From: Parapedobacter koreensis
GTDB lineage: Bacteria; Bacteroidota; Bacteroidia; Sphingobacteriales; Sphingobacteriaceae
Assembly: GCF_900109365.1 (NCBI RefSeq)
Contig: NZ_FNZR01000005.1
Location: 1 to 64,000 of the forward strand
DNA: 64,000 nucleotides
Reading direction: 5' to 3'
A program made the position numbers and the translations under genes. Position 1 is the stretch's first letter; every line of letters begins with the position of its first letter. The notes beneath the pieces were generated by a model. That model searched no databases, was not told where the DNA came from, and saw only the letters and a list, made by a program, of their open reading frames with translations. Shown here piece by piece: positions 1-64,000 of the stretch.

Positions 1-40
1 TATTCTTTAGTTCATTATAAAGATAATAAGGAGGGACGAT

Positions 41-253
41 GTGGCCGCCATTTTTATTGAACGCGATTATAATTCCCGATTTTTATGTAAGTTTGAATTA
101 TTTGCTGTATATAGCATGACATTGACCAAAATAGGCGACCGGTATAGCCAAACGTTGAACACGGTCATTGAAGAGCTCAGCGCGAGAAATCCATATCATA
201 GCATATTGGTCACCTATGCGAAACTGCTATTTACGTTCCATTACAACATCTGA
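41..253 (+). CDS. small hypothetical protein
   Basis: A 70-residue frame starting with GTG. I recognise no domain, signal peptide or membrane segment. A purine-rich AAGGAGG lies at 28-34, but it sits equally well before an ATG at 39 in another frame that gives only 26 residues, so the start is uncertain; an internal ATG at 116 is a further option. It precedes two other unknown genes on the same strand with short gaps, which suggests one transcript. The surrounding DNA is visibly richer in A+T than the PULs to the right. It may be a remnant rather than a working gene. Confidence 0.3.
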   Translation: MAAIFIERDYNSRFLCKFELFAVYSMTLTKIGDRYSQTLNTVIEELSARNPYHSILVTYAKLLFTFHYNI

Positions 254-285
254 TGCGACCAAAATAACTACAATTAAACACGATA

Positions 286-759
286 ATGTTTACTATCACA
301 TCATATCAGGAATACGCTAAAGACTTCGGCATCCGGCTTAAAAGCTACGAAGGAATACTTATGTATGTAGACAACGGAGCCGAAATACCCGAACAGGTGC
401 TTTTCATTCCCGTATCAATCAACCGGAAGAAAACCATGATGGAGGCTGTCCAAGAAATCCTGGCATCAGAGAGGCAAACAGCCTATGAGCTTTATTTTCA
501 GGCAGTCAAATGGATAATGCCCGATGCCGGCAAAAAGCTTCGTCAGCTTAAACACATCGACATAAATTATAACCATAGGACAGCCATGAAACTCGTATTC
601 GGAAAATTTACGTTTACTGATAAACCAATAGACTTGGACGTCAAAGAGGATGAGACCGAATATGGTATCACATTGGCAATTGATGGGCAAATATATTCAA
701 TCCAAGTTCGCGATTTACCCTTTTCATATGGTTACCATAAATTTTTTGAGCGTTTATAG
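286..759 (+). CDS. hypothetical protein, possibly cut short by an in-frame TAG
   Basis: A 157-residue soluble protein with no signal peptide or membrane segment and no family I recognise. The frame ends at TAG 757-759, but the same frame continues for about 40 sense codons of protein-like composition to TAA 880-882, where it overlaps the ATG of the next gene (869) by 14 nt. That overlap is what is expected of neighbouring genes in an operon, so the original protein may have been about 197 residues and the TAG a recent nonsense change. The function is unknown. Small unknown genes in such a row can be immunity proteins of polymorphic toxins, but no toxin is visible here. Confidence 0.55.
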   Translation: MFTITSYQEYAKDFGIRLKSYEGILMYVDNGAEIPEQVLFIPVSINRKKTMMEAVQEILASERQTAYELYFQAVKWIMPDAGKKLRQLKHIDINYNHRTAMKLVFGKFTFTDKPIDLDVKEDETEYGITLAIDGQIYSIQVRDLPFSYGYHKFFERL

Positions 760-868
760 GCTTATTCGAAGTTTGGCCTTAATCCATCGGAAAAACATGA
801 ACTATACTATGCGAATCATCCTTCCGTAATAGATGTTAAGAAAATAAAGCGCTATTATTCGAATTGCA

Positions 869-1435
869 ATGTCAGTTATTAAAGACGTAAATAGGTGTGT
901 ATATCGTTTCTACCCTAAGAACCTGTCGCTCTATGATGAAGGTTATTACAAATCGCAGGAGTACTTAGACAGAAGAGCAATGGTTGACGAAGCATTTCAT
1001 CAAAATGCTGGATGGATATCATTCAAAGCACTAATAGAAGAAATAATGATAGACAGATCATCCCCAAAGGCCGACTATTCTTTTGGCGGAGGGATGACAT
1101 CCTATCATTTAAGTATAGATCCAAAAGCTTTTGGACTCGACTCAGAAAGGAATATGCTGGTATTTACGGTTTTAATCAGTGTTATTTCGGATTTCTGGGC
1201 GTTCAGGTTTATGGAAAAAACTTCAGACGGATGGTCAGCAAGATACACCACAAAAAACGAAACGGAGGAAGCCCTTGTCCGGGCTGTTTCAGGCTTGGTT
1301 AAAAAATGCTTCCCTGAGCATGAAAAGCTTCCAGAAGGAATACATCAACTGACCGTCAATGATGTGTATATGCGCTATGCCGAAGAGTCTGGTGCCACGG
1401 TATTTGAATTGCTATTCACCGACCATGACAATTGA
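869..1435 (+). CDS. hypothetical protein, with a paralogous fragment nearby
   Basis: A 188-residue soluble protein of unknown function without signal peptide or membrane segment. Around residues 110-120 it carries WAFRFMEKTSDG. A nearly identical stretch (LAFRFMEKTPG) is encoded at 2357-2389, beyond two other genes, so a paralogue once stood there. After its TGA stop (1433-1435) the same frame stays open to 1546 with hydrophobic, protein-like sequence, overlapping the start of the next gene. The reading could therefore be of a truncated gene. Its start overlaps the continued frame of the upstream gene, which suggests translational coupling. Confidence 0.55.
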   Translation: MSVIKDVNRCVYRFYPKNLSLYDEGYYKSQEYLDRRAMVDEAFHQNAGWISFKALIEEIMIDRSSPKADYSFGGGMTSYHLSIDPKAFGLDSERNMLVFTVLISVISDFWAFRFMEKTSDGWSARYTTKNETEEALVRAVSGLVKKCFPEHEKLPEGIHQLTVNDVYMRYAEESGATVFELLFTDHDN

Positions 1436-1530
1436 TATGGGAATCTGGTGCTGATCATTCCGGGCGAGGAATTTTTTATTATTACAATAGGAATTTCACC
1501 AATGTACGGTATTTATTCAAGGAAAATTAA

Positions 1531-2070
1531 ATGCGAAAAGTAATTTTAGGATTGGCCGTGACCTTGGATGGTTACATCGAAGGGCCTAATGGAGAGTATG
1601 ACTGGTGCTTTACCGATCAGGACTATGGGTTGAATGAGTTTTTCTCTCGTATAGATGCTGTCTTCATCGGAAGAAAGAGCTACGAGATTGCGCAGGCATA
1701 TGCAGCAGGGAATAATGGACAACTTGTGCCCGGCATGCCACCCGTGGAAACGTATGTCTTTTCCAGGACATTGGAAAAAGTAAAAGACGGTGCAGTGCTT
1801 ATATCGGACAATGGTATGGCTGAAGCACGTAAAATCAAAGAACTGCCCGGCAAAGACATTTGGTTGTATGGTGGCGCATCACTGACCGACGCCTTAATGA
1901 AGGATGGACTGGTGGATGAATTGTGGATGTCCGTGCACCCCATACTGCTCGGCAGCGGCAAACCGCTGTTTCGCCCACAAGATAGCCGCACCCAGCTTAT
2001 TCTCCTTGAAAGCAAAACTTACGAAACCGGGCTTGTATCGCTCAGGTATCAAATTGATATATATCGGTAA
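1531..2070 (+). CDS. dihydrofolate reductase family protein (RibD C-terminal fold)
   Basis: A 179-residue cytoplasmic protein of the DHFR/RibD_C superfamily (YwjB/YyaP-like), NAD(P)H-dependent reductases of mostly unknown substrate. The N-terminus has the family pattern VTLDGYIEGPNGEYDW (about residues 9-24). Later come a GRKSYE motif, the nucleotide-loop glycines in LYGGASL (around 114) and ILLGSGKPLF (around 145). The length is normal for the family. It is not a housekeeping FolA, which has a different active-site order. It lies between unknown genes and a small membrane protein; nothing in the context fixes its substrate. Confidence 0.85.
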   Translation: MRKVILGLAVTLDGYIEGPNGEYDWCFTDQDYGLNEFFSRIDAVFIGRKSYEIAQAYAAGNNGQLVPGMPPVETYVFSRTLEKVKDGAVLISDNGMAEARKIKELPGKDIWLYGGASLTDALMKDGLVDELWMSVHPILLGSGKPLFRPQDSRTQLILLESKTYETGLVSLRYQIDIYR

Positions 2071-2083
2071 AAACAAAGACGAC

Positions 2084-2353
2084 ATGAATCACACATTACG
2101 AATCGCCCTTCTAATTGTAATCATCTTTATCATATTGGGCCCGAGTTTGTACAGTCTGTTTTACTCCGAACACCTGGTATTCGGCTTTCCGCTCACTTAC
2201 TTGACCTACAATTCTTTTTCGGGCAGTTCAGGGGATGCCTTTACCTATGGCCTGATACCCGTAAACTTGCTGATTGATGTGGTAATTGGATTGGGTTCGA
2301 TTATTCTTGTAGTATGGGTGGCCCCAAAGTGCTTCGCACTGTTGGGAAAATAA
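2084..2353 (+). CDS. small integral membrane protein
   Basis: An 89-residue protein beginning MNHTLRIALL. The first 20 residues form a hydrophobic segment and a second spans about residues 60-80, so two membrane passes are likely. The same frame is open upstream to 1904, but that part lies inside the DHFR-family gene in another frame, so the ATG at 2084, 13 nt after its stop, is preferred. No family recognised. It probably shares a transcript with the reductase gene. Directly after its stop lies a fragment related to the gene at 869-1435. Confidence 0.6.
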   Translation: MNHTLRIALLIVIIFIILGPSLYSLFYSEHLVFGFPLTYLTYNSFSGSSGDAFTYGLIPVNLLIDVVIGLGSIILVVWVAPKCFALLGK

Positions 2354-2356
2354 AGA

Positions 2357-2393
2357 TTGGCGTTTAGGTTTATGGAGAAAACACCGGGACACC
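2357..2393 (+). pseudogene. fragment of a paralogue of the gene at 869-1435
   Basis: Bases 2357-2382 match 1196-1221 at 23 of 26 positions. Read in the same frame both give xAFRFMEKT; two of the three differences are silent, so similarity is kept at protein level. No further match to the rest of the gene is visible on either side. This looks like the last trace of a duplicated copy, left after deletion or recombination. The frame continues as a short unrelated-looking ORF to about 2490. Confidence 0.5.
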
Positions 2394-2504
2394 TCAAAAA
2401 AATTTGGCGCCGGAAACCCTTTTTTTGTGATATCAGTAGAGACGTTTTAGTTCGGCGCAGTCTGGTGGCCTTTTATCTCATGCACGTATAAACCCTTTTT
2501 TATG

Positions 2505-2512
2505 TACTTTTG
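2505..2512 (+). promoter_or_regulatory. -7 box TACTTTTG of the DUF6377 gene
   Basis: This perfectly matches the Bacteroidota -7 consensus TAnnTTTG. Its last base is only 5 nt before the ATG at 2518, so the transcript would have almost no leader. Confidence 0.55.
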
Positions 2513-2517
2513 TAAGG

Positions 2518-4149
2518 ATGAAGCCCAGGCCCGCTTTGTTTCTGTTGCTCCTGATAGCCCTGGCTGCTGCCTATCCCGCTAAGGCGGCCGACTCTATCCT
2601 CATGCAGCTCCAGCAAGTCATGCGCAACAGGGAATTGTATGAAACCATCAAAGAAAACAAAATAGCCGCCCTCAAGCAACAACACGTGCTACATGGTGGG
2701 CAAGACTTCGCCAAGCAATACGAGATAAACCTGCAGCTCATCGAGGCTTACAAAAAATACAAGGCGGATTCTGCTATTTTCTATGCCAAGCAAAACCAAC
2801 AAATTGCTGAAACACTGGACAACCCGCTTTTCAAAGATGAAACAGCTATTCAATTAGCTTGGTTGTACTCTTCTGGCGGGCTTTATATCGAATCAGAAGA
2901 ACTGCTGGAGGGAATCGACCGCACGTCTTTGGCGGTTCGGCTGTTGCCTGATTATTATGAAACCTACCTTTCGTTCTGCAGCCACTATGGACAGAGCAAT
3001 GGCAACAATACCTACTACCAAAAAAGCGAACAGTACCGCGATTCGTTATTGACAGTGCTGGACACGGCCTCGCTGAAGTACCACATCACGGCAGCTACCC
3101 GTGTCCTCTACCAAGGTCACCAAAAACAGGCCGAAGAGATGCTGCTGGCATTGCTTGAGCAAACCGACGACCGCCATCCCGAACGGGCGCTGATTACTTA
3201 TCTGCTCGGCGTGATCAGCAAAAACGAAGGCAATATTGATCGGCAACTGCATTACTTTGCCCTGTCGGCCATTACCGATATGATCAATGCTATCAAGGAC
3301 AATGCCTCGCTCCAAAGCCTGGCACTCACCTTCTATGACATGGGCGATATTGCGCAAGCTTATCAATATATGGAGGCTGCCGTCAACGATGCCATTTTTT
3401 GCAACATGCGGTACCGCACGGTGGAAAGCACTACCTATTATCCCATTATCAATGCCTCATTCAGGACACTCGAACAGGAGCAAAAGGCCAAACTACGCCT
3501 ATCCCTTATACTTATCAGCCTCCTTTCCGTTGGCCTCATTATGGGTATCGTCTATAGCTATTTGCAAATGAAACGATTGGCGAAAACGCGCAAAGCGCTA
3601 TATGACACCAACCAGCAGCTCAGCCAGCTAAACCAAGCGCTTCAAAAAGCCAATGACAATCTCTTTGAGGCAAACCACATCAAAGAAGAATATATTGCCC
3701 ACTTTTTCGACATCTGCTCAGCTAATATTGAAAAGCTTGAAGATTACCGCAAGTCGCTGCACAAAAAAGCGGTAAACAACCAATATGACGCGTTGCTCAA
3801 AGAACTAAAATCAACCGACCTCGCTGAAAACGAACTGGTCGAATTATACCATAATTTTGATACCATCTTCCTCAACCTCTACCCCACATTTGTGTCCGAA
3901 TTCAATGGCCTGCTCTTGGCCGATGAACACATCCTGCCCAAGCCCGGTGAATTGCTCAATACGGAGCTCCGGATTTTCGCGCTTGTCCGATTGGGCATCA
4001 CAGACAGCGTTAAAATCGCCAGTTTTTTGCGCTATTCCCTGCGAACCGTTTACAACTACCGTACTAAAATAAGGCATAAAGCGGCTGCGTCACGCGAGGA
4101 ATTTGAGGCACAGGTAAGGCAAATCGGTACCTTACGGCAGATATCCTAA
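2518..4149 (+). CDS. DUF6377-type membrane-bound regulator with TPR-like periplasmic domain
   Basis: A 543-residue protein: signal peptide (residues 1-24), helical TPR-like repeats outside the cytoplasmic membrane (about 25-315), one membrane segment (about 325-345), a coiled coil (about 350-390) and a C-terminal cytoplasmic DUF6377 region. The end has a LuxR/GerE-like helix-turn-helix pattern (RLGITDSVKIASFLRYSLRT, about 490-510) followed by YNYRTKIRHKA. Proteins of this build stand beside SusC/SusD genes in Bacteroidota and are thought to regulate them. Here it sits 238 bp upstream of the SusC gene on the same strand and is the only regulator candidate for PUL1. DNA binding is inferred from the C-terminal pattern. 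Confidence 0.8.
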   Translation: MKPRPALFLLLLIALAAAYPAKAADSILMQLQQVMRNRELYETIKENKIAALKQQHVLHGGQDFAKQYEINLQLIEAYKKYKADSAIFYAKQNQQIAETLDNPLFKDETAIQLAWLYSSGGLYIESEELLEGIDRTSLAVRLLPDYYETYLSFCSHYGQSNGNNTYYQKSEQYRDSLLTVLDTASLKYHITAATRVLYQGHQKQAEEMLLALLEQTDDRHPERALITYLLGVISKNEGNIDRQLHYFALSAITDMINAIKDNASLQSLALTFYDMGDIAQAYQYMEAAVNDAIFCNMRYRTVESTTYYPIINASFRTLEQEQKAKLRLSLILISLLSVGLIMGIVYSYLQMKRLAKTRKALYDTNQQLSQLNQALQKANDNLFEANHIKEEYIAHFFDICSANIEKLEDYRKSLHKKAVNNQYDALLKELKSTDLAENELVELYHNFDTIFLNLYPTFVSEFNGLLLADEHILPKPGELLNTELRIFALVRLGITDSVKIASFLRYSLRTVYNYRTKIRHKAAASREEFEAQVRQIGTLRQIS

Positions 4150-4291
4150 GCTGAATGGCCTGCACAAATGTTACTTTTTCGGTGTTTTTGAAAACAACAA
4201 GCATTTGATTATAAACAAGATACGTGTTTATACGTTTTACTTTTTCCCCTCACATACCTGGTATAGGTGAGTTTCCGCGGGCAATGCTAAC

Positions 4292-4299
4292 TAATTTTG
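4292..4299 (+). promoter_or_regulatory. candidate -7 box TAATTTTG upstream of PUL1 susC
   Basis: It matches TAnnTTTG in the 238-bp gap before susC. No clear -33 TTTG is found at the usual distance, which would fit an activator-dependent promoter. The leader to the ATG at 4388 would be about 85 nt. Confidence 0.35.
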
Positions 4300-4387
4300 T
4301 CTTTGCGTAAGCGAAGGCTGCTTATGCCCGATGGTTAGGATAGCCAATTAAAAACCCAATTTAATAACCTGTATAAATATCAATGAT

Positions 4388-7378
4388 ATGGAGCTTTTTT
4401 TTATGCAACTGAAAAGGGGTATCTTCCCTGTTTTTCTACTATTTACCTGGCTCATCGCCTCGCCAAGTCTTGCGCAGACGAATCTGCGCATTACGGGCAC
4501 GGTGACTGATGCCAGCAACAGGGAACCCATGTTTGGCGTATCTGTGTCCCAAAAAGGGACTTCAAATGGTACGACAACCGATGACAACGGCCAATTTGTA
4601 CTCAACAGCGTGCCCGAAGGGGCCATCATCGTTATCTCTTTTATTGGCTACGATCCGGTAGAACTGCCGGCAAGCAGCAACCCGATAACCATACAACTGA
4701 ATCCTTCGCTGAACATGCTGGAAGATGTGGTGGTGATAGGCTACGGCTCGGTGAGGCGGAAGGATGTCACTACCGCCATTTCCAGCGTATCGATGGATGA
4801 CCTCAACGAGCGCCCCATCGTGTCGGCAGCACAAGCCATTCAGGGAAGGGCCGCTGGTGTTTCTGTGATCCAGCCAAATGGCGCTCCGGGAGGCGAGACA
4901 TCCATACGTATCCGTGGGACGACGTCATTCAACGGCAGCAACGATCCGCTTTATGTGGTAGATGGCGTACCGGTAGATAACATCAACTTTCTCTCCCCGC
5001 AGGATATCGCCGATATGCAAATCTTGAAAGATGCTTCCTCTGCAGCTATCTATGGCTCCCGTGCTGCCAACGGAGTGGTACTCATCACCACCAAAAGGGG
5101 TGCCGAGGGTGGCGCAAAAATCGCATTCAATGCGCAGGCTACCCAAAACCGGGTAACTAATGAAATCGAGCCACTAAACACCGCCCAATACCGCGAGCTG
5201 CAGAACGAAATCGGCTTGGTGAGCCTTCCTGACGGCCTCACTGACCAAACGAACTGGTTTGATGAAGCTTACACCACGGGCCATATCCAAAACTACCAAG
5301 TATCTATTTCCGACGGTACGGAAAAGCTGAAGTATTTCCTCTCAGGCGGATACCTCGATGAGAAAGGCGTACTATCCTCGGCTTTCTATAAACGCTATAA
5401 CTTCCGTGCCAATATCGATAATCAGGTGCGCGATTGGTTGAACATCAGTGCGAATGTCTCGTATTCGGACTACAACAACAACGGGATCATATCGGGTACA
5501 GGGGCTAACCGTGGGGGTGTCGTGCTATCCGTGATTAATACACCCACTTACGCTCCCATCTGGGATCCGGAAAATCCGGCTCAGTATTACAACAACTTCT
5601 ACGGGATAGGCAACATTACTAGCCCGCTGGAAAATATGGCCCGCAGCAAAAACAACAAAGCCCGGGAAAACAGGTTGCTCGCCTCGGGCCACGCTACACT
5701 GACATTCATACCCGAGCTGCGACTCAAATCGTCATTCACCATGGATCGCCGCAACGCCGTGAGTACGTCTTTTCTGGACCCCATCTCCACGGCCTGGGGC
5801 CGCAACCAATATGGCGAAGGCTCGGACAACCGCAATATGAATACGGTGCTGACGTGGGACAACGTGCTGACGTATACCAAGAGCATCGACCTGCATAATA
5901 TCGAGGCCATGGGCGGCACATCATGGACGCAATCCGAATACACCAATAACTGGATCAGCGGGTCGCACTACCGCAATGACCTCATTCCCACCTTAAATGC
6001 CGCAAATAAAATCGCCTGGAATGGCACAGGTTCTGGCGGGTCAGAATGGGGCATCATGTCCTACTTCGGCCGTGCATCGTACAACTTCGACAGCCGCTAC
6101 CTCATCACAGCCAATCTCCGCGTAGACGGATCCTCTAAGCTGCATCCCGATCACCGCTGGGGTGTATTCCCATCAGTGTCTGCCGCATGGCGCTTGTCTT
6201 CCGAGCCGTTCATGGAAGATGTTGACTGGTTGAACGACCTGAAAATCCGCGGTGGCTGGGGACAAACCGGTAACCAGTCCGGCATCGGCGATTATGCGTA
6301 CCTACAACGCTACAACATCAACCGCATTGAATGGTTCGTCGAGGGGCAGGAGAATGCCGTGCCCTCCATCTCCCAAGCCAACTTGCGCACTCCGGATCTG
6401 ACCTGGGAGACCACTACGCAGACCAACATCGGTATTGACTTCATGGCGCTCAGGAATCGGCTGACCGTCAACCTGGATTACTATTACAAGCGCACCACAG
6501 ACATGCTGATGTATGTATCGCTACCTGCCGGTGCCGCAGCGGCCAACTCCATCGTGCGCAATGAAGGGGTGATGACCAACCGGGGGTTTGAGGTGATGGT
6601 AAGCAGCCAAAACTTCCGCGACGGGGATTTCCGCTGGGATACGGACTTCAACATCTCCTTCAACCGCAATAAGCTGGAGAGCCTCGAATTGCAACAAATC
6701 TATAGTACGGCTACCACCAGTGAGGTGGTAAACGAAGCCGTGGTGCGCAATGAGCCGGGCAGGGCGTTGAGCGGATTCTATGGTTATATCAGCGATGGCG
6801 TGGATCCGGAGACCGGTGAATTGATGTATCGCGACCTAAATGATGATGGCCGTCTTTCTTCATCAGATCGTACCTACATTGGCAATCCCAACCCGGATTT
6901 TACCTTCGGCCTCACCAACACGCTTTCATACAAAAATTTCAACCTGAGCATCTTTTTGCAAGGGTCTTATGGCAACGACATCTACAACGCCTCGCGCATG
7001 GAAACCGAAGGTATGTATGATGGCAAAAACCAGTCGACCCGCGTACTTGATCGTTGGCGCATACCCGGTCAGATCACCGGTGTACCCAAAGCAGGATTTG
7101 ACATCCGCAACTCTACCTACTTCATTGAAGATGGCAGCTACCTGCGGGTGAAAAATGTGGCGTTGTCCTATAACATCACCGGCAACCTGCTCACGCGGTG
7201 GGGTATCAATCGCTTACAACCTTATGTATCGACATCCAACCTACTCACGTGGACCAGCTACTCCGGTATGGATCCGGAAGTAAACCAATGGGGAAATAAC
7301 GGCGCCGTGCAAGGGATAGACTGGGGCACATACCCCCAAAACCGCTCATTTGTAGTAGGGATTAATGTGGAATTTTAA
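4388..7378 (+). CDS. SusC/RagA-family TonB-dependent outer-membrane transporter (PUL1)
   Basis: A 996-residue protein: signal peptide ending near LAQ (about residue 30), a carboxypeptidase-regulatory-like domain (about 33-110), a TonB-box-like segment DVVVIGYG, the plug domain (about 120-235; IRIRGTTSF, YVVDGVPV and SRAANGVVLITTKRG are family hallmarks) and a 22-strand barrel to the C-terminal phenylalanine. It imports oligosaccharides across the outer membrane together with the SusD protein encoded 14 nt downstream. An alternative start at 4403 would remove five residues, but the ATG at 4388 has the A+T-rich upstream region usual here while 4403 follows a run of T. There is no STN domain, so it is not a sigma/anti-sigma transducer, unlike the PUL2 SusC. 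Confidence 0.95.
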   Translation: MELFFMQLKRGIFPVFLLFTWLIASPSLAQTNLRITGTVTDASNREPMFGVSVSQKGTSNGTTTDDNGQFVLNSVPEGAIIVISFIGYDPVELPASSNPITIQLNPSLNMLEDVVVIGYGSVRRKDVTTAISSVSMDDLNERPIVSAAQAIQGRAAGVSVIQPNGAPGGETSIRIRGTTSFNGSNDPLYVVDGVPVDNINFLSPQDIADMQILKDASSAAIYGSRAANGVVLITTKRGAEGGAKIAFNAQATQNRVTNEIEPLNTAQYRELQNEIGLVSLPDGLTDQTNWFDEAYTTGHIQNYQVSISDGTEKLKYFLSGGYLDEKGVLSSAFYKRYNFRANIDNQVRDWLNISANVSYSDYNNNGIISGTGANRGGVVLSVINTPTYAPIWDPENPAQYYNNFYGIGNITSPLENMARSKNNKARENRLLASGHATLTFIPELRLKSSFTMDRRNAVSTSFLDPISTAWGRNQYGEGSDNRNMNTVLTWDNVLTYTKSIDLHNIEAMGGTSWTQSEYTNNWISGSHYRNDLIPTLNAANKIAWNGTGSGGSEWGIMSYFGRASYNFDSRYLITANLRVDGSSKLHPDHRWGVFPSVSAAWRLSSEPFMEDVDWLNDLKIRGGWGQTGNQSGIGDYAYLQRYNINRIEWFVEGQENAVPSISQANLRTPDLTWETTTQTNIGIDFMALRNRLTVNLDYYYKRTTDMLMYVSLPAGAAAANSIVRNEGVMTNRGFEVMVSSQNFRDGDFRWDTDFNISFNRNKLESLELQQIYSTATTSEVVNEAVVRNEPGRALSGFYGYISDGVDPETGELMYRDLNDDGRLSSSDRTYIGNPNPDFTFGLTNTLSYKNFNLSIFLQGSYGNDIYNASRMETEGMYDGKNQSTRVLDRWRIPGQITGVPKAGFDIRNSTYFIEDGSYLRVKNVALSYNITGNLLTRWGINRLQPYVSTSNLLTWTSYSGMDPEVNQWGNNGAVQGIDWGTYPQNRSFVVGINVEF

Positions 7379-7392
7379 AAAACGATAGACCA

Positions 7393-8913
7393 ATGAATAC
7401 CAAGTATATATATCCAATAGCGCTGAGCAGCTTCCTGTTTTTGGTGAGTTCCTGCTCCTTGATCTTCGACCCGATAGACACTTATTCTGACGTGACGGAA
7501 GGCGTCAACGAAGAAGGCGACGAAGTGGTTTTCCGTGACAAGGCTGCCGTAGAGGGCCATTTGGTGACGCTCTACAACCAAATGAGGGACCGCCAGGAAC
7601 ACTGGTACCTTGATTTGCTGCTGATTGCCGATGCTCACGCGGATAACGCATATGGCGGCACCACGGGTGCCGAAGTAATACCGTTTGAAAACAACGCCAT
7701 TGAAGGCTCCAACTCGGTGATCAACCGTGACTGGAACCGGTATCTTGAAGATATCGCCCGCGCAAACCGACTCATCGTGAACATTGATGATGTACAGGAC
7801 GCAACGCTGACCACCGCTGAGCGCGAACGGTATAAAGCCGAGGCCAAGATTTTCAGGGCGATGATTCTGTTTGACATGGTACGTTTATGGGGATCAATCC
7901 CTGTCATCACCACCGAGGCGGAAGACATCACCTCAGAGACCATCGGGGATGTGTATGGCGACTATTTCCCTTCACAGGCTACCGAGGAAGAGGCCTATCG
8001 CCAAATCGAGCAGGACTTATTGGACGCACTGGCAGCCGCACCGGATAATAACCCGTCAGACAAAACACGCTTTTCCAAATCGGTTGCCAAAGCATTGCTG
8101 GCCAAAGTGTATGCTGAAAAACCTATCCGCGATTACAGCAAGGTCATCCAATATGCTGATGAACTGGCCGCCGATGGCTTTGACCTCGTAAGTGATTACA
8201 GTGACCTTTTTGGCATGAACGCCAGCAATACCGATACCAAGATGCGCAATACGCAGGAATCTATCCTGGAAGCGCAATTCTTCTCCGGCGGTGGCAACTG
8301 GGTGACGTGGATGTTTGGCCGCGACCTGACCAACTGGAATAGCAACTTCACTTGGGCAAAATGGGTGACACCCTCACGCGACCTCATCCGTGCCTTCCAA
8401 AACGAGGGTGACGAGGTGCGCTATCAAGAGGCTATCGTATACTATGAAACCAGCTGGAGCAACTATTATCCGTCAAACAACTACCCCTTCATGTACAAAT
8501 GCCGTTCGGCATTCAGCAACATCATCAAATACCGGTATGCCGATATCTTGCTGCTCAAGGCAGAGGCATTGATTCAGGGCGGAGGCGACCTGGCTGCAGC
8601 CGCGGATATCATAGACCGTATCCGCCAGCGTGCGGGTGGACTGCCCCGGCTAAGCAGCTCAGTGAGGGCAAGCAAGGATGCCATGCTGGATGCCCTCTTG
8701 AAAGAACGCCGCTTGGAGCTGGCTTTCGAAGGGCAGCGCTGGTTTGACCTCGTCCGGCTGGATAAGGTGGAAGAGGTGATGAATGCTGTATTTGCCAATG
8801 ACTCGGGGAGAAGGCCGCAAGCCTATCCGTTTACGGAAACTTCGTATCGCATGCCCATTCCGCAGGCTGTACTGGATCAGAATCCCAATTTAGTTCAAAA
8901 CCCCGGCTATTAA
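7393..8913 (+). CDS. SusD/RagB-family surface glycan-binding lipoprotein (PUL1)
   Basis: A 506-residue lipoprotein: signal peptide with lipobox LVSSC (Cys about residue 21), then the SusD-like N-terminal and RagB/SusD TPR-type domains. The C-terminal part carries the family signature of Arg-rich ERRLELAFEGQRWFDLVR (about 435-455) and ends NPNLVQNPGY, as SusD proteins usually do. It forms the lid of the SusC transporter and captures glycan at the cell surface. It stands 14 nt after susC and 20 nt before the GH30 gene, in one operon. Confidence 0.95.
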   Translation: MNTKYIYPIALSSFLFLVSSCSLIFDPIDTYSDVTEGVNEEGDEVVFRDKAAVEGHLVTLYNQMRDRQEHWYLDLLLIADAHADNAYGGTTGAEVIPFENNAIEGSNSVINRDWNRYLEDIARANRLIVNIDDVQDATLTTAERERYKAEAKIFRAMILFDMVRLWGSIPVITTEAEDITSETIGDVYGDYFPSQATEEEAYRQIEQDLLDALAAAPDNNPSDKTRFSKSVAKALLAKVYAEKPIRDYSKVIQYADELAADGFDLVSDYSDLFGMNASNTDTKMRNTQESILEAQFFSGGGNWVTWMFGRDLTNWNSNFTWAKWVTPSRDLIRAFQNEGDEVRYQEAIVYYETSWSNYYPSNNYPFMYKCRSAFSNIIKYRYADILLLKAEALIQGGGDLAAAADIIDRIRQRAGGLPRLSSSVRASKDAMLDALLKERRLELAFEGQRWFDLVRLDKVEEVMNAVFANDSGRRPQAYPFTETSYRMPIPQAVLDQNPNLVQNPGY

Positions 8914-8933
8914 TCCGATAAAATAGTTGTTCT

Positions 8934-10439
8934 ATGCAAGTATTAACGTTATTGAAGCGAATTTTCACCACGGCAGTTGCTTTTGGCGTGATTGTCTCCG
9001 CATGCAGCTCAGACAAAGTCGATGAGCCACAACAGCCTCACGAACCGGATGAACCGGAGGTAAGGGGCGACGTGGCCATTTACGTCACCACAGCCAACTT
9101 GTCGCATGATTTGGCCAAACAGGCCGTAGACTTCAGCACGTCATCCAACATGTCGCCGACGACCATCACGCTCAACCCCGCTGAGCGCTACCAAACGATG
9201 GATGGATTTGGTGCGGCCGTCACCGGCTCCACCAGCTACAACCTCATGCAGATGACGGCCGAGGACCGCGCGAGATTCCTTAAAGAGACCTTTTCTGAAT
9301 CCGAGGGCTATGGTCATAGTTACATCCGCATTGCCATCGGCTGCTCGGATTTTTCGCTCAGCGAGTATTCCTTATGCGACAATCCGGGCATCGAAAATTT
9401 TGCCATGCAAAGCGAGGAACGGGACTACATCATTCCGATACTTAAGGAAATTCTGGCCATTAATCCATCGATCAAGATCATTGGGTCGCCTTGGACACCG
9501 CCCCGTTGGATGAAGGTAAATAACCTCACGGACCGGCAGCCCCACAACTCGTGGACCAGCGGACAACTCAACCCGGCCTATTATCAGGATTATGGGCGCT
9601 ACTTCGTCAAATGGATACAAGCGCTTGAGGCCGAAGGGATCCCCATCTACGCCGTAACGCCACAAAACGAGCCGCTCAACCGGGGTAACTCCGCCTCCTT
9701 GTTTATGGGCTGGGCGGAGCAACAGACGTTTATCAAAGAAGCGCTCGGGCCGCAGCTGCGCACCGCTGGTCTGGAGACCAAAATCTATGTCTTCGACCAC
9801 AACTACAATTACGACAACATGGCCGACCAATATGACTACCCCGTCAAGATATATGAAGATGAAGAAGCGGCTTCCTTCGTGGCGGGGGCAGCCTATCACA
9901 ACTATGGCGGCAATCGCCAGGAATTGTTGGATATCCACCAGCAGCGGCCTGATAAGGAGCTGATTTTCACTGAAACATCCATCGGCACGTGGAACGACGG
10001 CCAAAACCTGCCTACGCGGCTGATGGGCGACATGGAAGAAGTGGCCCTTGGAACGGTAAACAACTGGTGCCGGGCGGTCATCGTGTGGAACCTCATGCTT
10101 GATAGCGACCGGGGTCCCAACCGCGATGGTGGATGCCAAACTTGCTATGGTGCCGTAGACATCAATAAAAATGATTACAAAGCCATCCGCAGAAACTCGC
10201 ATTACTACATCATCAGCCACCTGTCATCGGTGGTGAAACCGGGCGCAACACGCATCGGCACCAGCGGCTACACCGCAGCAGGGGTCACCTATGCCGCTTT
10301 CGAAAATCCCGATGGCAGCTATGCGGCAGTACTGCTCAACAACACAAATGAAATAAAACGTATTACGCTTGCTGATGGCACCAATCATTTTAGCTATGAG
10401 GTGCCGGCCAAGTCTGTAGTTTCTTATCGTTGGAATTAG
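8934..10439 (+). CDS. GH30-family glycoside hydrolase, surface lipoprotein (probable endo-beta-1,6-glucanase)
   Basis: A 501-residue lipoprotein: signal peptide with lipobox VSAC (Cys about 24), a Pro/Glu-rich linker, then a (beta/alpha)8 barrel and a small beta domain at the C-terminus. The GH30 motifs are present: DGFGAAVTGS near residue 80, TPQNEP with the acid/base Glu246 and FTETSIG with the nucleophile Glu347. GH30 includes beta-1,6-glucanases and glucosylceramidases; the neighbourhood of SusC/D and a DUF5125-type protein favours subfamily 3, endo-beta-1,6-glucanase. Acidic residues follow the lipid-anchor cysteine, compatible with export to the cell surface. It would make oligosaccharides for import by SusC/D. 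Confidence 0.88.
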   Translation: MQVLTLLKRIFTTAVAFGVIVSACSSDKVDEPQQPHEPDEPEVRGDVAIYVTTANLSHDLAKQAVDFSTSSNMSPTTITLNPAERYQTMDGFGAAVTGSTSYNLMQMTAEDRARFLKETFSESEGYGHSYIRIAIGCSDFSLSEYSLCDNPGIENFAMQSEERDYIIPILKEILAINPSIKIIGSPWTPPRWMKVNNLTDRQPHNSWTSGQLNPAYYQDYGRYFVKWIQALEAEGIPIYAVTPQNEPLNRGNSASLFMGWAEQQTFIKEALGPQLRTAGLETKIYVFDHNYNYDNMADQYDYPVKIYEDEEAASFVAGAAYHNYGGNRQELLDIHQQRPDKELIFTETSIGTWNDGQNLPTRLMGDMEEVALGTVNNWCRAVIVWNLMLDSDRGPNRDGGCQTCYGAVDINKNDYKAIRRNSHYYIISHLSSVVKPGATRIGTSGYTAAGVTYAAFENPDGSYAAVLLNNTNEIKRITLADGTNHFSYEVPAKSVVSYRWN

Positions 10440-10451
10440 ACCTGTAAAACC

Positions 10452-11786
10452 ATGAAAACACCCGTAATAATCCTATTAGTCCTCTCAGGCTTCATGACGA
10501 TGAATGCCTGCAAAAAAGAAGAACAGAAAGCTCCTGGAAATCCCGTAATAAACACCAAAACGGAATTTTCCTCAGCCTATTTCGGCGACAGCCTCCAATT
10601 TACCGTAGGCGTATCGGATGATGCCCGTATACCGCTTTCAACGCTGAAGGCTCGCTTGTATTACAGCGACGAGCTGGTATCCGAAACCGTCATCCGCACG
10701 AAGGAAGAGGGCGACTACTCCGGCAAAATTTTTGTGCCTTACCACGCCAACGTGGCCAATGGTACCGCCACCCTCAAACTGGCCCTGCAAAACATCAACT
10801 TTACCATCCGTGAAGAAACGTATGAATTGCCACTCGAACGTCCGGATTACCCGTACCTTACGCTGGTGGCCGAAGACACCGAATACCGTATGGAACGTAC
10901 AGGACTGTACACGTATGCTGCCGCTACCACCTTTCCAGCCAAAGTAAATGGGTATATCAAGACACCAGCATATGGCGACAATGGCAATGAGCTGACATTT
11001 GGTTGGGAGGAAAATGCCGTCAAAGAGGGTAGTACCAACAATATTCCGTTTTCCAATGCGTTCTCGGGCGATTATACCATTACGTTCAACACCTTGAATT
11101 ACGAAGCAGCGCCATTTATCATCGCCTATGCCATCAACCAAACGGTGATGGACCGGGTAGACGACAACACATACCGTGTAGACCTGGCGCTGAATCATGA
11201 AGAGCAGGTGGTTATCGATGGTTTTGATGATTTGGATGCTTGGTGGATCGATCCAGATTACTTCGCGCGGGATGCCTCGGGCAATCTCTTGTTCCAGCCA
11301 AAGGCGGGCAACTATCGAATAACAGCCGATTTTAATCATGAATATTTCATTGTAGAAGCACTCAACGGTGCTGACTTGGCCACGCTGCAAGCCGATGGAT
11401 CCGGTGCGGCATGGATCATCGGTGAAGGCATCGGAAAGCCTGCTGTAGCAACGAACGCCGTAGGCTGGACCACCGAAAAAGCACTCTGCATGGCTCCCAT
11501 AGCAGACAAGATTTACCAAATAACGGTAGTCGCCGGTACCACCGTGTCTGCTGATAACATCAATTTCAAATTTTTCCACCAAAAAGGGTGGGGCGGGGAA
11601 TTTACCAACGCAGCGCTCAGCACCACCAGCGATCTCATTTTCGTCGGTGATGGCAGCAATGGTCGTGATCCGGGCAACCTTGGCATTACGGAAGGGCAGA
11701 CACTGGAGGCTGGTGCCACTTATGTGTTTACGCTCGACCTTACGCAGGGCAGCGACCAAGGCGTATTGACGGTCGAAAAGAAATAA
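10452..11786 (+). CDS. DUF5125/DUF5121-like surface glycan-binding lipoprotein
   Basis: A 444-residue lipoprotein with signal peptide and lipobox MNAC; Lys-Lys-Glu-Glu follows the cysteine, like lipoprotein surface-export signals of Bacteroidota. The rest is beta-rich, with an N-terminal Ig-like part (about 30-130) and two later domains, and no catalytic motifs. Proteins of this kind take the SusE/surface glycan-binding position after SusC/D. In the B. thetaiotaomicron beta-1,6-glucan PUL a related protein follows the GH30 gene as here. It starts 12 nt after the GH30 stop and is the last gene of the operon. The domain names are from recognition of the family, so family assignment is less sure than the role. 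Confidence 0.75.
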   Translation: MKTPVIILLVLSGFMTMNACKKEEQKAPGNPVINTKTEFSSAYFGDSLQFTVGVSDDARIPLSTLKARLYYSDELVSETVIRTKEEGDYSGKIFVPYHANVANGTATLKLALQNINFTIREETYELPLERPDYPYLTLVAEDTEYRMERTGLYTYAAATTFPAKVNGYIKTPAYGDNGNELTFGWEENAVKEGSTNNIPFSNAFSGDYTITFNTLNYEAAPFIIAYAINQTVMDRVDDNTYRVDLALNHEEQVVIDGFDDLDAWWIDPDYFARDASGNLLFQPKAGNYRITADFNHEYFIVEALNGADLATLQADGSGAAWIIGEGIGKPAVATNAVGWTTEKALCMAPIADKIYQITVVAGTTVSADNINFKFFHQKGWGGEFTNAALSTTSDLIFVGDGSNGRDPGNLGITEGQTLEAGATYVFTLDLTQGSDQGVLTVEKK

Positions 11787-11810
11787 CAGTATTGGCCCCT
11801 CCCGTATTTA

Positions 11811-11847
11811 CACTTCGCTGTGATGCTTCTCACATCACAGCGAAGTG
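11811..11847 (+). terminator. 15-bp perfect hairpin ending PUL1
   Basis: Arms 11811-11825 and 11833-11847 are exactly complementary, with a 7-nt loop. It starts 24 nt after the last PUL1 gene. No U-run follows, so it may act with Rho or mainly protect the 3' end. The -33 element of the uvrA promoter begins right after it. Confidence 0.65.
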
Positions 11848-11877
11848 TTGATACTAAAAAAATTATCTGTACTTTTG
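11848..11877 (+). promoter_or_regulatory. uvrA promoter
   Basis: A TTG at 11848-11850 and TACTTTTG at 11870-11877 are separated by 19 nt, which fits the Bacteroidota -33/-7 pattern. The leader to the chosen ATG (11922) is about 40 nt, which supports that start over the frame opening at 11820. Confidence 0.65.
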
Positions 11878-11921
11878 TATTCTTCCGCGCGGAACACCGG
11901 GCGGACTGGTTTTATCCGTAT

Positions 11922-14723
11922 ATGAATACAGCAATAGCAACGCTCGATCCCAAAACCCATATCATCATCAAAGGCGCACGTGTACACAACCTAAAAAATG
12001 TGGACGTGGCCATCCCCAAAAACAAACTCGTGGTCATCACGGGCATGTCTGGCTCGGGCAAATCATCACTCGCCTTCGATACGCTCTACGCGGAAGGCCA
12101 ACGCCGCTATGTGGAAAGCCTTTCGTCTTATGCCCGGCAGTTTATGGGTCGCATGAGCAAGCCTGAAGTAGACTATATCAAGGGTATCGCTCCCGCCATC
12201 GCCATCGAACAGCGGGTGATTACGAGCAATCCCCGCTCTACGGTAGGCACCTCTACGGAAATCTATGACTACCTGAAGCTGCTCTATGCCCGTATTGGTA
12301 AGACATACTCCCCAATATCCGGCAAAGAGGTAAAAAAAGATACGGTAACGTCCGTCACCAGCTTCGTCACCGCTTTACCCGAGGGCACGGTGACAACCGT
12401 GAGCGCCCCCCTGCACCCCAGCAACAACCGTAAACTCAAAGAGGAGCTGGCCATCCTGCTCCAAAAGGGTTTTGTACGCGTGATTTACAAGGAAAGCATA
12501 CAAAAGATAGAATCCTTACTGGAAGACACGGGTATCGAAAACCTGACAGCCAAAGCCAATGACTTATCCATTGTCATCGACCGTATCGCCGTCGACGGCG
12601 AAGAAGATACCGCCAGCCGCATTGCCGATTCCGTGCAGACGGCTTTTTTTGAAGGAAAGGGCGACTGTTACATTGAGGCAAATGGCACAATTTATACGTT
12701 TTCAGATCGTTTTGAACTGGACGGCATGACGTTTGAGGAACCATCGCCTAATTTCTTCAGTTTCAACAACCCCTACGGTGCCTGCAAGCGCTGCGAAGGC
12801 TATGGCCGCATCATCGGCATTGATCCGGATTTGGTGATTCCGGATAAGAGCCGATCGGTATACGATGGCGCCATCGCCCCGTGGCGGGGTGAAAAAATGG
12901 GCCAATGGTTGCAACAGCTGACTCGCAATTCCATCAAATTCGACTTCCCTATCCATCGCGCTTATCGAGACCTTACCGATGCACAAAGGGAATTATTATG
13001 GACGGGCAATCGCTATTTTGAGGGATTGAATCGCTTCTTCGAAGAACTTGAAGAGCAAACCTACAAAATCCAGTACCGGGTCATGCTCTCGCGCTACCGT
13101 GGCAAAACCAACTGCCCGGAATGCAAGGGTACACGCCTGCGGAAGGATGCCACCTATGTAAAAATAAATGGAAGGTCTATTTCCGATGTGGTATTGATGC
13201 CTTTGGATACCGCACTGGCTTTCTTCCAAGGGCTCAGCTTATCGGAAAACGAAGCCAAAATTGCACAGCGCCTGCTCACCGAAATCTGCAATCGGCTTCA
13301 GTTTCTCACGGATGTTGGATTGAGCTACCTGACACTGAACCGTCTGTCAAACACGCTATCAGGTGGCGAATCGCAGCGCATCAACTTGGCTACCTCGCTC
13401 GGAAGCTCACTGGTGGGCTCCATCTATGTACTGGATGAGCCTAGTATTGGCCTGCACCCCCGTGATACCCAGCGTCTCATCGGTGTGCTCAAGTCGCTTC
13501 GCAATGTGGGTAATACGGTATTGGTGGTGGAGCATGAGCAAGAGATGATGCAAGCCGCGGATTACCTCATTGACATCGGCCCCGAAGCCGGAGTGAATGG
13601 AGGCCACCTCATATTCAATGGTACCTATGAGGAAATCCTGCATGATCCGCATAGCCTTACCGGCAAGTACTTGAGTGGCAAGGAACATATCCCTGTGCCT
13701 ACTAGCCGTCGCAAATGGCATGATGCGATATTTGTCAAAGGTGCACGCGAAAACAACCTCAAAGGGATAGACGTGCGCTTTCCGCTGAACGTATTTACCG
13801 TGGTGACGGGGGTATCCGGCTCGGGCAAGACTTCGCTGGTGAAGCGTATTTTATACCCAGCGTTACAAAAGGCTCTTGGCAATTATTCAGGCGAGCAAAC
13901 CGGCCTATATGACGGTATCGAGGGCGATATCCAACGGCTGGAACATGTCGAGCTGGTAGACCAAAACCCCATCGGCCGCTCATCACGATCCAACCCCGTC
14001 ACGTATGTCAAAGCTTGGGACGAAATACGTACATTATACAGCTCACAAGCCGCTGCCAAAGCCGCAGGCCTCAAGCCGGCAGCCTTTTCCTTCAATGTGG
14101 AGGGTGGCCGTTGCGACGTATGCCAAGGCGAAGGCGAAGTCAAAATCGAGATGCAATTTATGGCCGATATTATCCTTCCCTGTGAGGCTTGTGGAGGCAA
14201 GCGCTTTAAGCAGCATGTACTGGACGTCGTATGGAAGGAAAAAAATGTTTCCGACATCCTGGATCTCAGTGTGGATGAAGCTTTAGCGTTTTTTGCAGAT
14301 CAGCCCAAAATCTTGAATAAGCTACAGCCACTGGCCGACGTAGGCCTCGGCTATGTAAAGTTGGGCCAGTCGTCAAGTACACTCTCTGGTGGAGAAGCCC
14401 AGCGCATTAAATTGGCTTCGTTCCTCATCAAGGGCAACAACAGCAAAAATACCTTGTTCATTTTTGACGAGCCGACTACCGGACTGCATTTCCATGACAT
14501 CAAAAAACTGCTCAAATCCTTCGATGCTCTTATTGCACAAGGCAATAGCATCCTCGTCATTGAGCACAATATGGATATGATCAAAAGTGCCGACTGGGTG
14601 ATTGATATCGGTCCGGAAGGCGGTGAGAAAGGTGGAGATCTCATCTTTGAAGGAACACCCGAGGATATGGTGAAGACTGCTGATACCCAAACCGCACAGT
14701 TTTTAAAAAGCTACATCAAGTAA
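11922..14723 (+). CDS. uvrA: UvrA excinuclease subunit A, Bacteroidota second type
   Basis: A 933-residue protein of the UvrA family: DNA-damage recognition ATPase of nucleotide excision repair, cytoplasmic. It has two ABC modules with Walker A sequences GMSGSGKSS (about residue 41) and GVSGSGKTS (about 630), two LSGGE signature motifs (around 480 and 820), and the canonical second zinc module (CDVCQGEGE ... CEACGGKRF). In the first zinc module the usual leading CxxC is absent: only CKRC remains, after [17 protein letters not shown]. This marks the divergent UvrA type carried by many Bacteroidota beside a standard UvrA. The frame is open from 11820, but that part overlaps the terminator and promoter, so the ATG at 11922 is chosen. 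Confidence 0.9.
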
Positions 14724-14736
14724 ATTAACTGCAAAT

Positions 14737-14796
14737 CGCTTGATTTTTCGCTTAATTTTAGGTCAATCGGCTTAAAATTAAGTGAAAAATCAAGCG
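14737..14796 (+). terminator. 24-bp hairpin after uvrA
   Basis: Arms 14737-14760 and 14773-14796 pair over 24 positions with one G-U wobble and a 12-nt loop, 13 nt after the uvrA stop. The arms contain A- and T-runs on both sides, so it could stop transcription in either direction. Confidence 0.7.
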
Positions 14797-14943
14797 TTCA
14801 TTCACTAAATTTCCTACCTAACCAACTATTTACATTTCGTTGTTGCCATTTTTAACGGATAAATCCTACCTTTAAAAACTGAGTAATATCTTGCACCATT
14901 GTTTATAGAATATTGTCATTAAACCAGCTATTTAATAAAAAAT

Positions 14944-16881
14944 ATGAAACGTTGTCTACTGTTGACTTTGCTATGTTTTTCCTTTTTAGGTACAATTATA
15001 GGCCAACCCACACAAAAACCCCCTTTACACGGCAAACATTGGATGGCTGTCACCGGCAAACCTTTGGCTGCTACGGCAGGTGCCTTGGTTTTTGAACGGG
15101 GCGGCAATGCGGTGGATGCCGCATGTGCCATGCTGGCTGCCACCTGTACCATGTGGGATGTGCTGAGCTGGGGCGGTGAAACGCAGGCCCTCATCTACAA
15201 TCCCAATACCGGCAAGGTGATTGCTATTAATGCATTGGGCGTAGCACCAACCGGCGCAACACCGGAATTTTTCAAAGGAAAAGGGTACAACTTCCCACCG
15301 GAATACGGCCCATTAGCCGCAGTCACACCGGGTACGCCGGGTGGCATCTGCCACATGCTGGCCGCATATGGCAAACTGAGCCTCAAAGAGGTGCTGGCTC
15401 CCGCCATGGACATGGCCGCCGGATACCCCATTGACGCACAGACGGCCAACAGCATGGAGCGTGGCAAAGAACGCATCAAGCAATGGCCTTATAGTAAGGC
15501 TGTCTTCCTGCCTCACTTGGGTGAAGAACGGGAAGCTCCCGAACCCGGCGAAATCTTCGTACAAAAAGACCTATTGGCCACCCTTCAAAAGATGGTAGAT
15601 GCGGAGCAGGAGGCGCTCAAACAGGGCAAATCACGCAAAGAAGCCATCATGGCGGCATATGACCGTTTCTACAAGGGTGACATCGCTAAAGAAATCGTGC
15701 GTGGAAGCCAAGAGCAGGGTGGGCTTTTCACCATGGAAGATCTGGCTAACTGGAAGCCTATCGAAGAAGAGCCCTTGATGACCAATTATAAGGGTATCGA
15801 CGTATATAAATTACAGGAATGGACACAGGGCCCTTCGTTATTGCAAGCGTTGAACATTCTGGAAAACTTCGACCTGAAATCAATGGGCTACAATTCGGCC
15901 GAGTATATTCATACAGTATACCAAAGCATGAACCTCGCATTTGCAGACCGGGATTTTTATTACGGTGACCCGTATTTTACACCGCGATCCCCTATACAGG
16001 GACTGCTAAACAAGGAATATGCAAAGGAGCGTGCAAAGCTGATCGATCCGCTTCGCAACCTTTCCAACCCCTTGCCGGGCGACCCATATCCATATGAGGG
16101 CAAGACGAATCCATTCACGGCGCTGTTAGCTCAGCGCCAGAAACTCTTGGCCGACACCTCCGGTTTGAATGAGTTAGAAAATTTTGTGCCCAAACATGAT
16201 GCTACGGGCGCATTAGTCGACGCATTGGAATTTGATTACGCAACCGCAACGAATACGGATAGCTTGTACAATGACCGCCTACTGCGCGGCACCACCAGTG
16301 TGGAAGCTGCAGATGCCGAAGGGTGGGTGGTTTCCATCACGCCAAGCGGCGGATGGTTACCGGCATGCATCGCTGGCAATACAGGTATCGGTATGAGCCA
16401 ACGGATGCAAAGCTTCGTGCTCGACTCCATCATCGACCCTTTTAATGTAGTGACTCCCGGCAAACGCCCACGGGTCACACTCACACCGTCCATGGCACTG
16501 AAGGAAGGCCAGCCCTATCTTTCTTTCGCCGTACAAGGTGGCGATACACAAGAGCAGAATCTTTTGCAGTTTTTCCTCAACATGGTAGAGTTTGACATGA
16601 CCGTCCAGCAAGCTACTGAAGCGGCCAACGTCAACAGCAACCAACTGTGGCTTTCGCTTGGGGGTACGCAATTTAAAGACCGTATGCCGCGGCCCGGCAG
16701 CATCTTGCTGAACCGTACGACATCGCAAGACGTGGCGGATAAACTGAAAACCATGGGTTATACGGTGCAGCAAGGCAATCGGACAAGTGGCCCCATCAAT
16801 GCCATCTTTATCGACAAGGCCCACGGTTCGCTTTGGGGGGGAAGCAGCAACAATGGTGAAGATTATGGAATAGGCTGGTAA
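14944..16881 (+). CDS. gamma-glutamyltransferase-family Ntn hydrolase (exported)
   Basis: A 645-residue protein with signal peptide (cleavage near IIGQPT, about residue 20) and the GGT fold. The GGNAVDAA motif (about 57-64) and the GTPGG segment (about 135) belong to the large subunit; the likely autocatalytic site is LLRGTTSVEAADAEG with Thr450/Thr451 as candidates for the new N-terminal nucleophile. The region after it (ITPSGGWLPACIAGNTGIGMSQRMQ) matches the divergent GGT-like branch rather than glutathione-cleaving Ggt, so gamma-glutamyl transfer is not certain; an acylase or other amidase role is possible. It is longer than classic GGT (about 580). It stands alone between uvrA and the sigma-factor gene; A+T-rich sequence precedes it. 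Confidence 0.85.
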   Translation: MKRCLLLTLLCFSFLGTIIGQPTQKPPLHGKHWMAVTGKPLAATAGALVFERGGNAVDAACAMLAATCTMWDVLSWGGETQALIYNPNTGKVIAINALGVAPTGATPEFFKGKGYNFPPEYGPLAAVTPGTPGGICHMLAAYGKLSLKEVLAPAMDMAAGYPIDAQTANSMERGKERIKQWPYSKAVFLPHLGEEREAPEPGEIFVQKDLLATLQKMVDAEQEALKQGKSRKEAIMAAYDRFYKGDIAKEIVRGSQEQGGLFTMEDLANWKPIEEEPLMTNYKGIDVYKLQEWTQGPSLLQALNILENFDLKSMGYNSAEYIHTVYQSMNLAFADRDFYYGDPYFTPRSPIQGLLNKEYAKERAKLIDPLRNLSNPLPGDPYPYEGKTNPFTALLAQRQKLLADTSGLNELENFVPKHDATGALVDALEFDYATATNTDSLYNDRLLRGTTSVEAADAEGWVVSITPSGGWLPACIAGNTGIGMSQRMQSFVLDSIIDPFNVVTPGKRPRVTLTPSMALKEGQPYLSFAVQGGDTQEQNLLQFFLNMVEFDMTVQQATEAANVNSNQLWLSLGGTQFKDRMPRPGSILLNRTTSQDVADKLKTMGYTVQQGNRTSGPINAIFIDKAHGSLWGGSSNNGEDYGIGW

Positions 16882-16922
16882 ATCTCGGCTTACGTTTGCT
16901 TCTTTTTACAACAATTTTATAG

Positions 16923-16930
16923 TAGGTTTG
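16923..16930 (+). promoter_or_regulatory. candidate -7 box TAGGTTTG of the ECF sigma gene
   Basis: It matches TAnnTTTG 33 nt before the sigma-factor ATG. A TTTG at 16895-16898 lies slightly farther upstream than usual (24-nt spacer). Confidence 0.4.
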
Positions 16931-16963
16931 TATCTAGGTTAACACAGTTATAAACTTACGCTG

Positions 16964-17551
16964 ATGTCTTTTGTTGATTCTTCGACCATACGACGCTTGA
17001 TGGCTGGGGATGAAGCGGCTTTTCGCTTGATCTATGAGTTGCACAGCGAACAGGTATATCAACTGGCCTTCCGCTTCTTGAAGGATGCCGCCTGGAGTGA
17101 GGAAATCGTGCAGGATGTCTTCCTTAAGCTTTGGCTAAACAGAAATGGGCTGGATGAACAGGGCAATATGTGGCGCTATCTGTATGTGATCGCCAAGCGG
17201 CTATGCCTAAATAAATTGAGGGAAATCCGCAAATCAGCTATCCTATTTGACCAGCTGATACAGGGCATGGAGGCCGCGAAAGATGAGGTAGAAGAGCAAT
17301 TGATGGCCGAAGAATTGGAAGGGTACGCCCAGCAATTAATAGCTAGCCTCCCCAAGCAACAACAATTGATATTTAAACTAAGCCGCGTAGACGGATTGTC
17401 CCATAAAGAAATCGCAGTCCAACTGGGCCTCTCTCCCAATACCGTAAAAAATCACATGGTGCAGGCACTCAAACGGCTGAAACTTGCGCTCCATCAATCT
17501 GGACACGTATATTTTTTAGCCTTGATTTTCAGTATTTTGATGCGAAAATAA
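16964..17551 (+). CDS. ECF RNA polymerase sigma factor, FecI-like
   Basis: A 195-residue sigma-70 family protein with region 2 (about residues 12-78; QVYQLAFRFLKDAAWSEEIV, DVFLKLW) and region 4 (about 125-180; HKEIAVQLGLSPNTVKNHMV). It directs RNA polymerase to PUL promoters. The next gene encodes its FecR-type anti-sigma factor and the third a SusC with an STN domain, the standard trans-envelope signalling trio of Bacteroidota. A hydrophobic tail (YFLALIFSILM) ends the protein, a common feature of these Bacteroidota sigma factors. It is released when the SusC binds its substrate, by analogy with FecA/FecR/FecI. Confidence 0.93.
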   Translation: MSFVDSSTIRRLMAGDEAAFRLIYELHSEQVYQLAFRFLKDAAWSEEIVQDVFLKLWLNRNGLDEQGNMWRYLYVIAKRLCLNKLREIRKSAILFDQLIQGMEAAKDEVEEQLMAEELEGYAQQLIASLPKQQQLIFKLSRVDGLSHKEIAVQLGLSPNTVKNHMVQALKRLKLALHQSGHVYFLALIFSILMRK

Positions 17552-17625
17552 TTTTTTTCTTGCTATTGACTAGTCCTATCCTTGCTGGTTGGTGTTCTAT
17601 GTGATGTAAGCCCCACTGAGGGAGC

Positions 17626-17640
17626 CAATTATTTACCAAA
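17626..17640 (+). repeat. 15-bp repeat CAATTATTTACCAAA before fecR
   Basis: It is identical to 18950-18964 before the PUL2 susC. Here it ends 6 nt before the start codon. Shared position close to two starts of one signalling system suggests a leader element for translation or regulation. Confidence 0.5.
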
Positions 17641-17646
17641 TAGCCA

Positions 17647-18852
17647 ATGGACAATTACTGCTTGCAGGACTTGCTGACCCGATATTTTGATAATGACATC
17701 TCAAGAACGGATTGCGAGAGGCTTTTGAAGTATTTGGATGAGGGGGATCCATCCGTCATATCGGCGGCCATTGACGAAGTACTGGAGCGGAAAAAAACAC
17801 TGCCCGTATTTTCCCGCCAACGACAAGTGCATACTTACAACCAGTTATTGGCCGTGATCCAACAACAGCAAGCTGATATGCGGCGACAAACGGTTTCGCG
17901 CCCGCTTTCAGTTTTCCTTTCCCCTTGGGTATGGGCTGCTGCAATGGTTGCTGCTGTCTTTTCCATCGGGCTTATCTTGTATTTCAATTCGTCAAACAAC
18001 ACTCCTCCGGTTACCGCAATGGAGACCGTCACCGACGATATCCTGTTGCCCGACCACAATCAAGCCATCCTCACCCTGGCCGACGGACGTACAGTCGTAT
18101 TAAGCGATACGTCAGAAGGTATCTTAGCCATGGATCTCGGTGTACGGATCCGAATGGCAGCAGACGGCAGCATCCTATATGAGCCCATCCCGGCTAAGGG
18201 GGGCAACGAAAATCCGGTATACAACACCTTCAGTACGCCCAAAGGACACACCCATCGCCTTCAACTCCCCGATGGAACCAAAGTATGGCTCAATACAGCC
18301 TCATCGCTCCACTATCCGGTAGCTTTCATTGGAGCGGTACGCAACGTGCAACTCGCCGGTGAAGCTTACTTCGAAGTAGAACCGGATGCTTTGAAACCGT
18401 TTATCGTCGAAGCAAATGGCAGCACAGTAAAAGTATTGGGGACACATTTCAACGTGTCTGCTTATGCCGACCAGCAAGAGACAACGACAACATTGGTAGA
18501 AGGCGCCGTAGATGTGTTCAAGAATGGCAAAAGCGTTGCTTTAAAGCCCGGCCAACAGGCCGTGGTCGATGAGCTGACCGGAGCCATCCGCCAGTCACAG
18601 GTCAACGTACATAGCGTAATCGCATGGAAAGAAGGCTACTTCCGGTTTGACAATGAGTCCATCAGCGATATCATCAACAAGATATCCCGATGGTATGATA
18701 TAGACTCCGTAGCCTATCACCGTCAATTCACCGATCGGTTTACGGGTACGTTCCAACGATCCAAACAGGTATCTCAACTGTTTAGCAACTTGGAAAAACT
18801 TGCACCAATTAAATTTGAAATTAAAGAAGGGAGGGTGGTCATCATGAAATAA
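17647..18852 (+). CDS. FecR-family anti-sigma factor
   Basis: A 401-residue single-pass inner-membrane protein: cytoplasmic sigma-binding part (residues 1-95), a membrane segment (about 97-115), a periplasmic FecR domain (about 190-290; GEAYFEVEPDALKPFIVEA, VKVLGTHFNVSAY) and a C-terminal DUF4974 domain (about 325-400; YFRFDNESISDII). It holds the upstream ECF sigma factor inactive and receives the signal from the STN domain of the SusC encoded next. It lies 95 nt after the sigma gene; that gap has a possible weak promoter (TATCCTTG) and the 15-bp repeat shared with susC. Confidence 0.93.
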   Translation: MDNYCLQDLLTRYFDNDISRTDCERLLKYLDEGDPSVISAAIDEVLERKKTLPVFSRQRQVHTYNQLLAVIQQQQADMRRQTVSRPLSVFLSPWVWAAAMVAAVFSIGLILYFNSSNNTPPVTAMETVTDDILLPDHNQAILTLADGRTVVLSDTSEGILAMDLGVRIRMAADGSILYEPIPAKGGNENPVYNTFSTPKGHTHRLQLPDGTKVWLNTASSLHYPVAFIGAVRNVQLAGEAYFEVEPDALKPFIVEANGSTVKVLGTHFNVSAYADQQETTTTLVEGAVDVFKNGKSVALKPGQQAVVDELTGAIRQSQVNVHSVIAWKEGYFRFDNESISDIINKISRWYDIDSVAYHRQFTDRFTGTFQRSKQVSQLFSNLEKLAPIKFEIKEGRVVIMK

Positions 18853-18949
18853 ACTATACACCAATCAAGATGGCCAAAAAAAGCCGGAAGCGTTCGCGGC
18901 GCACCCGGCATAGCTGTTGGCCCCTAATCAATTGCTAAAGAAGAAGAAT

Positions 18950-18964
18950 CAATTATTTACCAAA
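18950..18964 (+). repeat. 15-bp repeat CAATTATTTACCAAA before PUL2 susC
   Basis: Second copy of the element at 17626-17640. It ends 11 nt before the susC ATG at 18976. Confidence 0.5.
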
Positions 18965-18975
18965 CATGATGTCAA

Positions 18976-21900
18976 ATGTATAAAAAATACAGTGTATTTC
19001 GCTGTTCTCGGCGTTATCTATTCAAATTGTTGCTGACCATGAAACTTGTCATTGTGCTGCTTACCTTCACATTTTTACAGGCAGGAGCCATGGGCTATGC
19101 ACAGAACGTGACAATCAATGTCAAAAAGGCATCCATAGCCTATGTACTGGAGCAAATCCAGCTGCAGACTGGCTATGATTTCCTGTATAACAGTGCCCAC
19201 CTCAAAGGCACGGAAACGGTCGATCTGAATTTCAAGGACACACCGCTTTCCACGGTATTGGAAGCTTGCTTTGCAAACCAGCCGCTTTCTTTCCAGATCG
19301 ATAACAAAACCGTACTCGTACGCCGAACAAAAAGCCCATATCCGACCAATCACCAGGCCACGCAGCAACAGCGTGAAATCAGCGGTCGGATAACCAACGA
19401 GCAGGGCGAGCCGCTGGAAGGTGTGACCGTAAGTGTGAAAAACACGGCTACCGTGACGACGACCAATGCAGATGGGAATTACCGTATTACATTACCAAAT
19501 GGTGGCAATACGTTGGTATTCACCATCGTCGGCTATGAAGACCAGGAAGCAAGTATCGGCACGAGCTCGGCCATCAACGCCGTACTGCGCGAATCTGTCA
19601 GTGATTTGGATGAAGTGGTCGTCGTGGGCTACGGAACTCAACGCCGGGCTGATGTGACCACAGCGGTCGCATCCGTTTCGGCTGAAAACATCCAAAACCG
19701 CCCTGTCCAGAACTTTGGCGAGGCGATAGCCGGCCAGATGGCGGGCGTCCAAGTGCAACAGACAAGCGGTGCTCCCGGCGGGGAAAGTTTGACTATCCGG
19801 GTGAGGGGTACAGGTTCTATTACACAATCCAGCGATCCGCTATACGTTGTTGACGGCTACCCGATGGAGGGGAATGCTTTCCGGCTCATCAATCCATCTG
19901 ACATTGAAAGTATCCAAGTGCTGAAAGACGCTTCCTCAACGGCTATCTACGGTTCTCGCGGTGCCAACGGCGTTGTCGTCATCTCTACCAAGAAAGGCAA
20001 AGTGGGGCCGCCCAGAGTCAGTGTCAATTCATTTGTGGGCTTCCAACAGCGGGGCAAGGAGGTCGAGATGATGAACCGGGATCAGTTTGTAGAATGGCTC
20101 GTCGATGGTAGAAACCAGGCTTGGCTGGATGCTGCGGTGATCCCCGGTGACCCCAACCAAAGCCCGCACTCCATCAACGACCCCAACTCGCGCAGAAGCC
20201 TCTATCCCGGTGCCACAGGGCAGTATATCATCCCCGACGGAACCGGAGGCTACTTATACAATTTTCTGGATCCGGCTTCCGTAGCACAAATGCCCGATAA
20301 CAATTGGCAGGAACTGCTTTATCGTAACGCACTTACTCAACAGAACGAGTTGTCAGTAAATGGTGGATCCGAGAATACCCAATATAATTTTTCGGGAAGC
20401 TATACGAAACAAGACGGAATCGTGATAAACACGGATTATGAGCGATTCAACTTCCGTTCGGCGATCAACTCAAAAGTCACCGAGTCCATTGAACTCGGGG
20501 TAAACCTCATGGCCTATTCTGCCAAAGGGCGCGAACAAGACCAGGGAAAATATTCGGCGGTCATGTATGCGCTCCAACTGCCGCCAATCTACCCGGTGCA
20601 GAATGAGGATGGCACCTACGGTTCAATGGTCAGAAATCCCGATATCTTGGGCGGGGATGTCTCCAGTCCCATGGGTGTGGCCGAATTAGTGAAGCTCAAC
20701 CGGAGACGGTACGGCTGGCTCGGTACGCTCTCGGCAGGTTGGGAAATTATCGAAGGCCTCAAGTATCGGGTCAGTATAAATGGTGGAATTGAGGACAGCC
20801 AATTCAAACGCTTCGAGCCTTCCATCGTAGACTTGGATGCTTCCAGAGCACCGCGGCCTGCAAGAGCCGTTGAAGAGCGGGGTACCGATTATGATTGGGT
20901 AATCGAGAATACACTCAATTACACGAAAAACTTCGGTGGCAAGCACCAATTCAATGCATTAGTGGGCTATACCACACAGAAGCATACCAGCAATGACCTC
21001 GATGGCGAAGCACGCGGATTTGCAAATGACGACATAGAAACGTTGAATGCGGGCAATATGTATGAGCTATCCAGCAGCGCGTCGGAATACTCATTGATAT
21101 CCTACCTGAGCCGGGTCAATTACGTGTATGATGACCGCTACCTGTTCACCGCTGCTATACGCAGCGATGGCTCCTCCCGCTTTGGTCAAAGCCGGAGATG
21201 GGGGACATTTCCTTCCGTTTCAGTAGGTTGGCGGATCTCCCAGGAACAATTCATGCAGAATGTAGATCCCATCAGCGATCTCAAAATCAGGGCTGGCTTC
21301 GGGATTTCCGGAAACAACCGCATTGGCAACTATTCCGCAATCGGGCTATTGAGCCCGGGATATTATCCCAGCAGCGGATCGCTCATCAATACCGTAGATC
21401 CCTCATCGATACCAAATGATAACCTGGGGTGGGAAAAAACACGTCAAATCAACTTAGGCCTTGAGCTGGGCTTGTTCAATGACCGCATCCGTGTAGAAGG
21501 CGATTTCTACAACAGCCAATCCATTGACCTTTTGCTCAATGTCCCCGTTCCGTCCATCACCGGCTATGAAACCCAGCTCCAGAACATCGGAAAAGTGGAA
21601 AACAAAGGTGTCGAAATTGCCTTCACAACCCGGAACTTGGTCAATGCGTTTAAGTGGAATACCAATTTCAACATTTCCATCAATAAAAACAAGGTACTGG
21701 AAGTAGGCCCCGACCAACGGCCTATCTTCGGTAGTGCACCAAATGCCACCAATGCTTTTATTACGACGATAGGACACCCCATCGCGAGCTTCTTTGGCTA
21801 TCAATATGAAGGCGTCTTCACGTCGCAGGAAGAACTCGATCGCTACCCGCATCTTGCGGCCGATAAGATAGGCGATGGCCGGTATGCCGATATCAATGGA

Positions 21901-22452
21901 GACGGGATATTGGATCAAAATGACAAAACCATTTTAGGAAGCAACAATCCCGATTTTATCGCGGGCCTGACCAACAGCTTCTCCTATAAAAATTTCTCGC
22001 TAAGCGCACAGTTTACCGCTTCGCAGGGCGCCAAGGTGTTCAGTTTCTTCAAGCGCATGGTGGGTATCTATCATGGCGACCGAAACGGGATGATTGAGCA
22101 AACCGACCGGTGGCGTTCGCCTGAGGATCCCGGCGACGGTATCCACTTCCGTGCCACCCGCAATCCCACCGGTTGGCAGCGCGATCCCTCATCCGCTTGG
22201 GTACAGGACGCTTCTTATTTACGGTTGAGAAATGTAAATTTGGCCTACAACGTGGGGCAAGGTGTGCTGGACAGGTTGAATGTGTCCGCGTTGCGCCTGT
22301 ATATCACGGGCAGCAATCTGTTTACCCTAACGGACTATACAGGTTATGACCCAGAAACCAGCAGTGAAGGGACAGGGCTTAACAAAGGTGGCGACTACCT
22401 GGGTTACCCTACAGCCAGATCCTTTATTTTCGGTATCAACCTAACGTTGTAA
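18976..22452 (+). CDS. SusC-family TonB-dependent transducer/transporter with STN domain (PUL2)
   Basis: A 1158-residue protein. A long basic N-terminus leads to a signal segment (about residues 22-45), then a secretin/TonB short N-terminal (STN) domain (about 50-115), a carboxypeptidase-regulatory-like domain (about 130-210), a TonB box with EVVVVGYGTQRR, the plug (about 220-335; YVVDGYPM, GANGVVVISTKKG) and the barrel. The STN domain is what contacts FecR, so this protein both imports substrate and signals its presence to the sigma factor. It is followed 22 nt later by its SusD partner. Substrate unknown; the downstream 3-keto-glycoside enzymes suggest a small glycoside. Confidence 0.95.
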   Translation: MYKKYSVFRCSRRYLFKLLLTMKLVIVLLTFTFLQAGAMGYAQNVTINVKKASIAYVLEQIQLQTGYDFLYNSAHLKGTETVDLNFKDTPLSTVLEACFANQPLSFQIDNKTVLVRRTKSPYPTNHQATQQQREISGRITNEQGEPLEGVTVSVKNTATVTTTNADGNYRITLPNGGNTLVFTIVGYEDQEASIGTSSAINAVLRESVSDLDEVVVVGYGTQRRADVTTAVASVSAENIQNRPVQNFGEAIAGQMAGVQVQQTSGAPGGESLTIRVRGTGSITQSSDPLYVVDGYPMEGNAFRLINPSDIESIQVLKDASSTAIYGSRGANGVVVISTKKGKVGPPRVSVNSFVGFQQRGKEVEMMNRDQFVEWLVDGRNQAWLDAAVIPGDPNQSPHSINDPNSRRSLYPGATGQYIIPDGTGGYLYNFLDPASVAQMPDNNWQELLYRNALTQQNELSVNGGSENTQYNFSGSYTKQDGIVINTDYERFNFRSAINSKVTESIELGVNLMAYSAKGREQDQGKYSAVMYALQLPPIYPVQNEDGTYGSMVRNPDILGGDVSSPMGVAELVKLNRRRYGWLGTLSAGWEIIEGLKYRVSINGGIEDSQFKRFEPSIVDLDASRAPRPARAVEERGTDYDWVIENTLNYTKNFGGKHQFNALVGYTTQKHTSNDLDGEARGFANDDIETLNAGNMYELSSSASEYSLISYLSRVNYVYDDRYLFTAAIRSDGSSRFGQSRRWGTFPSVSVGWRISQEQFMQNVDPISDLKIRAGFGISGNNRIGNYSAIGLLSPGYYPSSGSLINTVDPSSIPNDNLGWEKTRQINLGLELGLFNDRIRVEGDFYNSQSIDLLLNVPVPSITGYETQLQNIGKVENKGVEIAFTTRNLVNAFKWNTNFNISINKNKVLEVGPDQRPIFGSAPNATNAFITTIGHPIASFFGYQYEGVFTSQEELDRYPHLAADKIGDGRYADINGDGILDQNDKTILGSNNPDFIAGLTNSFSYKNFSLSAQFTASQGAKVFSFFKRMVGIYHGDRNGMIEQTDRWRSPEDPGDGIHFRATRNPTGWQRDPSSAWVQDASYLRLRNVNLAYNVGQGVLDRLNVSALRLYITGSNLFTLTDYTGYDPETSSEGTGLNKGGDYLGYPTARSFIFGINLTL

Positions 22453-22474
22453 GCTTAATCAAATGCTTTAGATT

Positions 22475-24049
22475 ATGAAAAAGATTTTTTTATTGCTCAT
22501 CATAACATCCATACTAACCTCCTGTGGGACCGATTTTATCGATTTGGCACCGCCATCTAACTTAAATTCGAGCACGTTCTACAAAACCCAGCAGGATATC
22601 AATCAAGCGACCTTATCGGCATACGCCAGCTTGCGTACGCTTTATAACGGCTCTTTCTACCGGTTGGGTGAAATACGCTCGGACAACACCACGTATTCTT
22701 GGCTAGCTGGCAACCCCGCCAATGAAAAAGGCGTCGATGAGTTTGCCTCCCCTTTACTTCCGGAAAACTCCTTTCTTCAGGACTGCTGGAATGACAGCTA
22801 CCATACGATACTGCGATGCAACCTCGTGCTGGGACGTAGCGATGCGGCTTCATTCACCAGCGAATCGGAACATTTGCGCACGCAGTATAAAGCCGAGGCC
22901 AGTTTTATCCGTGCGCTGACCTATTTCTGGTTGAACCGCGTATTCGGCGGTCAGGCCCAAAACGGCCAGTTGCTTGGCGTCATCAAAGTAGACCGGGAAA
23001 TTACGCCTGATGAGTCTTACGAACTCAGCCGCGTACCCTTGGAAGAAATATATGATCTCATCGTTGCTGACCTCCAATACGCGGAGGCCAACCTTCCGGA
23101 AGCCTACTCGGCAGGCGATAGAGGCCGCGCTACCAAAGGTTCTGCCGCTGCACTGTTGGGAAAAGTGTATATGACCATGGCTGGCTATCCCCTCAACAAG
23201 GGCAATGAATATTACAACCTGGCGATTGGAAAATTCCAGCAGGTCATCGGTAGTGGCAGCTACTCCCTGCTCTCCGGCTACGATGATGTATTTGACGTAA
23301 ACAACAAAAACAACGCGGAGTCCATTTTCGAAATCCAATACATGAAAGGTGCTCCGGGCGGTGACACAGGTAGCCCCTGGAACAATAACTTCGCGCCCCG
23401 CTTTTCTGACAAGGAAGTGGTACTCGTGGGCGATAAAAGTGGCCAAAATGCACCAACACAAGACATGTCCGATGCGTACGAGACCGGAGATCCTCGAAAG
23501 TATGTATCGATGCGCGACGGCTGGATAAACGCACAGACAGGTGCATTCGAACGTGATAAATACGTCCGTAAATACTATGATGTCGCTACCAGCGGATCCG
23601 ACAATGGCAACAATTGGATAGAACTGCGCCTTGCCGACATCTATCTGCTCTACGCGGAAGCTTTGGTAAGGACGGGCGGGGATAAGACGACTGCCTTATC
23701 GTATGTCAATGATATTCGCGAGCGCGCGCGAAACACACCCGGTGATCCCGGTATCGAAAGGCCAGCCAACCTGCTGGCAGATTACCAGCTAACGGATTTT
23801 GCCAATGACCAGCAACTGCTGCTGGCCATCGAAAGGGAACGCCGCGTAGAATTGGCCTTTGAAAACCACCGATGGTTTGATCTGGTGCGGACAGGAAGAG
23901 CCGAGGAGGTCATGGTTGCCGAGCAGCGGGCAGATGGCTACAACCCATTCACTTGGAGCGATAATGCATTGGCCTATCCCATTCCGATGACCGTCATGCA
24001 GTCCAACCCTCAACAGATTATTCAAAACAATGGATATACTCAGATGTAA
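22475..24049 (+). CDS. SusD/RagB-family lipoprotein (PUL2)
   Basis: A 524-residue lipoprotein with signal peptide and lipobox LTSC (Cys about residue 17). SusD-like N-terminal domain and RagB/SusD domain follow; the conserved ERERRVELAFENHRWFDLVR lies around residue 452-471 and the protein ends near QIIQNNGY. It pairs with the upstream SusC as the surface lid. The next gene starts only 4-10 nt after its stop, so this is one operon. Confidence 0.94.
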   Translation: MKKIFLLLIITSILTSCGTDFIDLAPPSNLNSSTFYKTQQDINQATLSAYASLRTLYNGSFYRLGEIRSDNTTYSWLAGNPANEKGVDEFASPLLPENSFLQDCWNDSYHTILRCNLVLGRSDAASFTSESEHLRTQYKAEASFIRALTYFWLNRVFGGQAQNGQLLGVIKVDREITPDESYELSRVPLEEIYDLIVADLQYAEANLPEAYSAGDRGRATKGSAAALLGKVYMTMAGYPLNKGNEYYNLAIGKFQQVIGSGSYSLLSGYDDVFDVNNKNNAESIFEIQYMKGAPGGDTGSPWNNNFAPRFSDKEVVLVGDKSGQNAPTQDMSDAYETGDPRKYVSMRDGWINAQTGAFERDKYVRKYYDVATSGSDNGNNWIELRLADIYLLYAEALVRTGGDKTTALSYVNDIRERARNTPGDPGIERPANLLADYQLTDFANDQQLLLAIERERRVELAFENHRWFDLVRTGRAEEVMVAEQRADGYNPFTWSDNALAYPIPMTVMQSNPQQIIQNNGYTQM

Positions 24050-24059
24050 TTTTATGCTT

Positions 24060-24773
24060 ATGACAACAAAACAGTTAATTTTATCCGCTTTGACCCTATT
24101 TGCAACCCTCGGTGTGCGGAGCCAACAAGCAGACAACGCACTCACGGCTCAGGAAAAAGCCGATGGCTGGGAATTGCTCTTCAATGGGCAAAATCTGACC
24201 GGGTGGAAAACGCCCAAGGGCATCCCGCCGGATACCGACTGGCAAGTATCGGATGGTACACTCTCCATCCGCCCGGAAGGGAAAGGCCACAACGACATCA
24301 TTTCCGAAAAGGAATATCGGGATTTTGACCTTCGTGTCGATTTTAAAATCACCGAAGGAGCCAACAGTGGCATCAAATACTTCTTCACCAACTATGAGCA
24401 GGGAGGCTGGCTGGGGCCGGAATATCAAATCATCGACAATGAGCGCCATGCCGATGCAAAACTCGGCAGGAATGGCAACCGCCAACTGAGCACGTTGTAT
24501 GATATCCTGCCCGTAACGAAAAAAGTCGAAATCAACGTAGGCGAATGGAACCACGCGCGCATTGTGGCGCAGGGATCAAAAGTGACCCATTATCTGAACG
24601 GCCAAGAAGTATTGTCTTTTGATCGGAATGGCACCGAGTTTGCCCAGGCACGGGATTTGAGTAAGTTTAAGGACGTCAAACCAAGCTTTGGTTCGGCGAG
24701 CTCCGGCCATGTCCTGCTTCAGGATCACGGTGATGTGGTATTTTTCAAAAACGTAAAAATAAAAGCATTATAG
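24060..24773 (+). CDS. 3-keto-disaccharide hydrolase family protein (DUF1080), copy 1
   Basis: A 237-residue exported protein: signal peptide (MTTKQLILSALTLFATLGVRSQ), then a single concanavalin-like jelly-roll of the DUF1080 family (Pfam 3keto-disac_hyd). Typical features: GWELLFNGQNLTGW near the start of the domain, NSGIKYFF (about 110), GPEYQIIDNE (about 127), YDILPV and GEWNHARIV, HYLNGQEV. Some members of the family have been shown to cleave 3-keto-glycosides. ATGs at 24054 and 24060 are both possible; an in-frame opening at 24030 lies inside susD and is unlikely. It precedes a Gfo/Idh/MocA oxidoreductase and a second DUF1080 gene. Confidence 0.88.
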   Translation: MTTKQLILSALTLFATLGVRSQQADNALTAQEKADGWELLFNGQNLTGWKTPKGIPPDTDWQVSDGTLSIRPEGKGHNDIISEKEYRDFDLRVDFKITEGANSGIKYFFTNYEQGGWLGPEYQIIDNERHADAKLGRNGNRQLSTLYDILPVTKKVEINVGEWNHARIVAQGSKVTHYLNGQEVLSFDRNGTEFAQARDLSKFKDVKPSFGSASSGHVLLQDHGDVVFFKNVKIKAL

Positions 24774-24793
24774 AAACTATTAAGTATGATATT

Positions 24794-26161
24794 ATGAACA
24801 TAAATTCAAGGAGAGCTTTCATTAAAAAGCTCGGTGTCGGCACGGCTGCAATTTCATTGGGCAACAACATCCTGGCCAGCAATCCCGCCATGGGATTTTC
24901 AGCCAAGAGCTACCGCAATATTATCGGCGCCAATGAACGGATCCGTGTAGCTGCCATTGGCGTAAATAGTAGGGGAACCAGCATGAGTGGCACCTTCGCC
25001 CGCCAGAAAAACGCAGAAATAGCTTGTATATGTGACGTGGATGAACGCGCTATTCCCAAGGCGCTAAAACGCGTGGCAGATGCTGGCCAAACCACCACAC
25101 CAAAAACCGAAAAAGACCTCCGCAAGGTACTGGAAGACAAAAACATCGATGCCATTTATACCGCAACACCAGACCACTGGCATGCGCCACTCACGATCAT
25201 GGGTTGCCAAGCAGGCAAGCACGTGTATGTTGAAAAACCGATGGCACACAACCCTGGTGAAGGCGAGATGGCTGTGGCAGCTGCCCGGAAATATGATCGC
25301 GTGGTACAAATGGGTGCCCAAAGGCGCTCAGCCCCCGTACTGACGAAGGGCATTCAGTTGCTGCATGATGGTGTCATCGGAAAGGTATACATGGCCAAGA
25401 CATGGTATACCAACACCCGGAAAGCCACCTTTCTAAAACCCGGTACCGTCCCCACCTGGCTGGACTACGACCTGTGGCAGGGGCCTGCTCCCCGGGTACC
25501 TTACCAGGAGGGGCTTATCCATTACGATTGGCATTGGTTTTGGCATTGGGGTACGGGTGAGGCCCTCAACAACGGTACGCATGAGGTAGACGTGGCCCGC
25601 TGGGGCCTCGGCGTTGAATTTCCCACACGCATCAGCTCCATTGGTGGCCGCTACCAATATAAAGACGACTGGGAGACGCCGGATACCCAGGTCGTCACGC
25701 TTGAATATCCCGAGGCCACGCTCGTTTGGGAGAGCCGCAGTTGCAACGGCCAGAAGGTTGAAGGGCTCGACCGGGGAATCGTTTTCTATGGCGAAAAGGG
25801 AAGCCTGGAAACGGGCTGGGATGGCTTTAAGATCTATGACCTTCAAGGTAAATTGACCCAAGAAGAGCGATCCGAAGCTGAAAAGGGTGCCTTGGAAGGC
25901 CGCAATACCGCAAGCCCCAGCTTGGGGATGGACAGCTTACACGTTGCCGACTTTCTGGATGCAATCCGCAATAACCGCCGCCCCAACTGTGACATCGAAC
26001 TGGGCTACAAGAGTACGGTGGCTATGTTGCTCAGCAACATCTCCTGGCGTGTAAAGCGGGATCTGCAGATCAATCCCGAGAATGGCCACATCATTGGTGA
26101 TGCAGAAGCCGAAAAGCTCTGGAGCCGAGCCTACGAACCGGGGTGGGAACCCAAGGTATAG
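24794..26161 (+). CDS. Tat-exported Gfo/Idh/MocA-family sugar oxidoreductase
   Basis: A 455-residue protein. The N-terminus has a twin-arginine signal (SRRAFIKKLGVGTAAISLG), so it folds with its nicotinamide cofactor before export. The Rossmann domain follows (AAIGVNSRGT, about 53-62), with the EKP motif (VEKPMAHNPGE, about 148-158) and the C-terminal domain with NNGTHEVDVARWGLG (about 260-274), which contains the conserved His/Asp pair. Members oxidise sugar hydroxyls, often at C3. Flanked by two DUF1080 genes, it probably makes or reduces the 3-keto-glycoside they act on. A tightly bound cofactor that is recycled in the periplasm would be needed, as in glucose-fructose oxidoreductase. Confidence 0.92.
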   Translation: MNINSRRAFIKKLGVGTAAISLGNNILASNPAMGFSAKSYRNIIGANERIRVAAIGVNSRGTSMSGTFARQKNAEIACICDVDERAIPKALKRVADAGQTTTPKTEKDLRKVLEDKNIDAIYTATPDHWHAPLTIMGCQAGKHVYVEKPMAHNPGEGEMAVAAARKYDRVVQMGAQRRSAPVLTKGIQLLHDGVIGKVYMAKTWYTNTRKATFLKPGTVPTWLDYDLWQGPAPRVPYQEGLIHYDWHWFWHWGTGEALNNGTHEVDVARWGLGVEFPTRISSIGGRYQYKDDWETPDTQVVTLEYPEATLVWESRSCNGQKVEGLDRGIVFYGEKGSLETGWDGFKIYDLQGKLTQEERSEAEKGALEGRNTASPSLGMDSLHVADFLDAIRNNRRPNCDIELGYKSTVAMLLSNISWRVKRDLQINPENGHIIGDAEAEKLWSRAYEPGWEPKV

Positions 26162-26257
26162 CGCTACCAAAAAACTTGCCGGATGGGACATCGGAACGGA
26201 GACGCGCCGATTCCTATCGGCAAGATTTCATTTCTGTTAATTTTAATAGCTACTAAA

Positions 26258-26965
26258 ATGACAATACGAAGCAGCTTATGTTTCCTTTTTTCCCTCCTGT
26301 CGGTTTTTGCCGCAGTTGCCCAAGAAGCCAATACCTTATCTCAGGAAGAACAGGCTGCTGGCTGGCAACTTTTGTTTGATGGCAAGAGTCTCAATGGATT
26401 GCGGAAATTAGCCGATGGCGGGTGGGAGGTCAAGGATGGTACGCTTTCAGCCACCCCCATACCGCATGGCAGGCAGATGGATATCATTACCGATGATCAA
26501 TTTGAAAATTTCGAACTGACGTTTGAATTTGCGATATCCATGAATACCAATAGTGGGGTCAAATACCTCGTGACCAATGATTTTCCCAATCAAAAAGGGG
26601 CTTATTTGGGACTGGAATACCAAATCTTGGATGACAACAACTATCAATACCCCGAGCGGGGAAACTTACGCTCCACCGCATCGCTTTATGATCTGATCCC
26701 CGCTGGCCAGCAAAAAAGCCTAAAGGGCTTCGGGCAATGGAACACGGCAAAAATCGTCGTAAACCGCAACCTGATCAGCCATTGGTTAAATGGGGACAAA
26801 ATCGTGGACTACGATCGGAGTACACCGTCCTTTCAGGAATTGATCAAACAAAGTAAATATAAAGACCTCCAGCATTTCGGCAAAGCCAAAAAGGGTTACT
26901 TGCTTTTTCAGAATGAAGGTACGCCCATCGCCTTCCGAAATATAAAGATTAGAATGCTGGATTGA
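26258..26965 (+). CDS. 3-keto-disaccharide hydrolase family protein (DUF1080), copy 2
   Basis: A 235-residue exported protein with signal peptide (MTIRSSLCFLFSLLSVFAAVAQ) and one DUF1080 domain: GWQLLFDGKSLNGL, NSGVKYLVTND, LGLEYQILDD, YDLIPA, GQWNTAKIVV, HWLNGDKIVDYD. It is a clear paralogue of the copy at 24060 but well diverged, so the two probably differ in linkage or aglycone. The frame is open from 26183, but the ATG at 26258 gives the signal peptide and is preferred. It is the last gene of PUL2 and ends 5 nt from the convergent ABC-permease gene, with no clear hairpin between them. Confidence 0.88.
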   Translation: MTIRSSLCFLFSLLSVFAAVAQEANTLSQEEQAAGWQLLFDGKSLNGLRKLADGGWEVKDGTLSATPIPHGRQMDIITDDQFENFELTFEFAISMNTNSGVKYLVTNDFPNQKGAYLGLEYQILDDNNYQYPERGNLRSTASLYDLIPAGQQKSLKGFGQWNTAKIVVNRNLISHWLNGDKIVDYDRSTPSFQELIKQSKYKDLQHFGKAKKGYLLFQNEGTPIAFRNIKIRMLD

Positions 26966-26970
26966 TTGGA

Positions 26971-28218
26971 TCACTCATACCGCAATGCCTCCACGGGATC
27001 AAGCCTTGATGCCTTGGAGGCTGGGTAATATCCGGACAGCATGCCTACGCCTACGCATACTACCACCCCCAGAATAATCCAGTTCCAGGGAATGATAAAA
27101 CTGGCTCCCATTACCACGGCGAGGATATTGCCGATCAGAATCCCTAAAAAGATACCGGCAAAGCCTCCCATGAGGCAAATTACAACCGCCTCCGTAAGGA
27201 ATTGCCTGCGGATGACTTTCGGCGTGGCACCGATGGCTTTGCGGATACCGATTTCGCGGGTGCGCTCCGTCACCGATACAAGCATGATATTCATCAGACC
27301 GATAGAAGCCCCTATCAGCGTGATCAATGCAATAACAATGGCACCAAGTGTGACGTAGGTAAGGCTTTGGATCAGTATCTGCGCCACGGCATCACTTTTG
27401 GTAATTTCAAAATTTGTTTCCTGACCAATCCGTAATCCACGGACATTGCGGAATAGTGCCGTAGCTTCACCAATGGCCGATTCTATTTGCTCCGGATTCG
27501 CGGCCATTACCGTAATCGTGTAGGAGGGGCGCCCAATGGCCATCACGGCCCGAGCCTTGAGTAAGGGAATAACACACGCTTTATCGCCGCCAAATCCGGC
27601 ACTTGAGCCCTTATCTTCCAATACCCCGATAATCGAATAACGGGCGTTGCCTATGGTAATGAACTGGTCGAGGGGTTCCTCATTGTCTTTGAAAAGCCGC
27701 TCCACAATCTCCGAGCCTACGATGACCACATTGCTGCCGTATTCAATCTCGCGCTGCGAAAAATTGCGGCCCAGCGACAAGTTATATCCCGCAGTTTGCA
27801 GGTAATTTTCGTCTGCGCCAAGTACATTAATGTTGGGATTGGTCTGTTCACTCTTGTATTTGGCTACCGCACCGGTTGACGCGTAAGTGCTCAACGATAC
27901 TACAGCTGGGTAGTCAAACGCATCTTTGAATGCCGTGGCCTGGTAATAGGTAATCTGCGGGAATTGCTTGGGTCGCGTCCCACTCCCCCCAATCTGTACA
28001 TTCAAGCCCCTATTGCGGATGTTGAATGAATTGGAACCCATGGCAGAAAAGGAGTCCGTCAGCGAGTTTTTAATTGCATCAATGGAAGTGAGGATACCAA
28101 CTAGCGCCGTAATTCCAATGGCAATAATCAAAGCCGTCAGAAACGTACGCAATTTATTGCTGCTAATCGCCTGCAACGACAACTTCACATTCTCCCTATT
28201 GGATATTTGGACCGACAT
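26971..28218 (-). CDS. MacB-type ABC transporter permease
   Basis: A 415-residue membrane protein: N-terminal membrane segment (about 22-45; [20 protein letters not shown]), a periplasmic MacB core domain (about 46-270) and three C-terminal membrane segments of the FtsX domain (about 285-400), ending [19 protein letters not shown] as the family does. Such proteins work with an ATPase and a membrane-fusion protein, often to export lipids, peptides or drugs by a mechanotransmission mechanism; neither partner is in this window. It lies 61 nt after the esterase gene on the same strand and may share the transcript of the hybrid regulator. Confidence 0.9.
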
Positions 28219-28279
28219 CTCAAAACAGTTTTAGTAAGCTATTAGAGTCTCATGGTTGGCAAATGTTACAGCAAAAGGC

Positions 28280-29065
28280 TCACTTCTTTGCGTGGCTAAA
28301 CAACCAGGGGAGCAAATCCGGCTCGGCAAAAGCGGCATCCCAGCTGTTGTGATTGGCCGTTGGATAAAACGTATATTTCGGATTGGCCCCCAAGCGCTTC
28401 AACTCCGTAACAATAGCATGGGAATGCGTCGGCGGCACGACGTCATCCTGCTCACCATGGAATATCCACAACGGTATGTGGGCATATTTTTTGACATTGA
28501 AGGTATTGTCGCCCCCACAAATCGCGAAGGCCGCTGCAAACACCTTCGGTTTGCGACGCAACGCTTCATAGGTACCCATGGCACCCATGGATAAGCCCCC
28601 GATATAGACCTGTTTTTTATCTACGCCTTCATCCCGCAGTGTTTGTCTCACCAGCCGCAAAAACAACCGCATGCCTACCGAAGGTTTGCCTCCTGTCCGG
28701 AAATAAAATTCGCGCTTGCCATCATCCTGCGATTGAATAGCTACATTGCTCCAAAACGACGCTTCGGGACATTGAGGAAATACGATAATGGCCGGAAAGG
28801 CATGGCGGATACTATCTGCCAAAAACAACGAGCCGCCGTGGGTTAATTGGCTTGCATTGTCGTTTCCCCGCTCGCCGGCACCATGCAAGAAAAACAACAC
28901 CGGATATTGCCCCTCTGGATCGTAACCATCGGGATATAATATCCGGTACGGCAATGTATCTCCACGGTGAATCAGTTGCTTGGCTTGAAAAGCCGGAAAA
29001 TCCTGTGCATAGGCTCCTATAGCGATGCATAGGCAGCTAAAGGCCGTTACTAAACGTTGTTTCAT
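28280..29065 (-). CDS. exported alpha/beta-hydrolase (esterase/phospholipase-like)
   Basis: A 261-residue protein with signal peptide (MKQRLVTAFSCLCIAIGAYAQ) and an alpha/beta-hydrolase fold of the type annotated as carboxylesterase or polyhydroxybutyrate depolymerase. The nucleophile elbow is GLSMG (about residue 136), the oxyanion-side motif FFLHGAGERG (about 60), Asp in FHGEQDDVVPP and His in ANHNSWDAAF. The frame is open to 29131, but the ATG at 29065 gives the signal peptide. It lies 69 nt after the hybrid regulator gene on the same strand. It may remove acyl groups from the PUL3 glycan; this is inferred from position only. Confidence 0.88.
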   Translation of the reverse strand: MKQRLVTAFSCLCIAIGAYAQDFPAFQAKQLIHRGDTLPYRILYPDGYDPEGQYPVLFFLHGAGERGNDNASQLTHGGSLFLADSIRHAFPAIIVFPQCPEASFWSNVAIQSQDDGKREFYFRTGGKPSVGMRLFLRLVRQTLRDEGVDKKQVYIGGLSMGAMGTYEALRRKPKVFAAAFAICGGDNTFNVKKYAHIPLWIFHGEQDDVVPPTHSHAIVTELKRLGANPKYTFYPTANHNSWDAAFAEPDLLPWLFSHAKK

Positions 29066-29134
29066 AGGGCAAAAAATAGTTCTTTTTCCTTCATTAACTG
29101 ATAAAAGTACTACTTTATTCCATTCCCTCAAAAA

Positions 29135-31906
29135 TTAAACAGCGGCGGCCACATTCTTCTTGAATGCAGAGGGCGATATTCCGTATTTATTTTTGAAAGC
29201 CGTAGAAAAGTACGCGGGCGACGAGAACCCCGTTTGATAAGCTACATTATTGACGGGTATACTTTGCTGCAACAGCAACTTTGCTTTCCTCAGGCGGCGT
29301 GCTGAAATGTAATCATTGATGCTGCAATCAAGCAGCGATTTTACTTTACGGTACAGCTGTATACGTGATGTGGCCAGTCGTTCGCAGAGGTAGTCTACAT
29401 TCAGTTCGCTATTGGCGATATTTTCCTCCACTACAGCAGCCAATTCATTCAGGAAGCGCTTGTCGGCCGCTGCAATATACGATGGTGGCCGCAACTCGGC
29501 CACTTCGCTGCTAAAGTGGCGATGAAGAATCTTTCGGTTGCCTATCAGGTTGTTCGCGAGCACCAATAAGTGATCCATATTGAACGGTTTGGTCAGGTAG
29601 GCGTCCGCTAAGGAATCAAGGCCTGCTCGTACCTGTTCGTCCGTTCCCCTTGCGGTGAGCAACACCACAGGTATGACTGCTGTCCGCAAATCACTTTTCA
29701 GTTTACGCACCAATACGGTACCCAGCTCCCCAGGCATCAGCACATCCGAGAGAATAAGGTCCGGCAAGTGTTCAACGGCTTGGCGGAAGCCTTCTTTGGC
29801 ATCGGAAGCCATGAAAACCGTGAACTGCTCAGCCAACTTATCCGCCAAAAAATGCCGCATTTCGGTATGGTCTTCCACAACCAAGATGGAGTGAGGCTTC
29901 AGGTCATCTCCCTCCATTTCGTCGATATTACCGCTGCCCGCAAGTTGCATTTCAATCTCATGCGTTAATAACGGTAGTGCGGTATCAACCCCTGCCGTTT
30001 CCACCTCTTCTTGTGCTGCTGAAAATCCGCTCCCGTTATCCAGACCACCGTTGCTAAGCGGCAAACTAATCGAGACCGTGGTGCCCTGTGTCTTTTCACT
30101 ATGCACAGCGATATGGCCCTGATGCAGTGAGACAATTTCCTTGCACAACGTCAAGCCAATGCCCGAGCCATGGGCATGGTTTTCACCTTGGTAGAACGGC
30201 TCAAACAAGTGTGGAAGATCAGCTTCGGCAATACCAATACCCGTGTCTATCACCTGCATTTCCAACATACCCTCACCGGATTCGACCAGTCGCAAGACAA
30301 TCTCCCCGCCTTGCGGGGTAAATTTGAATGCGTTGGACAGGAGATTATACAGCAATTTCTCCAGCAGGTCTTCATCAAACCACAATGTTGTTTCCAGCAC
30401 TTCATTTTCCAACCGGAGGTTAATCGCCTTTTGCTGTGCCAATGGTCGAAAGCATTGAACCACGTTGCTGCAAAAAAGCAGCAAGCTTTGCCGTTTGGCC
30501 TTTATGCGCAAGCCTTCATACCCCACCCGCCGTAGGTCTATCAGTTGGGATACCAAATGTTGTAAAACCAGTGCATTCTTCTTGATGAGCGTCAGTGATC
30601 GGTTGGTCTTCTCTGGCAGCTTGTCGTTCTTCAGCAACTCTTCCAAGGGTACCAAAATCAGCGACAGCGGGGTCTTGAATTCGTGGGAGATATTTGTGAA
30701 AAAATTGATTTTTGCCTCCGTAGCTTGCTCCACCTCCTTGGTCATCTCCAAGATACGTTGCTGCTGCCCCAGTATTTCGTGGTTTTGATGCTCCAACTGC
30801 TTGTTTTTGTCCCAATTGGCCTTTAGTGAATAAAACGAGATACCCGCAAACACGACGGCGAGCACCAGGCTCACCACGAGGATGTTGAGCACGCGCTGTT
30901 GGTTACTGAATATTTTTTGCTGCTCAGCAAAAAGCTGTTGCTGCTTATCAATGTCGCGCTGCTGACTGATAATTTTGTCGGTTTGCAGCTTCATGAGTTG
31001 CACGTTGGCTGAGTCTACCACCAAAGTGCCCAGAATGTTTTCCCGTTGATAGGGTTGGCGGTTGAGGATGGCCATGGCCGTCTGGATACACTCCTTGCCT
31101 CCCGTAGGATATAACATAGACGCGTCCAGCACCTTTTCGGCCACGAAGTGCAACCCATTATTGTCGCCGGGCAATGCATCCACACCCACAATCTTAATCC
31201 GGTTGCCCGGTAGCTCTTGCTGCAATGCCTGATAGGTACCGAATGCCATCTGGTCATTATAGGCAAAGATGGCGTCTGAAGCAGCCAGTTTGCCGACTTG
31301 CTGCACCACCTGTGCTTTGGCCACGTCAATCAGCCATTGGCCATTCACCTGCTGCAAAAGCCGGATACCGGGGTGAGGCCTCAAGGCATCGTGCAACCCC
31401 CGTTGGCGTTCCATCGCCGCGGAAGATCCGGGTAGTCCCGTCACTTCGCTGATGGTACCCCGGCGGCCCAGCTGAGTAGCAAGATACTGGCCAGCCATGT
31501 AGCCGATTTTATAATTGTCCGCGCCCACATACGCGTTATACTGGCCAGAGGCTGTCTTGCGATCGGTCACGATCACGGGAGTCCCGCTACGGAATATCTC
31601 ATCCACCACGGGTGTTAGTGGTTCTGCCTCGTTGGGTGATATGATAATCAGATCAGGATGCATACCGCGCAGTTCATACAATTGCTGGATTTGCAACTCG
31701 CTGCTGTTTTCTGCATCACGGTAAATAAACTCCACGTCCGGATAAAAGGAAAGTTCCCGCTTCATCTCCTCCAGCATCGTCTGCCGCCAAGCATCAGACC
31801 CTACGCACTGCGAAAAGGCAATGCGATACGTGGGTTTGTGATCTACCAAGCTACAAGCTTGCAGCAATAGCAACACCATACACAAAACCCGCCAAGATTT
31901 TCTCAT
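29135..31906 (-). CDS. hybrid two-component system regulator with periplasmic sugar-binding sensor (PUL3)
   Basis: A 923-residue single-chain regulator: signal/lipobox-like start (LLLLQAC), a periplasmic-binding-protein type sensor of the ribose/fructose-binding kind (about residues 25-300), a membrane segment (about 340-360), a histidine kinase with H-box ISHEFKTPL (His about 408) and ATPase motifs (NAFKF, DTGIGI, GSGIGLTLCK), a receiver domain (DLILSDVLMPG) and a C-terminal AraC-type DNA-binding domain. The same layout is found in BT1754 of B. thetaiotaomicron, whose sensor binds fructose and controls a fructan PUL. Facing genes for a sugar porter, fructokinase and GH32 fit fructose sensing. 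The frame is open to 32035; the ATG at 31906 (or 31915) gives the signal sequence. Confidence 0.93.
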   Translation of the reverse strand: MRKSWRVLCMVLLLLQACSLVDHKPTYRIAFSQCVGSDAWRQTMLEEMKRELSFYPDVEFIYRDAENSSELQIQQLYELRGMHPDLIIISPNEAEPLTPVVDEIFRSGTPVIVTDRKTASGQYNAYVGADNYKIGYMAGQYLATQLGRRGTISEVTGLPGSSAAMERQRGLHDALRPHPGIRLLQQVNGQWLIDVAKAQVVQQVGKLAASDAIFAYNDQMAFGTYQALQQELPGNRIKIVGVDALPGDNNGLHFVAEKVLDASMLYPTGGKECIQTAMAILNRQPYQRENILGTLVVDSANVQLMKLQTDKIISQQRDIDKQQQLFAEQQKIFSNQQRVLNILVVSLVLAVVFAGISFYSLKANWDKNKQLEHQNHEILGQQQRILEMTKEVEQATEAKINFFTNISHEFKTPLSLILVPLEELLKNDKLPEKTNRSLTLIKKNALVLQHLVSQLIDLRRVGYEGLRIKAKRQSLLLFCSNVVQCFRPLAQQKAINLRLENEVLETTLWFDEDLLEKLLYNLLSNAFKFTPQGGEIVLRLVESGEGMLEMQVIDTGIGIAEADLPHLFEPFYQGENHAHGSGIGLTLCKEIVSLHQGHIAVHSEKTQGTTVSISLPLSNGGLDNGSGFSAAQEEVETAGVDTALPLLTHEIEMQLAGSGNIDEMEGDDLKPHSILVVEDHTEMRHFLADKLAEQFTVFMASDAKEGFRQAVEHLPDLILSDVLMPGELGTVLVRKLKSDLRTAVIPVVLLTARGTDEQVRAGLDSLADAYLTKPFNMDHLLVLANNLIGNRKILHRHFSSEVAELRPPSYIAAADKRFLNELAAVVEENIANSELNVDYLCERLATSRIQLYRKVKSLLDCSINDYISARRLRKAKLLLQQSIPVNNVAYQTGFSSPAYFSTAFKNKYGISPSAFKKNVAAAV

Positions 31907-32199
31907 GCTATTCATCACTTGGTTTATAATATTAGGTGAAGTTAAAAAAAAATACCTATGCTTCCCACTTACCTTCATAAAACCAAACGAATCAGTAGGG
32001 CACAGCTGTTCAAATTTCGAAAAGTTGTGATACAAAATCCAAAACCACTATGCTTACAACACAAATAAAACACTGGTTATAAGCATATTGAAAACTTGAA
32101 ACAAAACTGAACGATTTTGCAAGAAACCCTAAACCCGCCAAGGGTAGCGTGCCACTACATTTGTCGGCAATAGCACCAATTAGATAACTGAGATTTCTT
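31907..32199. promoter_or_regulatory. divergent intergenic region between the hybrid regulator and the PUL3 operon
   Basis: This holds the promoters for both directions. Plus strand: TACATTTG at 32156-32163 fits the -7 consensus, 37 nt before the porter ATG, with no TTTG at the -33 position, as expected if the hybrid regulator must activate it. For the minus strand I see no convincing TAnnTTTG near 31906. The operator of the regulator should lie upstream of 32156; I cannot define it by eye. Confidence 0.45.
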
Positions 32200-33528
32200 A
32201 TGACAAAAAACACGGTACTTGCATGGTCCTTTGTAGTAGCTTTAGGTGGTTTTCTTTTCGGCTTTGACACTGCCGTAATCTCCGGGGCAGAAAAATCCGT
32301 CCAACTCCATTGGGGGTTGAGCGAAGTACAGCATGGCATTACGATGGCCATTGCACTGGTGGGCACGGTAGTCGGTGCGCTTTTAGGAGCTTATCCTTCC
32401 GATCATTTTGGGCGCAAGCCTACCCTATTTATCGTTGCTGCGCTATATTTCTTCTCAGCGCTGGGCACAGCACTTGCCCAGGATTGGTACTTGTTTATCT
32501 TATTTCGGTTTTTTGGGGGTATCGGCGTGGGGGTATCATCCGTCACCGCCCCTATCTACATTTCCGAGATTTCCCCTGCCGGCAGACGTGGCCGATTAGT
32601 GGGGCTCTTCCAGTTTAATGTGGTATTGGGCATTCTGGTCTCCTACCTGTCCAACTACCTTATTGGGCAGGGAGGTGAAAGCTCTTGGCGGTGGATGCTG
32701 GGTGTACAGACTATCCCGGCATTGCTATTTTACATCCTTATCCATTTTGTCCCTGAAAGTCCGCGCTGGCTCCTCCTTTACCGCCAGAACAGGGAGGTCG
32801 CTATCCGCATACTCCAAAAAATCAATCCCCGATATTATATGCAAGAGCTGGAGGCCATACTCGCTTCGGTAAAAACCGAAAACAAGGAAAGCGCTTCCGA
32901 AGCATTATTTGGCAAAAAATACCGGGTTCCTGTATTCCTGGCTGTAGTTTTCGCCATCTTCAACCAGGTGTCGGGCATCAACGCTATCATCTACTATGCG
33001 CCACGCGTGTTTGAGATGGCCGGTTTGGGTGGGCAGGGCTCGCTCTTGTCTACGGTAGGCGTTGGCTTGGTCAACTTCACTTTTACACTGGTGGCTATCA
33101 ATTTCATTGACAAAGTAGGGCGTCGCACGCTGATGTTTATCGGGTCTATCGGCCTTATCGTCGCGCTTGCCCTCGTATCCTACGCATTTTATTCCGAAGC
33201 ACCAGACGGACTGGCTATCACGGCCTACCTTATGGTCTACATTGCTTTTTTTGCCTTTTCGCAGGGAGCGGTCATCTGGGTATTCATCTCGGAGATCTTT
33301 CCCAATGAGGTACGCGCCAAAGGGCAGACGCTGGGAAGTCTCACCCATTGGGTGATGGCGGCCATCATCACGTTCTTCTTTCCCATGCTTAGCGAACAGC
33401 TTGGCGGGGGCAGTACGTTCCTCATCTTCGCGGGCTTCATGGTGCTGCAGTTGCTGTTTGTATGGAAGTTGATGCCGGAGACCAAAGGGAAATCACTGGA
33501 GCAAATCGGGGGTACAATGCTCCATTAA
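32200..33528 (+). CDS. MFS sugar porter (probable fructose importer)
   Basis: A 442-residue 12-segment inner-membrane protein of the sugar porter family: GGFLFGFDTAVISGA at the first segment, the loop motif DHFGRKP (about 67-73), PESPRWLL (about 187-194), DKVGRRT (about 305-311) and PETKGKSLE near the C-terminus. It takes monosaccharide into the cytoplasm with protons. Directly upstream of fructokinase and in a GH32 locus, fructose is the likely substrate. In the B. thetaiotaomicron fructan PUL a porter and a fructokinase also lie side by side. Confidence 0.93.
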   Translation: MTKNTVLAWSFVVALGGFLFGFDTAVISGAEKSVQLHWGLSEVQHGITMAIALVGTVVGALLGAYPSDHFGRKPTLFIVAALYFFSALGTALAQDWYLFILFRFFGGIGVGVSSVTAPIYISEISPAGRRGRLVGLFQFNVVLGILVSYLSNYLIGQGGESSWRWMLGVQTIPALLFYILIHFVPESPRWLLLYRQNREVAIRILQKINPRYYMQELEAILASVKTENKESASEALFGKKYRVPVFLAVVFAIFNQVSGINAIIYYAPRVFEMAGLGGQGSLLSTVGVGLVNFTFTLVAINFIDKVGRRTLMFIGSIGLIVALALVSYAFYSEAPDGLAITAYLMVYIAFFAFSQGAVIWVFISEIFPNEVRAKGQTLGSLTHWVMAAIITFFFPMLSEQLGGGSTFLIFAGFMVLQLLFVWKLMPETKGKSLEQIGGTMLH

Positions 33529-33543
33529 TCATGTTCAACTAAC

Positions 33544-34464
33544 GTGTCTCATATGTCAAACAGCGAAAATAAAACAGTAGTCTGCTACGGTGAGGTACTT
33601 TGGGATATGTTGCCTACCGGAAAGCAGCCAGGGGGAGCGCCCATGAATGTCGCCTATCATTTACAGCAATTGGGAAAGCACCCTACGGTCATATCCAAAG
33701 TGGGATTCGACGACTTGGGTAAGCAACTCATTGAAACGTTGGCAGCTAAAAATATCCCGACAGACTTCATTCAAATTGACCACGAAAAACCTACAAGTGT
33801 TGTCACTGCTACTTTCAAAAATAAACAAGAGATGGTATATACGATATCAGAAGACGTGGCCTGGGATTATATTGAAAAAATGCCCAATCAGGAATCCATT
33901 GTGCGTCATGCCAACTACTTCGTATATGGAAGCCTGGCCGCACGCAACCGGCAGTCATTCGAAGCCTTGCTGAGCCTCCTGGAGATGGCCAACTTAAAAA
34001 CCCTGGATTTAAACCTGCGTGCACCCTTTTATAACCGGGACTTATTGGAAGTGTTATTGAGCAGCGCTGACATCTTGAAAGTCAATCGTGACGAACTGGA
34101 GCTCGTCTCCGGTTGGTTTTCTGCACTATCGGCCGAAAAGGAGCAGATGCAATTAGTAAAAGATCGGTTCCACCTCCAATCCATTATGCTCACGCGGGGC
34201 AAAGCAGGAGCGATACTAAACATAGCCGACGAATGGCATGCCACCAACGGATTGCCCATACAGGTTGAGGATACCATTGGGTGTGGAGATGCTTTTCTTG
34301 CAGCATTTATTTCAAAACAGATTGAAAACAAGACCATTGATGAAACACTCCGCCATGCTAACCAACTGGCGGCATTCATCGCAACAAAAAAAGGGGCTTG
34401 CCCCGGATACGAATTAAGCAGTGTTAATGCTTGGGCAGATTCATTATTGCCAAACCTTGATTAA
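33544..34464 (+). CDS. PfkB-family fructokinase
   Basis: A 306-residue cytoplasmic ribokinase-fold kinase. The GGAPMNVAYHL motif (about 31-41) binds sugar, a lid region follows, and the C-terminal EDTIGCGDAFLAAF (about 239-252) contains the catalytic Asp and the anion hole. The length is normal for fructokinase. It phosphorylates the fructose brought in by the porter encoded 15 nt upstream, giving fructose 6-phosphate for glycolysis. The kinase assignment is firm; fructose as substrate rests on family resemblance and on the GH32 and porter neighbours. Confidence 0.92.
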   Translation: MSHMSNSENKTVVCYGEVLWDMLPTGKQPGGAPMNVAYHLQQLGKHPTVISKVGFDDLGKQLIETLAAKNIPTDFIQIDHEKPTSVVTATFKNKQEMVYTISEDVAWDYIEKMPNQESIVRHANYFVYGSLAARNRQSFEALLSLLEMANLKTLDLNLRAPFYNRDLLEVLLSSADILKVNRDELELVSGWFSALSAEKEQMQLVKDRFHLQSIMLTRGKAGAILNIADEWHATNGLPIQVEDTIGCGDAFLAAFISKQIENKTIDETLRHANQLAAFIATKKGACPGYELSSVNAWADSLLPNLD

Positions 34465-34493
34465 TGGTTTAACAAACAAAACATATTTATCCG

Positions 34494-34505
34494 ATGATTA
34501 ATCAT
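34494..34505. repeat. 12-bp palindrome ATGATTAATCAT
   Basis: Perfect palindrome in the 208-bp gap between fructokinase and susC. It could be an operator or part of a processing site, but no known factor is recognised. A second palindrome, CGTTTAAACG, lies at 34614-34623, and a 12-codon open frame (34573-34611) stands between them. Confidence 0.3.
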
Positions 34506-34672
34506 GCATTCCTACCAACACGTTTTATCCAAATACAGGCGTTCTGCCCGTATCTCTTAAAAAGAATAACTGATGATGAGAAAAGCAAGGGCCCTTGACG
34601 CGGAGCGATAATACGTTTAAACGCTTCTTAGAAAAACCAATTTATGAAACCAACTACGCAAACTTAATTTCT

Positions 34673-37600
34673 ATGAGACTTTTTTTAATCCTATTTGTGG
34701 TGTTATTCATCACAACAGCATTTGCCCAGCAACGAAAAATAACCGGTACGGTATTGAGTAGGTCTACAGGCGAAGCGCTATCCGGTGTGACCATAAAAGG
34801 CACTTCGCAAACGACCGCCACGGATGCAAACGGGAAGTTTTCCATTAACGCAGCCTCCGGTGAAACACTGGTGCTTTCCTATGTGGGCATGAACGACTTA
34901 CGTGTAACAGTCACCGATGAAACGACGGAGCTAAATTTAGCTATGGAAGAAAACACCGCTACCTTAGACCAGGTCGTCATTGTAGGGTATACCACGCAAC
35001 GAAAAAAAGATCTAACCGGCTCAATAGCCGTCGTTAATTTGTCCTCAGATGTCACAAGCACCACTTCTGGTAATACTGCCCAGGCATTGCAAGGTCGGGT
35101 GGCAGGTCTGTATATCGAAAAAGATGGTTCTCCCAATGGCGCTACAAGCCGCATTCTTATCCGGGGCTCCAATACCTTGGGGAATAATAATCCACTGTAT
35201 GTGATAGATGGCGTGCCCACTACGAGACCCGAGGTATTTCAAAACCTCAATCCGGCATCCATTGAATCCGTGCAAATCCTCAAGGATGCTTCTGCCTCTT
35301 CAATCTATGGTTCCCGCGCGTCCAACGGTGTGATTATCGTCACCACCAAAAATGGTGGCAATACTGAAGGCAAAGTCCAGTTCCAATTGAATAGCAATGT
35401 GGCTGCGCAATCCGAAAGATCGATACGTTTTAACGTGCTCAACGCCATCGACCGGGGAAGGGCTTTGTGGCAGGCTTCGATAAACGATCGGCAAGACCCC
35501 GCCGCAGCGTATGGGGAAATTTACAATTTTGATTGGAATGGCAATTATGAGCAGCCCGTGTTAAACGGTGTCTCACTACAACCCTTTGTTGGTGGAGACT
35601 CGAATACACCTTCTGGAGATACAGACTGGCAAGACGTCATGTATAAAACCGGGATGGTGACGAACAATAACCTGACGGCATCCGTCGGCAATAAAAATTC
35701 CTCCCTGGAACTGGGCTTCGGATACATTAAAAATACCGGCATGATGCGGTATACCGGGTATGATCGCATCAGCGGAAACATCAATGCAGTCACACGCGCT
35801 TTTAACGACAAACTCACGTTGGGTGTAAACATCAATATTGCAAATTCGAACGAGTTGCTTACCGCAAATGATTTGGGGGGCAGTGCGTCTACCTTCAATG
35901 CGGTAACTTTGGCCCCAACTATTCCAGTATTTCAAAAAGATGGCTCAACGTATGCAGGGGAGCTGGGTGCGGGTTATTCCGATAGAAATAACCCCCTGCA
36001 TATGCAGTATTTAGCACGGTGGAACAATACCAACCGCCTTAACACCTTCGGAAATGTGTTTATTGAAGTCCAGCCGGTTAAAAACCTGTTCTTTCGTTCC
36101 AGCATTGGCGCGGATGATTCGCGATTTTTGAGAAAGGTCATTGAACCAACGTTTACGGAAGGCGCATTAAGCCGCACAACCAATAGCCTCACTCATGATC
36201 AAAACCATTTTTTAAGCCTCACACTTTCCAATACCCTAAGGTACAACCTCGCGCTGGGTGATCATAGCCGATTTAACTTCCTGCTTGGAACCGAGTACAT
36301 TAAAACCGACCTCAACTACCAGCTAACAAGAAAACAGGGATTCTCCATCCAGACGGAAGATTATTTTACGCTAAACGCAGCAACAGGAAACACATCCGTA
36401 TCCGGCAACCTCACCGGCAATAGGTTATTTTCTCAGTTTGCCCGCGTTGATTATAACTTATTGGATAGGTACCTCATTGCCGTGACAATTAGGCGAGATG
36501 GTTCCTCCCGTTTTGGTTCCAACAACCAATACGGGGTTTTCCCCGCTGCTTCCATCGGCTGGAAAATCGACCAGGAGGATTTTATGCGGGACAGCCGCCT
36601 CTTTTCCGAGTTGAAACTCCGATTGGGTGTAGGCCGGGTAGGCAACCAAGAAATAGGCGATATCGCCCGATATGCGTTATATGAAGCACGGTATGGCCTC
36701 TCCCAAAATGAACTGACACCCGGTTTCTGGGAACCGTATATGAATATTGGTACGGCCTATTCATTGAATGGGGCCAATACGGGAATGTTGCCATCGGGCT
36801 TTGTACAAACACAAGGGGGCAATCCCAACTTAAAATGGGAAAGTACGGGAGAGCTAAATGCAGGGCTTGACTTTGCGTTGCTTGAAAACAAGATCTTCGG
36901 TTCCTTTGACTATTTCTCGCGCAAAACAACCGGGATCCTTATCACACCACCCGTGGCGTCTGCCTTGGGCGAAGGGCAAAGCAAACCCGTGAACGGTGCA
37001 ACGAAAACCAATAAAGGGTGGGAGTTCGTCGTTGGCTACCGGGGAGAAAAAAGTGGCGATTTTAGCTATGACGTACAAATGAATTTCGCCCATTTCCGTG
37101 ATGAAATCACCGAATTGCCGGAGTCTGTCCGTCCGGCCTATCCGGGGAACCTTCTCCATACCATCATTGGGCATTCGCAGTTTGATATTTTCGGTTATAA
37201 AACGGACGGGCTTTTCCAATCCCAGCAGGAAGTAGACGAAGCACCGACGCAAATCGGCGCAGCTCCCGGACGGATACGGTATGTCGATCTGAATGGCGAC
37301 GACAGAATTGATGACCTGGACAGGACATGGATCGGTACGACGTTGCCTAAACTTGAATATGGCGTGCGCATCGGCGCAGCTTACCGAAGCTTTGATATTT
37401 CCATCTTTGCCTCGGGGGTCGCAGGCCGAAGTGGATATGATGTGTATAGCAACTTTAATAACCTGATGAAAAGCCGCGAAAATGTCGGCCCGGGCGTATT
37501 TAACGGGTGGACGCCCACCAATACCGATACCAATGTGCCGGCGCTTACCTTGGTCGATGCCAACAACGAAACCCGCACCTCCGACTATTTTATGGTCAAT

Positions 37601-37807
37601 ACCGCTTACTTTAAAATGAGAAATATACAGCTTGGGTATAACCTTACGCCAAAATCCATTTTTTCAAACGTCCGCTTTTTTGTGATGGGCGAAAATTTAT
37701 TCTGGATCAAAAGCAACGAATACCAGGGGCCAGATCCTGAACGCATTGATCTGGGCCCCGTGCCGATACCCAAAACATACACATTCGGAGTCAATCTTTC
37801 TTTCTAA
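34673..37807 (+). CDS. SusC/RagA-family TonB-dependent transporter (PUL3)
   Basis: A 1044-residue protein: signal peptide (MRLFLILFVVLFITTAFAQQ), a carboxypeptidase-regulatory-like domain (about 23-95), a TonB box with QVVIVGYTTQRKKD, the plug (about 110-225; ILIRGSNTLGNNNPLYVIDGVP, SRASNGVIIVTTKNGG) and barrel. The frame is open from 34595, but only the ATG at 34673 gives a signal peptide. No STN domain is present, consistent with control by the hybrid two-component system and not by sigma/anti-sigma. It imports fructooligosaccharides with the SusD encoded 13 nt downstream. Confidence 0.95.
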   Translation: MRLFLILFVVLFITTAFAQQRKITGTVLSRSTGEALSGVTIKGTSQTTATDANGKFSINAASGETLVLSYVGMNDLRVTVTDETTELNLAMEENTATLDQVVIVGYTTQRKKDLTGSIAVVNLSSDVTSTTSGNTAQALQGRVAGLYIEKDGSPNGATSRILIRGSNTLGNNNPLYVIDGVPTTRPEVFQNLNPASIESVQILKDASASSIYGSRASNGVIIVTTKNGGNTEGKVQFQLNSNVAAQSERSIRFNVLNAIDRGRALWQASINDRQDPAAAYGEIYNFDWNGNYEQPVLNGVSLQPFVGGDSNTPSGDTDWQDVMYKTGMVTNNNLTASVGNKNSSLELGFGYIKNTGMMRYTGYDRISGNINAVTRAFNDKLTLGVNINIANSNELLTANDLGGSASTFNAVTLAPTIPVFQKDGSTYAGELGAGYSDRNNPLHMQYLARWNNTNRLNTFGNVFIEVQPVKNLFFRSSIGADDSRFLRKVIEPTFTEGALSRTTNSLTHDQNHFLSLTLSNTLRYNLALGDHSRFNFLLGTEYIKTDLNYQLTRKQGFSIQTEDYFTLNAATGNTSVSGNLTGNRLFSQFARVDYNLLDRYLIAVTIRRDGSSRFGSNNQYGVFPAASIGWKIDQEDFMRDSRLFSELKLRLGVGRVGNQEIGDIARYALYEARYGLSQNELTPGFWEPYMNIGTAYSLNGANTGMLPSGFVQTQGGNPNLKWESTGELNAGLDFALLENKIFGSFDYFSRKTTGILITPPVASALGEGQSKPVNGATKTNKGWEFVVGYRGEKSGDFSYDVQMNFAHFRDEITELPESVRPAYPGNLLHTIIGHSQFDIFGYKTDGLFQSQQEVDEAPTQIGAAPGRIRYVDLNGDDRIDDLDRTWIGTTLPKLEYGVRIGAAYRSFDISIFASGVAGRSGYDVYSNFNNLMKSRENVGPGVFNGWTPTNTDTNVPALTLVDANNETRTSDYFMVNTAYFKMRNIQLGYNLTPKSIFSNVRFFVMGENLFWIKSNEYQGPDPERIDLGPVPIPKTYTFGVNLSF

Positions 37808-37820
37808 AAAGCTGAGTAAT

Positions 37821-39527
37821 ATGAAAACTAACTATATATTCGTCTTCATTGCTATATTAGCATTAATGACTACTTCCTGCGAACGAACGTTGGATTACAC
37901 CCCCAGTGGCGTGCTTTCTTCTTCCGATCTCACTTCTCCTGAAGCTGCTGAAGGATTGGTCACGGCTGCCTATGCTGCTATCGGCAACGGTGATCCCATT
38001 GGACATATTTACACGAAATGGGCCTACGGTAGCGTACGGTCAGACGACGCCTACAAAGGCGGCGGTAGTATAGACGACCAAGGCGAAGTCAACCAGATGG
38101 AGCAGTATAATCTCGTGACTCCCACAATGGGAATTTTTATTCCCCGGACATGGGCCAATTATTACAAATCCGTATCGCGGGCTAATGTGGGTCTACGCGC
38201 TATCAATGCACTTAATGAAGCCGATTTTGCAAATAAAAACATCCGCATCGGCGAGTTGCGGTTTTTAAGAGCACACAGCTACTTCTCTTTAAAGCTGCTC
38301 TTTGATAACGTCCCGATGTTCGATGAGCAGGCGACTTCGGATGATATACTGACCATCTCCAACGATCTGAGTGACGAAGATGCATGGAATTTTATTGCCG
38401 CCGATTTGCAGTTTGCTGTGGACAACTTGCCATCGGAGCAACCAGAAATGGGAAGGGCCAACAAATATGCAGCGGAAGCATACCTTGCAAGGGTACGGCT
38501 ATACCAGGCTTACGAACAGGATGAAGACCACCAGGTTGTGCGTATCAATACAGGCCGCTTACAGGAAGTCGCCACGTTATTGGAAGATGTCGTCGGGTTG
38601 GGTGGCTATTCCCTCAGCCCGGATATTGCCGATAATTTTCTGCCCGAAACGGAAAACGGGCCGGAGTCTGTATTTGCCATTCAATTCACGATCAATGACG
38701 GCACCGTAAATGGAAGGCTGGATTACGAAGGCGGCACCACTTACCCCAGCGGAGCACCGCAATACGGGTGTTGTGGCTTCCACATGCCCAGCCAAAATAT
38801 GGTCAATGCGTTTACGACCAACGCAGACGGGTTGCCCAACTTTGATACGTTTAATAATTCGATTGCAGATTTCAGCAACCAAACATTCGACGTGCGGCTG
38901 GATCATACCGTAGGTATCAATGGACATCCTTATAAATACAACCCCGATGTTCCGTTTAGCAACACATGGGTACGTGTACCCGGCATATATGGAAATTTTC
39001 ACAGCATGCGCAGCCAGTTGCTGGCTACAAGCTCTTCGTATTACAAATTGGGCCCCTTTATCGGGTCTGCATTAAATCTTGACGTCATCAGATATGACGA
39101 TGTACTTTTGATGTTGGCGGAAGCATACATTGAGTTGGGCCAGCAAGATTTGGCAAGGCCATTGATCAATCAGATAAGAGAACGAGCAGCCGCAAGCACA
39201 ACACGGCTACGAAAGGCCGATGGGACATTCCCCACAAACTACAACATCAAGGCATACCCTGCGACGGGTTGGACACAAGCTTATGCAAGGCAGGCGCTGC
39301 GCTGGGAGCGGCGATTGGAATTTGCTACGGAAGGCTGGCGCTTTTTCGACTTGGTACGGTGGGGTATCGCCGAGCAAACACTGAACGCCTATTTAGCTGT
39401 CGAGAAAACAAGGCGGACATTTTTATCCGCAGCAACATTCACCGCAGGAAGAGATGAATACCTACCGATTCCCCAAGCCGAAATAACGTTTACAAATGGG
39501 TTATACAAACAAAATCCCGGTTATTGA
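37821..39527 (+). CDS. SusD/RagB-family lipoprotein (PUL3)
   Basis: A 568-residue lipoprotein: signal peptide and lipobox MTTSC (Cys about 20), SusD-like N-terminal part and RagB/SusD domain, with the conserved RWERRLEFATEGWRFFDLVRW around residue 493-513 and the C-terminal YKQNPGY. The frame is open from 37746, inside susC, but the ATG at 37821 is required for the signal peptide. It is the surface lid and glycan-binding partner of the upstream SusC. The next gene (GH172) follows after 17 nt. Confidence 0.94.
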   Translation: MKTNYIFVFIAILALMTTSCERTLDYTPSGVLSSSDLTSPEAAEGLVTAAYAAIGNGDPIGHIYTKWAYGSVRSDDAYKGGGSIDDQGEVNQMEQYNLVTPTMGIFIPRTWANYYKSVSRANVGLRAINALNEADFANKNIRIGELRFLRAHSYFSLKLLFDNVPMFDEQATSDDILTISNDLSDEDAWNFIAADLQFAVDNLPSEQPEMGRANKYAAEAYLARVRLYQAYEQDEDHQVVRINTGRLQEVATLLEDVVGLGGYSLSPDIADNFLPETENGPESVFAIQFTINDGTVNGRLDYEGGTTYPSGAPQYGCCGFHMPSQNMVNAFTTNADGLPNFDTFNNSIADFSNQTFDVRLDHTVGINGHPYKYNPDVPFSNTWVRVPGIYGNFHSMRSQLLATSSSYYKLGPFIGSALNLDVIRYDDVLLMLAEAYIELGQQDLARPLINQIRERAAASTTRLRKADGTFPTNYNIKAYPATGWTQAYARQALRWERRLEFATEGWRFFDLVRWGIAEQTLNAYLAVEKTRRTFLSAATFTAGRDEYLPIPQAEITFTNGLYKQNPGY

Positions 39528-39544
39528 AGTAGCAAAGAAAAAGC

Positions 39545-41131
39545 ATGATAATGAAAAGATTTGTTTTAATTGGTTTTGCATCCTTGTTCGTGTTGGCTTG
39601 TTCCAATGAACCTTCGCAGCAAGTAACCACGTTGGGTTCGCTGCTCAAGGAAATGACGGATTTTGATGCCGTAGCAAAATACCCTTCACCGGTATATACG
39701 CTTAAGCAAGCAAGTAGTCACGACAGGCGATCAATTGCTCCTGACAAACCTGGCTGGTTTGCCAATACGGATTATAATCAGTTTATCCGTGAGGAAAAAA
39801 ATGATGGGCGCACCGAATATGTCATGCTGGATGCGGAAGGCCCCGGTGCCATTGTACGGTTTTGGCTCACGACCGTGGTAAAACCAGGCATCATGCGCTT
39901 TTATTTTGATAATGAAGCCGATGCCACCATTGAAATCCCCGGATTTGATTTACTGAAAGGGTTTGATGGACTGGGCCCCGCCTTGTTAAATCCACACACC
40001 AGTTACGAGCCCGACGGGAAAGGGGGGAATACGCTGTATCTTCCCCTGCTTTATCAAAAACATTGCAAAGTCACCTGGGAATACACCGATACAACGGCCA
40101 TTGACAAACCCCACTATTACCAGATAAATTACCGGACATACGCACCGGGCACGAACGTGGAGACCTTTACGCCGAACCACCTCACGACGTACAAAAGCGA
40201 TATCGACCAGGCGGAAAAGACACTCTGGAAGCCCGCTGCGGCATCTGGTGAAAAAACGACAATGAATCAGCAACTGCCTGCTGGTGGAGAAACGTCCGTT
40301 GCGTTGCCAGGCGGCACAAATGCCATTCGCACATTAGCCGTCCGATTGAATACGCCGGACAGCGCAGACTATGAAAAAATCTGGCGCTCGACATGGCTGA
40401 AAATTACGTTCGATAACCACGAAACGGTGCTATGCCCGCTCGGGGACTTTATCGGCAGTGGGTATGGCGGACATAAAATAGCAAGCTGGTTCAGGGACCT
40501 GTCTGCTGATGGCGAACTCACCAGCCGCTGGGTAATGCCTTATCAGCAAACAGCTGAAATCACGTTCATCAACAAGGGGGCTACCGAGGTAGGTATAGCG
40601 GCCGCGGCAACTGTAGGTGCATTTGAATGGGATGAGGCGACCATGTACTTCCACGCGCTATACAAATATGAAGAAAACATACACGACGCCAAATGGGATT
40701 ATGACGTAACCAAGGTGGCAACTGAAGACTCGACAGCCCCCATCGACTGGAATTTTGCCACGTTAAGTGGCAAGGGCGTGTATATGGGAAATACCTTGTC
40801 CATCAATAACCATATGGAAACATGGTATGGGGAGGGCGATGCCAAAGCGTATGTGGATAACGAAACGTTTCCCTCAGAATTTGGGACGGGACTTGAAGAT
40901 TATTACAACACATCATGGGCTCCGGTTATACTTTACCAAACGCCGTTTGCTAACGCGCCGAGAGCAGACGATCCATCATCAAAGGGTTACAACACCTTTA
41001 CAAGAACGCGGATGTTAGATGCTATACCGTTTAAAAAGGCTTTTTCTTTTGATATGGAGATGCTGAGCTGGGACGGTGGAACCATCGATGCTGCCGCTAC
41101 CACGTATTGGTACGGCTTTGAAAAGCCCTGA
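39545..41131 (+). CDS. GH172 (DUF2961) lipoprotein, possible difructose-anhydride or furanosidase enzyme
   Basis: A 528-residue lipoprotein: signal peptide and lipobox VLAC (Cys about 19), then a DUF2961 catalytic region made of two jelly-rolls. Visible family features are EGPGAIVRFWLTT (about 99-111), YLPLLYQKHCKV (about 165), LGDFIGSGYGGH (about 299), the conserved ETFPSEFGTGLEDYYNTSW (about 440-458) and the C-terminal TTYWYGFEKP. DUF2961 is now glycoside hydrolase family 172, whose first characterised member is a difructose dianhydride I synthase/hydrolase acting on alpha-D-fructofuranosides; other members cleave alpha-D-arabinofuranosides. Between SusD and a GH32 enzyme, a role on fructofuranosides is likely. 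Start at 39545 or 39551. Confidence 0.87.
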   Translation: MIMKRFVLIGFASLFVLACSNEPSQQVTTLGSLLKEMTDFDAVAKYPSPVYTLKQASSHDRRSIAPDKPGWFANTDYNQFIREEKNDGRTEYVMLDAEGPGAIVRFWLTTVVKPGIMRFYFDNEADATIEIPGFDLLKGFDGLGPALLNPHTSYEPDGKGGNTLYLPLLYQKHCKVTWEYTDTTAIDKPHYYQINYRTYAPGTNVETFTPNHLTTYKSDIDQAEKTLWKPAAASGEKTTMNQQLPAGGETSVALPGGTNAIRTLAVRLNTPDSADYEKIWRSTWLKITFDNHETVLCPLGDFIGSGYGGHKIASWFRDLSADGELTSRWVMPYQQTAEITFINKGATEVGIAAAATVGAFEWDEATMYFHALYKYEENIHDAKWDYDVTKVATEDSTAPIDWNFATLSGKGVYMGNTLSINNHMETWYGEGDAKAYVDNETFPSEFGTGLEDYYNTSWAPVILYQTPFANAPRADDPSSKGYNTFTRTRMLDAIPFKKAFSFDMEMLSWDGGTIDAAATTYWYGFEKP

Positions 41132-41166
41132 TAAAAGAACCAAGGATATACTTAAAAACATATGTT

Positions 41167-42810
41167 ATGCGTTTATTATTTTCTGCGACCGCTATTCTCT
41201 CCATTTTGCTCCTTTTCATTCCTGGCGCACGGGCAGGCGAGATTGAAATCAACATCAATAAGCGGTATCTCAACTTTCCGATATCGCACCAAGCGGATCG
41301 CGCTAAGATGACCTTCCAAGTGGAAGGCAAGCCTGACTTATCGGTAGTGATACGTCTCGCTCCAAACGAAGCGGACTATTGGGTGTTTAGGGACGTATCA
41401 GACCTCAAGGGCAAGACCATCAAAATCTCCTACGAAGGCGATACGAACGGATTGCAAAACATTTATCAGGACGATGCGATTGCCGGGCAGGACAGCTTGT
41501 ATAACGAGCGCAACCGCCCGCAATACCATTTCACTACCCGCCGTGGATGGATAAATGACCCGAATGGCCTGCTTTATTACGATGGTGAATACCATCTTTT
41601 CTACCAGCATAATCCCTACGAGCGGGAATGGGAAAACATGCATTGGGGACATGCCGTGAGCGCCGACCTCATCCATTGGCAGGAGCTGCCCGTAGCGCTG
41701 TTTCCGGATCAGCATGGCACGATGTTCTCCGGTTCGGCGGTCATTGACTACCGCAATACCGCAGGTTACAACAAAGGCGACAACCCAGCGATGGTGGTAG
41801 CCTACACGGCAGACAGTCCAGACAAACAGGTACAGTGCATCGCCTATAGCCTTGATAAGGGACGCACCTTTACCAAATACGAAGGGAATCCGGTGATTGA
41901 CTCCAAGGCCAAGTGGGACAGCAAGGATACACGTGATCCCAAAGTATTCTGGTACCAGCCGGGCAATCACTGGGTGATGGTACTTAATGAACGCGATGGC
42001 CATTCCATCTACACGTCTGCAGATCTTAAGGATTGGCACTACGAAAGCCATGTGACCGGATTCTGGGAATGCCCGGAGCTGTTTGAATTGCCGATAGATG
42101 GCGATCCCAACAATACCAAATGGGTCATGTACGGTGCCTCCGGTACGTACATGCTGGGAGCATTTGACGGCAAAGTATTTACACCCGAGAGCGGGAAATA
42201 CATTTATACAGGCGGCGCTATCTACGCCGCACAGACCTACACCAATATGCCCGATGGCCGCCGTGTGCAAATCGGTTGGGGGCGGGTAAGCCATACCGGA
42301 ATGCCTTTCAATGGCATGATGCTGCTACCTACTGAATTGACCCTACGCACGACAAAAGATGGGCCACGATTGTTTAATGTGCCTGTGAAAGAAACCAGCC
42401 AGTTGTTTACGCCTGTACGCCAGTGGGAAAACCTATCATCCGATCAGGCAAATGCGCTGCTCGACGAATTTGACCATGCCGATGGCTTGCGGATTAAAAC
42501 GACCTTCAAGCTCTCGCACGCAACCGGAGCCGGGCTCAATCTTTTCGGTCAACGAATTGTTGACTATGACCTCAATTTCAATAAGCTCAATGGTGTATTT
42601 TATTCGCCAGAAGACATGGTCAGCATGGAGCTTTCGGCAGATATCTACATCGATCGGACGACTATTGAAGTCTTCATTGACGATGGGGCATATTCGTATT
42701 CGTTGGAAAGAAAGCCGGAAAGCGGTAATCAAGAAGGCCTGCAATTCTGGGGAAACCGTATCGAAGTGAAAAACCTCGAAGTGTTCCGGGCAAAATCTAT
42801 TTGGAAATAA
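41167..42810 (+). CDS. GH32 fructan hydrolase (levanase/inulinase/invertase type)
   Basis: A 547-residue exported enzyme: signal peptide (cleaved near ARAGE, about 23), a small N-terminal beta domain of the DUF4980 type found in bacterial levanases (about 25-112), the five-bladed propeller (about 118-410) and a C-terminal beta sandwich. The three GH32 motifs are intact: WINDPNG with nucleophile Asp131, RDP at about 256-258 and ECPEL with acid/base Glu301; FSGSAVID is at about 187-194. It releases fructose from fructans. The signal peptide lacks an obvious lipobox, so it is probably periplasmic, acting on oligosaccharides after import. It follows the GH172 gene by 35 nt. Confidence 0.94.
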   Translation: MRLLFSATAILSILLLFIPGARAGEIEININKRYLNFPISHQADRAKMTFQVEGKPDLSVVIRLAPNEADYWVFRDVSDLKGKTIKISYEGDTNGLQNIYQDDAIAGQDSLYNERNRPQYHFTTRRGWINDPNGLLYYDGEYHLFYQHNPYEREWENMHWGHAVSADLIHWQELPVALFPDQHGTMFSGSAVIDYRNTAGYNKGDNPAMVVAYTADSPDKQVQCIAYSLDKGRTFTKYEGNPVIDSKAKWDSKDTRDPKVFWYQPGNHWVMVLNERDGHSIYTSADLKDWHYESHVTGFWECPELFELPIDGDPNNTKWVMYGASGTYMLGAFDGKVFTPESGKYIYTGGAIYAAQTYTNMPDGRRVQIGWGRVSHTGMPFNGMMLLPTELTLRTTKDGPRLFNVPVKETSQLFTPVRQWENLSSDQANALLDEFDHADGLRIKTTFKLSHATGAGLNLFGQRIVDYDLNFNKLNGVFYSPEDMVSMELSADIYIDRTTIEVFIDDGAYSYSLERKPESGNQEGLQFWGNRIEVKNLEVFRAKSIWK

Positions 42811-42881
42811 TAAAAAAACCAAATGATTCCAGAATTGTTTTGGTATAGGAGATTCACATAATGAAAACCGCTTAGCTAACC

Positions 42882-44054
42882 ATGTATCATTACCTATTAC
42901 CGTTATTGCCATTGATTGCCGCCCCGCCCGCGGAACCCCGATTTGAACAGGAAACCATCGATGACCAAGTGGCCATTGGCTACGGCATTGCCATCGGCGA
43001 CGTGGATGGCGATGGCAAACCGGACATTCTATTGGCAGACAAAAAACAGTTTGTATGGTACCGCAATGGCGACTGGCAGAAATTCGTCATGGTAGAAAAC
43101 CTCACCGAACATGACAATGTGTGCATTGCTGCGCGGGACATTGATGGCGACGGCAAGGTGGAAGTCGCCGTGGGTGCGCAATGGAACCCCGGCGAAACAT
43201 CAGATACCTCACAATCAGGCTCCGTCCACTATTTGATACGCCCGGAAGACCCTACCCAGCGGTGGACACCTGTCAAGCTTCATCATGAACCCACCGTGCA
43301 CCGCATGCGTTGGGCAAAAGCTGGCGAAGATAACTATCACCTCATTGTACTTCCGCTCCACGGAAAGGGCAATAAAGATGGCGAAGGCGAGGGTGTCAAG
43401 GTTATCGCCTATGAAAAACCGGAAGACCCCCGGCAGGAATGGCAACATTGGATTATCGATGAGTCCATGCACCTCACGCACAACTTGGATGTGCATACCG
43501 AAGGGGAGCAGGAATGTGTTTATATCGGGGGCAAAGAGGGTGTAAAAGCATTTTCGTATAGCAAAGACAGGTGGCGACCGCACGGTGGCCAGAAATGGGT
43601 GGTCAAAGGCCATGGCTTTAGCGAGGTACGGGTGGGCAATGTGGACGCAGGCACGCCGATGCTGGCTGGCATTGGCCCGCTGCATGGCAACCTGTTGACA
43701 GCGCATGTCCCACGGAAAGGGGTGCCTAAGCTACGGGAGGCCGAACGTATCAAGCTTGATGAAGAACTCCGTGAAGGCCACGGGCTGGCAGTGGCTGATT
43801 TAATCGGCCAGGGCCGGGATCAAGTCATCGCCGGATGGCGAAATCCCAACGCCGCTGGTCATCTCGGTATCAAGCTATACATTCCCTTCAATGTGTTGTG
43901 GGAGGCTTGGAGTGTCAGGGCCGTCGATATTGGAGACATGGCCTGTGAAGATCTGGCGGTAGCCGACTTAGATGGAGACGGGAAACCCGATATTATTGCG
44001 TCAGGCCGGTCTACTCACAATCTGAAGATCTATTGGAACAGGAGTGGTGAATAA
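42882..44054 (+). CDS. FG-GAP/VCBS-repeat protein, exported
   Basis: A 390-residue protein with a short signal-like start (MYHYLLPLLPLIAAPPAEP) and beta-propeller repeats. Three calcium-binding loops of the DxDGDG type are visible: GDVDGDGKPDI (about 43-53), RDIDGDGKVEV (about 85-95) and ADLDGDGKPDI near the C-terminus (about 367). No catalytic motif recognised. It is the last gene of the PUL3 plus-strand block, 71 nt after GH32, and may be a periplasmic binding or enzyme subunit of fructan use; no characterised fructan PUL that I know of contains such a protein. It ends 8 nt from the convergent phosphoesterase gene. Confidence 0.8.
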   Translation: MYHYLLPLLPLIAAPPAEPRFEQETIDDQVAIGYGIAIGDVDGDGKPDILLADKKQFVWYRNGDWQKFVMVENLTEHDNVCIAARDIDGDGKVEVAVGAQWNPGETSDTSQSGSVHYLIRPEDPTQRWTPVKLHHEPTVHRMRWAKAGEDNYHLIVLPLHGKGNKDGEGEGVKVIAYEKPEDPRQEWQHWIIDESMHLTHNLDVHTEGEQECVYIGGKEGVKAFSYSKDRWRPHGGQKWVVKGHGFSEVRVGNVDAGTPMLAGIGPLHGNLLTAHVPRKGVPKLREAERIKLDEELREGHGLAVADLIGQGRDQVIAGWRNPNAAGHLGIKLYIPFNVLWEAWSVRAVDIGDMACEDLAVADLDGDGKPDIIASGRSTHNLKIYWNRSGE

Positions 44055-44062
44055 AGCAGGAA

Positions 44063-45337
44063 CTACGCCCGCCGCGAAGGCCGCTCACCCTTTATCAACT
44101 CGAAAACGGTGATTTCGGGCAGGATGCCTACCCGGCCCGGATAGCCAAGGAATCCAAACCCGGTATTCACATACAGTTGTTGATGATCCTGTTTGTAAAG
44201 CCCAGCCCATTCCTTATAAATGTACTGCGCTGGGCTCCATTTGAAATTGCCGGCACGGACACCAAACTGCATGCCATGTGTGTGGCCGGCAAACATCACA
44301 TCCACATCAGGTCTGGATAGCACTTCTGCACGCCAATGCGACGGGTCGTGCGATAGCAGCAGCTTCACTGGCATTTCATCCGTGCCCTGGAGCGCCTGAT
44401 CGAGGCGTCCATGTTTCGGAAACCTGCCAGTACCCCAGTTTTCCACGCCTATGATACCGATTTCCTCATTATCGACCCGCAGCTTACGGTTTTCATTGAG
44501 CAAGAGATCCCAACCCATTACCTTATGCGTATCTTTCAAGTCTTGCAGGTTTTTCGCTTTCGCAGCCGACGGTTCGGGACCGTAGTGATAGTCGCCGTAG
44601 TCGTGGTTGCCCAATGTAGAATAGACACCAAGCGGAGCTTGCACTTTCGTAAAGATATCCTGATAATCCCGCATCTCATTGGCAAGGTGGTTTACCAAGT
44701 CGCCCGTGAAGAAAATGACATCCGGCTTTTCAGCGAGCAGCATCTCTACTCCACCTTGCACTGCCGTCTTATTGTAAAAACTACCGGAGTGGATATCAGA
44801 CAACTGGCCAATCTTCATTCCATGAAATTCCTTGGGCAAATTGGGCAGGTAAAGTTTCTGCCGATGGATCTTATAATCATAGGCGCCCGATATCACTCCC
44901 CAGCCCATCGGGGCTAAGGGTACCGAGGCCACCAGAATCCCCGCTTTGGTCAAAAATTCGGATCGACTGATACCTTTCACAGGTTTCTCAGGCAACGGCA
45001 TGGATTGTGCAACCACAGGTTCCACCGTTTTTTTCGTTGGAACAATGAGCCTTTTCAGCCATACACCGCCTCGGCGGATGTCATCGGCAAGCAACACCAG
45101 TATGAAGATAAACTTACACATAAAGGTGAGGAAAAACAGCACGAGTATGATGGAGCGTACCATCAACGGGATGCTAAAATAAATGCTACTAAAAATCGCG
45201 GTCGTCAAAAACAGGCTGTAACCCCACCAAAGCCGCGGAAACAAGGGCGATTTCGCCCATTTGAGCGGTGTAGCCCGTAAAGCTTTGTAGATGTAATAAT
45301 CTAAAAAAAGCAGTATTATCGTATTGAAAACAATCAT
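44063..45337 (-). CDS. membrane-anchored metallophosphoesterase
   Basis: A 424-residue protein: three or four N-terminal membrane segments (about 1-90), a further hydrophobic segment preceded by SRSEFLTKAG (about 125-150) and a calcineurin-like phosphoesterase domain. The two-metal motifs are complete: SDIHSG (about 181), GDLVNH, GNHDYGDYH, LLSHDP and AGHTHG (about 355-360). It resembles YkuE-type enzymes, which act on phospholipids or related phosphates outside the cytoplasm. Its ATG directly abuts the stop codon of hemH (45338-45340), so the two form an operon. Substrate unknown. Confidence 0.9.
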   Translation of the reverse strand: MIVFNTIILLFLDYYIYKALRATPLKWAKSPLFPRLWWGYSLFLTTAIFSSIYFSIPLMVRSIILVLFFLTFMCKFIFILVLLADDIRRGGVWLKRLIVPTKKTVEPVVAQSMPLPEKPVKGISRSEFLTKAGILVASVPLAPMGWGVISGAYDYKIHRQKLYLPNLPKEFHGMKIGQLSDIHSGSFYNKTAVQGGVEMLLAEKPDVIFFTGDLVNHLANEMRDYQDIFTKVQAPLGVYSTLGNHDYGDYHYGPEPSAAKAKNLQDLKDTHKVMGWDLLLNENRKLRVDNEEIGIIGVENWGTGRFPKHGRLDQALQGTDEMPVKLLLSHDPSHWRAEVLSRPDVDVMFAGHTHGMQFGVRAGNFKWSPAQYIYKEWAGLYKQDHQQLYVNTGFGFLGYPGRVGILPEITVFELIKGERPSRRA

Positions 45338-46399
45338 CTAAACAGTCAATTTGTCTTTTTGCAGCCATTCTGGCAGGTCTCGATAGACCAGTTGTTCCAG
45401 GGCTGTGATCCACTTGGGGTGGTCGTTAAGGCTTTCTACCAGTTGCACCTTTTCGCCTCCCAACTCCTTGAATTCTAACGCATATTCTGTGCCAACTTCG
45501 TAGACAGTCTCCAGACAGTCCGAGACAAACGCCGGGCAGAAGACCAGCAGCCGCTTCTTTCCCTTGGCCGCAACGTCCTTAAGCACATCGCTGGTATAAG
45601 GCTGTACCCAAGGCGTCTTGCCCAGCCGGGATTGGAAGCACACAGTATAATCCGTCTCTTTCAGGCCAAGCCGTTTCGCAAGAAGCCGGGTTGTGGCATG
45701 GCACTGTGCAAGGTAGCAATATCGGTTGTGTTCAGCGATTTGTTGCCTACAGCCGGCTTTTTCACAATCATGCGTACCGGAAACCTCCACATCGTTCAAT
45801 TGCCTCACGGGCAATCCGTGGTAGCTGAATAAGATATGATCGTACGTTTCCGGATGGTGTTTTAGCGCATTTTCAGCAAACACTTCGATCATTAGATCAT
45901 TCTCATAAAAATCGTTGACAAAGGAAACTCCCGGAAACGTGTGCCATGTACGCATCAGCTCCATCACCTTATCAATCACAGACCCTGTGCTGGCAGAGGC
46001 GTATTGTGGAAAGAGCGGTATGACACGGATGCTATCCAAATTCATCGATTTTAGCCTTGCCAATGCCCGGGATATTGACGGGTTTTGATACCGCATGGCC
46101 AACTCCACATGGTATTCACCGCTCAGCCGCTCCTGCAGCAGCTGCTGTTGGCGCACACTATAATGCAACAATGGCGATCCGGTATTGTCATCCCAAATCG
46201 CCCGATAAAGTTTAGCCGATTTGGGTGCCCGGAAGGGCACAATGACGCCCCTAACCAATAATGACCGGCGCCAAGCGGGAATATCGATGACGCGTCCATC
46301 CAACAAAAACTCGGTAAGATACCGCTTCACATCGGGCACGGAGGGACTATCCGGCGTGCCAAGGTTAACCAACAAAACTCCCTTTTTCGGTTTGCTCAT
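45338..46399 (-). CDS. hemH: ferrochelatase
   Basis: A 353-residue enzyme that inserts ferrous iron into protoporphyrin IX, the last step of haem synthesis. The N-terminus KGVLLVNLGTPDSP, FSYHGLPVRQ with the catalytic His (about 196), the SRLGKTPWVQPYT segment (about 261-273) and CPAFVSDCLETVYEV with the active-site Glu (about 290-304) are all present. The segment CEKAGCRQQIAEHNRYCYLAQC (about 214-235) has four cysteines. Length is normal. Its -7 box (46406-46413) lies only 6 nt before the ATG. It is followed without a gap by the metallophosphoesterase gene. Confidence 0.96.
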   Translation of the reverse strand: MSKPKKGVLLVNLGTPDSPSVPDVKRYLTEFLLDGRVIDIPAWRRSLLVRGVIVPFRAPKSAKLYRAIWDDNTGSPLLHYSVRQQQLLQERLSGEYHVELAMRYQNPSISRALARLKSMNLDSIRVIPLFPQYASASTGSVIDKVMELMRTWHTFPGVSFVNDFYENDLMIEVFAENALKHHPETYDHILFSYHGLPVRQLNDVEVSGTHDCEKAGCRQQIAEHNRYCYLAQCHATTRLLAKRLGLKETDYTVCFQSRLGKTPWVQPYTSDVLKDVAAKGKKRLLVFCPAFVSDCLETVYEVGTEYALEFKELGGEKVQLVESLNDHPKWITALEQLVYRDLPEWLQKDKLTV

Positions 46400-46405
46400 T
46401 GGTTA

Positions 46406-46413
46406 CAAAAGTA
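46406..46413 (-). promoter_or_regulatory. -7 box TACTTTTG of hemH
   Basis: Perfect TAnnTTTG match; 6 nt separate it from the hemH ATG at 46399, so the mRNA would be nearly leaderless. Confidence 0.55.
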
Positions 46414-46470
46414 CGGATTTATTGGGTTGTATCGGTAAGGTGGTGATAATTTGAAGCTTAGATGACTTAG

Positions 46471-47319
46471 CTAATAACTTTCTAGCACCGTTTTTACCTG
46501 CTCCATCAGCCACATCGGGGTAGAAGTAGCACCGCATACGCCTATGGTGTCACCGGGACTGAACATCTCCAAATGGAGTTCGGCCGGGTCGGAGACAAAA
46601 TAGCTGTTTGGATTACTTTTAAGGCACACATCATACAACACACGTCCGTTTGATGACTTCTTGCCGGAAACAAACACGACCTTATCGTATTTGCTCGCAA
46701 AATCCCCCAAATCATCATACCGATTGGATACCTGCCTGCATATGGTGTCATTGGCTTTCACGTCATATCCCCTGTTGAGCAGCTCGTCCTTGATCGCATA
46801 AAACTTATCCGTGCTCTTGGTCGTTTGGCTGTAAAGCGTAAAGCTGGCGGGCAATTCCATTTCATCCAGTTCAGCAATATCCTGAAATACGATAGCCTCA
46901 CCGTTGGTCTGCCCTTGCAGGCCAATGACCTCGGCATGGCCATGTTTGCCATAGATGAGTATCTTTTCCTGCTGGTCGTAAGAAGTCTTTACTCGGTTTT
47001 GCAGTTTAAGTACTACGGGACAGGAGGCATCGATGAGCGTGATATTGTTTTCAAGGGCTGTCCGATACGTTTCGGGCGCTTCGCCGTGCGCGCGGATAAG
47101 TACTTTTTCGTTTTTCAGATCAGGCAGGCTGTCGTGGCCGATGATGCGCAGTCCCTTAGCTTTTAGACGGGCTACCTCCTCATCATTGTGCACGATATCG
47201 CCGAGGCAATAAAGATAACCATCCTCTTTGAGTATCTCCTCTGCCATATCAATGGCATAGACCACTCCGAAGCAGAATCCGGAATCTTTATCAATGGTTA
47301 CCTGTAAGTTATAGCCCAT
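46471..47319 (-). CDS. ispH: 4-hydroxy-3-methylbut-2-enyl diphosphate reductase
   Basis: A 282-residue iron-sulfur enzyme, the final step of the MEP isoprenoid pathway. The three cluster cysteines are in SGFCFGV (about residue 14), DASCPVV (about 96) and NDTICRQV (about 193); the catalytic EHGE-like region and substrate residues (KYDKVVFVSGKKSSNG, then SNSYFV-like SNPNSYFVSDP) follow. The frame is open to 47373, but the ATG at 47319 gives the normal N-terminus (MGYNLQVTIDKDSGFCFG) and stands 7 nt after a -7 box. Confidence 0.95.
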   Translation of the reverse strand: MGYNLQVTIDKDSGFCFGVVYAIDMAEEILKEDGYLYCLGDIVHNDEEVARLKAKGLRIIGHDSLPDLKNEKVLIRAHGEAPETYRTALENNITLIDASCPVVLKLQNRVKTSYDQQEKILIYGKHGHAEVIGLQGQTNGEAIVFQDIAELDEMELPASFTLYSQTTKSTDKFYAIKDELLNRGYDVKANDTICRQVSNRYDDLGDFASKYDKVVFVSGKKSSNGRVLYDVCLKSNPNSYFVSDPAELHLEMFSPGDTIGVCGATSTPMWLMEQVKTVLESY

Positions 47320-47326
47320 TCCATTG

Positions 47327-47334
47327 CAAAGGTA
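47327..47334 (-). promoter_or_regulatory. -7 box TACCTTTG of ispH
   Basis: Perfect TAnnTTTG match, 7 nt before the ispH ATG at 47319; it supports that start because the longer frame would begin upstream of the promoter. Confidence 0.55.
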
Positions 47335-47381
47335 ACGATAAAATTCTATAGCAAGAAGTTCCGGTGCCAGCAATCATCGCT

Positions 47382-48230
47382 TTAAAGCCCCATCCAATCC
47401 AGAATGGGCCTACCCCAGTAAAACTTAATGAAATAGTAGGTACCGGTCAGTAAAAAAAAGGTGATAAGCAAAAGAGCGACCGTGCAAAAACCGTTGATCA
47501 CTGGCGAAGTGCGGTAGGTACGGGGCCGGATAAACAGTTCGGCCACCAACAGGTTGGGGATATAAAAGAAAAAAGCCATCACTTTGTCGAACAGGCCATG
47601 AAAATTTTCGTGCCCAAGTCCACCGGTCAAGAGCATCCAGAAACCATAATCTATGCGGTACAGCCACGAGCCAATTGCCAATGCATAAAGGCGTATCGCC
47701 CACGCACGATGCTTATCCATCCGGCCAGCCACAGCATGCCTATACGTCTCTATTGCTGCTACCAGTGTAAGTATGCCATATAGCGAAAAACCGATGTCCA
47801 TCACAAGTCCACCGACGGTGCCCTTAAGGGCAATGAATAGCAAGCCACCGATAGCGGCGCCTAGGGAGGAAACCACATAAATACGGCCCACCCAACGGTG
47901 GAAAGCCGGAAAGTGCTTCCTGAGGGATTTAATCAGCTGAATGCTTCCCAGTATCAAAACGATTCCGCCAAAGGCAAAATGAAGGCCCATACTCGCGGTT
48001 GACGTAGCCGATCCTTCGCTATATAAACCCGGCAAAACGTTGTTCCATTGCTCCATGTTGTCTTGGTATAAAGCATCGACATAGAAGGCAAGGATATACA
48101 AGCCAAAAAGCCCGGCACTTATCCAAACGGTGACGACTAATAAAAAACTGGAATACCGCAAGGCGGAGACATCAATTCTTCTGTTCGTGTTGGGCACCAA
48201 TGGTTGTGAGGCGGCATCAATAAGAGACAT
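47382..48230 (-). CDS. DUF2306-family membrane protein
   Basis: A 282-residue integral membrane protein with about seven membrane segments. The HRWVGRIYV motif after FPAFH (about residues 110-122) and HRAWAIR (about 176-182) are characteristic of DUF2306 proteins, whose function is unknown; the conserved histidines suggest haem or metal binding. A -7 box (48275-48282) about 45 nt upstream gives it its own promoter. No tie with ispH downstream other than a 62-nt gap on the same strand. Confidence 0.8.
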   Translation of the reverse strand: MSLIDAASQPLVPNTNRRIDVSALRYSSFLLVVTVWISAGLFGLYILAFYVDALYQDNMEQWNNVLPGLYSEGSATSTASMGLHFAFGGIVLILGSIQLIKSLRKHFPAFHRWVGRIYVVSSLGAAIGGLLFIALKGTVGGLVMDIGFSLYGILTLVAAIETYRHAVAGRMDKHRAWAIRLYALAIGSWLYRIDYGFWMLLTGGLGHENFHGLFDKVMAFFFYIPNLLVAELFIRPRTYRTSPVINGFCTVALLLITFFLLTGTYYFIKFYWGRPILDWMGL

Positions 48231-48274
48231 GGTTCAGTGCGGTTTAAATTAATGTTTAGTCATTTAGCGTCTTA

Positions 48275-48282
48275 CAAAGATA
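48275..48282 (-). promoter_or_regulatory. -7 box TATCTTTG of the DUF2306 gene
   Basis: Perfect TAnnTTTG match; the leader to the ATG at 48230 would be about 40 nt. Confidence 0.5.
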
Positions 48283-48390
48283 ACCTAAAAAAAACAGGTT
48301 ACAAATACTTTCTCTCCATGTCGTAATGGATAATTCGCCATGCATTTCGGCTGAACATTATTCATTTCCAAGGCAGTTGAGCGATCGGTA

Positions 48391-48423
48391 TATTGCAATT
48401 CTTATGCAATATACCTAAGTTTG
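48391..48423 (+). promoter_or_regulatory. ndk promoter with internal inverted repeat
   Basis: A TTG at 48393-48395 and TAAGTTTG at 48416-48423 are separated by 20 nt. Within this span TATTGCA (48391-48397) and TGCAATA (48405-48411) form an exact inverted repeat with a 7-nt spacer, so a dimeric repressor could cover the promoter. Confidence 0.55.
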
Positions 48424-48437
48424 CAAAAATTTTTTTA

Positions 48438-48863
48438 ATGACAACGACAACGAATAAAACATTCACCATGATTAAGCCCGATGCCGTGCGCAATGGCCAC
48501 GCCGGAGCTATTTTGAACGATATCATTGCAGGGGGATTTACGGTTGTGGCGATGAAATACACCCGGTTAAGTGAGGAAAACGCCGGTGCTTTTTATGCCG
48601 TGCACAAAGCGCGTCCGTTTTTTGGCGAACTGGTAGAATTTATGACTTCCGGCCCGATTGTGGCCGCTATCCTCGAAAAGGAAAACGCCGTAGAAGAGTT
48701 CCGTAAATTGATAGGTGCCACCGATCCGGCAAAGGCCGAACCCGGAACCATCCGTAATAAGTACGCGAAATCGATAGAAGCCAATGCCGTCCACGGCTCC
48801 GACTCCGATGAAAATGCCGAAATTGAAGGCAACTTCTTCTTTTCGCAGTTTGAGCGGTTTTAA
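48438..48863 (+). CDS. ndk: nucleoside diphosphate kinase
   Basis: A 141-residue cytoplasmic enzyme that moves the gamma-phosphate between nucleoside triphosphates and diphosphates through a phospho-histidine. The start [17 protein letters not shown], the active-site block [13 protein letters not shown] (His about 116) and the C-terminal FFFSQFERF are standard. The frame is open from 48393, but that would begin inside the promoter, so the ATG at 48438 is chosen. It converges with ybeY and shares a hairpin with it. Confidence 0.96.
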
Positions 48864-48872
48864 TGCCTAAGA

Positions 48873-48899
48873 CCTAACAGGTGTTATAAACCTGTTAGG
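48873..48899. terminator. shared hairpin between ndk and ybeY
   Basis: Arms 48873-48882 and 48890-48899 (10 bp, exact) with a 7-nt loop. The tail on the plus strand is T-rich (CTTCTTTG), fitting termination of ndk. The ybeY stop codon lies in the loop and its last codons in one arm, so for ybeY the hairpin overlaps coding sequence. Confidence 0.7.
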
Positions 48900-49318
48900 C
48901 TTCTTTGTGCCAGGTAAAAATCCTCCTTCTCCGTCATCAGCGCTTTATCTTCTTTTTTCTTATCCCCATATCCGCAGAGGTGCAGGATGCCGTGGATGAT
49001 GACGCGATGCAGTTCGTCGTGTTCCACTACACCGAATTTCGCAGCATTCTCACGGATACGATCGATACTGATGAACACATCCCCTGCAATCACCCCCGTC
49101 CGCTCACTGTTGTCAAACGTCACGATATCCGTATAGGTATCATGTTGAAGGTATTGCCTATTGATGTCGAGCAAATAAGCATCACTACATAGGATAAAAT
49201 TGATTTCACCGCATTTGTAGCCCTCAGCCTTAGCCGTCTCCTTTACCCATACGCGTAACGCGGCTTTCTGTTTGGGTTTATAAGTTGTATCTTCTGAAAA
49301 AAAATGGACTTGACCCAT
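48884..49318 (-). CDS. ybeY: endoribonuclease YbeY (16S rRNA maturation)
   Basis: A 144-residue metalloenzyme of rRNA processing and ribosome quality control. The conserved region reads HGILHLCGYGDKK (about residues 109-121): two zinc-binding histidines are kept, while the third is replaced by Asp (GYGD instead of GYDH), as is common in Bacteroidota. TYTDIVTFD (about 62-70) and AGDVFISIDRIRENA are also family features. A -7 box TACCTTTG (49344-49351) gives a leader of about 22 nt. Confidence 0.93.
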   Translation of the reverse strand: MGQVHFFSEDTTYKPKQKAALRVWVKETAKAEGYKCGEINFILCSDAYLLDINRQYLQHDTYTDIVTFDNSERTGVIAGDVFISIDRIRENAAKFGVVEHDELHRVIIHGILHLCGYGDKKKEDKALMTEKEDFYLAQRSLTGL

Positions 49319-49343
49319 GGTATGGAAACCTTAAATCTATGGC

Positions 49344-49351
49344 CAAAGGTA
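49344..49351 (-). promoter_or_regulatory. -7 box TACCTTTG of ybeY
   Basis: Perfect TAnnTTTG match 25 nt before the ybeY ATG at 49318; it lies in the short gap between ruvX and ybeY. Confidence 0.5.
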
Positions 49352-49357
49352 ACAAGT

Positions 49358-49777
49358 TTATCCCTGAAAACTCCGTTTTTCAAGGTAAGACTGAAGAATA
49401 AGTACTGCAGCCACACTGTCTATCAATGCTTTATTCCGGCGTTTTTCTTTCCCGAGCCCACTTTGGGCGATAGCTGCTGAGGCTATTTTGGAAGTGAATC
49501 GTTCGTCGATTGTTTCGATGGCAACGGCGGGAAACGTGCGGCGCAAAGACCGGATAAAGCCCTTGATGTGTTGGGCAGATTCAGAATCCGTGCCGTCCAT
49601 TTGCTTGGGCATCCCCACGACAAATATAGCCACCGCCTCATTTCCCAAGTAATTCTTCACATATGCCATCACATCTTTAGCATGCACGGTAGTCAATGCA
49701 GTAGCGATTAATTGCAAGGGATCAGTCACCGCAATACCTATACGTTTGGTTCCATAATCAAAAGCCATGATGCGCAT
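49358..49777 (-). CDS. ruvX: Holliday-junction resolvase-like protein RuvX/YqgF
   Basis: A 139-residue RNase H-fold protein acting in rRNA 5'-end processing and possibly in recombination. The first Asp is in MAFDYGTKRIGIAV (about residue 5), followed by VGMPKQMDGTDS (about 72-83), DERFTSKIA (about 104) and the late Asp in KALIDSVAAVLIL. The frame is open to 49822, but the ATG at 49777 gives the standard N-terminus and lies 7 nt after a -7 box. Confidence 0.93.
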   Translation of the reverse strand: MRIMAFDYGTKRIGIAVTDPLQLIATALTTVHAKDVMAYVKNYLGNEAVAIFVVGMPKQMDGTDSESAQHIKGFIRSLRRTFPAVAIETIDERFTSKIASAAIAQSGLGKEKRRNKALIDSVAAVLILQSYLEKRSFQG

Positions 49778-49784
49778 AATGCCG

Positions 49785-49792
49785 CAAAGATA
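49785..49792 (-). promoter_or_regulatory. -7 box TATCTTTG of ruvX
   Basis: Perfect TAnnTTTG match, 7 nt before the ruvX ATG at 49777. Confidence 0.55.
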
Positions 49793-49832
49793 GGTCATCC
49801 AACCGTGGAAACCATAAGCCATTGTATCTTTA

Positions 49833-50033
49833 CTAAAAGATATAGAGGAAGTAAATAATGGCCATTATGGTAATAGCAATAATCACGGCTACCCAAATAA
49901 TCTTGCTTGCAGGCCTATCATTCGGTTCCTTTATGGCCTCGGGTGACGGGGCGGGGTTTTCCTGATGTGCAGCATAGTTGTCCTCCGCTTGAAGATTTCC
50001 GTCGCTGTCCGTTCGATGACTATTTGTTTCCAT
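49833..50033 (-). CDS. small membrane protein, hypothetical
   Basis: A 66-residue protein with a hydrophilic, acidic N-terminal half and one C-terminal membrane segment (IIWVAVIIAITIMAIIYFLYIF), so it is probably tail-anchored with the N-terminus in the cytoplasm. No family recognised. The frame is open to 50057; the ATG at 50033 (METNSH) is the more usual-looking start. It lies 55 nt upstream of ruvX on the same strand and diverges from dnaN. Confidence 0.6.
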   Translation of the reverse strand: METNSHRTDSDGNLQAEDNYAAHQENPAPSPEAIKEPNDRPASKIIWVAVIIAITIMAIIYFLYIF

Positions 50034-50161
50034 AACAATAAAACATTGGTCTCTCAACTAATCAACAACGGTTTTCAGGGATTGTTTGCGCATTCAAATC
50101 ACAATCTCATTTCCCGAATACCAAATCTTTTCCTTATCATTGCACGTAATATTATTCGGAC

Positions 50162-51286
50162 ATGAGATTTATTGTTTCTACTTCAATATTATTAAAACAA
50201 CTACAGGCCATCAGCGGAGCCTCCAGTAGCAGTACCGTACTTCCTATATTGGAAAATTTTCTGTTTGAAATCAAGGACAACGTACTTACAATCTCTGCTA
50301 CGGACCTACAGACCAGCATGGTCACTTCCCTTCCCATTGAGGCTAAGGAAGAAGGCCGTGTAGCCATGCCGTCTAAAATATTGATTGAAACCCTCAAAAC
50401 GCTGCCGGATCAACCGGTGGCCTTCTCTGTAGACACACAGACGCTGGCTATTGAAATCAGTGCAGGCGACGGTAAATATAAGCTCAGCGGTGAAAATGCG
50501 GATGACTTCCCCAAAATTCCCGTTGTAGACAACGCCTCTTCCGTCAGTATGCCGACATCGGTACTGGCAGAAGCCATCAATAAGACCATTTTTGCAGTGA
50601 GCAATGACGAGCTGCGTCCAGCTATGTCCGGGGTATTGGTACAGTTTGCCGAGCAATCCATCACATTTGTCGCTACGGATGCCCATAAATTGGTACGCTA
50701 TCGACGTACTGATATTGGCTCTCCCAAGCCTACCTCGTTGATTTTGCCGAAGAAGGCACTGTCCTTGCTAAAGTCTTCATTGCCCACGGAGGACGTCGGC
50801 GTCTCCATGGAATACAATAGCACAAATGCCTTCTTCAAGTTTGGCAGCATACACCTCATCTGCCGCCTGATTGATGAGCGTTATCCGGACTATGAAGCCG
50901 TGATTCCACGGGTCAATCCCAACAGGCTGACGCTCGATCGGCATATTTTCCTTAATTCGCTCCGCCGGGTCGTGATCTTTGCCAATAAGACCACCCATCA
51001 GGTAAGGCTCAAAATTTCGGGCAGCGAACTGAACATCTCCGCAGAAGATCTCGACTTTTCCAACGAAGCCCACGAACGGCTCAGCTGCCAATTTGAAGGC
51101 GAAGACATGGAAATCGGCTTCAACGCCAAATTTTTGGTAGAAATGCTCAATAACTTGGATAGTGAAGAAGTCGTCCTCGAAATGAGCACACCAAACCGTG
51201 CTGGATTATTGATTCCCGCTGTTTCGGATGAAAGCGAGGATATCCTGATGTTGGTAATGCCCGTCATGTTGAACAATTTAGGTTAA
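50162..51286 (+). CDS. dnaN: DNA polymerase III beta sliding clamp
   Basis: A 374-residue ring-forming clamp that tethers the replicative polymerase. Three repeated clamp domains (about 1-122, 127-245 and 246-374) are visible; the start MRFIVSTSILLKQLQAISGA and the end LMLVMPVMLNN (standard VMPMRL-type tail) are typical. No dnaA or origin-like DnaA-box cluster is seen next to it, so it is not at the classical dnaA-dnaN locus. A near-consensus -7 box (TATCATTG) lies about 25 nt upstream. The DedA gene follows after 6 nt. Confidence 0.96.
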   Translation: MRFIVSTSILLKQLQAISGASSSSTVLPILENFLFEIKDNVLTISATDLQTSMVTSLPIEAKEEGRVAMPSKILIETLKTLPDQPVAFSVDTQTLAIEISAGDGKYKLSGENADDFPKIPVVDNASSVSMPTSVLAEAINKTIFAVSNDELRPAMSGVLVQFAEQSITFVATDAHKLVRYRRTDIGSPKPTSLILPKKALSLLKSSLPTEDVGVSMEYNSTNAFFKFGSIHLICRLIDERYPDYEAVIPRVNPNRLTLDRHIFLNSLRRVVIFANKTTHQVRLKISGSELNISAEDLDFSNEAHERLSCQFEGEDMEIGFNAKFLVEMLNNLDSEEVVLEMSTPNRAGLLIPAVSDESEDILMLVMPVMLNNLG

Positions 51287-51292
51287 ACAGCC

Positions 51293-51949
51293 TTGGATCT
51301 GATTACGTCACTCATTGACTTCATCCTTCATATCGATCAGCACTTGGTCGAAATCGTCAATGACTATAAGACGTGGACATACCTTATCCTGTTTCTCATT
51401 ATTTTTATCGAGACTGGGGTCGTTGTAATGCCCTTTTTACCAGGCGATTCCCTGCTCTTCGCCGCTGGAATGCTAGCCGCACAACCGAACGAATTAAATG
51501 TTTGGCTAATGATTTTCGTGCTCTTGGTGGCAGCGATAACTGGCGACTCCCTCAACTACGCCATCGGGAAACGCTTCGGAATGCAAGTCACGAGATTCCG
51601 GCTTTTTGGGAAACAGGTCGTAAAGGAAGAACACATCGAAAAAACCCAGGCTTTTTACTTAAAATACGGAAGCAAAACCATTGTAATTGCCCGCTTCGTG
51701 CCGATTGTCAGAACCCTTGCCCCTTTTGTTGGCGGTATCGGGAGGATGAATTATGGAACCTTTTTAACCTACAATGTGGTGGGTGCGTTACTCTGGGTTA
51801 TGGGCATCACTTTAGCGGGTTATTTCCTGGGCAATATCCCCATTATCCGGGAAAACTTCTCCAAAGTGGTGCTGCTGATCATTTTCCTTTCTATCCTGCC
51901 GATAATTGTGGAAGTTATCCGGGGTAACCGCGCGCATAAATCGGCATAG
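51293..51949 (+). CDS. DedA-family membrane protein
   Basis: A 218-residue inner-membrane protein with the SNARE-associated/DedA domain: ETGVVVMPFLPGDSLLFAAG (about 40-60), a re-entrant-type second half with RFVPIVRTLAPFVGG (about 138-152) and several membrane segments. Members scramble or move lipid carriers and help keep the proton gradient. Start: TTG at 51293 is the only usual start codon before residue 46, because an in-frame stop lies three codons upstream (51284-51286, the dnaN stop); the resulting N-terminus MDLITSLIDFILHIDQHL matches the family. Co-transcribed with dnaN. Confidence 0.9.
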   Translation: MDLITSLIDFILHIDQHLVEIVNDYKTWTYLILFLIIFIETGVVVMPFLPGDSLLFAAGMLAAQPNELNVWLMIFVLLVAAITGDSLNYAIGKRFGMQVTRFRLFGKQVVKEEHIEKTQAFYLKYGSKTIVIARFVPIVRTLAPFVGGIGRMNYGTFLTYNVVGALLWVMGITLAGYFLGNIPIIRENFSKVVLLIIFLSILPIIVEVIRGNRAHKSA

Positions 51950-51975
51950 GCAACGCAAACCTAAAACCTAATTAT

Positions 51976-51983
51976 TACCTTTG
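51976..51983 (+). promoter_or_regulatory. -7 box TACCTTTG of yicC
   Basis: Perfect TAnnTTTG match with only 3 nt to the ATG at 51987; transcription would begin at or inside the start codon. Confidence 0.5.
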
Positions 51984-51986
51984 CAT

Positions 51987-52862
51987 ATGATTAAATCCAT
52001 GACGGGCTATGGCTTAGGAGCCAGAGACAACCAAAAGGTAAAATACACGGTTGAAATCAAATCCTTAAACTCGAAATTCCTGGAATTGATGCTACGGCTG
52101 CCCAAGGCATTTTCAGATAAAGAACTTACGTTGCGCAGTGAATGCTCACGGCTTATCGAACGGGGCAAGGTCAACGTCGTCGTCAGTGTGGAGTATGTCG
52201 ACCAGACGGCGGCTGCGGCTACCATCAATGCAGGATTGCTCAAAAACTATTACCGTCAATTGGACACTATCGCCGCCGAGCTGGGCGCCGATAAGAGTAA
52301 GCTCTTCGAAGTCGCCCTCAATATGCCCGAAGTCATCAGTCACAATGAAGAAGAGGCCGAAGAGGAAGAGGCTGCCTTGCTTATGGGTGCCTTCCAAGAT
52401 GCCGTGGCCCAGCTTGATCTATTCCGCAGGGATGAAGGCGACGTACTCAAACAAGATCTCTCCTCCCGTACATTGGAAATTCTCAGATTCCTCGGCGAAG
52501 TAGAAAGTGTAGAGACGGATCGCATCCCCCTCATCCGCGACCGCATCAGCCACTACATGGACGAGACTGTTGGCAAGGAAAATGTAGACATGAACCGCTT
52601 CGAGCAAGAGCTTATCTTCTACATCGATAAATTGGATATCACCGAAGAAAAGGTACGCTTACGCAGCCATTGCAATTACTTCCTGCAAGCCCTTGACGCT
52701 GCGGACGCCAACGGCAAAAAACTGGGTTTCATTTCGCAGGAAATGGGCCGCGAAATCAATACCCTGGGATCAAAGGCCAATCACGCGGGCATCCAGCAGA
52801 TTGTCGTGCGTATGAAGGAAGAGCTCGAAAAGATTAAGGAGCAATTGCTAAACGTACTGTGA
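51987..52862 (+). CDS. yicC: YicC-family endoribonuclease
   Basis: A 291-residue protein. N-terminal YicC domain (MIKSMTGYGLGARDN, SLNSKFLELMLRLP) and C-terminal DUF1732 with FISQEMGREINTLGSKANHAGIQ (about 249-271) are both intact. YicC proteins are RNA endonucleases involved in turnover of small RNAs in Escherichia coli. The ATG at 51987 is preferred over a TTG two codons upstream that lies in the promoter. Its stop overlaps the region before gmk (ATG 52865), so yicC-gmk-nadD form one operon, as in other Bacteroidota. Confidence 0.93.
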   Translation: MIKSMTGYGLGARDNQKVKYTVEIKSLNSKFLELMLRLPKAFSDKELTLRSECSRLIERGKVNVVVSVEYVDQTAAAATINAGLLKNYYRQLDTIAAELGADKSKLFEVALNMPEVISHNEEEAEEEEAALLMGAFQDAVAQLDLFRRDEGDVLKQDLSSRTLEILRFLGEVESVETDRIPLIRDRISHYMDETVGKENVDMNRFEQELIFYIDKLDITEEKVRLRSHCNYFLQALDAADANGKKLGFISQEMGREINTLGSKANHAGIQQIVVRMKEELEKIKEQLLNVL

Positions 52863-52864
52863 CC

Positions 52865-53443
52865 ATGGAAGGAAAGCTCATCATATTCTCCGCACCCTCC
52901 GGCGCTGGCAAGACCACCATTGTCAGGCACCTGCTGGCCAAACATTCGGATAAGATTTGCTTCTCCATCTCGGCGAGCACGCGCCCACCCCGCGAAGGCG
53001 AGGTAGGCGGCAAAGATTACTACTTTATATCCAAGGAAGAATTTTTGCACCGTGTGGCAAAAAAAGAATTTATCGAATTTGAAGAAGTCTACTCCGGCAC
53101 GTTTTATGGCACACTCCGCTCGGAAGTGGAGCGGATATGGGCATTGGGCAAGCATGTCATCTTCGATATCGACGTGGAGGGTGGATTGCACCTCAAGCGA
53201 AAATACGCTGATCGCGCGTTGGCCATATTTGTGCAACCTCCGTCCTTGGAAGTGCTCGTGCAGCGCCTGCGTGCTCGGGGCACTGATAGCGAAGAAAAAC
53301 TGGCCGAACGGATAGTAAAAGCCGAAAAAGAACTCAGTTATGCCGATCGCTTTGACATCATCCTACACAACGATGATCTTGATCAAGCCTGTGCCGAGGC
53401 TGAGCAATTGGTGTTGAACTTTCTACCCCAGGGCAAAAGCTAA
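52865..53443 (+). CDS. gmk: guanylate kinase
   Basis: A 192-residue cytoplasmic enzyme converting GMP and ATP to GDP and ADP. P-loop SAPSGAGKTTI (about residues 9-19), the GMP-binding ISASTRPPREGEVGGKDYYF (about 38-57) and FDIDVEGGL (about 99-107) are present. A GTG at 52859 overlapping the yicC stop is an alternative start; the ATG at 52865 gives MEGKLIIFSAPSG, the common form. Translationally coupled to yicC and followed 5 nt later by nadD. Confidence 0.96.
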   Translation: MEGKLIIFSAPSGAGKTTIVRHLLAKHSDKICFSISASTRPPREGEVGGKDYYFISKEEFLHRVAKKEFIEFEEVYSGTFYGTLRSEVERIWALGKHVIFDIDVEGGLHLKRKYADRALAIFVQPPSLEVLVQRLRARGTDSEEKLAERIVKAEKELSYADRFDIILHNDDLDQACAEAEQLVLNFLPQGKS

Positions 53444-53448
53444 TCGCC

Positions 53449-54027
53449 ATGCGTACCGTCGGTTTGTTTTTCGGATCGTTTAATCCCATACACACCGGAC
53501 ACCTGATTATTGCCAACTATATGGCACATTACACCGACCTTGATGAGGTATGGTTGGTCGTTTCCCCGCACAATCCGTTGAAGAAAAAAGACTCACTCAT
53601 CAATATGTATGACCGCTTGGAAATGGTAAACCTTGCCATTGAACATGCCGATGGCATCCGCAGCAGCACCATCGAGTTTTCACTGCCCCAACCCTCATAC
53701 ACCATTGATACACTCACCTACCTCCGGGAAAAACAACCCGCCACGCAGTTTGTGCTCATCATGGGATCCGACAATCTTGCCACGTTTCACAAATGGAAGA
53801 ATTATGAGCTGCTCTTACGTGATTATCGTATCTTCGTCTATCCACGGCCGGATTATCCCACACCCCCAGAATTGGCAGATCACCCCTCCGTCACCGTCAC
53901 GGACACACCATTGATGGAGTTTTCCTCCACCTTTATCCGCAATGCGGTGAAGGCGGATAAAAATATCCGCTACTTCGTGCCCGATAGTGTAATGGCCTTC
54001 ATTGAAAGCAAAGGTCTGTATAAATAA
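53449..54027 (+). CDS. nadD: nicotinate-nucleotide adenylyltransferase
   Basis: A 192-residue cytoplasmic enzyme that adenylates nicotinate mononucleotide in NAD synthesis. The nucleotidyltransferase motif GSFNPIHTGHL (about 10-20) and the C-terminal MEFSSTFIRNAVKADKNIRYF (about 160-180; the SST-IR motif) identify it. Last gene of the yicC-gmk-nadD operon; it ends 2 nt from the convergent kduD gene with no hairpin visible. Confidence 0.95.
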   Translation: MRTVGLFFGSFNPIHTGHLIIANYMAHYTDLDEVWLVVSPHNPLKKKDSLINMYDRLEMVNLAIEHADGIRSSTIEFSLPQPSYTIDTLTYLREKQPATQFVLIMGSDNLATFHKWKNYELLLRDYRIFVYPRPDYPTPPELADHPSVTVTDTPLMEFSSTFIRNAVKADKNIRYFVPDSVMAFIESKGLYK

Positions 54028-54029
54028 AA

Positions 54030-54800
54030 CTACCTACCCATCCAGCCCCCATCTACCGTGAGGATGGTGCCATGCACGTAATTGGACGCCGCCGATGCCA
54101 GGAATACAGCAGGCCCCTTAAAGTCTTCAGGTTCGCCCCAGCGGCCAGCCGGGATACGTTCCAAGATAGCGCGGCTCCGGTCGGCATCTGTGCGTAGCGC
54201 CTCGGTATTGTCCGTAGAGATATAACCCGGAGCGATGGCATTTACGTTGACACCCTTCGATGCCCATTCGTTGGCAAAAGCCTTAGTAAGCTGTCCAATC
54301 GCTCCTTTTGAGGCCGCATAACCCGGCACGTTAATACCCCCCTGAAACGTGAGCAACGACGCGGTGAAGATAATCTTGCCACTACCCCTTGCCACCATAT
54401 CTTTTCCGATTTCTCGCGCGAGCACAAATTGCGAATTTTGGTTCACCTCGATGACCTCGTCCCAGTAATCGTCGGGATGCTCCGCGGCCGGCTTGCGCAG
54501 TATGGTACCGGCATTGTTAAATAAGATATCTACCTGAGGGTGCTCCGCTCGGATACGATCGATGAACGCATATACAGATTTCCGATCGCTAAAGTCGGCC
54601 TGGTAAGCATAAAACTTCCGGCCCATCGTCTCCACCGCTTCCGACACCGCACTTCCCACCAACTCCAGCGATGCCGATACCCCAATGATATCCGCACCCG
54701 CTTCAGCGAGGGATTCAGCAATCGCTTTGCCGATACCCCGTTTGCATCCGGTCACCATGGCGACCTTCCCGGTCAAGTCAAATCGATTGTTATTTGCCAT
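54030..54800 (-). CDS. kduD: 2-dehydro-3-deoxy-D-gluconate 5-dehydrogenase
   Basis: A 256-residue short-chain dehydrogenase. Cofactor motif TGCKRGIGKAIA (about 18-29), NNAGT (about 94), catalytic Ser and the YAASK pair (about 161-165) are in place. The N-terminus FDLTGKVAMVTGCKRGIG is typical of KduD, which reduces the keto group of 2,5-diketo-3-deoxygluconate to give 2-keto-3-deoxygluconate in unsaturated uronate breakdown. The first gene of the operon is kduI, which makes its substrate, so the assignment is firm. The gap to the DUF4861 gene is 7 nt. Confidence 0.92.
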   Translation of the reverse strand: MANNNRFDLTGKVAMVTGCKRGIGKAIAESLAEAGADIIGVSASLELVGSAVSEAVETMGRKFYAYQADFSDRKSVYAFIDRIRAEHPQVDILFNNAGTILRKPAAEHPDDYWDEVIEVNQNSQFVLAREIGKDMVARGSGKIIFTASLLTFQGGINVPGYAASKGAIGQLTKAFANEWASKGVNVNAIAPGYISTDNTEALRTDADRSRAILERIPAGRWGEPEDFKGPAVFLASAASNYVHGTILTVDGGWMGR

Positions 54801-54807
54801 ATATAGC

Positions 54808-55941
54808 TTATTTTATTTCTGCCTTTAAGGGTGATGCTTGCCGTTCTTTAAACACCTTCACATAGTCAAACCACGCGTTGGCCGATGTGATGCGACCAGC
54901 CTTATTCCACGTCCCTCCATTGAAATACGTAATGGGCTGGCCATCCGATGCGGTCAGTACGGCAATATACTGTGTGGGAAGAGCCTCGTAGCTTTCAAAA
55001 CCGCCCTCTGCCAACACCACGCCTACACCGGTGATGCCATAGTCACCCTGCTCAGGTTCCCAGTAGCCCAAGATTCCGCGATCTTGCTCGTTAAGAATCT
55101 CCCCTTCCACTGCCCGGCGTGCTACGCCAATAGCTGCGGGCAGCGTGCCGCCGCCTTCGATGGAATATGTCACTTCCACCTTATTCAATTGCGAGCCAGC
55201 ATCCAGGCTGTATACTTTACTTACCGACACCGTTTTTCCGTTCACTTGCCAAGGTTCATAGCCCAGCTTGAAAGTCGTGCGTAGCGGGCCGTTATCGAGG
55301 ATTTCGTAGGTACGATAATGTTTGCCGTAGTCGATACTGCCGTTGACATATGGCGCTATATCACCCGCACCCAACGTCTGCCCCACCGAGTAATAATCCA
55401 TCCCTTCGCCATGGTCGGTATGGTAGTCCCCGTGGGCATACCACTTGTCTATCACCAGGTCGGTCGTCCGTTTAGACCACAAATCCAGTCCCTGTGCATC
55501 GTCCGGTCTTCCTTCCAAAGCCTTGCCATACATGCGAAAGGCCACCACGTCGTTCTCCCAAGCAAAGTCATCATACCGCTCTGGCACGTAGCGGGCATAC
55601 GCCTTCGGCTGCAATGCCACCGGCGCTTCGGCTTCAACGGCGAGTGACAGCTCACCCGAAGCAGGAACGGATACCTGCAAAAGTACCTGTTGAGGCGTGT
55701 CCGCACCCTGGGTCTCCAATTGGTAAGCGACCTCCTCGCCCGTCGCCACGTCTATCACCCGGAATACACTATCCACGCTGAAGGCAGTTACAAATTCGCC
55801 GTAAGGTATACTTACCAGTTCCTCCCGTTCTTGGTTCAACGGATTGCTGATGACTATCGTATGCTCCCGGTTGGCCCCACATGCGGCCGCTAATAGCCCG
55901 GCAAAAAAGAAGCAGCCCAGACCATTCATCTTATTTCTCAT
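54808..55941 (-). CDS. DUF4861-family lipoprotein
   Basis: A 377-residue lipoprotein: signal peptide with lipobox LAAAC (Cys about 21), then a beta-rich DUF4861 domain with IVISNPLNQEREELVSIPY early on and the conserved DHGEGMDYYSVGQTLGAGDIAPY (about 176-198). The His and Asp residues around HGDYHTDHGEGMDYY could form an active site, but no activity is known to me. Such genes often accompany uronate and pectin genes. Standing between kduI and kduD, it probably acts on unsaturated uronides before entry to the cell. Start at 55941 or at the next ATG (55929). Confidence 0.82.
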   Translation of the reverse strand: MRNKMNGLGCFFFAGLLAAACGANREHTIVISNPLNQEREELVSIPYGEFVTAFSVDSVFRVIDVATGEEVAYQLETQGADTPQQVLLQVSVPASGELSLAVEAEAPVALQPKAYARYVPERYDDFAWENDVVAFRMYGKALEGRPDDAQGLDLWSKRTTDLVIDKWYAHGDYHTDHGEGMDYYSVGQTLGAGDIAPYVNGSIDYGKHYRTYEILDNGPLRTTFKLGYEPWQVNGKTVSVSKVYSLDAGSQLNKVEVTYSIEGGGTLPAAIGVARRAVEGEILNEQDRGILGYWEPEQGDYGITGVGVVLAEGGFESYEALPTQYIAVLTASDGQPITYFNGGTWNKAGRITSANAWFDYVKVFKERQASPLKAEIK

Positions 55942-55962
55942 TATTTTCAGGTTTTATTGCAT

Positions 55963-56805
55963 TTATTTCAAATCGGTAATCGCACGCTTATCCATGTCGT
56001 CATAGTCGAGGTTTTCACCCGCCATTCCCCAAATGAAGGTATAACTACTTGTTCCCGCCCCGGCATGGACAGACCATGGTGGAGAGATTACTGCCTGTTC
56101 ATTATGCATCCAGATGTGGCGTGTTTCCTCCGGTTGGCCCATGAAATGGCTTACGGCTTGGCCTTCGGGTATTTCAAAGTAAAAGTAAACTTCCATCCGA
56201 CGGTCGTGCGTATGCGCCGGCATCGTATTCCATACACTTCCCACTTTCAGTTCCGTCATCCCCATCTGCAATTGGCAGGTTTCGATGACACTATTGACCA
56301 GCAATTTATTGATGATCCGGTGGTTCGCCGTTTCTAAGCTCCCCAGTTCCACGATTTCAGCCTCTGCCTTGGTCACTTTCTTGGTAGGATATGCATGGTG
56401 CGCAGGAGCGGAATTGAGGTAGAATTTTGCCGGGGCTGCCGCATCATTACTGGAAAATACCACCTTCTCGTTGCCCTTACCTACATATAGGGCTTCCTTG
56501 AAACCCAACTCATATCCCTCACCGTCGACGGTTACCATTCCCGCCCCACCCACATTGATGATGCCCAACTCGCGCCGTTCGAGGAAATAAGGAGCTCTCA
56601 ATGCATCGATAGTTTCCAGTTGGAGTGGTTTATTCACCGGCTTCGCTCCGCCAGCAATATAGCGGTCATAATGGGTGTATACCAATTGGATTGCATCGTC
56701 GGCAAAAACCGTTTCAATTAAAAAGTTCGCCCGCAGCGCCGCCGTATCCAGCGTCTTGGTTTCAGCAGGCCCTATCGCATAGCGCGATTTATAATGTACG
56801 CTCAT
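55963..56805 (-). CDS. kduI: 5-keto-4-deoxyuronate isomerase
   Basis: A 280-residue cupin-fold metalloenzyme that isomerises 5-keto-4-deoxyuronate to 2,5-diketo-3-deoxygluconate. The KduI signature is seen: [14 protein letters not shown] (about 74-87), [12 protein letters not shown] (about 107-118), [21 protein letters not shown] with the metal-binding His/Glu set (about 190-210) and [11 protein letters not shown] near 240. Length is normal. First gene of the operon, with the operator-like palindrome about 70 nt upstream of its start. Confidence 0.95.
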
Positions 56806-56874
56806 CGTTTTTATTTTATCAGTTCAACACCATAATTGGAATTTGTGCTAAGTTAAACACATTATCACAACTAT

Positions 56875-56886
56875 GCAAACGTTTAC
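56875..56886. promoter_or_regulatory. LacI-type operator upstream of kduI
   Basis: GCAAACGTTTAC is palindromic except at one end position and closely fits LacI/PurR/CcpA-type operators with a central CG. It is about 70 nt upstream of the kduI ATG; a weak -7-like TAGTTGTG (minus strand, 56866-56873) lies directly beside it. A LacI-family repressor of uronate genes, encoded elsewhere, probably binds here. Confidence 0.5.
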
Positions 56887-57002
56887 GCTATTGCCCGACA
56901 ATATGCTAAAATGGGCCTCATCAAGGACGGCGTCAATGCTGCAGGCAGCCATTCGCAGCTATGAAAGGAACAAATTTAGTTCAGTTAAGCCGCGTTAAGC
57001 CA

Positions 57003-57084
57003 ATAAAAAAAGTCCCGAAACGGGGAGAATCGGGACTTCTTAACTAACCAATTATAAACCTAAATTATGAAAAGACAAATCTTA
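57003..57084 (-). ncRNA. candidate small RNA, about 80 nt
   Basis: On the minus strand a perfect -7 box (TATCTTTG, 57090-57097) is followed about 45 nt later by an intrinsic terminator: a 9-bp stem (57030-57038 with 57010-57018), an 11-nt loop and a U-rich tail. No reading frame of note lies between. The predicted RNA has an unstructured A/U-rich 5' half and the stem-loop at its 3' end, the usual build of a trans-acting small RNA. No neighbouring gene is placed to use it as a leader. The start is estimated from promoter spacing. Confidence 0.6.
57010..57038 (-). terminator. intrinsic terminator of the candidate small RNA
   Basis: 9-bp G+C-containing stem with an 11-nt loop; on the minus strand it is followed by TTTTTATTG. 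It is poorly suited as a terminator on the plus strand, where only CTTAAC follows. Confidence 0.7.
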
Positions 57085-57089
57085 TGCTG

Positions 57090-57097
57090 CAAAGATA
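57090..57097 (-). promoter_or_regulatory. -7 box TATCTTTG of the candidate small RNA
   Basis: Perfect TAnnTTTG match; a T-run (57115-57120) stands about 20 nt upstream as a weak -33 element. Confidence 0.5.
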
Positions 57098-57247
57098 CGA
57101 AGCGCCGCATTCATAAAAAACAGTTAATATGTTAAGAATTGTTAAACTAATTAACTACGCCAGTGTGTCGGGGTTCATCGTTTCCAGTGCTTTTGCGTCT
57201 ATGGTTTCAGCGCCCGCTTTATGTCCAGTATTGTAAATTGATTTTTA

Positions 57248-57255
57248 TATTTTTG
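57248..57255 (+). promoter_or_regulatory. -7 box TATTTTTG of the AraC gene
   Basis: Perfect TAnnTTTG match with 4 nt to the ATG at 57260, which implies a leaderless transcript if this start is right. Confidence 0.5.
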
Positions 57256-57259
57256 CACG

Positions 57260-58165
57260 ATGGCACCAGTGACCAGCCTACAAACGTTCTATCAGCAGTT
57301 GCACCGCGAGACCGAGCAACTGTCTCCCGGTGCGGGGCACTTCAACCTGTTTCGGGTAGAGGATCTCGAATTGCCCAACAGCAAGCCTGTCAGCTACAGC
57401 CGACGTGATTTCTTCAAGATTAGCTTGGTTACGGGCGATAGCAAAATTCATTACGCCGACCGAACCGTGGATACCCATGGCACAGTGCTGGTATTTACTA
57501 ATCCCATGATTCCCTTTTTCTGGGAGCGGATCAGCAAAAGGCAAACCGGTTTTGTCTGCGTGTTTACCGAAGCTTTCTTTGCGCGTTACGGGCAGATCAA
57601 AGATTTCCCCGCCTTCCAAGGCCCCGCTACGGGTATCGTCCAGTTGGCTGACGACCAGACCGGCCATTTCCAGGAATTCTTCGAACGAATGTACGCCGAG
57701 CTCCATGGCGATTACATTTTCAAGTACGACCTGCTGCGCAACCAGCTGCTGGAGCTGGTGCATGAAGCGCAGAAGCTGCAACCTATTTCGGGCCAACTTG
57801 TCAGCGCCGCCAATGCAGCCGAACGCATCGCCGGCCTGTTTGCTGAGCTGCTCGAACGTCAGTTTCCCATTGAGATGACCAGCCAAGTGCTGCGATTGCG
57901 ATCGGCCAAGGACTATGCCCAGCAGTTGCATGTGCACGTCAATCACCTCAACAAAGCCCTTAAGACCATCACTGGCCATACCACCATGCAATTAATCGCC
58001 GAGCGCATGATGCAGGAAGCCCGTATATTGCTCAAAAGTACCGACTGGACCATCGGCGAGATTAGCCGCTCCCTTGGCTTCGAGGAGCCCAATCACTTTT
58101 CCGCATTTTTTAAAAGCAAGTCCGGTCAAAGCCCCAATCATTTCCGTCAGACACAGAAAGATTGA
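57260..58165 (+). CDS. AraC-family transcriptional regulator
   Basis: A 301-residue cytoplasmic regulator: an N-terminal cupin-like ligand domain (about 1-165) and a C-terminal AraC double helix-turn-helix (about 195-298; ending WTIGEISRSLGFEEPNHFSAFFKSKSGQSPNHFRQTQ). This type of gene is often paired with a short-chain dehydrogenase in Bacteroidota, and the next gene, 79 nt downstream, is one, so it probably controls that gene. The ligand is unknown. Confidence 0.92.
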   Translation: MAPVTSLQTFYQQLHRETEQLSPGAGHFNLFRVEDLELPNSKPVSYSRRDFFKISLVTGDSKIHYADRTVDTHGTVLVFTNPMIPFFWERISKRQTGFVCVFTEAFFARYGQIKDFPAFQGPATGIVQLADDQTGHFQEFFERMYAELHGDYIFKYDLLRNQLLELVHEAQKLQPISGQLVSAANAAERIAGLFAELLERQFPIEMTSQVLRLRSAKDYAQQLHVHVNHLNKALKTITGHTTMQLIAERMMQEARILLKSTDWTIGEISRSLGFEEPNHFSAFFKSKSGQSPNHFRQTQKD

Positions 58166-58244
58166 TTTTTATAGCTATTGCTTTCTTTTTTGTAGCGCTG
58201 TTTCTTGGCCTGCAACGCACCTTTGCATAAAAAAACAATTCATA

Positions 58245-59144
58245 ATGTGGACAACAAAAGACATGCCCGACCAAACGGGCAAAACAGCCATCGTCACCGG
58301 TGCCAACGCCGGTATTGGCTACGAGACCGCCAAAGCACTCTATGAAGCAGGCGCACAGGTCATCATGGCTTGCCGTGATACTGAAAAGGGCAACCAAGCA
58401 GCAGCATCCATCCGCACACCGGACGGCAAGGGCACGTTGGACGTCATGGCGCTCAACCTAGGAGACCTGCGCGCGGTAGCAACATTCGCAGGCCAGTTCA
58501 TTGCTGCCCACGAGCGGCTGGACATCCTCATCAACAACGCCGGGGTGATGATACCACCATTAGGAAAAACGTCCGAGGGCTTTGAACAGCAGTTCGGCGT
58601 CAATTTTATCGGGCACTTTGCACTTACAGGCAGCCTTTATCCATTACTGCGATCTACTCCTGCTTCCCGTATTGTGACAGTCAGCAGCATGGCTTACCTG
58701 CATGGCACCATCGACTTTGACAATCTGAAAGCGGAGAAAGGGTATAACCCGATGCGCGAATACGCACAAAGCAAGCTGGCAGACATCCTATTTACGCTGG
58801 AGTTGCACCGACGGATCAGCGCGAAAGGAGACGATGTCCTGTCTATCGCTGCACAACCCGGAGCCAACAAGACCGAGCTTTCCCGGCACATGACTCCGGA
58901 AGAATATGATGCCGCCGTCGCCCGTTTCGGTGAGCTGATGGAGCCGTGGCAGGGCGCGCTGCCCTCGCTCTATGCCGCTACCTCGGCGGATGTCAAGGGC
59001 GGGGCATTATACGGCCCTCACGAACCCGGTGGATACCGTGGTTACCCTGCGATGGATACACTTGCTCCGCATGCATTGGACGAACAGATTGCGGCCAAGC
59101 TCTATGCTTTTGCCGAAGCGGTCACCGGTGTCCGCCTGCCATAA
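58245..59144 (+). CDS. short-chain dehydrogenase/reductase (retinol-dehydrogenase-like)
   Basis: A 299-residue cytoplasmic oxidoreductase: cofactor motif TGANAGIGYETAKAL (about 18-32), NNAGVM (about 98), the catalytic Ser in TVSSMAYLHG (about 145) and Tyr/Lys in YAQSKLAD (about 174-181). The pattern resembles retinol-dehydrogenase-type SDRs that prefer NADPH. The frame is open from 58074, inside the AraC gene, but the ATG at 58245 gives the normal start. Substrate unknown; it may detoxify aldehydes or ketones under control of the AraC protein. Confidence 0.9.
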   Translation: MWTTKDMPDQTGKTAIVTGANAGIGYETAKALYEAGAQVIMACRDTEKGNQAAASIRTPDGKGTLDVMALNLGDLRAVATFAGQFIAAHERLDILINNAGVMIPPLGKTSEGFEQQFGVNFIGHFALTGSLYPLLRSTPASRIVTVSSMAYLHGTIDFDNLKAEKGYNPMREYAQSKLADILFTLELHRRISAKGDDVLSIAAQPGANKTELSRHMTPEEYDAAVARFGELMEPWQGALPSLYAATSADVKGGALYGPHEPGGYRGYPAMDTLAPHALDEQIAAKLYAFAEAVTGVRLP

Positions 59145-59314
59145 ACGGACACTATAGCATACGACGGCGAGGTCATCCTATTGGATTTCCGCTACGACGT
59201 ACTCAATGGATGATTGCTTTCGGGGGATTAGCATCCGTTTCATTGAGGCACTTTAGTCTTTTGCTACAAACTCGGCGCGCGTTTTGCGGAAGGCAACGGA
59301 TAGCTTGAATAAAC

Positions 59315-59779
59315 ATGGACAACCGGTATCATACCATCAAAACTTCCCTGTTGGCTGCTTGCCAGCAATATGTAGACCAACGCATCGCCAATGCCCAGCA
59401 GGCCATCGAGTCTGCAAGCGATGCCGCTACTGATGACACCAAAAGCAGTGCAGGCGACAAGTTTGAAACTACACGCGAAATGATGCAACAGGAAATTGAC
59501 AGGCATCAGCAGTTATTATTAGATGCACAGCGGATGGAACAGGTGTTGGCCACGCTGGATATACAACCTCAGGCAGGTCCCGCAAAGTTGGGTAGTCTCA
59601 TAGAAACCAGCCGTGGGACATTTTTTCTTGCCATCAGCGCGGGTCGGCTTGAGGTAGACGGCAGCACTTACATGGTCGTATCCACGGCTTCCCCTATCGG
59701 TCAGCGGTTGGCCGGCCTGGAAGCGGGCAGCCGTTTCACATTCAACAACATGGAATATGTCATCAAGCAAGTCGCCTGA
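59315..59779 (+). CDS. GreA/GreB C-terminal-like protein
   Basis: A 154-residue soluble protein. The N-terminal half is helical with many Gln, Ala and Glu residues (coiled-coil-like, about 15-85); the C-terminal half (about 88-154) resembles the FKBP-like C-terminal domain of Gre factors (AKLGSLIETSRGTFFLAISAG, VVSTASPIGQRLAGLEAGSRFTFNN). This suggests binding to RNA polymerase, but the acidic tip of true GreA is not clearly present, so transcript cleavage is uncertain. Relatives in Bacteroidota are sometimes misnamed 3-oxoacyl-ACP synthase. It is followed 22 nt later by an SRPBCC gene. Confidence 0.75.
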   Translation: MDNRYHTIKTSLLAACQQYVDQRIANAQQAIESASDAATDDTKSSAGDKFETTREMMQQEIDRHQQLLLDAQRMEQVLATLDIQPQAGPAKLGSLIETSRGTFFLAISAGRLEVDGSTYMVVSTASPIGQRLAGLEAGSRFTFNNMEYVIKQVA

Positions 59780-59801
59780 CGGCCTACGCTACCCACATCA
59801 C

Positions 59802-60257
59802 ATGACAACTTCTTTTTCAACGGCGATCACCATTGATACAACCAAGGCCAAAGTGTGGACCTCGCTGACCGATCCCGAAACAATGGCCACATGGCTCGGT
59901 GAACCCGAGATGCAAATCGACGTGCAAACGGATTGGCAAGTTGGTTGTCCTATCTTTATCCGCGGCTTCCATCACATTCCATTTGAGAATAAAGGTGTTG
60001 TGTTGCACTACGACGCAGAGGTGAGATTAGCTTATTCCCACCTCAGCTCCATCTCCCGCCTTGCGGACGAGCCCACGAGCTATTCAATCCTTGAATTTAG
60101 CTTAGCACCCAGCGGCAACCAAACGCTACTGACGCTTACGATATCAAATTTCCCCACGGAAACCATCCGCAAGCATCTGGAATTTTACTGGCGAACGACC
60201 ATGCTACAAATCAAACAGATTGCAGAGACCGCCGACAACCGAAAAGACCCATCTTAG
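59802..60257 (+). CDS. SRPBCC/AHSA1-domain protein
   Basis: A 151-residue soluble protein with the helix-grip START-like fold: ITIDTTKAKVWTSLTDPETMATWLGEPEM at the start and EFYWRTTMLQIKQI in the C-terminal helix are typical of AHSA1-like proteins. These bind hydrophobic small molecules or protein partners; no specific function can be assigned. The frame is open from 59757 but overlaps the GreA-like gene, so the ATG at 59802 is used. It converges with the S9 peptidase gene. Confidence 0.82.
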   Translation: MTTSFSTAITIDTTKAKVWTSLTDPETMATWLGEPEMQIDVQTDWQVGCPIFIRGFHHIPFENKGVVLHYDAEVRLAYSHLSSISRLADEPTSYSILEFSLAPSGNQTLLTLTISNFPTETIRKHLEFYWRTTMLQIKQIAETADNRKDPS

Positions 60258-60290
60258 GCTTTCCACGATGGCGACAACGATCAAGTCCTG

Positions 60291-62693
60291 CTATTTTTCC
60301 TTATTCTTCACATAGTTTTCCAGCCATTGGTCTTGCTCCCAAAAGGTGTGCAGCACACCTTCGCGGCTCCGGTAGCCATGAAATTCCTTGGGCAGCAACA
60401 CCAAACGTACGACACCGCCATGGCCTTTGATTGCGGCATATAACCGTTCGCTCTGGATGGGAAAGGTACCGGAGTTTTCATCATCCATACCATGGGTCAT
60501 CAATAGTGGAGCTTTAATTTGCGACGCATAGGTAAAAGGAGACATCGCATCATATACGTCTTTGGCCTGCCAATACGTGCGCGCTTCGCCCTGGAAGCCG
60601 AAGGGCGTCAGCGTACGATTGTAAGCACCGCTACGCGCTATGCCTGCCGCAAACAAGTCAGTATGGGCAAGCAAGTTGGCCGTCATAAATGCCCCATAGG
60701 AGTGTCCACCTACAGCGATTCTATTCCTATCGGCTACCCCCATATCCACCACATAATCGATCAATGCACGTGCATTATCCTCAATCTGTTGGATGAAAGT
60801 ATCGTTCGGCTCATTGTCGCCTTCGCCAACGATAGGCATGTCTGCCTGATCCAGCACCGCATAGCCGCGCGTCACCCAGTATACAGGTGAGCGGAACGCC
60901 AGCACCGGATAGCGGTGTGCAGAACCTTTTACCTGGCCAGCGGCCTCCTTGGTTTTAAACTCACGCGGATACGCCCATATCAATACCGGCAGTGGTGCAT
61001 CACCTTTTTTGAAGTCGGCAGGCAAATATAACGTGGCACTAAGCGTCAAACCATCTTTACGCGGGTATGACAGCAGTTGCTTCTGTACGGATTTCAAGCT
61101 GGGGTACGGATCTGGAAAATTGGTCAATTGGCTTTCCTTTTTGCCTTTCAGCGTTACCGCAAAAAGGTTTGGCGACGCGGTAGAAGACTCGCGGGTAAAG
61201 TACACTACATCATCATTGTTGAAGAAGGCAGGCTCTTCATAGTAACCTCGCTGCGATTTGAACAATGTGTCCACCTTTCCATCATCCAGTTTCCATTTCA
61301 ATACAAATGGCCGGTCGCCTTCCGGCGAAGCACCCAAGCCCTTTGTAAAGACACTTCCTGTTTTATCAGCCAATAACAATCCTTTCGAGCCAATGATAAA
61401 ATCACCCGGATCCGTATACGTATCTTCCGATTTGCGGGTAGACAAGGTTTTCACCACCTTAGCCGAGGCAGGATCTATCAATGTCAGTTTGGTGCTTCTG
61501 TCCTTTCGCCAGTTTTCGCTGACAATGGCCCAATCCTCACCCCAGTATACACTTCTAATCCGGTAATTGGCCGCATAGATTTTTTTCTTTGCCCCCATAT
61601 CAAACGGTTCGCCCACCGCAAACAGTTCATCCCGAAACGCAGCCTCCTGATCCGGGTTGCCCTGGTCCGGCGCTTCCAGCCAAGTCACTGTCGCGTCCAC
61701 GTTCTTTTGCCATGCGAAGTTTCTGGGGCCAGCTATCACCGCATCAAAGCTCGGTGGCAGGTTATCTGCCAAGGGCGTTGTATACAGTGCTTTCACCGGC
61801 GTGCCGTCTGCCGACCAGATTGATACGGCTGTCGGGAAGCTGGAAATCGGCACAACGTATGAATACGGACGTACCACCTTTTCCACCAGGAGGTATTTCC
61901 CATTTGGCGAAAATGACACACGTTCGAAAATACCGGGGTCACCGATGTTCCTTGTCGTGCCATCCAGCCCCACTTCCACCAATTGTGCGGAGAGGTAATA
62001 TTCCATCAATTCCTCATCATAGGCGTTGGCAAGCAGGTTTTGGTACGTGCGTGCAGGTGCTATGCCACCGAGATTTTCCTGCACTACCGGCCCTTCGGGT
62101 ACCGCCGGTGCCGGGGGCACCGGGCCACGCTGCTGAATCACCTGACGCACGAGCAGGGCATCGCCGCCTTTTGCCCACTGGAATGACTCGCCATAGGTAT
62201 CATTTACCCCGCTCAACATTTTCCTTGCCGAGCGCTGGCCGAAATCGGCCACCCACAATTCCGTATCGTGGAGGGATTTGTTTAAAAAGGCAATGCCATT
62301 TCCCTTGGGCGACCATTTTACGTCAGCTATCTGTACCCCTTCGGGCAATCCAGCCAAGCTAAACTCCTCACCCGTTGTTAAATCTCGTACGGTTGCCGAT
62401 TGGTAAGTATCGGCCACTTCAGCCACCCATGTGTTGGTGATCGGGTTGATGCGCAAGCCCGCAATGCCCAGTATCGGCTGCGCGACCTGTTCGATCGACT
62501 CATAGCCAGGAGGGTGCAAGATCATTAACCAATGGCCATCCGTACTGAAAAGGTATGCAGCGGGGCGCGGGGCGTCTACCAAATCCACAATGCTTTGCGG
62601 AGGCAATTGGTATTTCAAGTTCTGCTGGGCAAATGCGCCCTGCGCCAAGGAAAGTAGCAATAGCCACAGGCAAGATGCGCCCGATCGGCGCAT
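60291..62693 (-). CDS. S9-family prolyl-oligopeptidase-like peptidase
   Basis: An 800-residue exported protein: signal peptide (MRRSGASCLWLLLLSLAQGAFAQ), an N-terminal beta-propeller (about 30-500) and a C-terminal alpha/beta-hydrolase domain. The catalytic triad is visible: Ser in GGHSYGAFMTA, Asp in HGMDDENSGTFP and His in PKEFHGY. It belongs to the S9 group that releases acyl, di- or tripeptides. The frame is open to 62735, but the ATG at 62693 leads directly into the signal peptide. It lies 176 nt downstream of the alkaline phosphatase gene on the same strand. Confidence 0.9.
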   Translation of the reverse strand: MRRSGASCLWLLLLSLAQGAFAQQNLKYQLPPQSIVDLVDAPRPAAYLFSTDGHWLMILHPPGYESIEQVAQPILGIAGLRINPITNTWVAEVADTYQSATVRDLTTGEEFSLAGLPEGVQIADVKWSPKGNGIAFLNKSLHDTELWVADFGQRSARKMLSGVNDTYGESFQWAKGGDALLVRQVIQQRGPVPPAPAVPEGPVVQENLGGIAPARTYQNLLANAYDEELMEYYLSAQLVEVGLDGTTRNIGDPGIFERVSFSPNGKYLLVEKVVRPYSYVVPISSFPTAVSIWSADGTPVKALYTTPLADNLPPSFDAVIAGPRNFAWQKNVDATVTWLEAPDQGNPDQEAAFRDELFAVGEPFDMGAKKKIYAANYRIRSVYWGEDWAIVSENWRKDRSTKLTLIDPASAKVVKTLSTRKSEDTYTDPGDFIIGSKGLLLADKTGSVFTKGLGASPEGDRPFVLKWKLDDGKVDTLFKSQRGYYEEPAFFNNDDVVYFTRESSTASPNLFAVTLKGKKESQLTNFPDPYPSLKSVQKQLLSYPRKDGLTLSATLYLPADFKKGDAPLPVLIWAYPREFKTKEAAGQVKGSAHRYPVLAFRSPVYWVTRGYAVLDQADMPIVGEGDNEPNDTFIQQIEDNARALIDYVVDMGVADRNRIAVGGHSYGAFMTANLLAHTDLFAAGIARSGAYNRTLTPFGFQGEARTYWQAKDVYDAMSPFTYASQIKAPLLMTHGMDDENSGTFPIQSERLYAAIKGHGGVVRLVLLPKEFHGYRSREGVLHTFWEQDQWLENYVKNKEK

Positions 62694-62869
62694 TTTAAGT
62701 GTATAAATACGTATAAAATCCCTTTGCATCTCCATTAAATTTGCTCGCTTAGATTTGTTTTGTCCAAACGTAGGGATTTATAGGCATTTATGGGCCAAAA
62801 CTGCATCAAATAACAAAAATTTTATACTTTTTCTAGCCCGTGGCTATTGGCATCGCGATGTTCAACGCA

Positions 62870-64000
62870 TTAGTCGATCCCCAATAGTTTGTAGATACGT
62901 TTTGCGATCTCCGAATTATCCACGAATCCCTGGAAATGTTCTGCCCCCGGGCCGTATGCAGCCAGCGGTACCGGGATGCCGGTATGGTCGGTGGTCGCAA
63001 AACTGCCCAGTACATGACCGGTTTCGTAGTTGCCGTCCAGCACCACGAGACCGCCGGTTTCATGATCGGAGGTGACGATGACCAGCGTTTCACCATCGGC
63101 ATCCGCATATTCCAACGCTTGGCCCACCAATTTATCGAAGCTCAAGTATTCGGTAACGGTGAATGGCGTAGAATTGCCATGGCCACCACCGTCGATCTTG
63201 GCCCCCTCAACCATCAGGAAGAAGCCGTTGCCGCCACTTTTAGCGTCCAGAAACTTTGCTGAGGGAAGGAATGCATGTTCGATCATACGGTAGCCGGTAT
63301 TGATGCTGCCTTGCTCACTGCTCAATTTATCCCATTCGCGGCTTACTTGGTCGCCCGCAAAAGCCAGTACGCGCTTGCTTTTGCTATTTTCGATACCGTC
63401 CACACCCTCTTGCACGTCGAATCCCTTATCCCGTAATTGACGGAGCAATGTGCTGTCGGCTTTGGCAAAAGCAGCCGGGAAGCCGCCAACAACCAATGAA
63501 AGTTTTGAATCCAGCAAGTCATAAGCAATGCTGTCGGACATGTCCCGTTCGCTCACATGTGCATAAAACGAAGATGGTGTCGCTCCCGTCACACGATCAT
63601 TGGATACAATGCCGCTGACCATCCCTTTCACGGCGAGGCGATCGGGAATATTGGTCACCGGATTACCCAGGGTATCTACGCCGATATAGCGGTTGCGTGT
63701 TTTGACGCCGGTCGCCAAAGCGCTACCACCCGCAGCGGAGTCAGTATGGTAGTTGTCTGTCGAGCCGGTGTATAAATAACCCGTGTATGGCATATTGAGC
63801 ACATTCAGCAAACCGCGATTGGCGATGGCCGCCGCCCACAGCTGTGACAAGCCGGCCCCATCGCTGATCAGCAGGATGACGTTGCGCGGAGTCGCACCCG
63901 GTTTAGCGCTGTAGCGCGGTTGGTAAGGCGCATAAGACAGCTGCTCCCGGTAAGAATGCTGGGGATAGTTGCGCATAAACTCCGATACGCCGATCGGGTT
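62870..64000 (-). CDS. alkaline phosphatase, partial at the right edge
   Basis: C-terminal part of an exported alkaline phosphatase, a phosphomonoesterase with two zinc and one magnesium ion. Motifs: LLISDGAGLS (metal Asp), TDSAAGGSALATG with the nucleophilic Ser, VEGAKIDGGGH (metal residues), TSDHETGG and DHTGIPVP (late His). An ATG at 63976 is available, but the frame is open beyond it to the window edge (IGVSEFMRNYPQHSY...) and no signal peptide is seen, so the gene continues to the right. Sequence before the phosphatase domain suggests an additional N-terminal domain, as in two-domain phosphatases of Bacteroidota. Confidence 0.88.
   Translation of the reverse strand, partial: NPIGVSEFMRNYPQHSYREQLSYAPYQPRYSAKPGATPRNVILLISDGAGLSQLWAAAIANRGLLNVLNMPYTGYLYTGSTDNYHTDSAAGGSALATGVKTRNRYIGVDTLGNPVTNIPDRLAVKGMVSGIVSNDRVTGATPSSFYAHVSERDMSDSIAYDLLDSKLSLVVGGFPAAFAKADSTLLRQLRDKGFDVQEGVDGIENSKSKRVLAFAGDQVSREWDKLSSEQGSINTGYRMIEHAFLPSAKFLDAKSGGNGFFLMVEGAKIDGGGHGNSTPFTVTEYLSFDKLVGQALEYADADGETLVIVTSDHETGGLVVLDGNYETGHVLGSFATTDHTGIPVPLAAYGPGAEHFQGFVDNSEIAKRIYKLLGID

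Follow-up and report, generated by a model that had tools for sequence, protein, structure and literature searches.

What does the 454-bp gap between a KduI gene and an AraC-type gene in Parapedobacter koreensis encode, and what might its product do? The gap lies in a 64,000-nucleotide stretch of DNA (positions 1 to 64,000 of contig NZ_FNZR01000005.1) that we refer to as the window. A first-pass annotation had placed a promoter box, an A/U-rich stretch and a terminator in this gap and had read them as an orphan small RNA (sRNA) of about 80 nt. The sequence bears out the position of all three as well as the length of the gap. The features that we refer to below are as follows.

57005..57085, minus strand: predicted sRNA, a class II family member (from sequence, homology and a conserved block)
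57097-57090, minus strand: Bacteroidota sigma-A -7 box TATCTTTG (from sequence; kept in 3/3 aligned copies)
57071..57079, minus strand: 5' extension of the seed, common to class II copies
57044..57070, minus strand: seed TCATAATTTAGGTTTATAATTGGTTAG, invariant and complementary to SusC leaders with their start codon
57010..57038, minus strand: intrinsic terminator stem-loop; the stem covaries and the loop TTCTCCCCGTT is conserved
57005..57011, minus strand: T-run of the terminator (from sequence)
57130..57146, minus strand: direct repeat TTTAACA-N4-TTAACA upstream of the promoter, a candidate activator site
55963..56805, minus strand: KduI/IolB family gene (Pfam PF04962; start at 56805), the downstream neighbour, outside the RNA
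57260..58165, plus strand: AraC-type regulator gene (Pfam PF12833), the divergent neighbour

The sigma-A box, the A/U-rich stretch and the intrinsic terminator follow one another on the minus strand and support the look of an sRNA gene of ~80 nt. TAnnTTTG at -12 to -5 is given as the Bacteroidota sigma-A box in the available portion of PMC9723704. We infer that the locus is transcribed, with a predicted 5' end at ~57084-57086 and a 3' end inside the T-run. The A/U-rich part is ~45 nt long and reaches ~57039; within it, 57071..57079 together with the next base is complementary to the codons ATGAAAAGACAA. In the centroid fold no pairing involves the 5' half, and the terminator loop spans 11 nt (57019-57029). 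By eye, the RNA contains no AUG, and its longest UUG-started frame has 8 codons. A further box, TAAATTTG, also found by eye, lies at ~56971-56978 and is a possible KduI promoter. The KduI gene itself heads an operon-like row with DUF4861 and short-chain dehydrogenase genes (54030-56805), perhaps concerned with uronate use.

Taken on their own, the promoter and terminator signals are weak evidence. Between 50000 and 64000, a sigma-70 scan gave 15 promoter-like sites where 16.8 were expected, and 12 terminators against 15.0; neither count exceeds chance, and we set the scan aside as uninformative. Its loop limit of 8 nt made it miss the terminator in the gap, with its 11-nt loop. The fold has a z-score of -1.82, and 10/200 shuffles folded equally well. 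Once copies and relatives are compared, the sequence argues that the feature is far more than chance, given 13 core copies against a near-empty control and conserved blocks in two relatives whose flanks diverge.

The 19-mer core TAGGTTTATAATTGGTTAG occurs exactly 13 times in the host genome, with 16 sites at up to three mismatches, whereas the reversed pattern gave no exact site and one at up to three mismatches in the same genome. The element is thus no orphan. In a DNA search, similarity among the copies of this genome runs from the predicted transcription start to the terminator: 28 nt, TCATAATTTAGGTTTATAATTGGTTAGT, are invariant across 10 close copies, and the linker and terminator stem vary. 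The tenth close copy (C18:474028) retains the seed and has a different terminator. Two sites (C7:656523 and C9:244311) retain the core and nothing more, and one of the 13 core copies (C7:926767) is without a clear terminator. Three copies sit inside 13 kb on contig C19.

We built a covariance model for the family and searched genomes of the genus, the family and the phylum. The model finds 7-20 copies per genome in 9/9 genus genomes, 12 of them in the host genome, and matches 81/121 Sphingobacteriaceae genomes in 17/25 genera. Conservation in close relatives, whose absence the first-pass annotation had named as a refuting outcome, was found, and the covariance search across Bacteroidota that it had proposed matched 11/395 genomes, nine from the same family and two, weakly, from elsewhere. 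At least 118 named-genome stretches contain the 25-mer CATAATTTAGGTTTATAATTGGTTA; the 80 matches listed come from genera of Sphingobacteriaceae (Sphingobacterium, Mucilaginibacter, Parapedobacter, Olivibacter and Rhinopithecimicrobium) and from 'bacterium A37T11'. A strict 58-letter pattern had no match in genome contigs, and a plasmid search also returned none. Weak matches in another family (L408 and L409, in G348 and G246) consist of TTTTTCATAATTTAAAGTTTGGTTGGTT plus the start of a hairpin, possibly a retuned seed. At five further loci (L263, L303, L334, L413 and L416, from Mucilaginibacter and genus g14 genomes), the seed follows a conserved tRNA-like element with the T-arm GGTTCGA, the acceptor TGTAGGA/TCCTACA and a long extra arm, which ARAGORN does not call.

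Could the element act in cis, as an attenuator-bearing 5' leader of the KduI operon and not as a separate RNA? It lies upstream of KduI on the same strand, and in a second genome of the genus (G028) the orthologue of the window copy likewise adjoins KduI, with promoter and upstream repeat kept. In another relative (G045), the counterpart of the window copy stands at another location, again with promoter and repeat. All three copies share the repeat TTTAACA-N4-TTAACA, the box CGTATCTTTG, RNA and terminator, but not their flanks. A search of the genus found the sRNA next to KduI at 2/8 orthologous loci and none at the other 6/8, and 12 further core copies of the host genome stand at other places. 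The box TAAATTTG could drive KduI separately, and the conserved seed fits SusC leaders instead, as described below. We therefore regard a KduI leader as very improbable.

The terminator stem covaries: in 9 copies of the host genome it is paired in 99% of cells, with both-side changes at 6/11 pairs and 19 double-change cells against 6.9 in shuffled alignments. Among 89 matches from named-genome loci, double changes occur at 11/11 stem pairs (283 double-change cells against 92 in shuffles); these loci were picked through the seed, so this set is uninformative on seed conservation. The 5' end is nearly invariant, in contrast to the changing stem. The loop is C-rich and conserved as well, reading CTCCCCG in 93/134 distinct copies and TGCCCAT in 31/134. 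A conserved loop on a freely changing stem suggests a second binding partner or role. The number of copies per genome, the three within 13 kb on C19 and the occurrence on phage contigs might also be explained if the copies were remnants left by a mobile or repeated element and did nothing as RNAs. The compensatory stem changes speak against such remnants, as do upstream regions that differ yet keep their promoter boxes and the invariant seed with a replaced terminator at C18:474028, and we find this explanation extremely hard to credit.

We took 134 distinct copies that match the 26-nt seed exactly and sorted them by form into classes whose names are our own: 58 belong to class I, 41, including the window copy, to class II, 23 to class III and 12 to none of these. 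Class I carries TAnnTTTG ~5 nt ahead of UCAUAAUU, so that the RNA would start on the anti-start codon, and in 39/58 copies (L032, L034, L198 and L206, for example) the promoter and an inverted repeat of the AGTGTA/TACACT type overlap. Class II extends further at the 5' end, where TTGTCTTTTCAT complements ATGAAAAGACAA. Class III has TCTTC ending ahead of TCAT. Upstream of the 41 class II copies we found the TTAACA repeat in 24, an ECF-like TGTAAC...CGTTA element in 14, a sigma-54-like element in 6, a sigma-A box in 3 and none of these elements in 11. In the sigma-54-like elements the C of the -12 GC is missing, and we do not claim them. Class II copies that differ in promoter type (the window copy, L022, L028, L030, L251 and L255) have the repeat TTTAACA-N4/5-TTAACA ahead of them; the genome holds 17 such repeats, 4 of them ahead of sRNAs. 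Different copies may answer different signals via different promoters.

Which mRNAs could such a seed reach? The first-pass annotation had suggested that the 5' part pairs near the starts of many mRNAs through the A-rich leaders of this genome. At the TIGR04056 cut-off the host genome has 56 SusC genes. For a background we collected the genes called in 40 stretches of 20 kb, 568 in all, and dropped 218 for low A+T; k-mers were then compared in windows from -70 to +15 between the 56 SusC genes and 350 A+T-matched genes, taking the leftmost ATG as the start codon, a choice that may misplace some starts. The five hexamers with the strongest enrichment at SusC starts (CCAATT, AACCAA, TAACCA, ACCAAT and CAATTA) all fall within the reverse complement of the RNA, as do the three leading heptamers and the leading octamer. 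CCAATT occurs at 16/56 SusC starts and 12/350 background starts, the octamer AACCAATT at 10/56 and 5/350. The class I seed forms duplexes with a median of -13.6 kcal/mol at SusC starts, compared to -9.7 kcal/mol at A+T-matched starts (p = 8.5e-10), and none of 100 dinucleotide shuffles did as well. Predicted pairing near mRNA starts thus stands, and the appeal to A-rich leaders in general is too broad, since the predicted pairing favours SusC leaders over genes of matched A+T content.

Target prediction against leaders likewise pointed to SusC starts, with 22/56 regions at -14.4 kcal/mol or better and 34/56 missing that threshold. Of these 22 duplexes, 17 fall between -45 and +8, and 15 have their end over the AUG, at +3 to +5. 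One example, in locus L104 (C12:3787-4787), is given here.

4340..4364, plus strand: predicted target site in the leader of a SusC gene that lies in the window and whose start is set at 4388; duplex energy -16.6 kcal/mol

A genome from another genus (G052) has AACCAA in 9/14 SusC-like leaders against 14/231, with an energy p of 6e-4. In G016 the hexamer was found in 0/5 SusC-like genes and the energy p was 0.034, in a sample of 5 only. Thirteen other host genes, picked from the background with a home-made SusC N-terminal profile, had no pairing preference; either the pairing is specific or the profile may be weak.

The anatomy of the gene, the number of copies, their conservation, the covariation of the stem and the complementarity to SusC leaders are all computed properties of these sequences. 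Judged from them, the window feature is probably one copy of a multicopy family of trans-acting sRNAs that repress SusC translation. In each copy an unpaired seed, UCAUAAUUUAGGUUUAUAAUUGGUUAG, would form the 5' part, with an intrinsic terminator of the copy's own behind it. This seed would pair with the leader and start codon of SusC-type mRNAs (~-30 to +4) and block ribosome entry, and induction of one or more copies would lower many outer-membrane uptake systems together. It is the direction of regulation that we infer, and the RNA might instead be a trans regulator that activates or stabilises SusC mRNAs, or that chiefly sequesters an RNA-binding protein; in favour of this, the conserved C-rich loop hints at a second binding partner. 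The strongest duplexes cover the start codon, however, which normally blocks translation, and FopS, an sRNA with the same layout, represses according to the accessible part of PMC11697453. Activation or sequestration thus seems rather unlikely, and repression remains the reading that we prefer.

FopS is the closest known system. In B. thetaiotaomicron, the accessible sections of PMC11697453 describe 14 FopS paralogues that have RbpB, an RRM protein, as a binding partner and that were shown by experiment to repress SusC translation. As far as that account goes, the two families are alike in their length of ~65-80 nt, a single-stranded 5' seed followed by a terminator, sigma-A promoters, a seed complementary to the SusC start region with CAU set against the start codon, and an occurrence on phage contigs; 12-15 FopS paralogues per genome are comparable to the 13 core copies here. 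The window family differs in its seed, its several promoter types, its conserved C-rich loop and a host genome without an RRM_1 protein. No RRM_1 protein was found in 7/8 other genus genomes either, and one is present in 53/121 family genomes. Mutual exclusion of RRM proteins and the sRNA, which we considered, is not strict: genera g6, g11 and g20 have both.

Since layout, copy number and target class are so similar, the window element might simply belong to the Rfam FopS family. The FopS model (RF04319) does match weakly, with 16.2 bits on the right strand, against a gathering score of 56, so that there is no accepted match in the window. It had no hit in 14 copy-bearing loci or in any of 61 family genomes, while the control, Bacteroides ihuae, was positive. 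The R1/R1' seed of GibS and FopS, as it stands in the Rfam alignment, is not carried, and the FopS consensus seed has no preference for SusC leaders of the host genome (p = 0.83). We consider membership unlikely. The comparison with known Rfam families that the first-pass annotation had called for returned no family at its gathering score; weaker matches (MicC, PyrR and others) were mainly terminator-borne, and we took them as chance. By analogy, then, the window family would work like FopS from outside the Rfam FopS family, and most likely represses.

Two other Bacteroidota sRNAs invite comparison. GibS of B. thetaiotaomicron also pairs at translation starts, through the R1 seed that it shares with FopS, and differs, as described in the accessible part of PMC11697453, by having two seeds and other targets. 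Rfp18 of Flavobacterium psychrophilum is likewise conserved and has mRNA targets; it is a structured RNA that affects proteases, and the available portion of PMC9723704 does not describe a SusC seed for it.

The 25-mer seed is also present in 30 viral contigs of IMG/VR (L469-L498), and the covariance model matches 30/30 of them (31 matches). Their terminators are unlike those of the host and covary (107 double-change cells against 35 in shuffles). Among ten proteins chosen from six seed-bearing contigs, nine matched PHROG families, namely terminase, portal, tape measure, head, protease and integrase. ARAGORN places a tRNA 8-10 nt before the CAT in 3/30 viral copies; a marginal Rfam tRNA match in L481 ends 13 nt ahead of the seed, and L491 and L498 have T-arm-like sequence ahead of it, so that we claim a tRNA before the seed for some copies only. 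A few copies stand beside an integrase (L480 and L487, and L485 by likeness only) and may have originated at attachment sites; in the other viral contigs inspected, the seed is near terminase, portal or tape-measure genes. FopS-type seeds are found in 24 viral contigs (L501-L524), of which 8/12 tested reach the Rfam FopS score; the accessible text of PMC11697453 mentions one phage. The only match to a named phage, Tenacibaculum phage JQ, we rejected as an sRNA: no terminator was seen, and on the opposite strand the site (L500:4001-4029) looks like a leader, TTAACCAATTAAAAAACTAAATTATGAAA, ahead of a small unannotated frame. It resembles the target and not the sRNA.

It is tempting to speculate that tailed phages took up a SusC-silencing host sRNA and use it to shut down SusC-type proteins during infection or lysogeny, in RRM-less hosts included, a possibility that we hold tentatively and with some doubt. 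Where a phage copy lies directly behind a tRNA gene, tRNA processing could free the seed. If this were true, a phage copy might block superinfection through SusC-type receptors.

In the literature that we searched, no such SusC-regulating sRNA family has been described outside Bacteroides. The window family would extend FopS-like logic to a further branch of the phylum; its seed is a different one that suits the SusC leaders found there, and it would do without the RRM protein to which FopS binds. This suggests that multicopy antisense seeds silencing SusC leaders are a general strategy of Bacteroidota, and it would supply predicted targets, already listed, in bacteria other than the gut genus. 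Through the phage copies, a connection of phages with the control of SusC-type outer-membrane proteins would become open to experiment.
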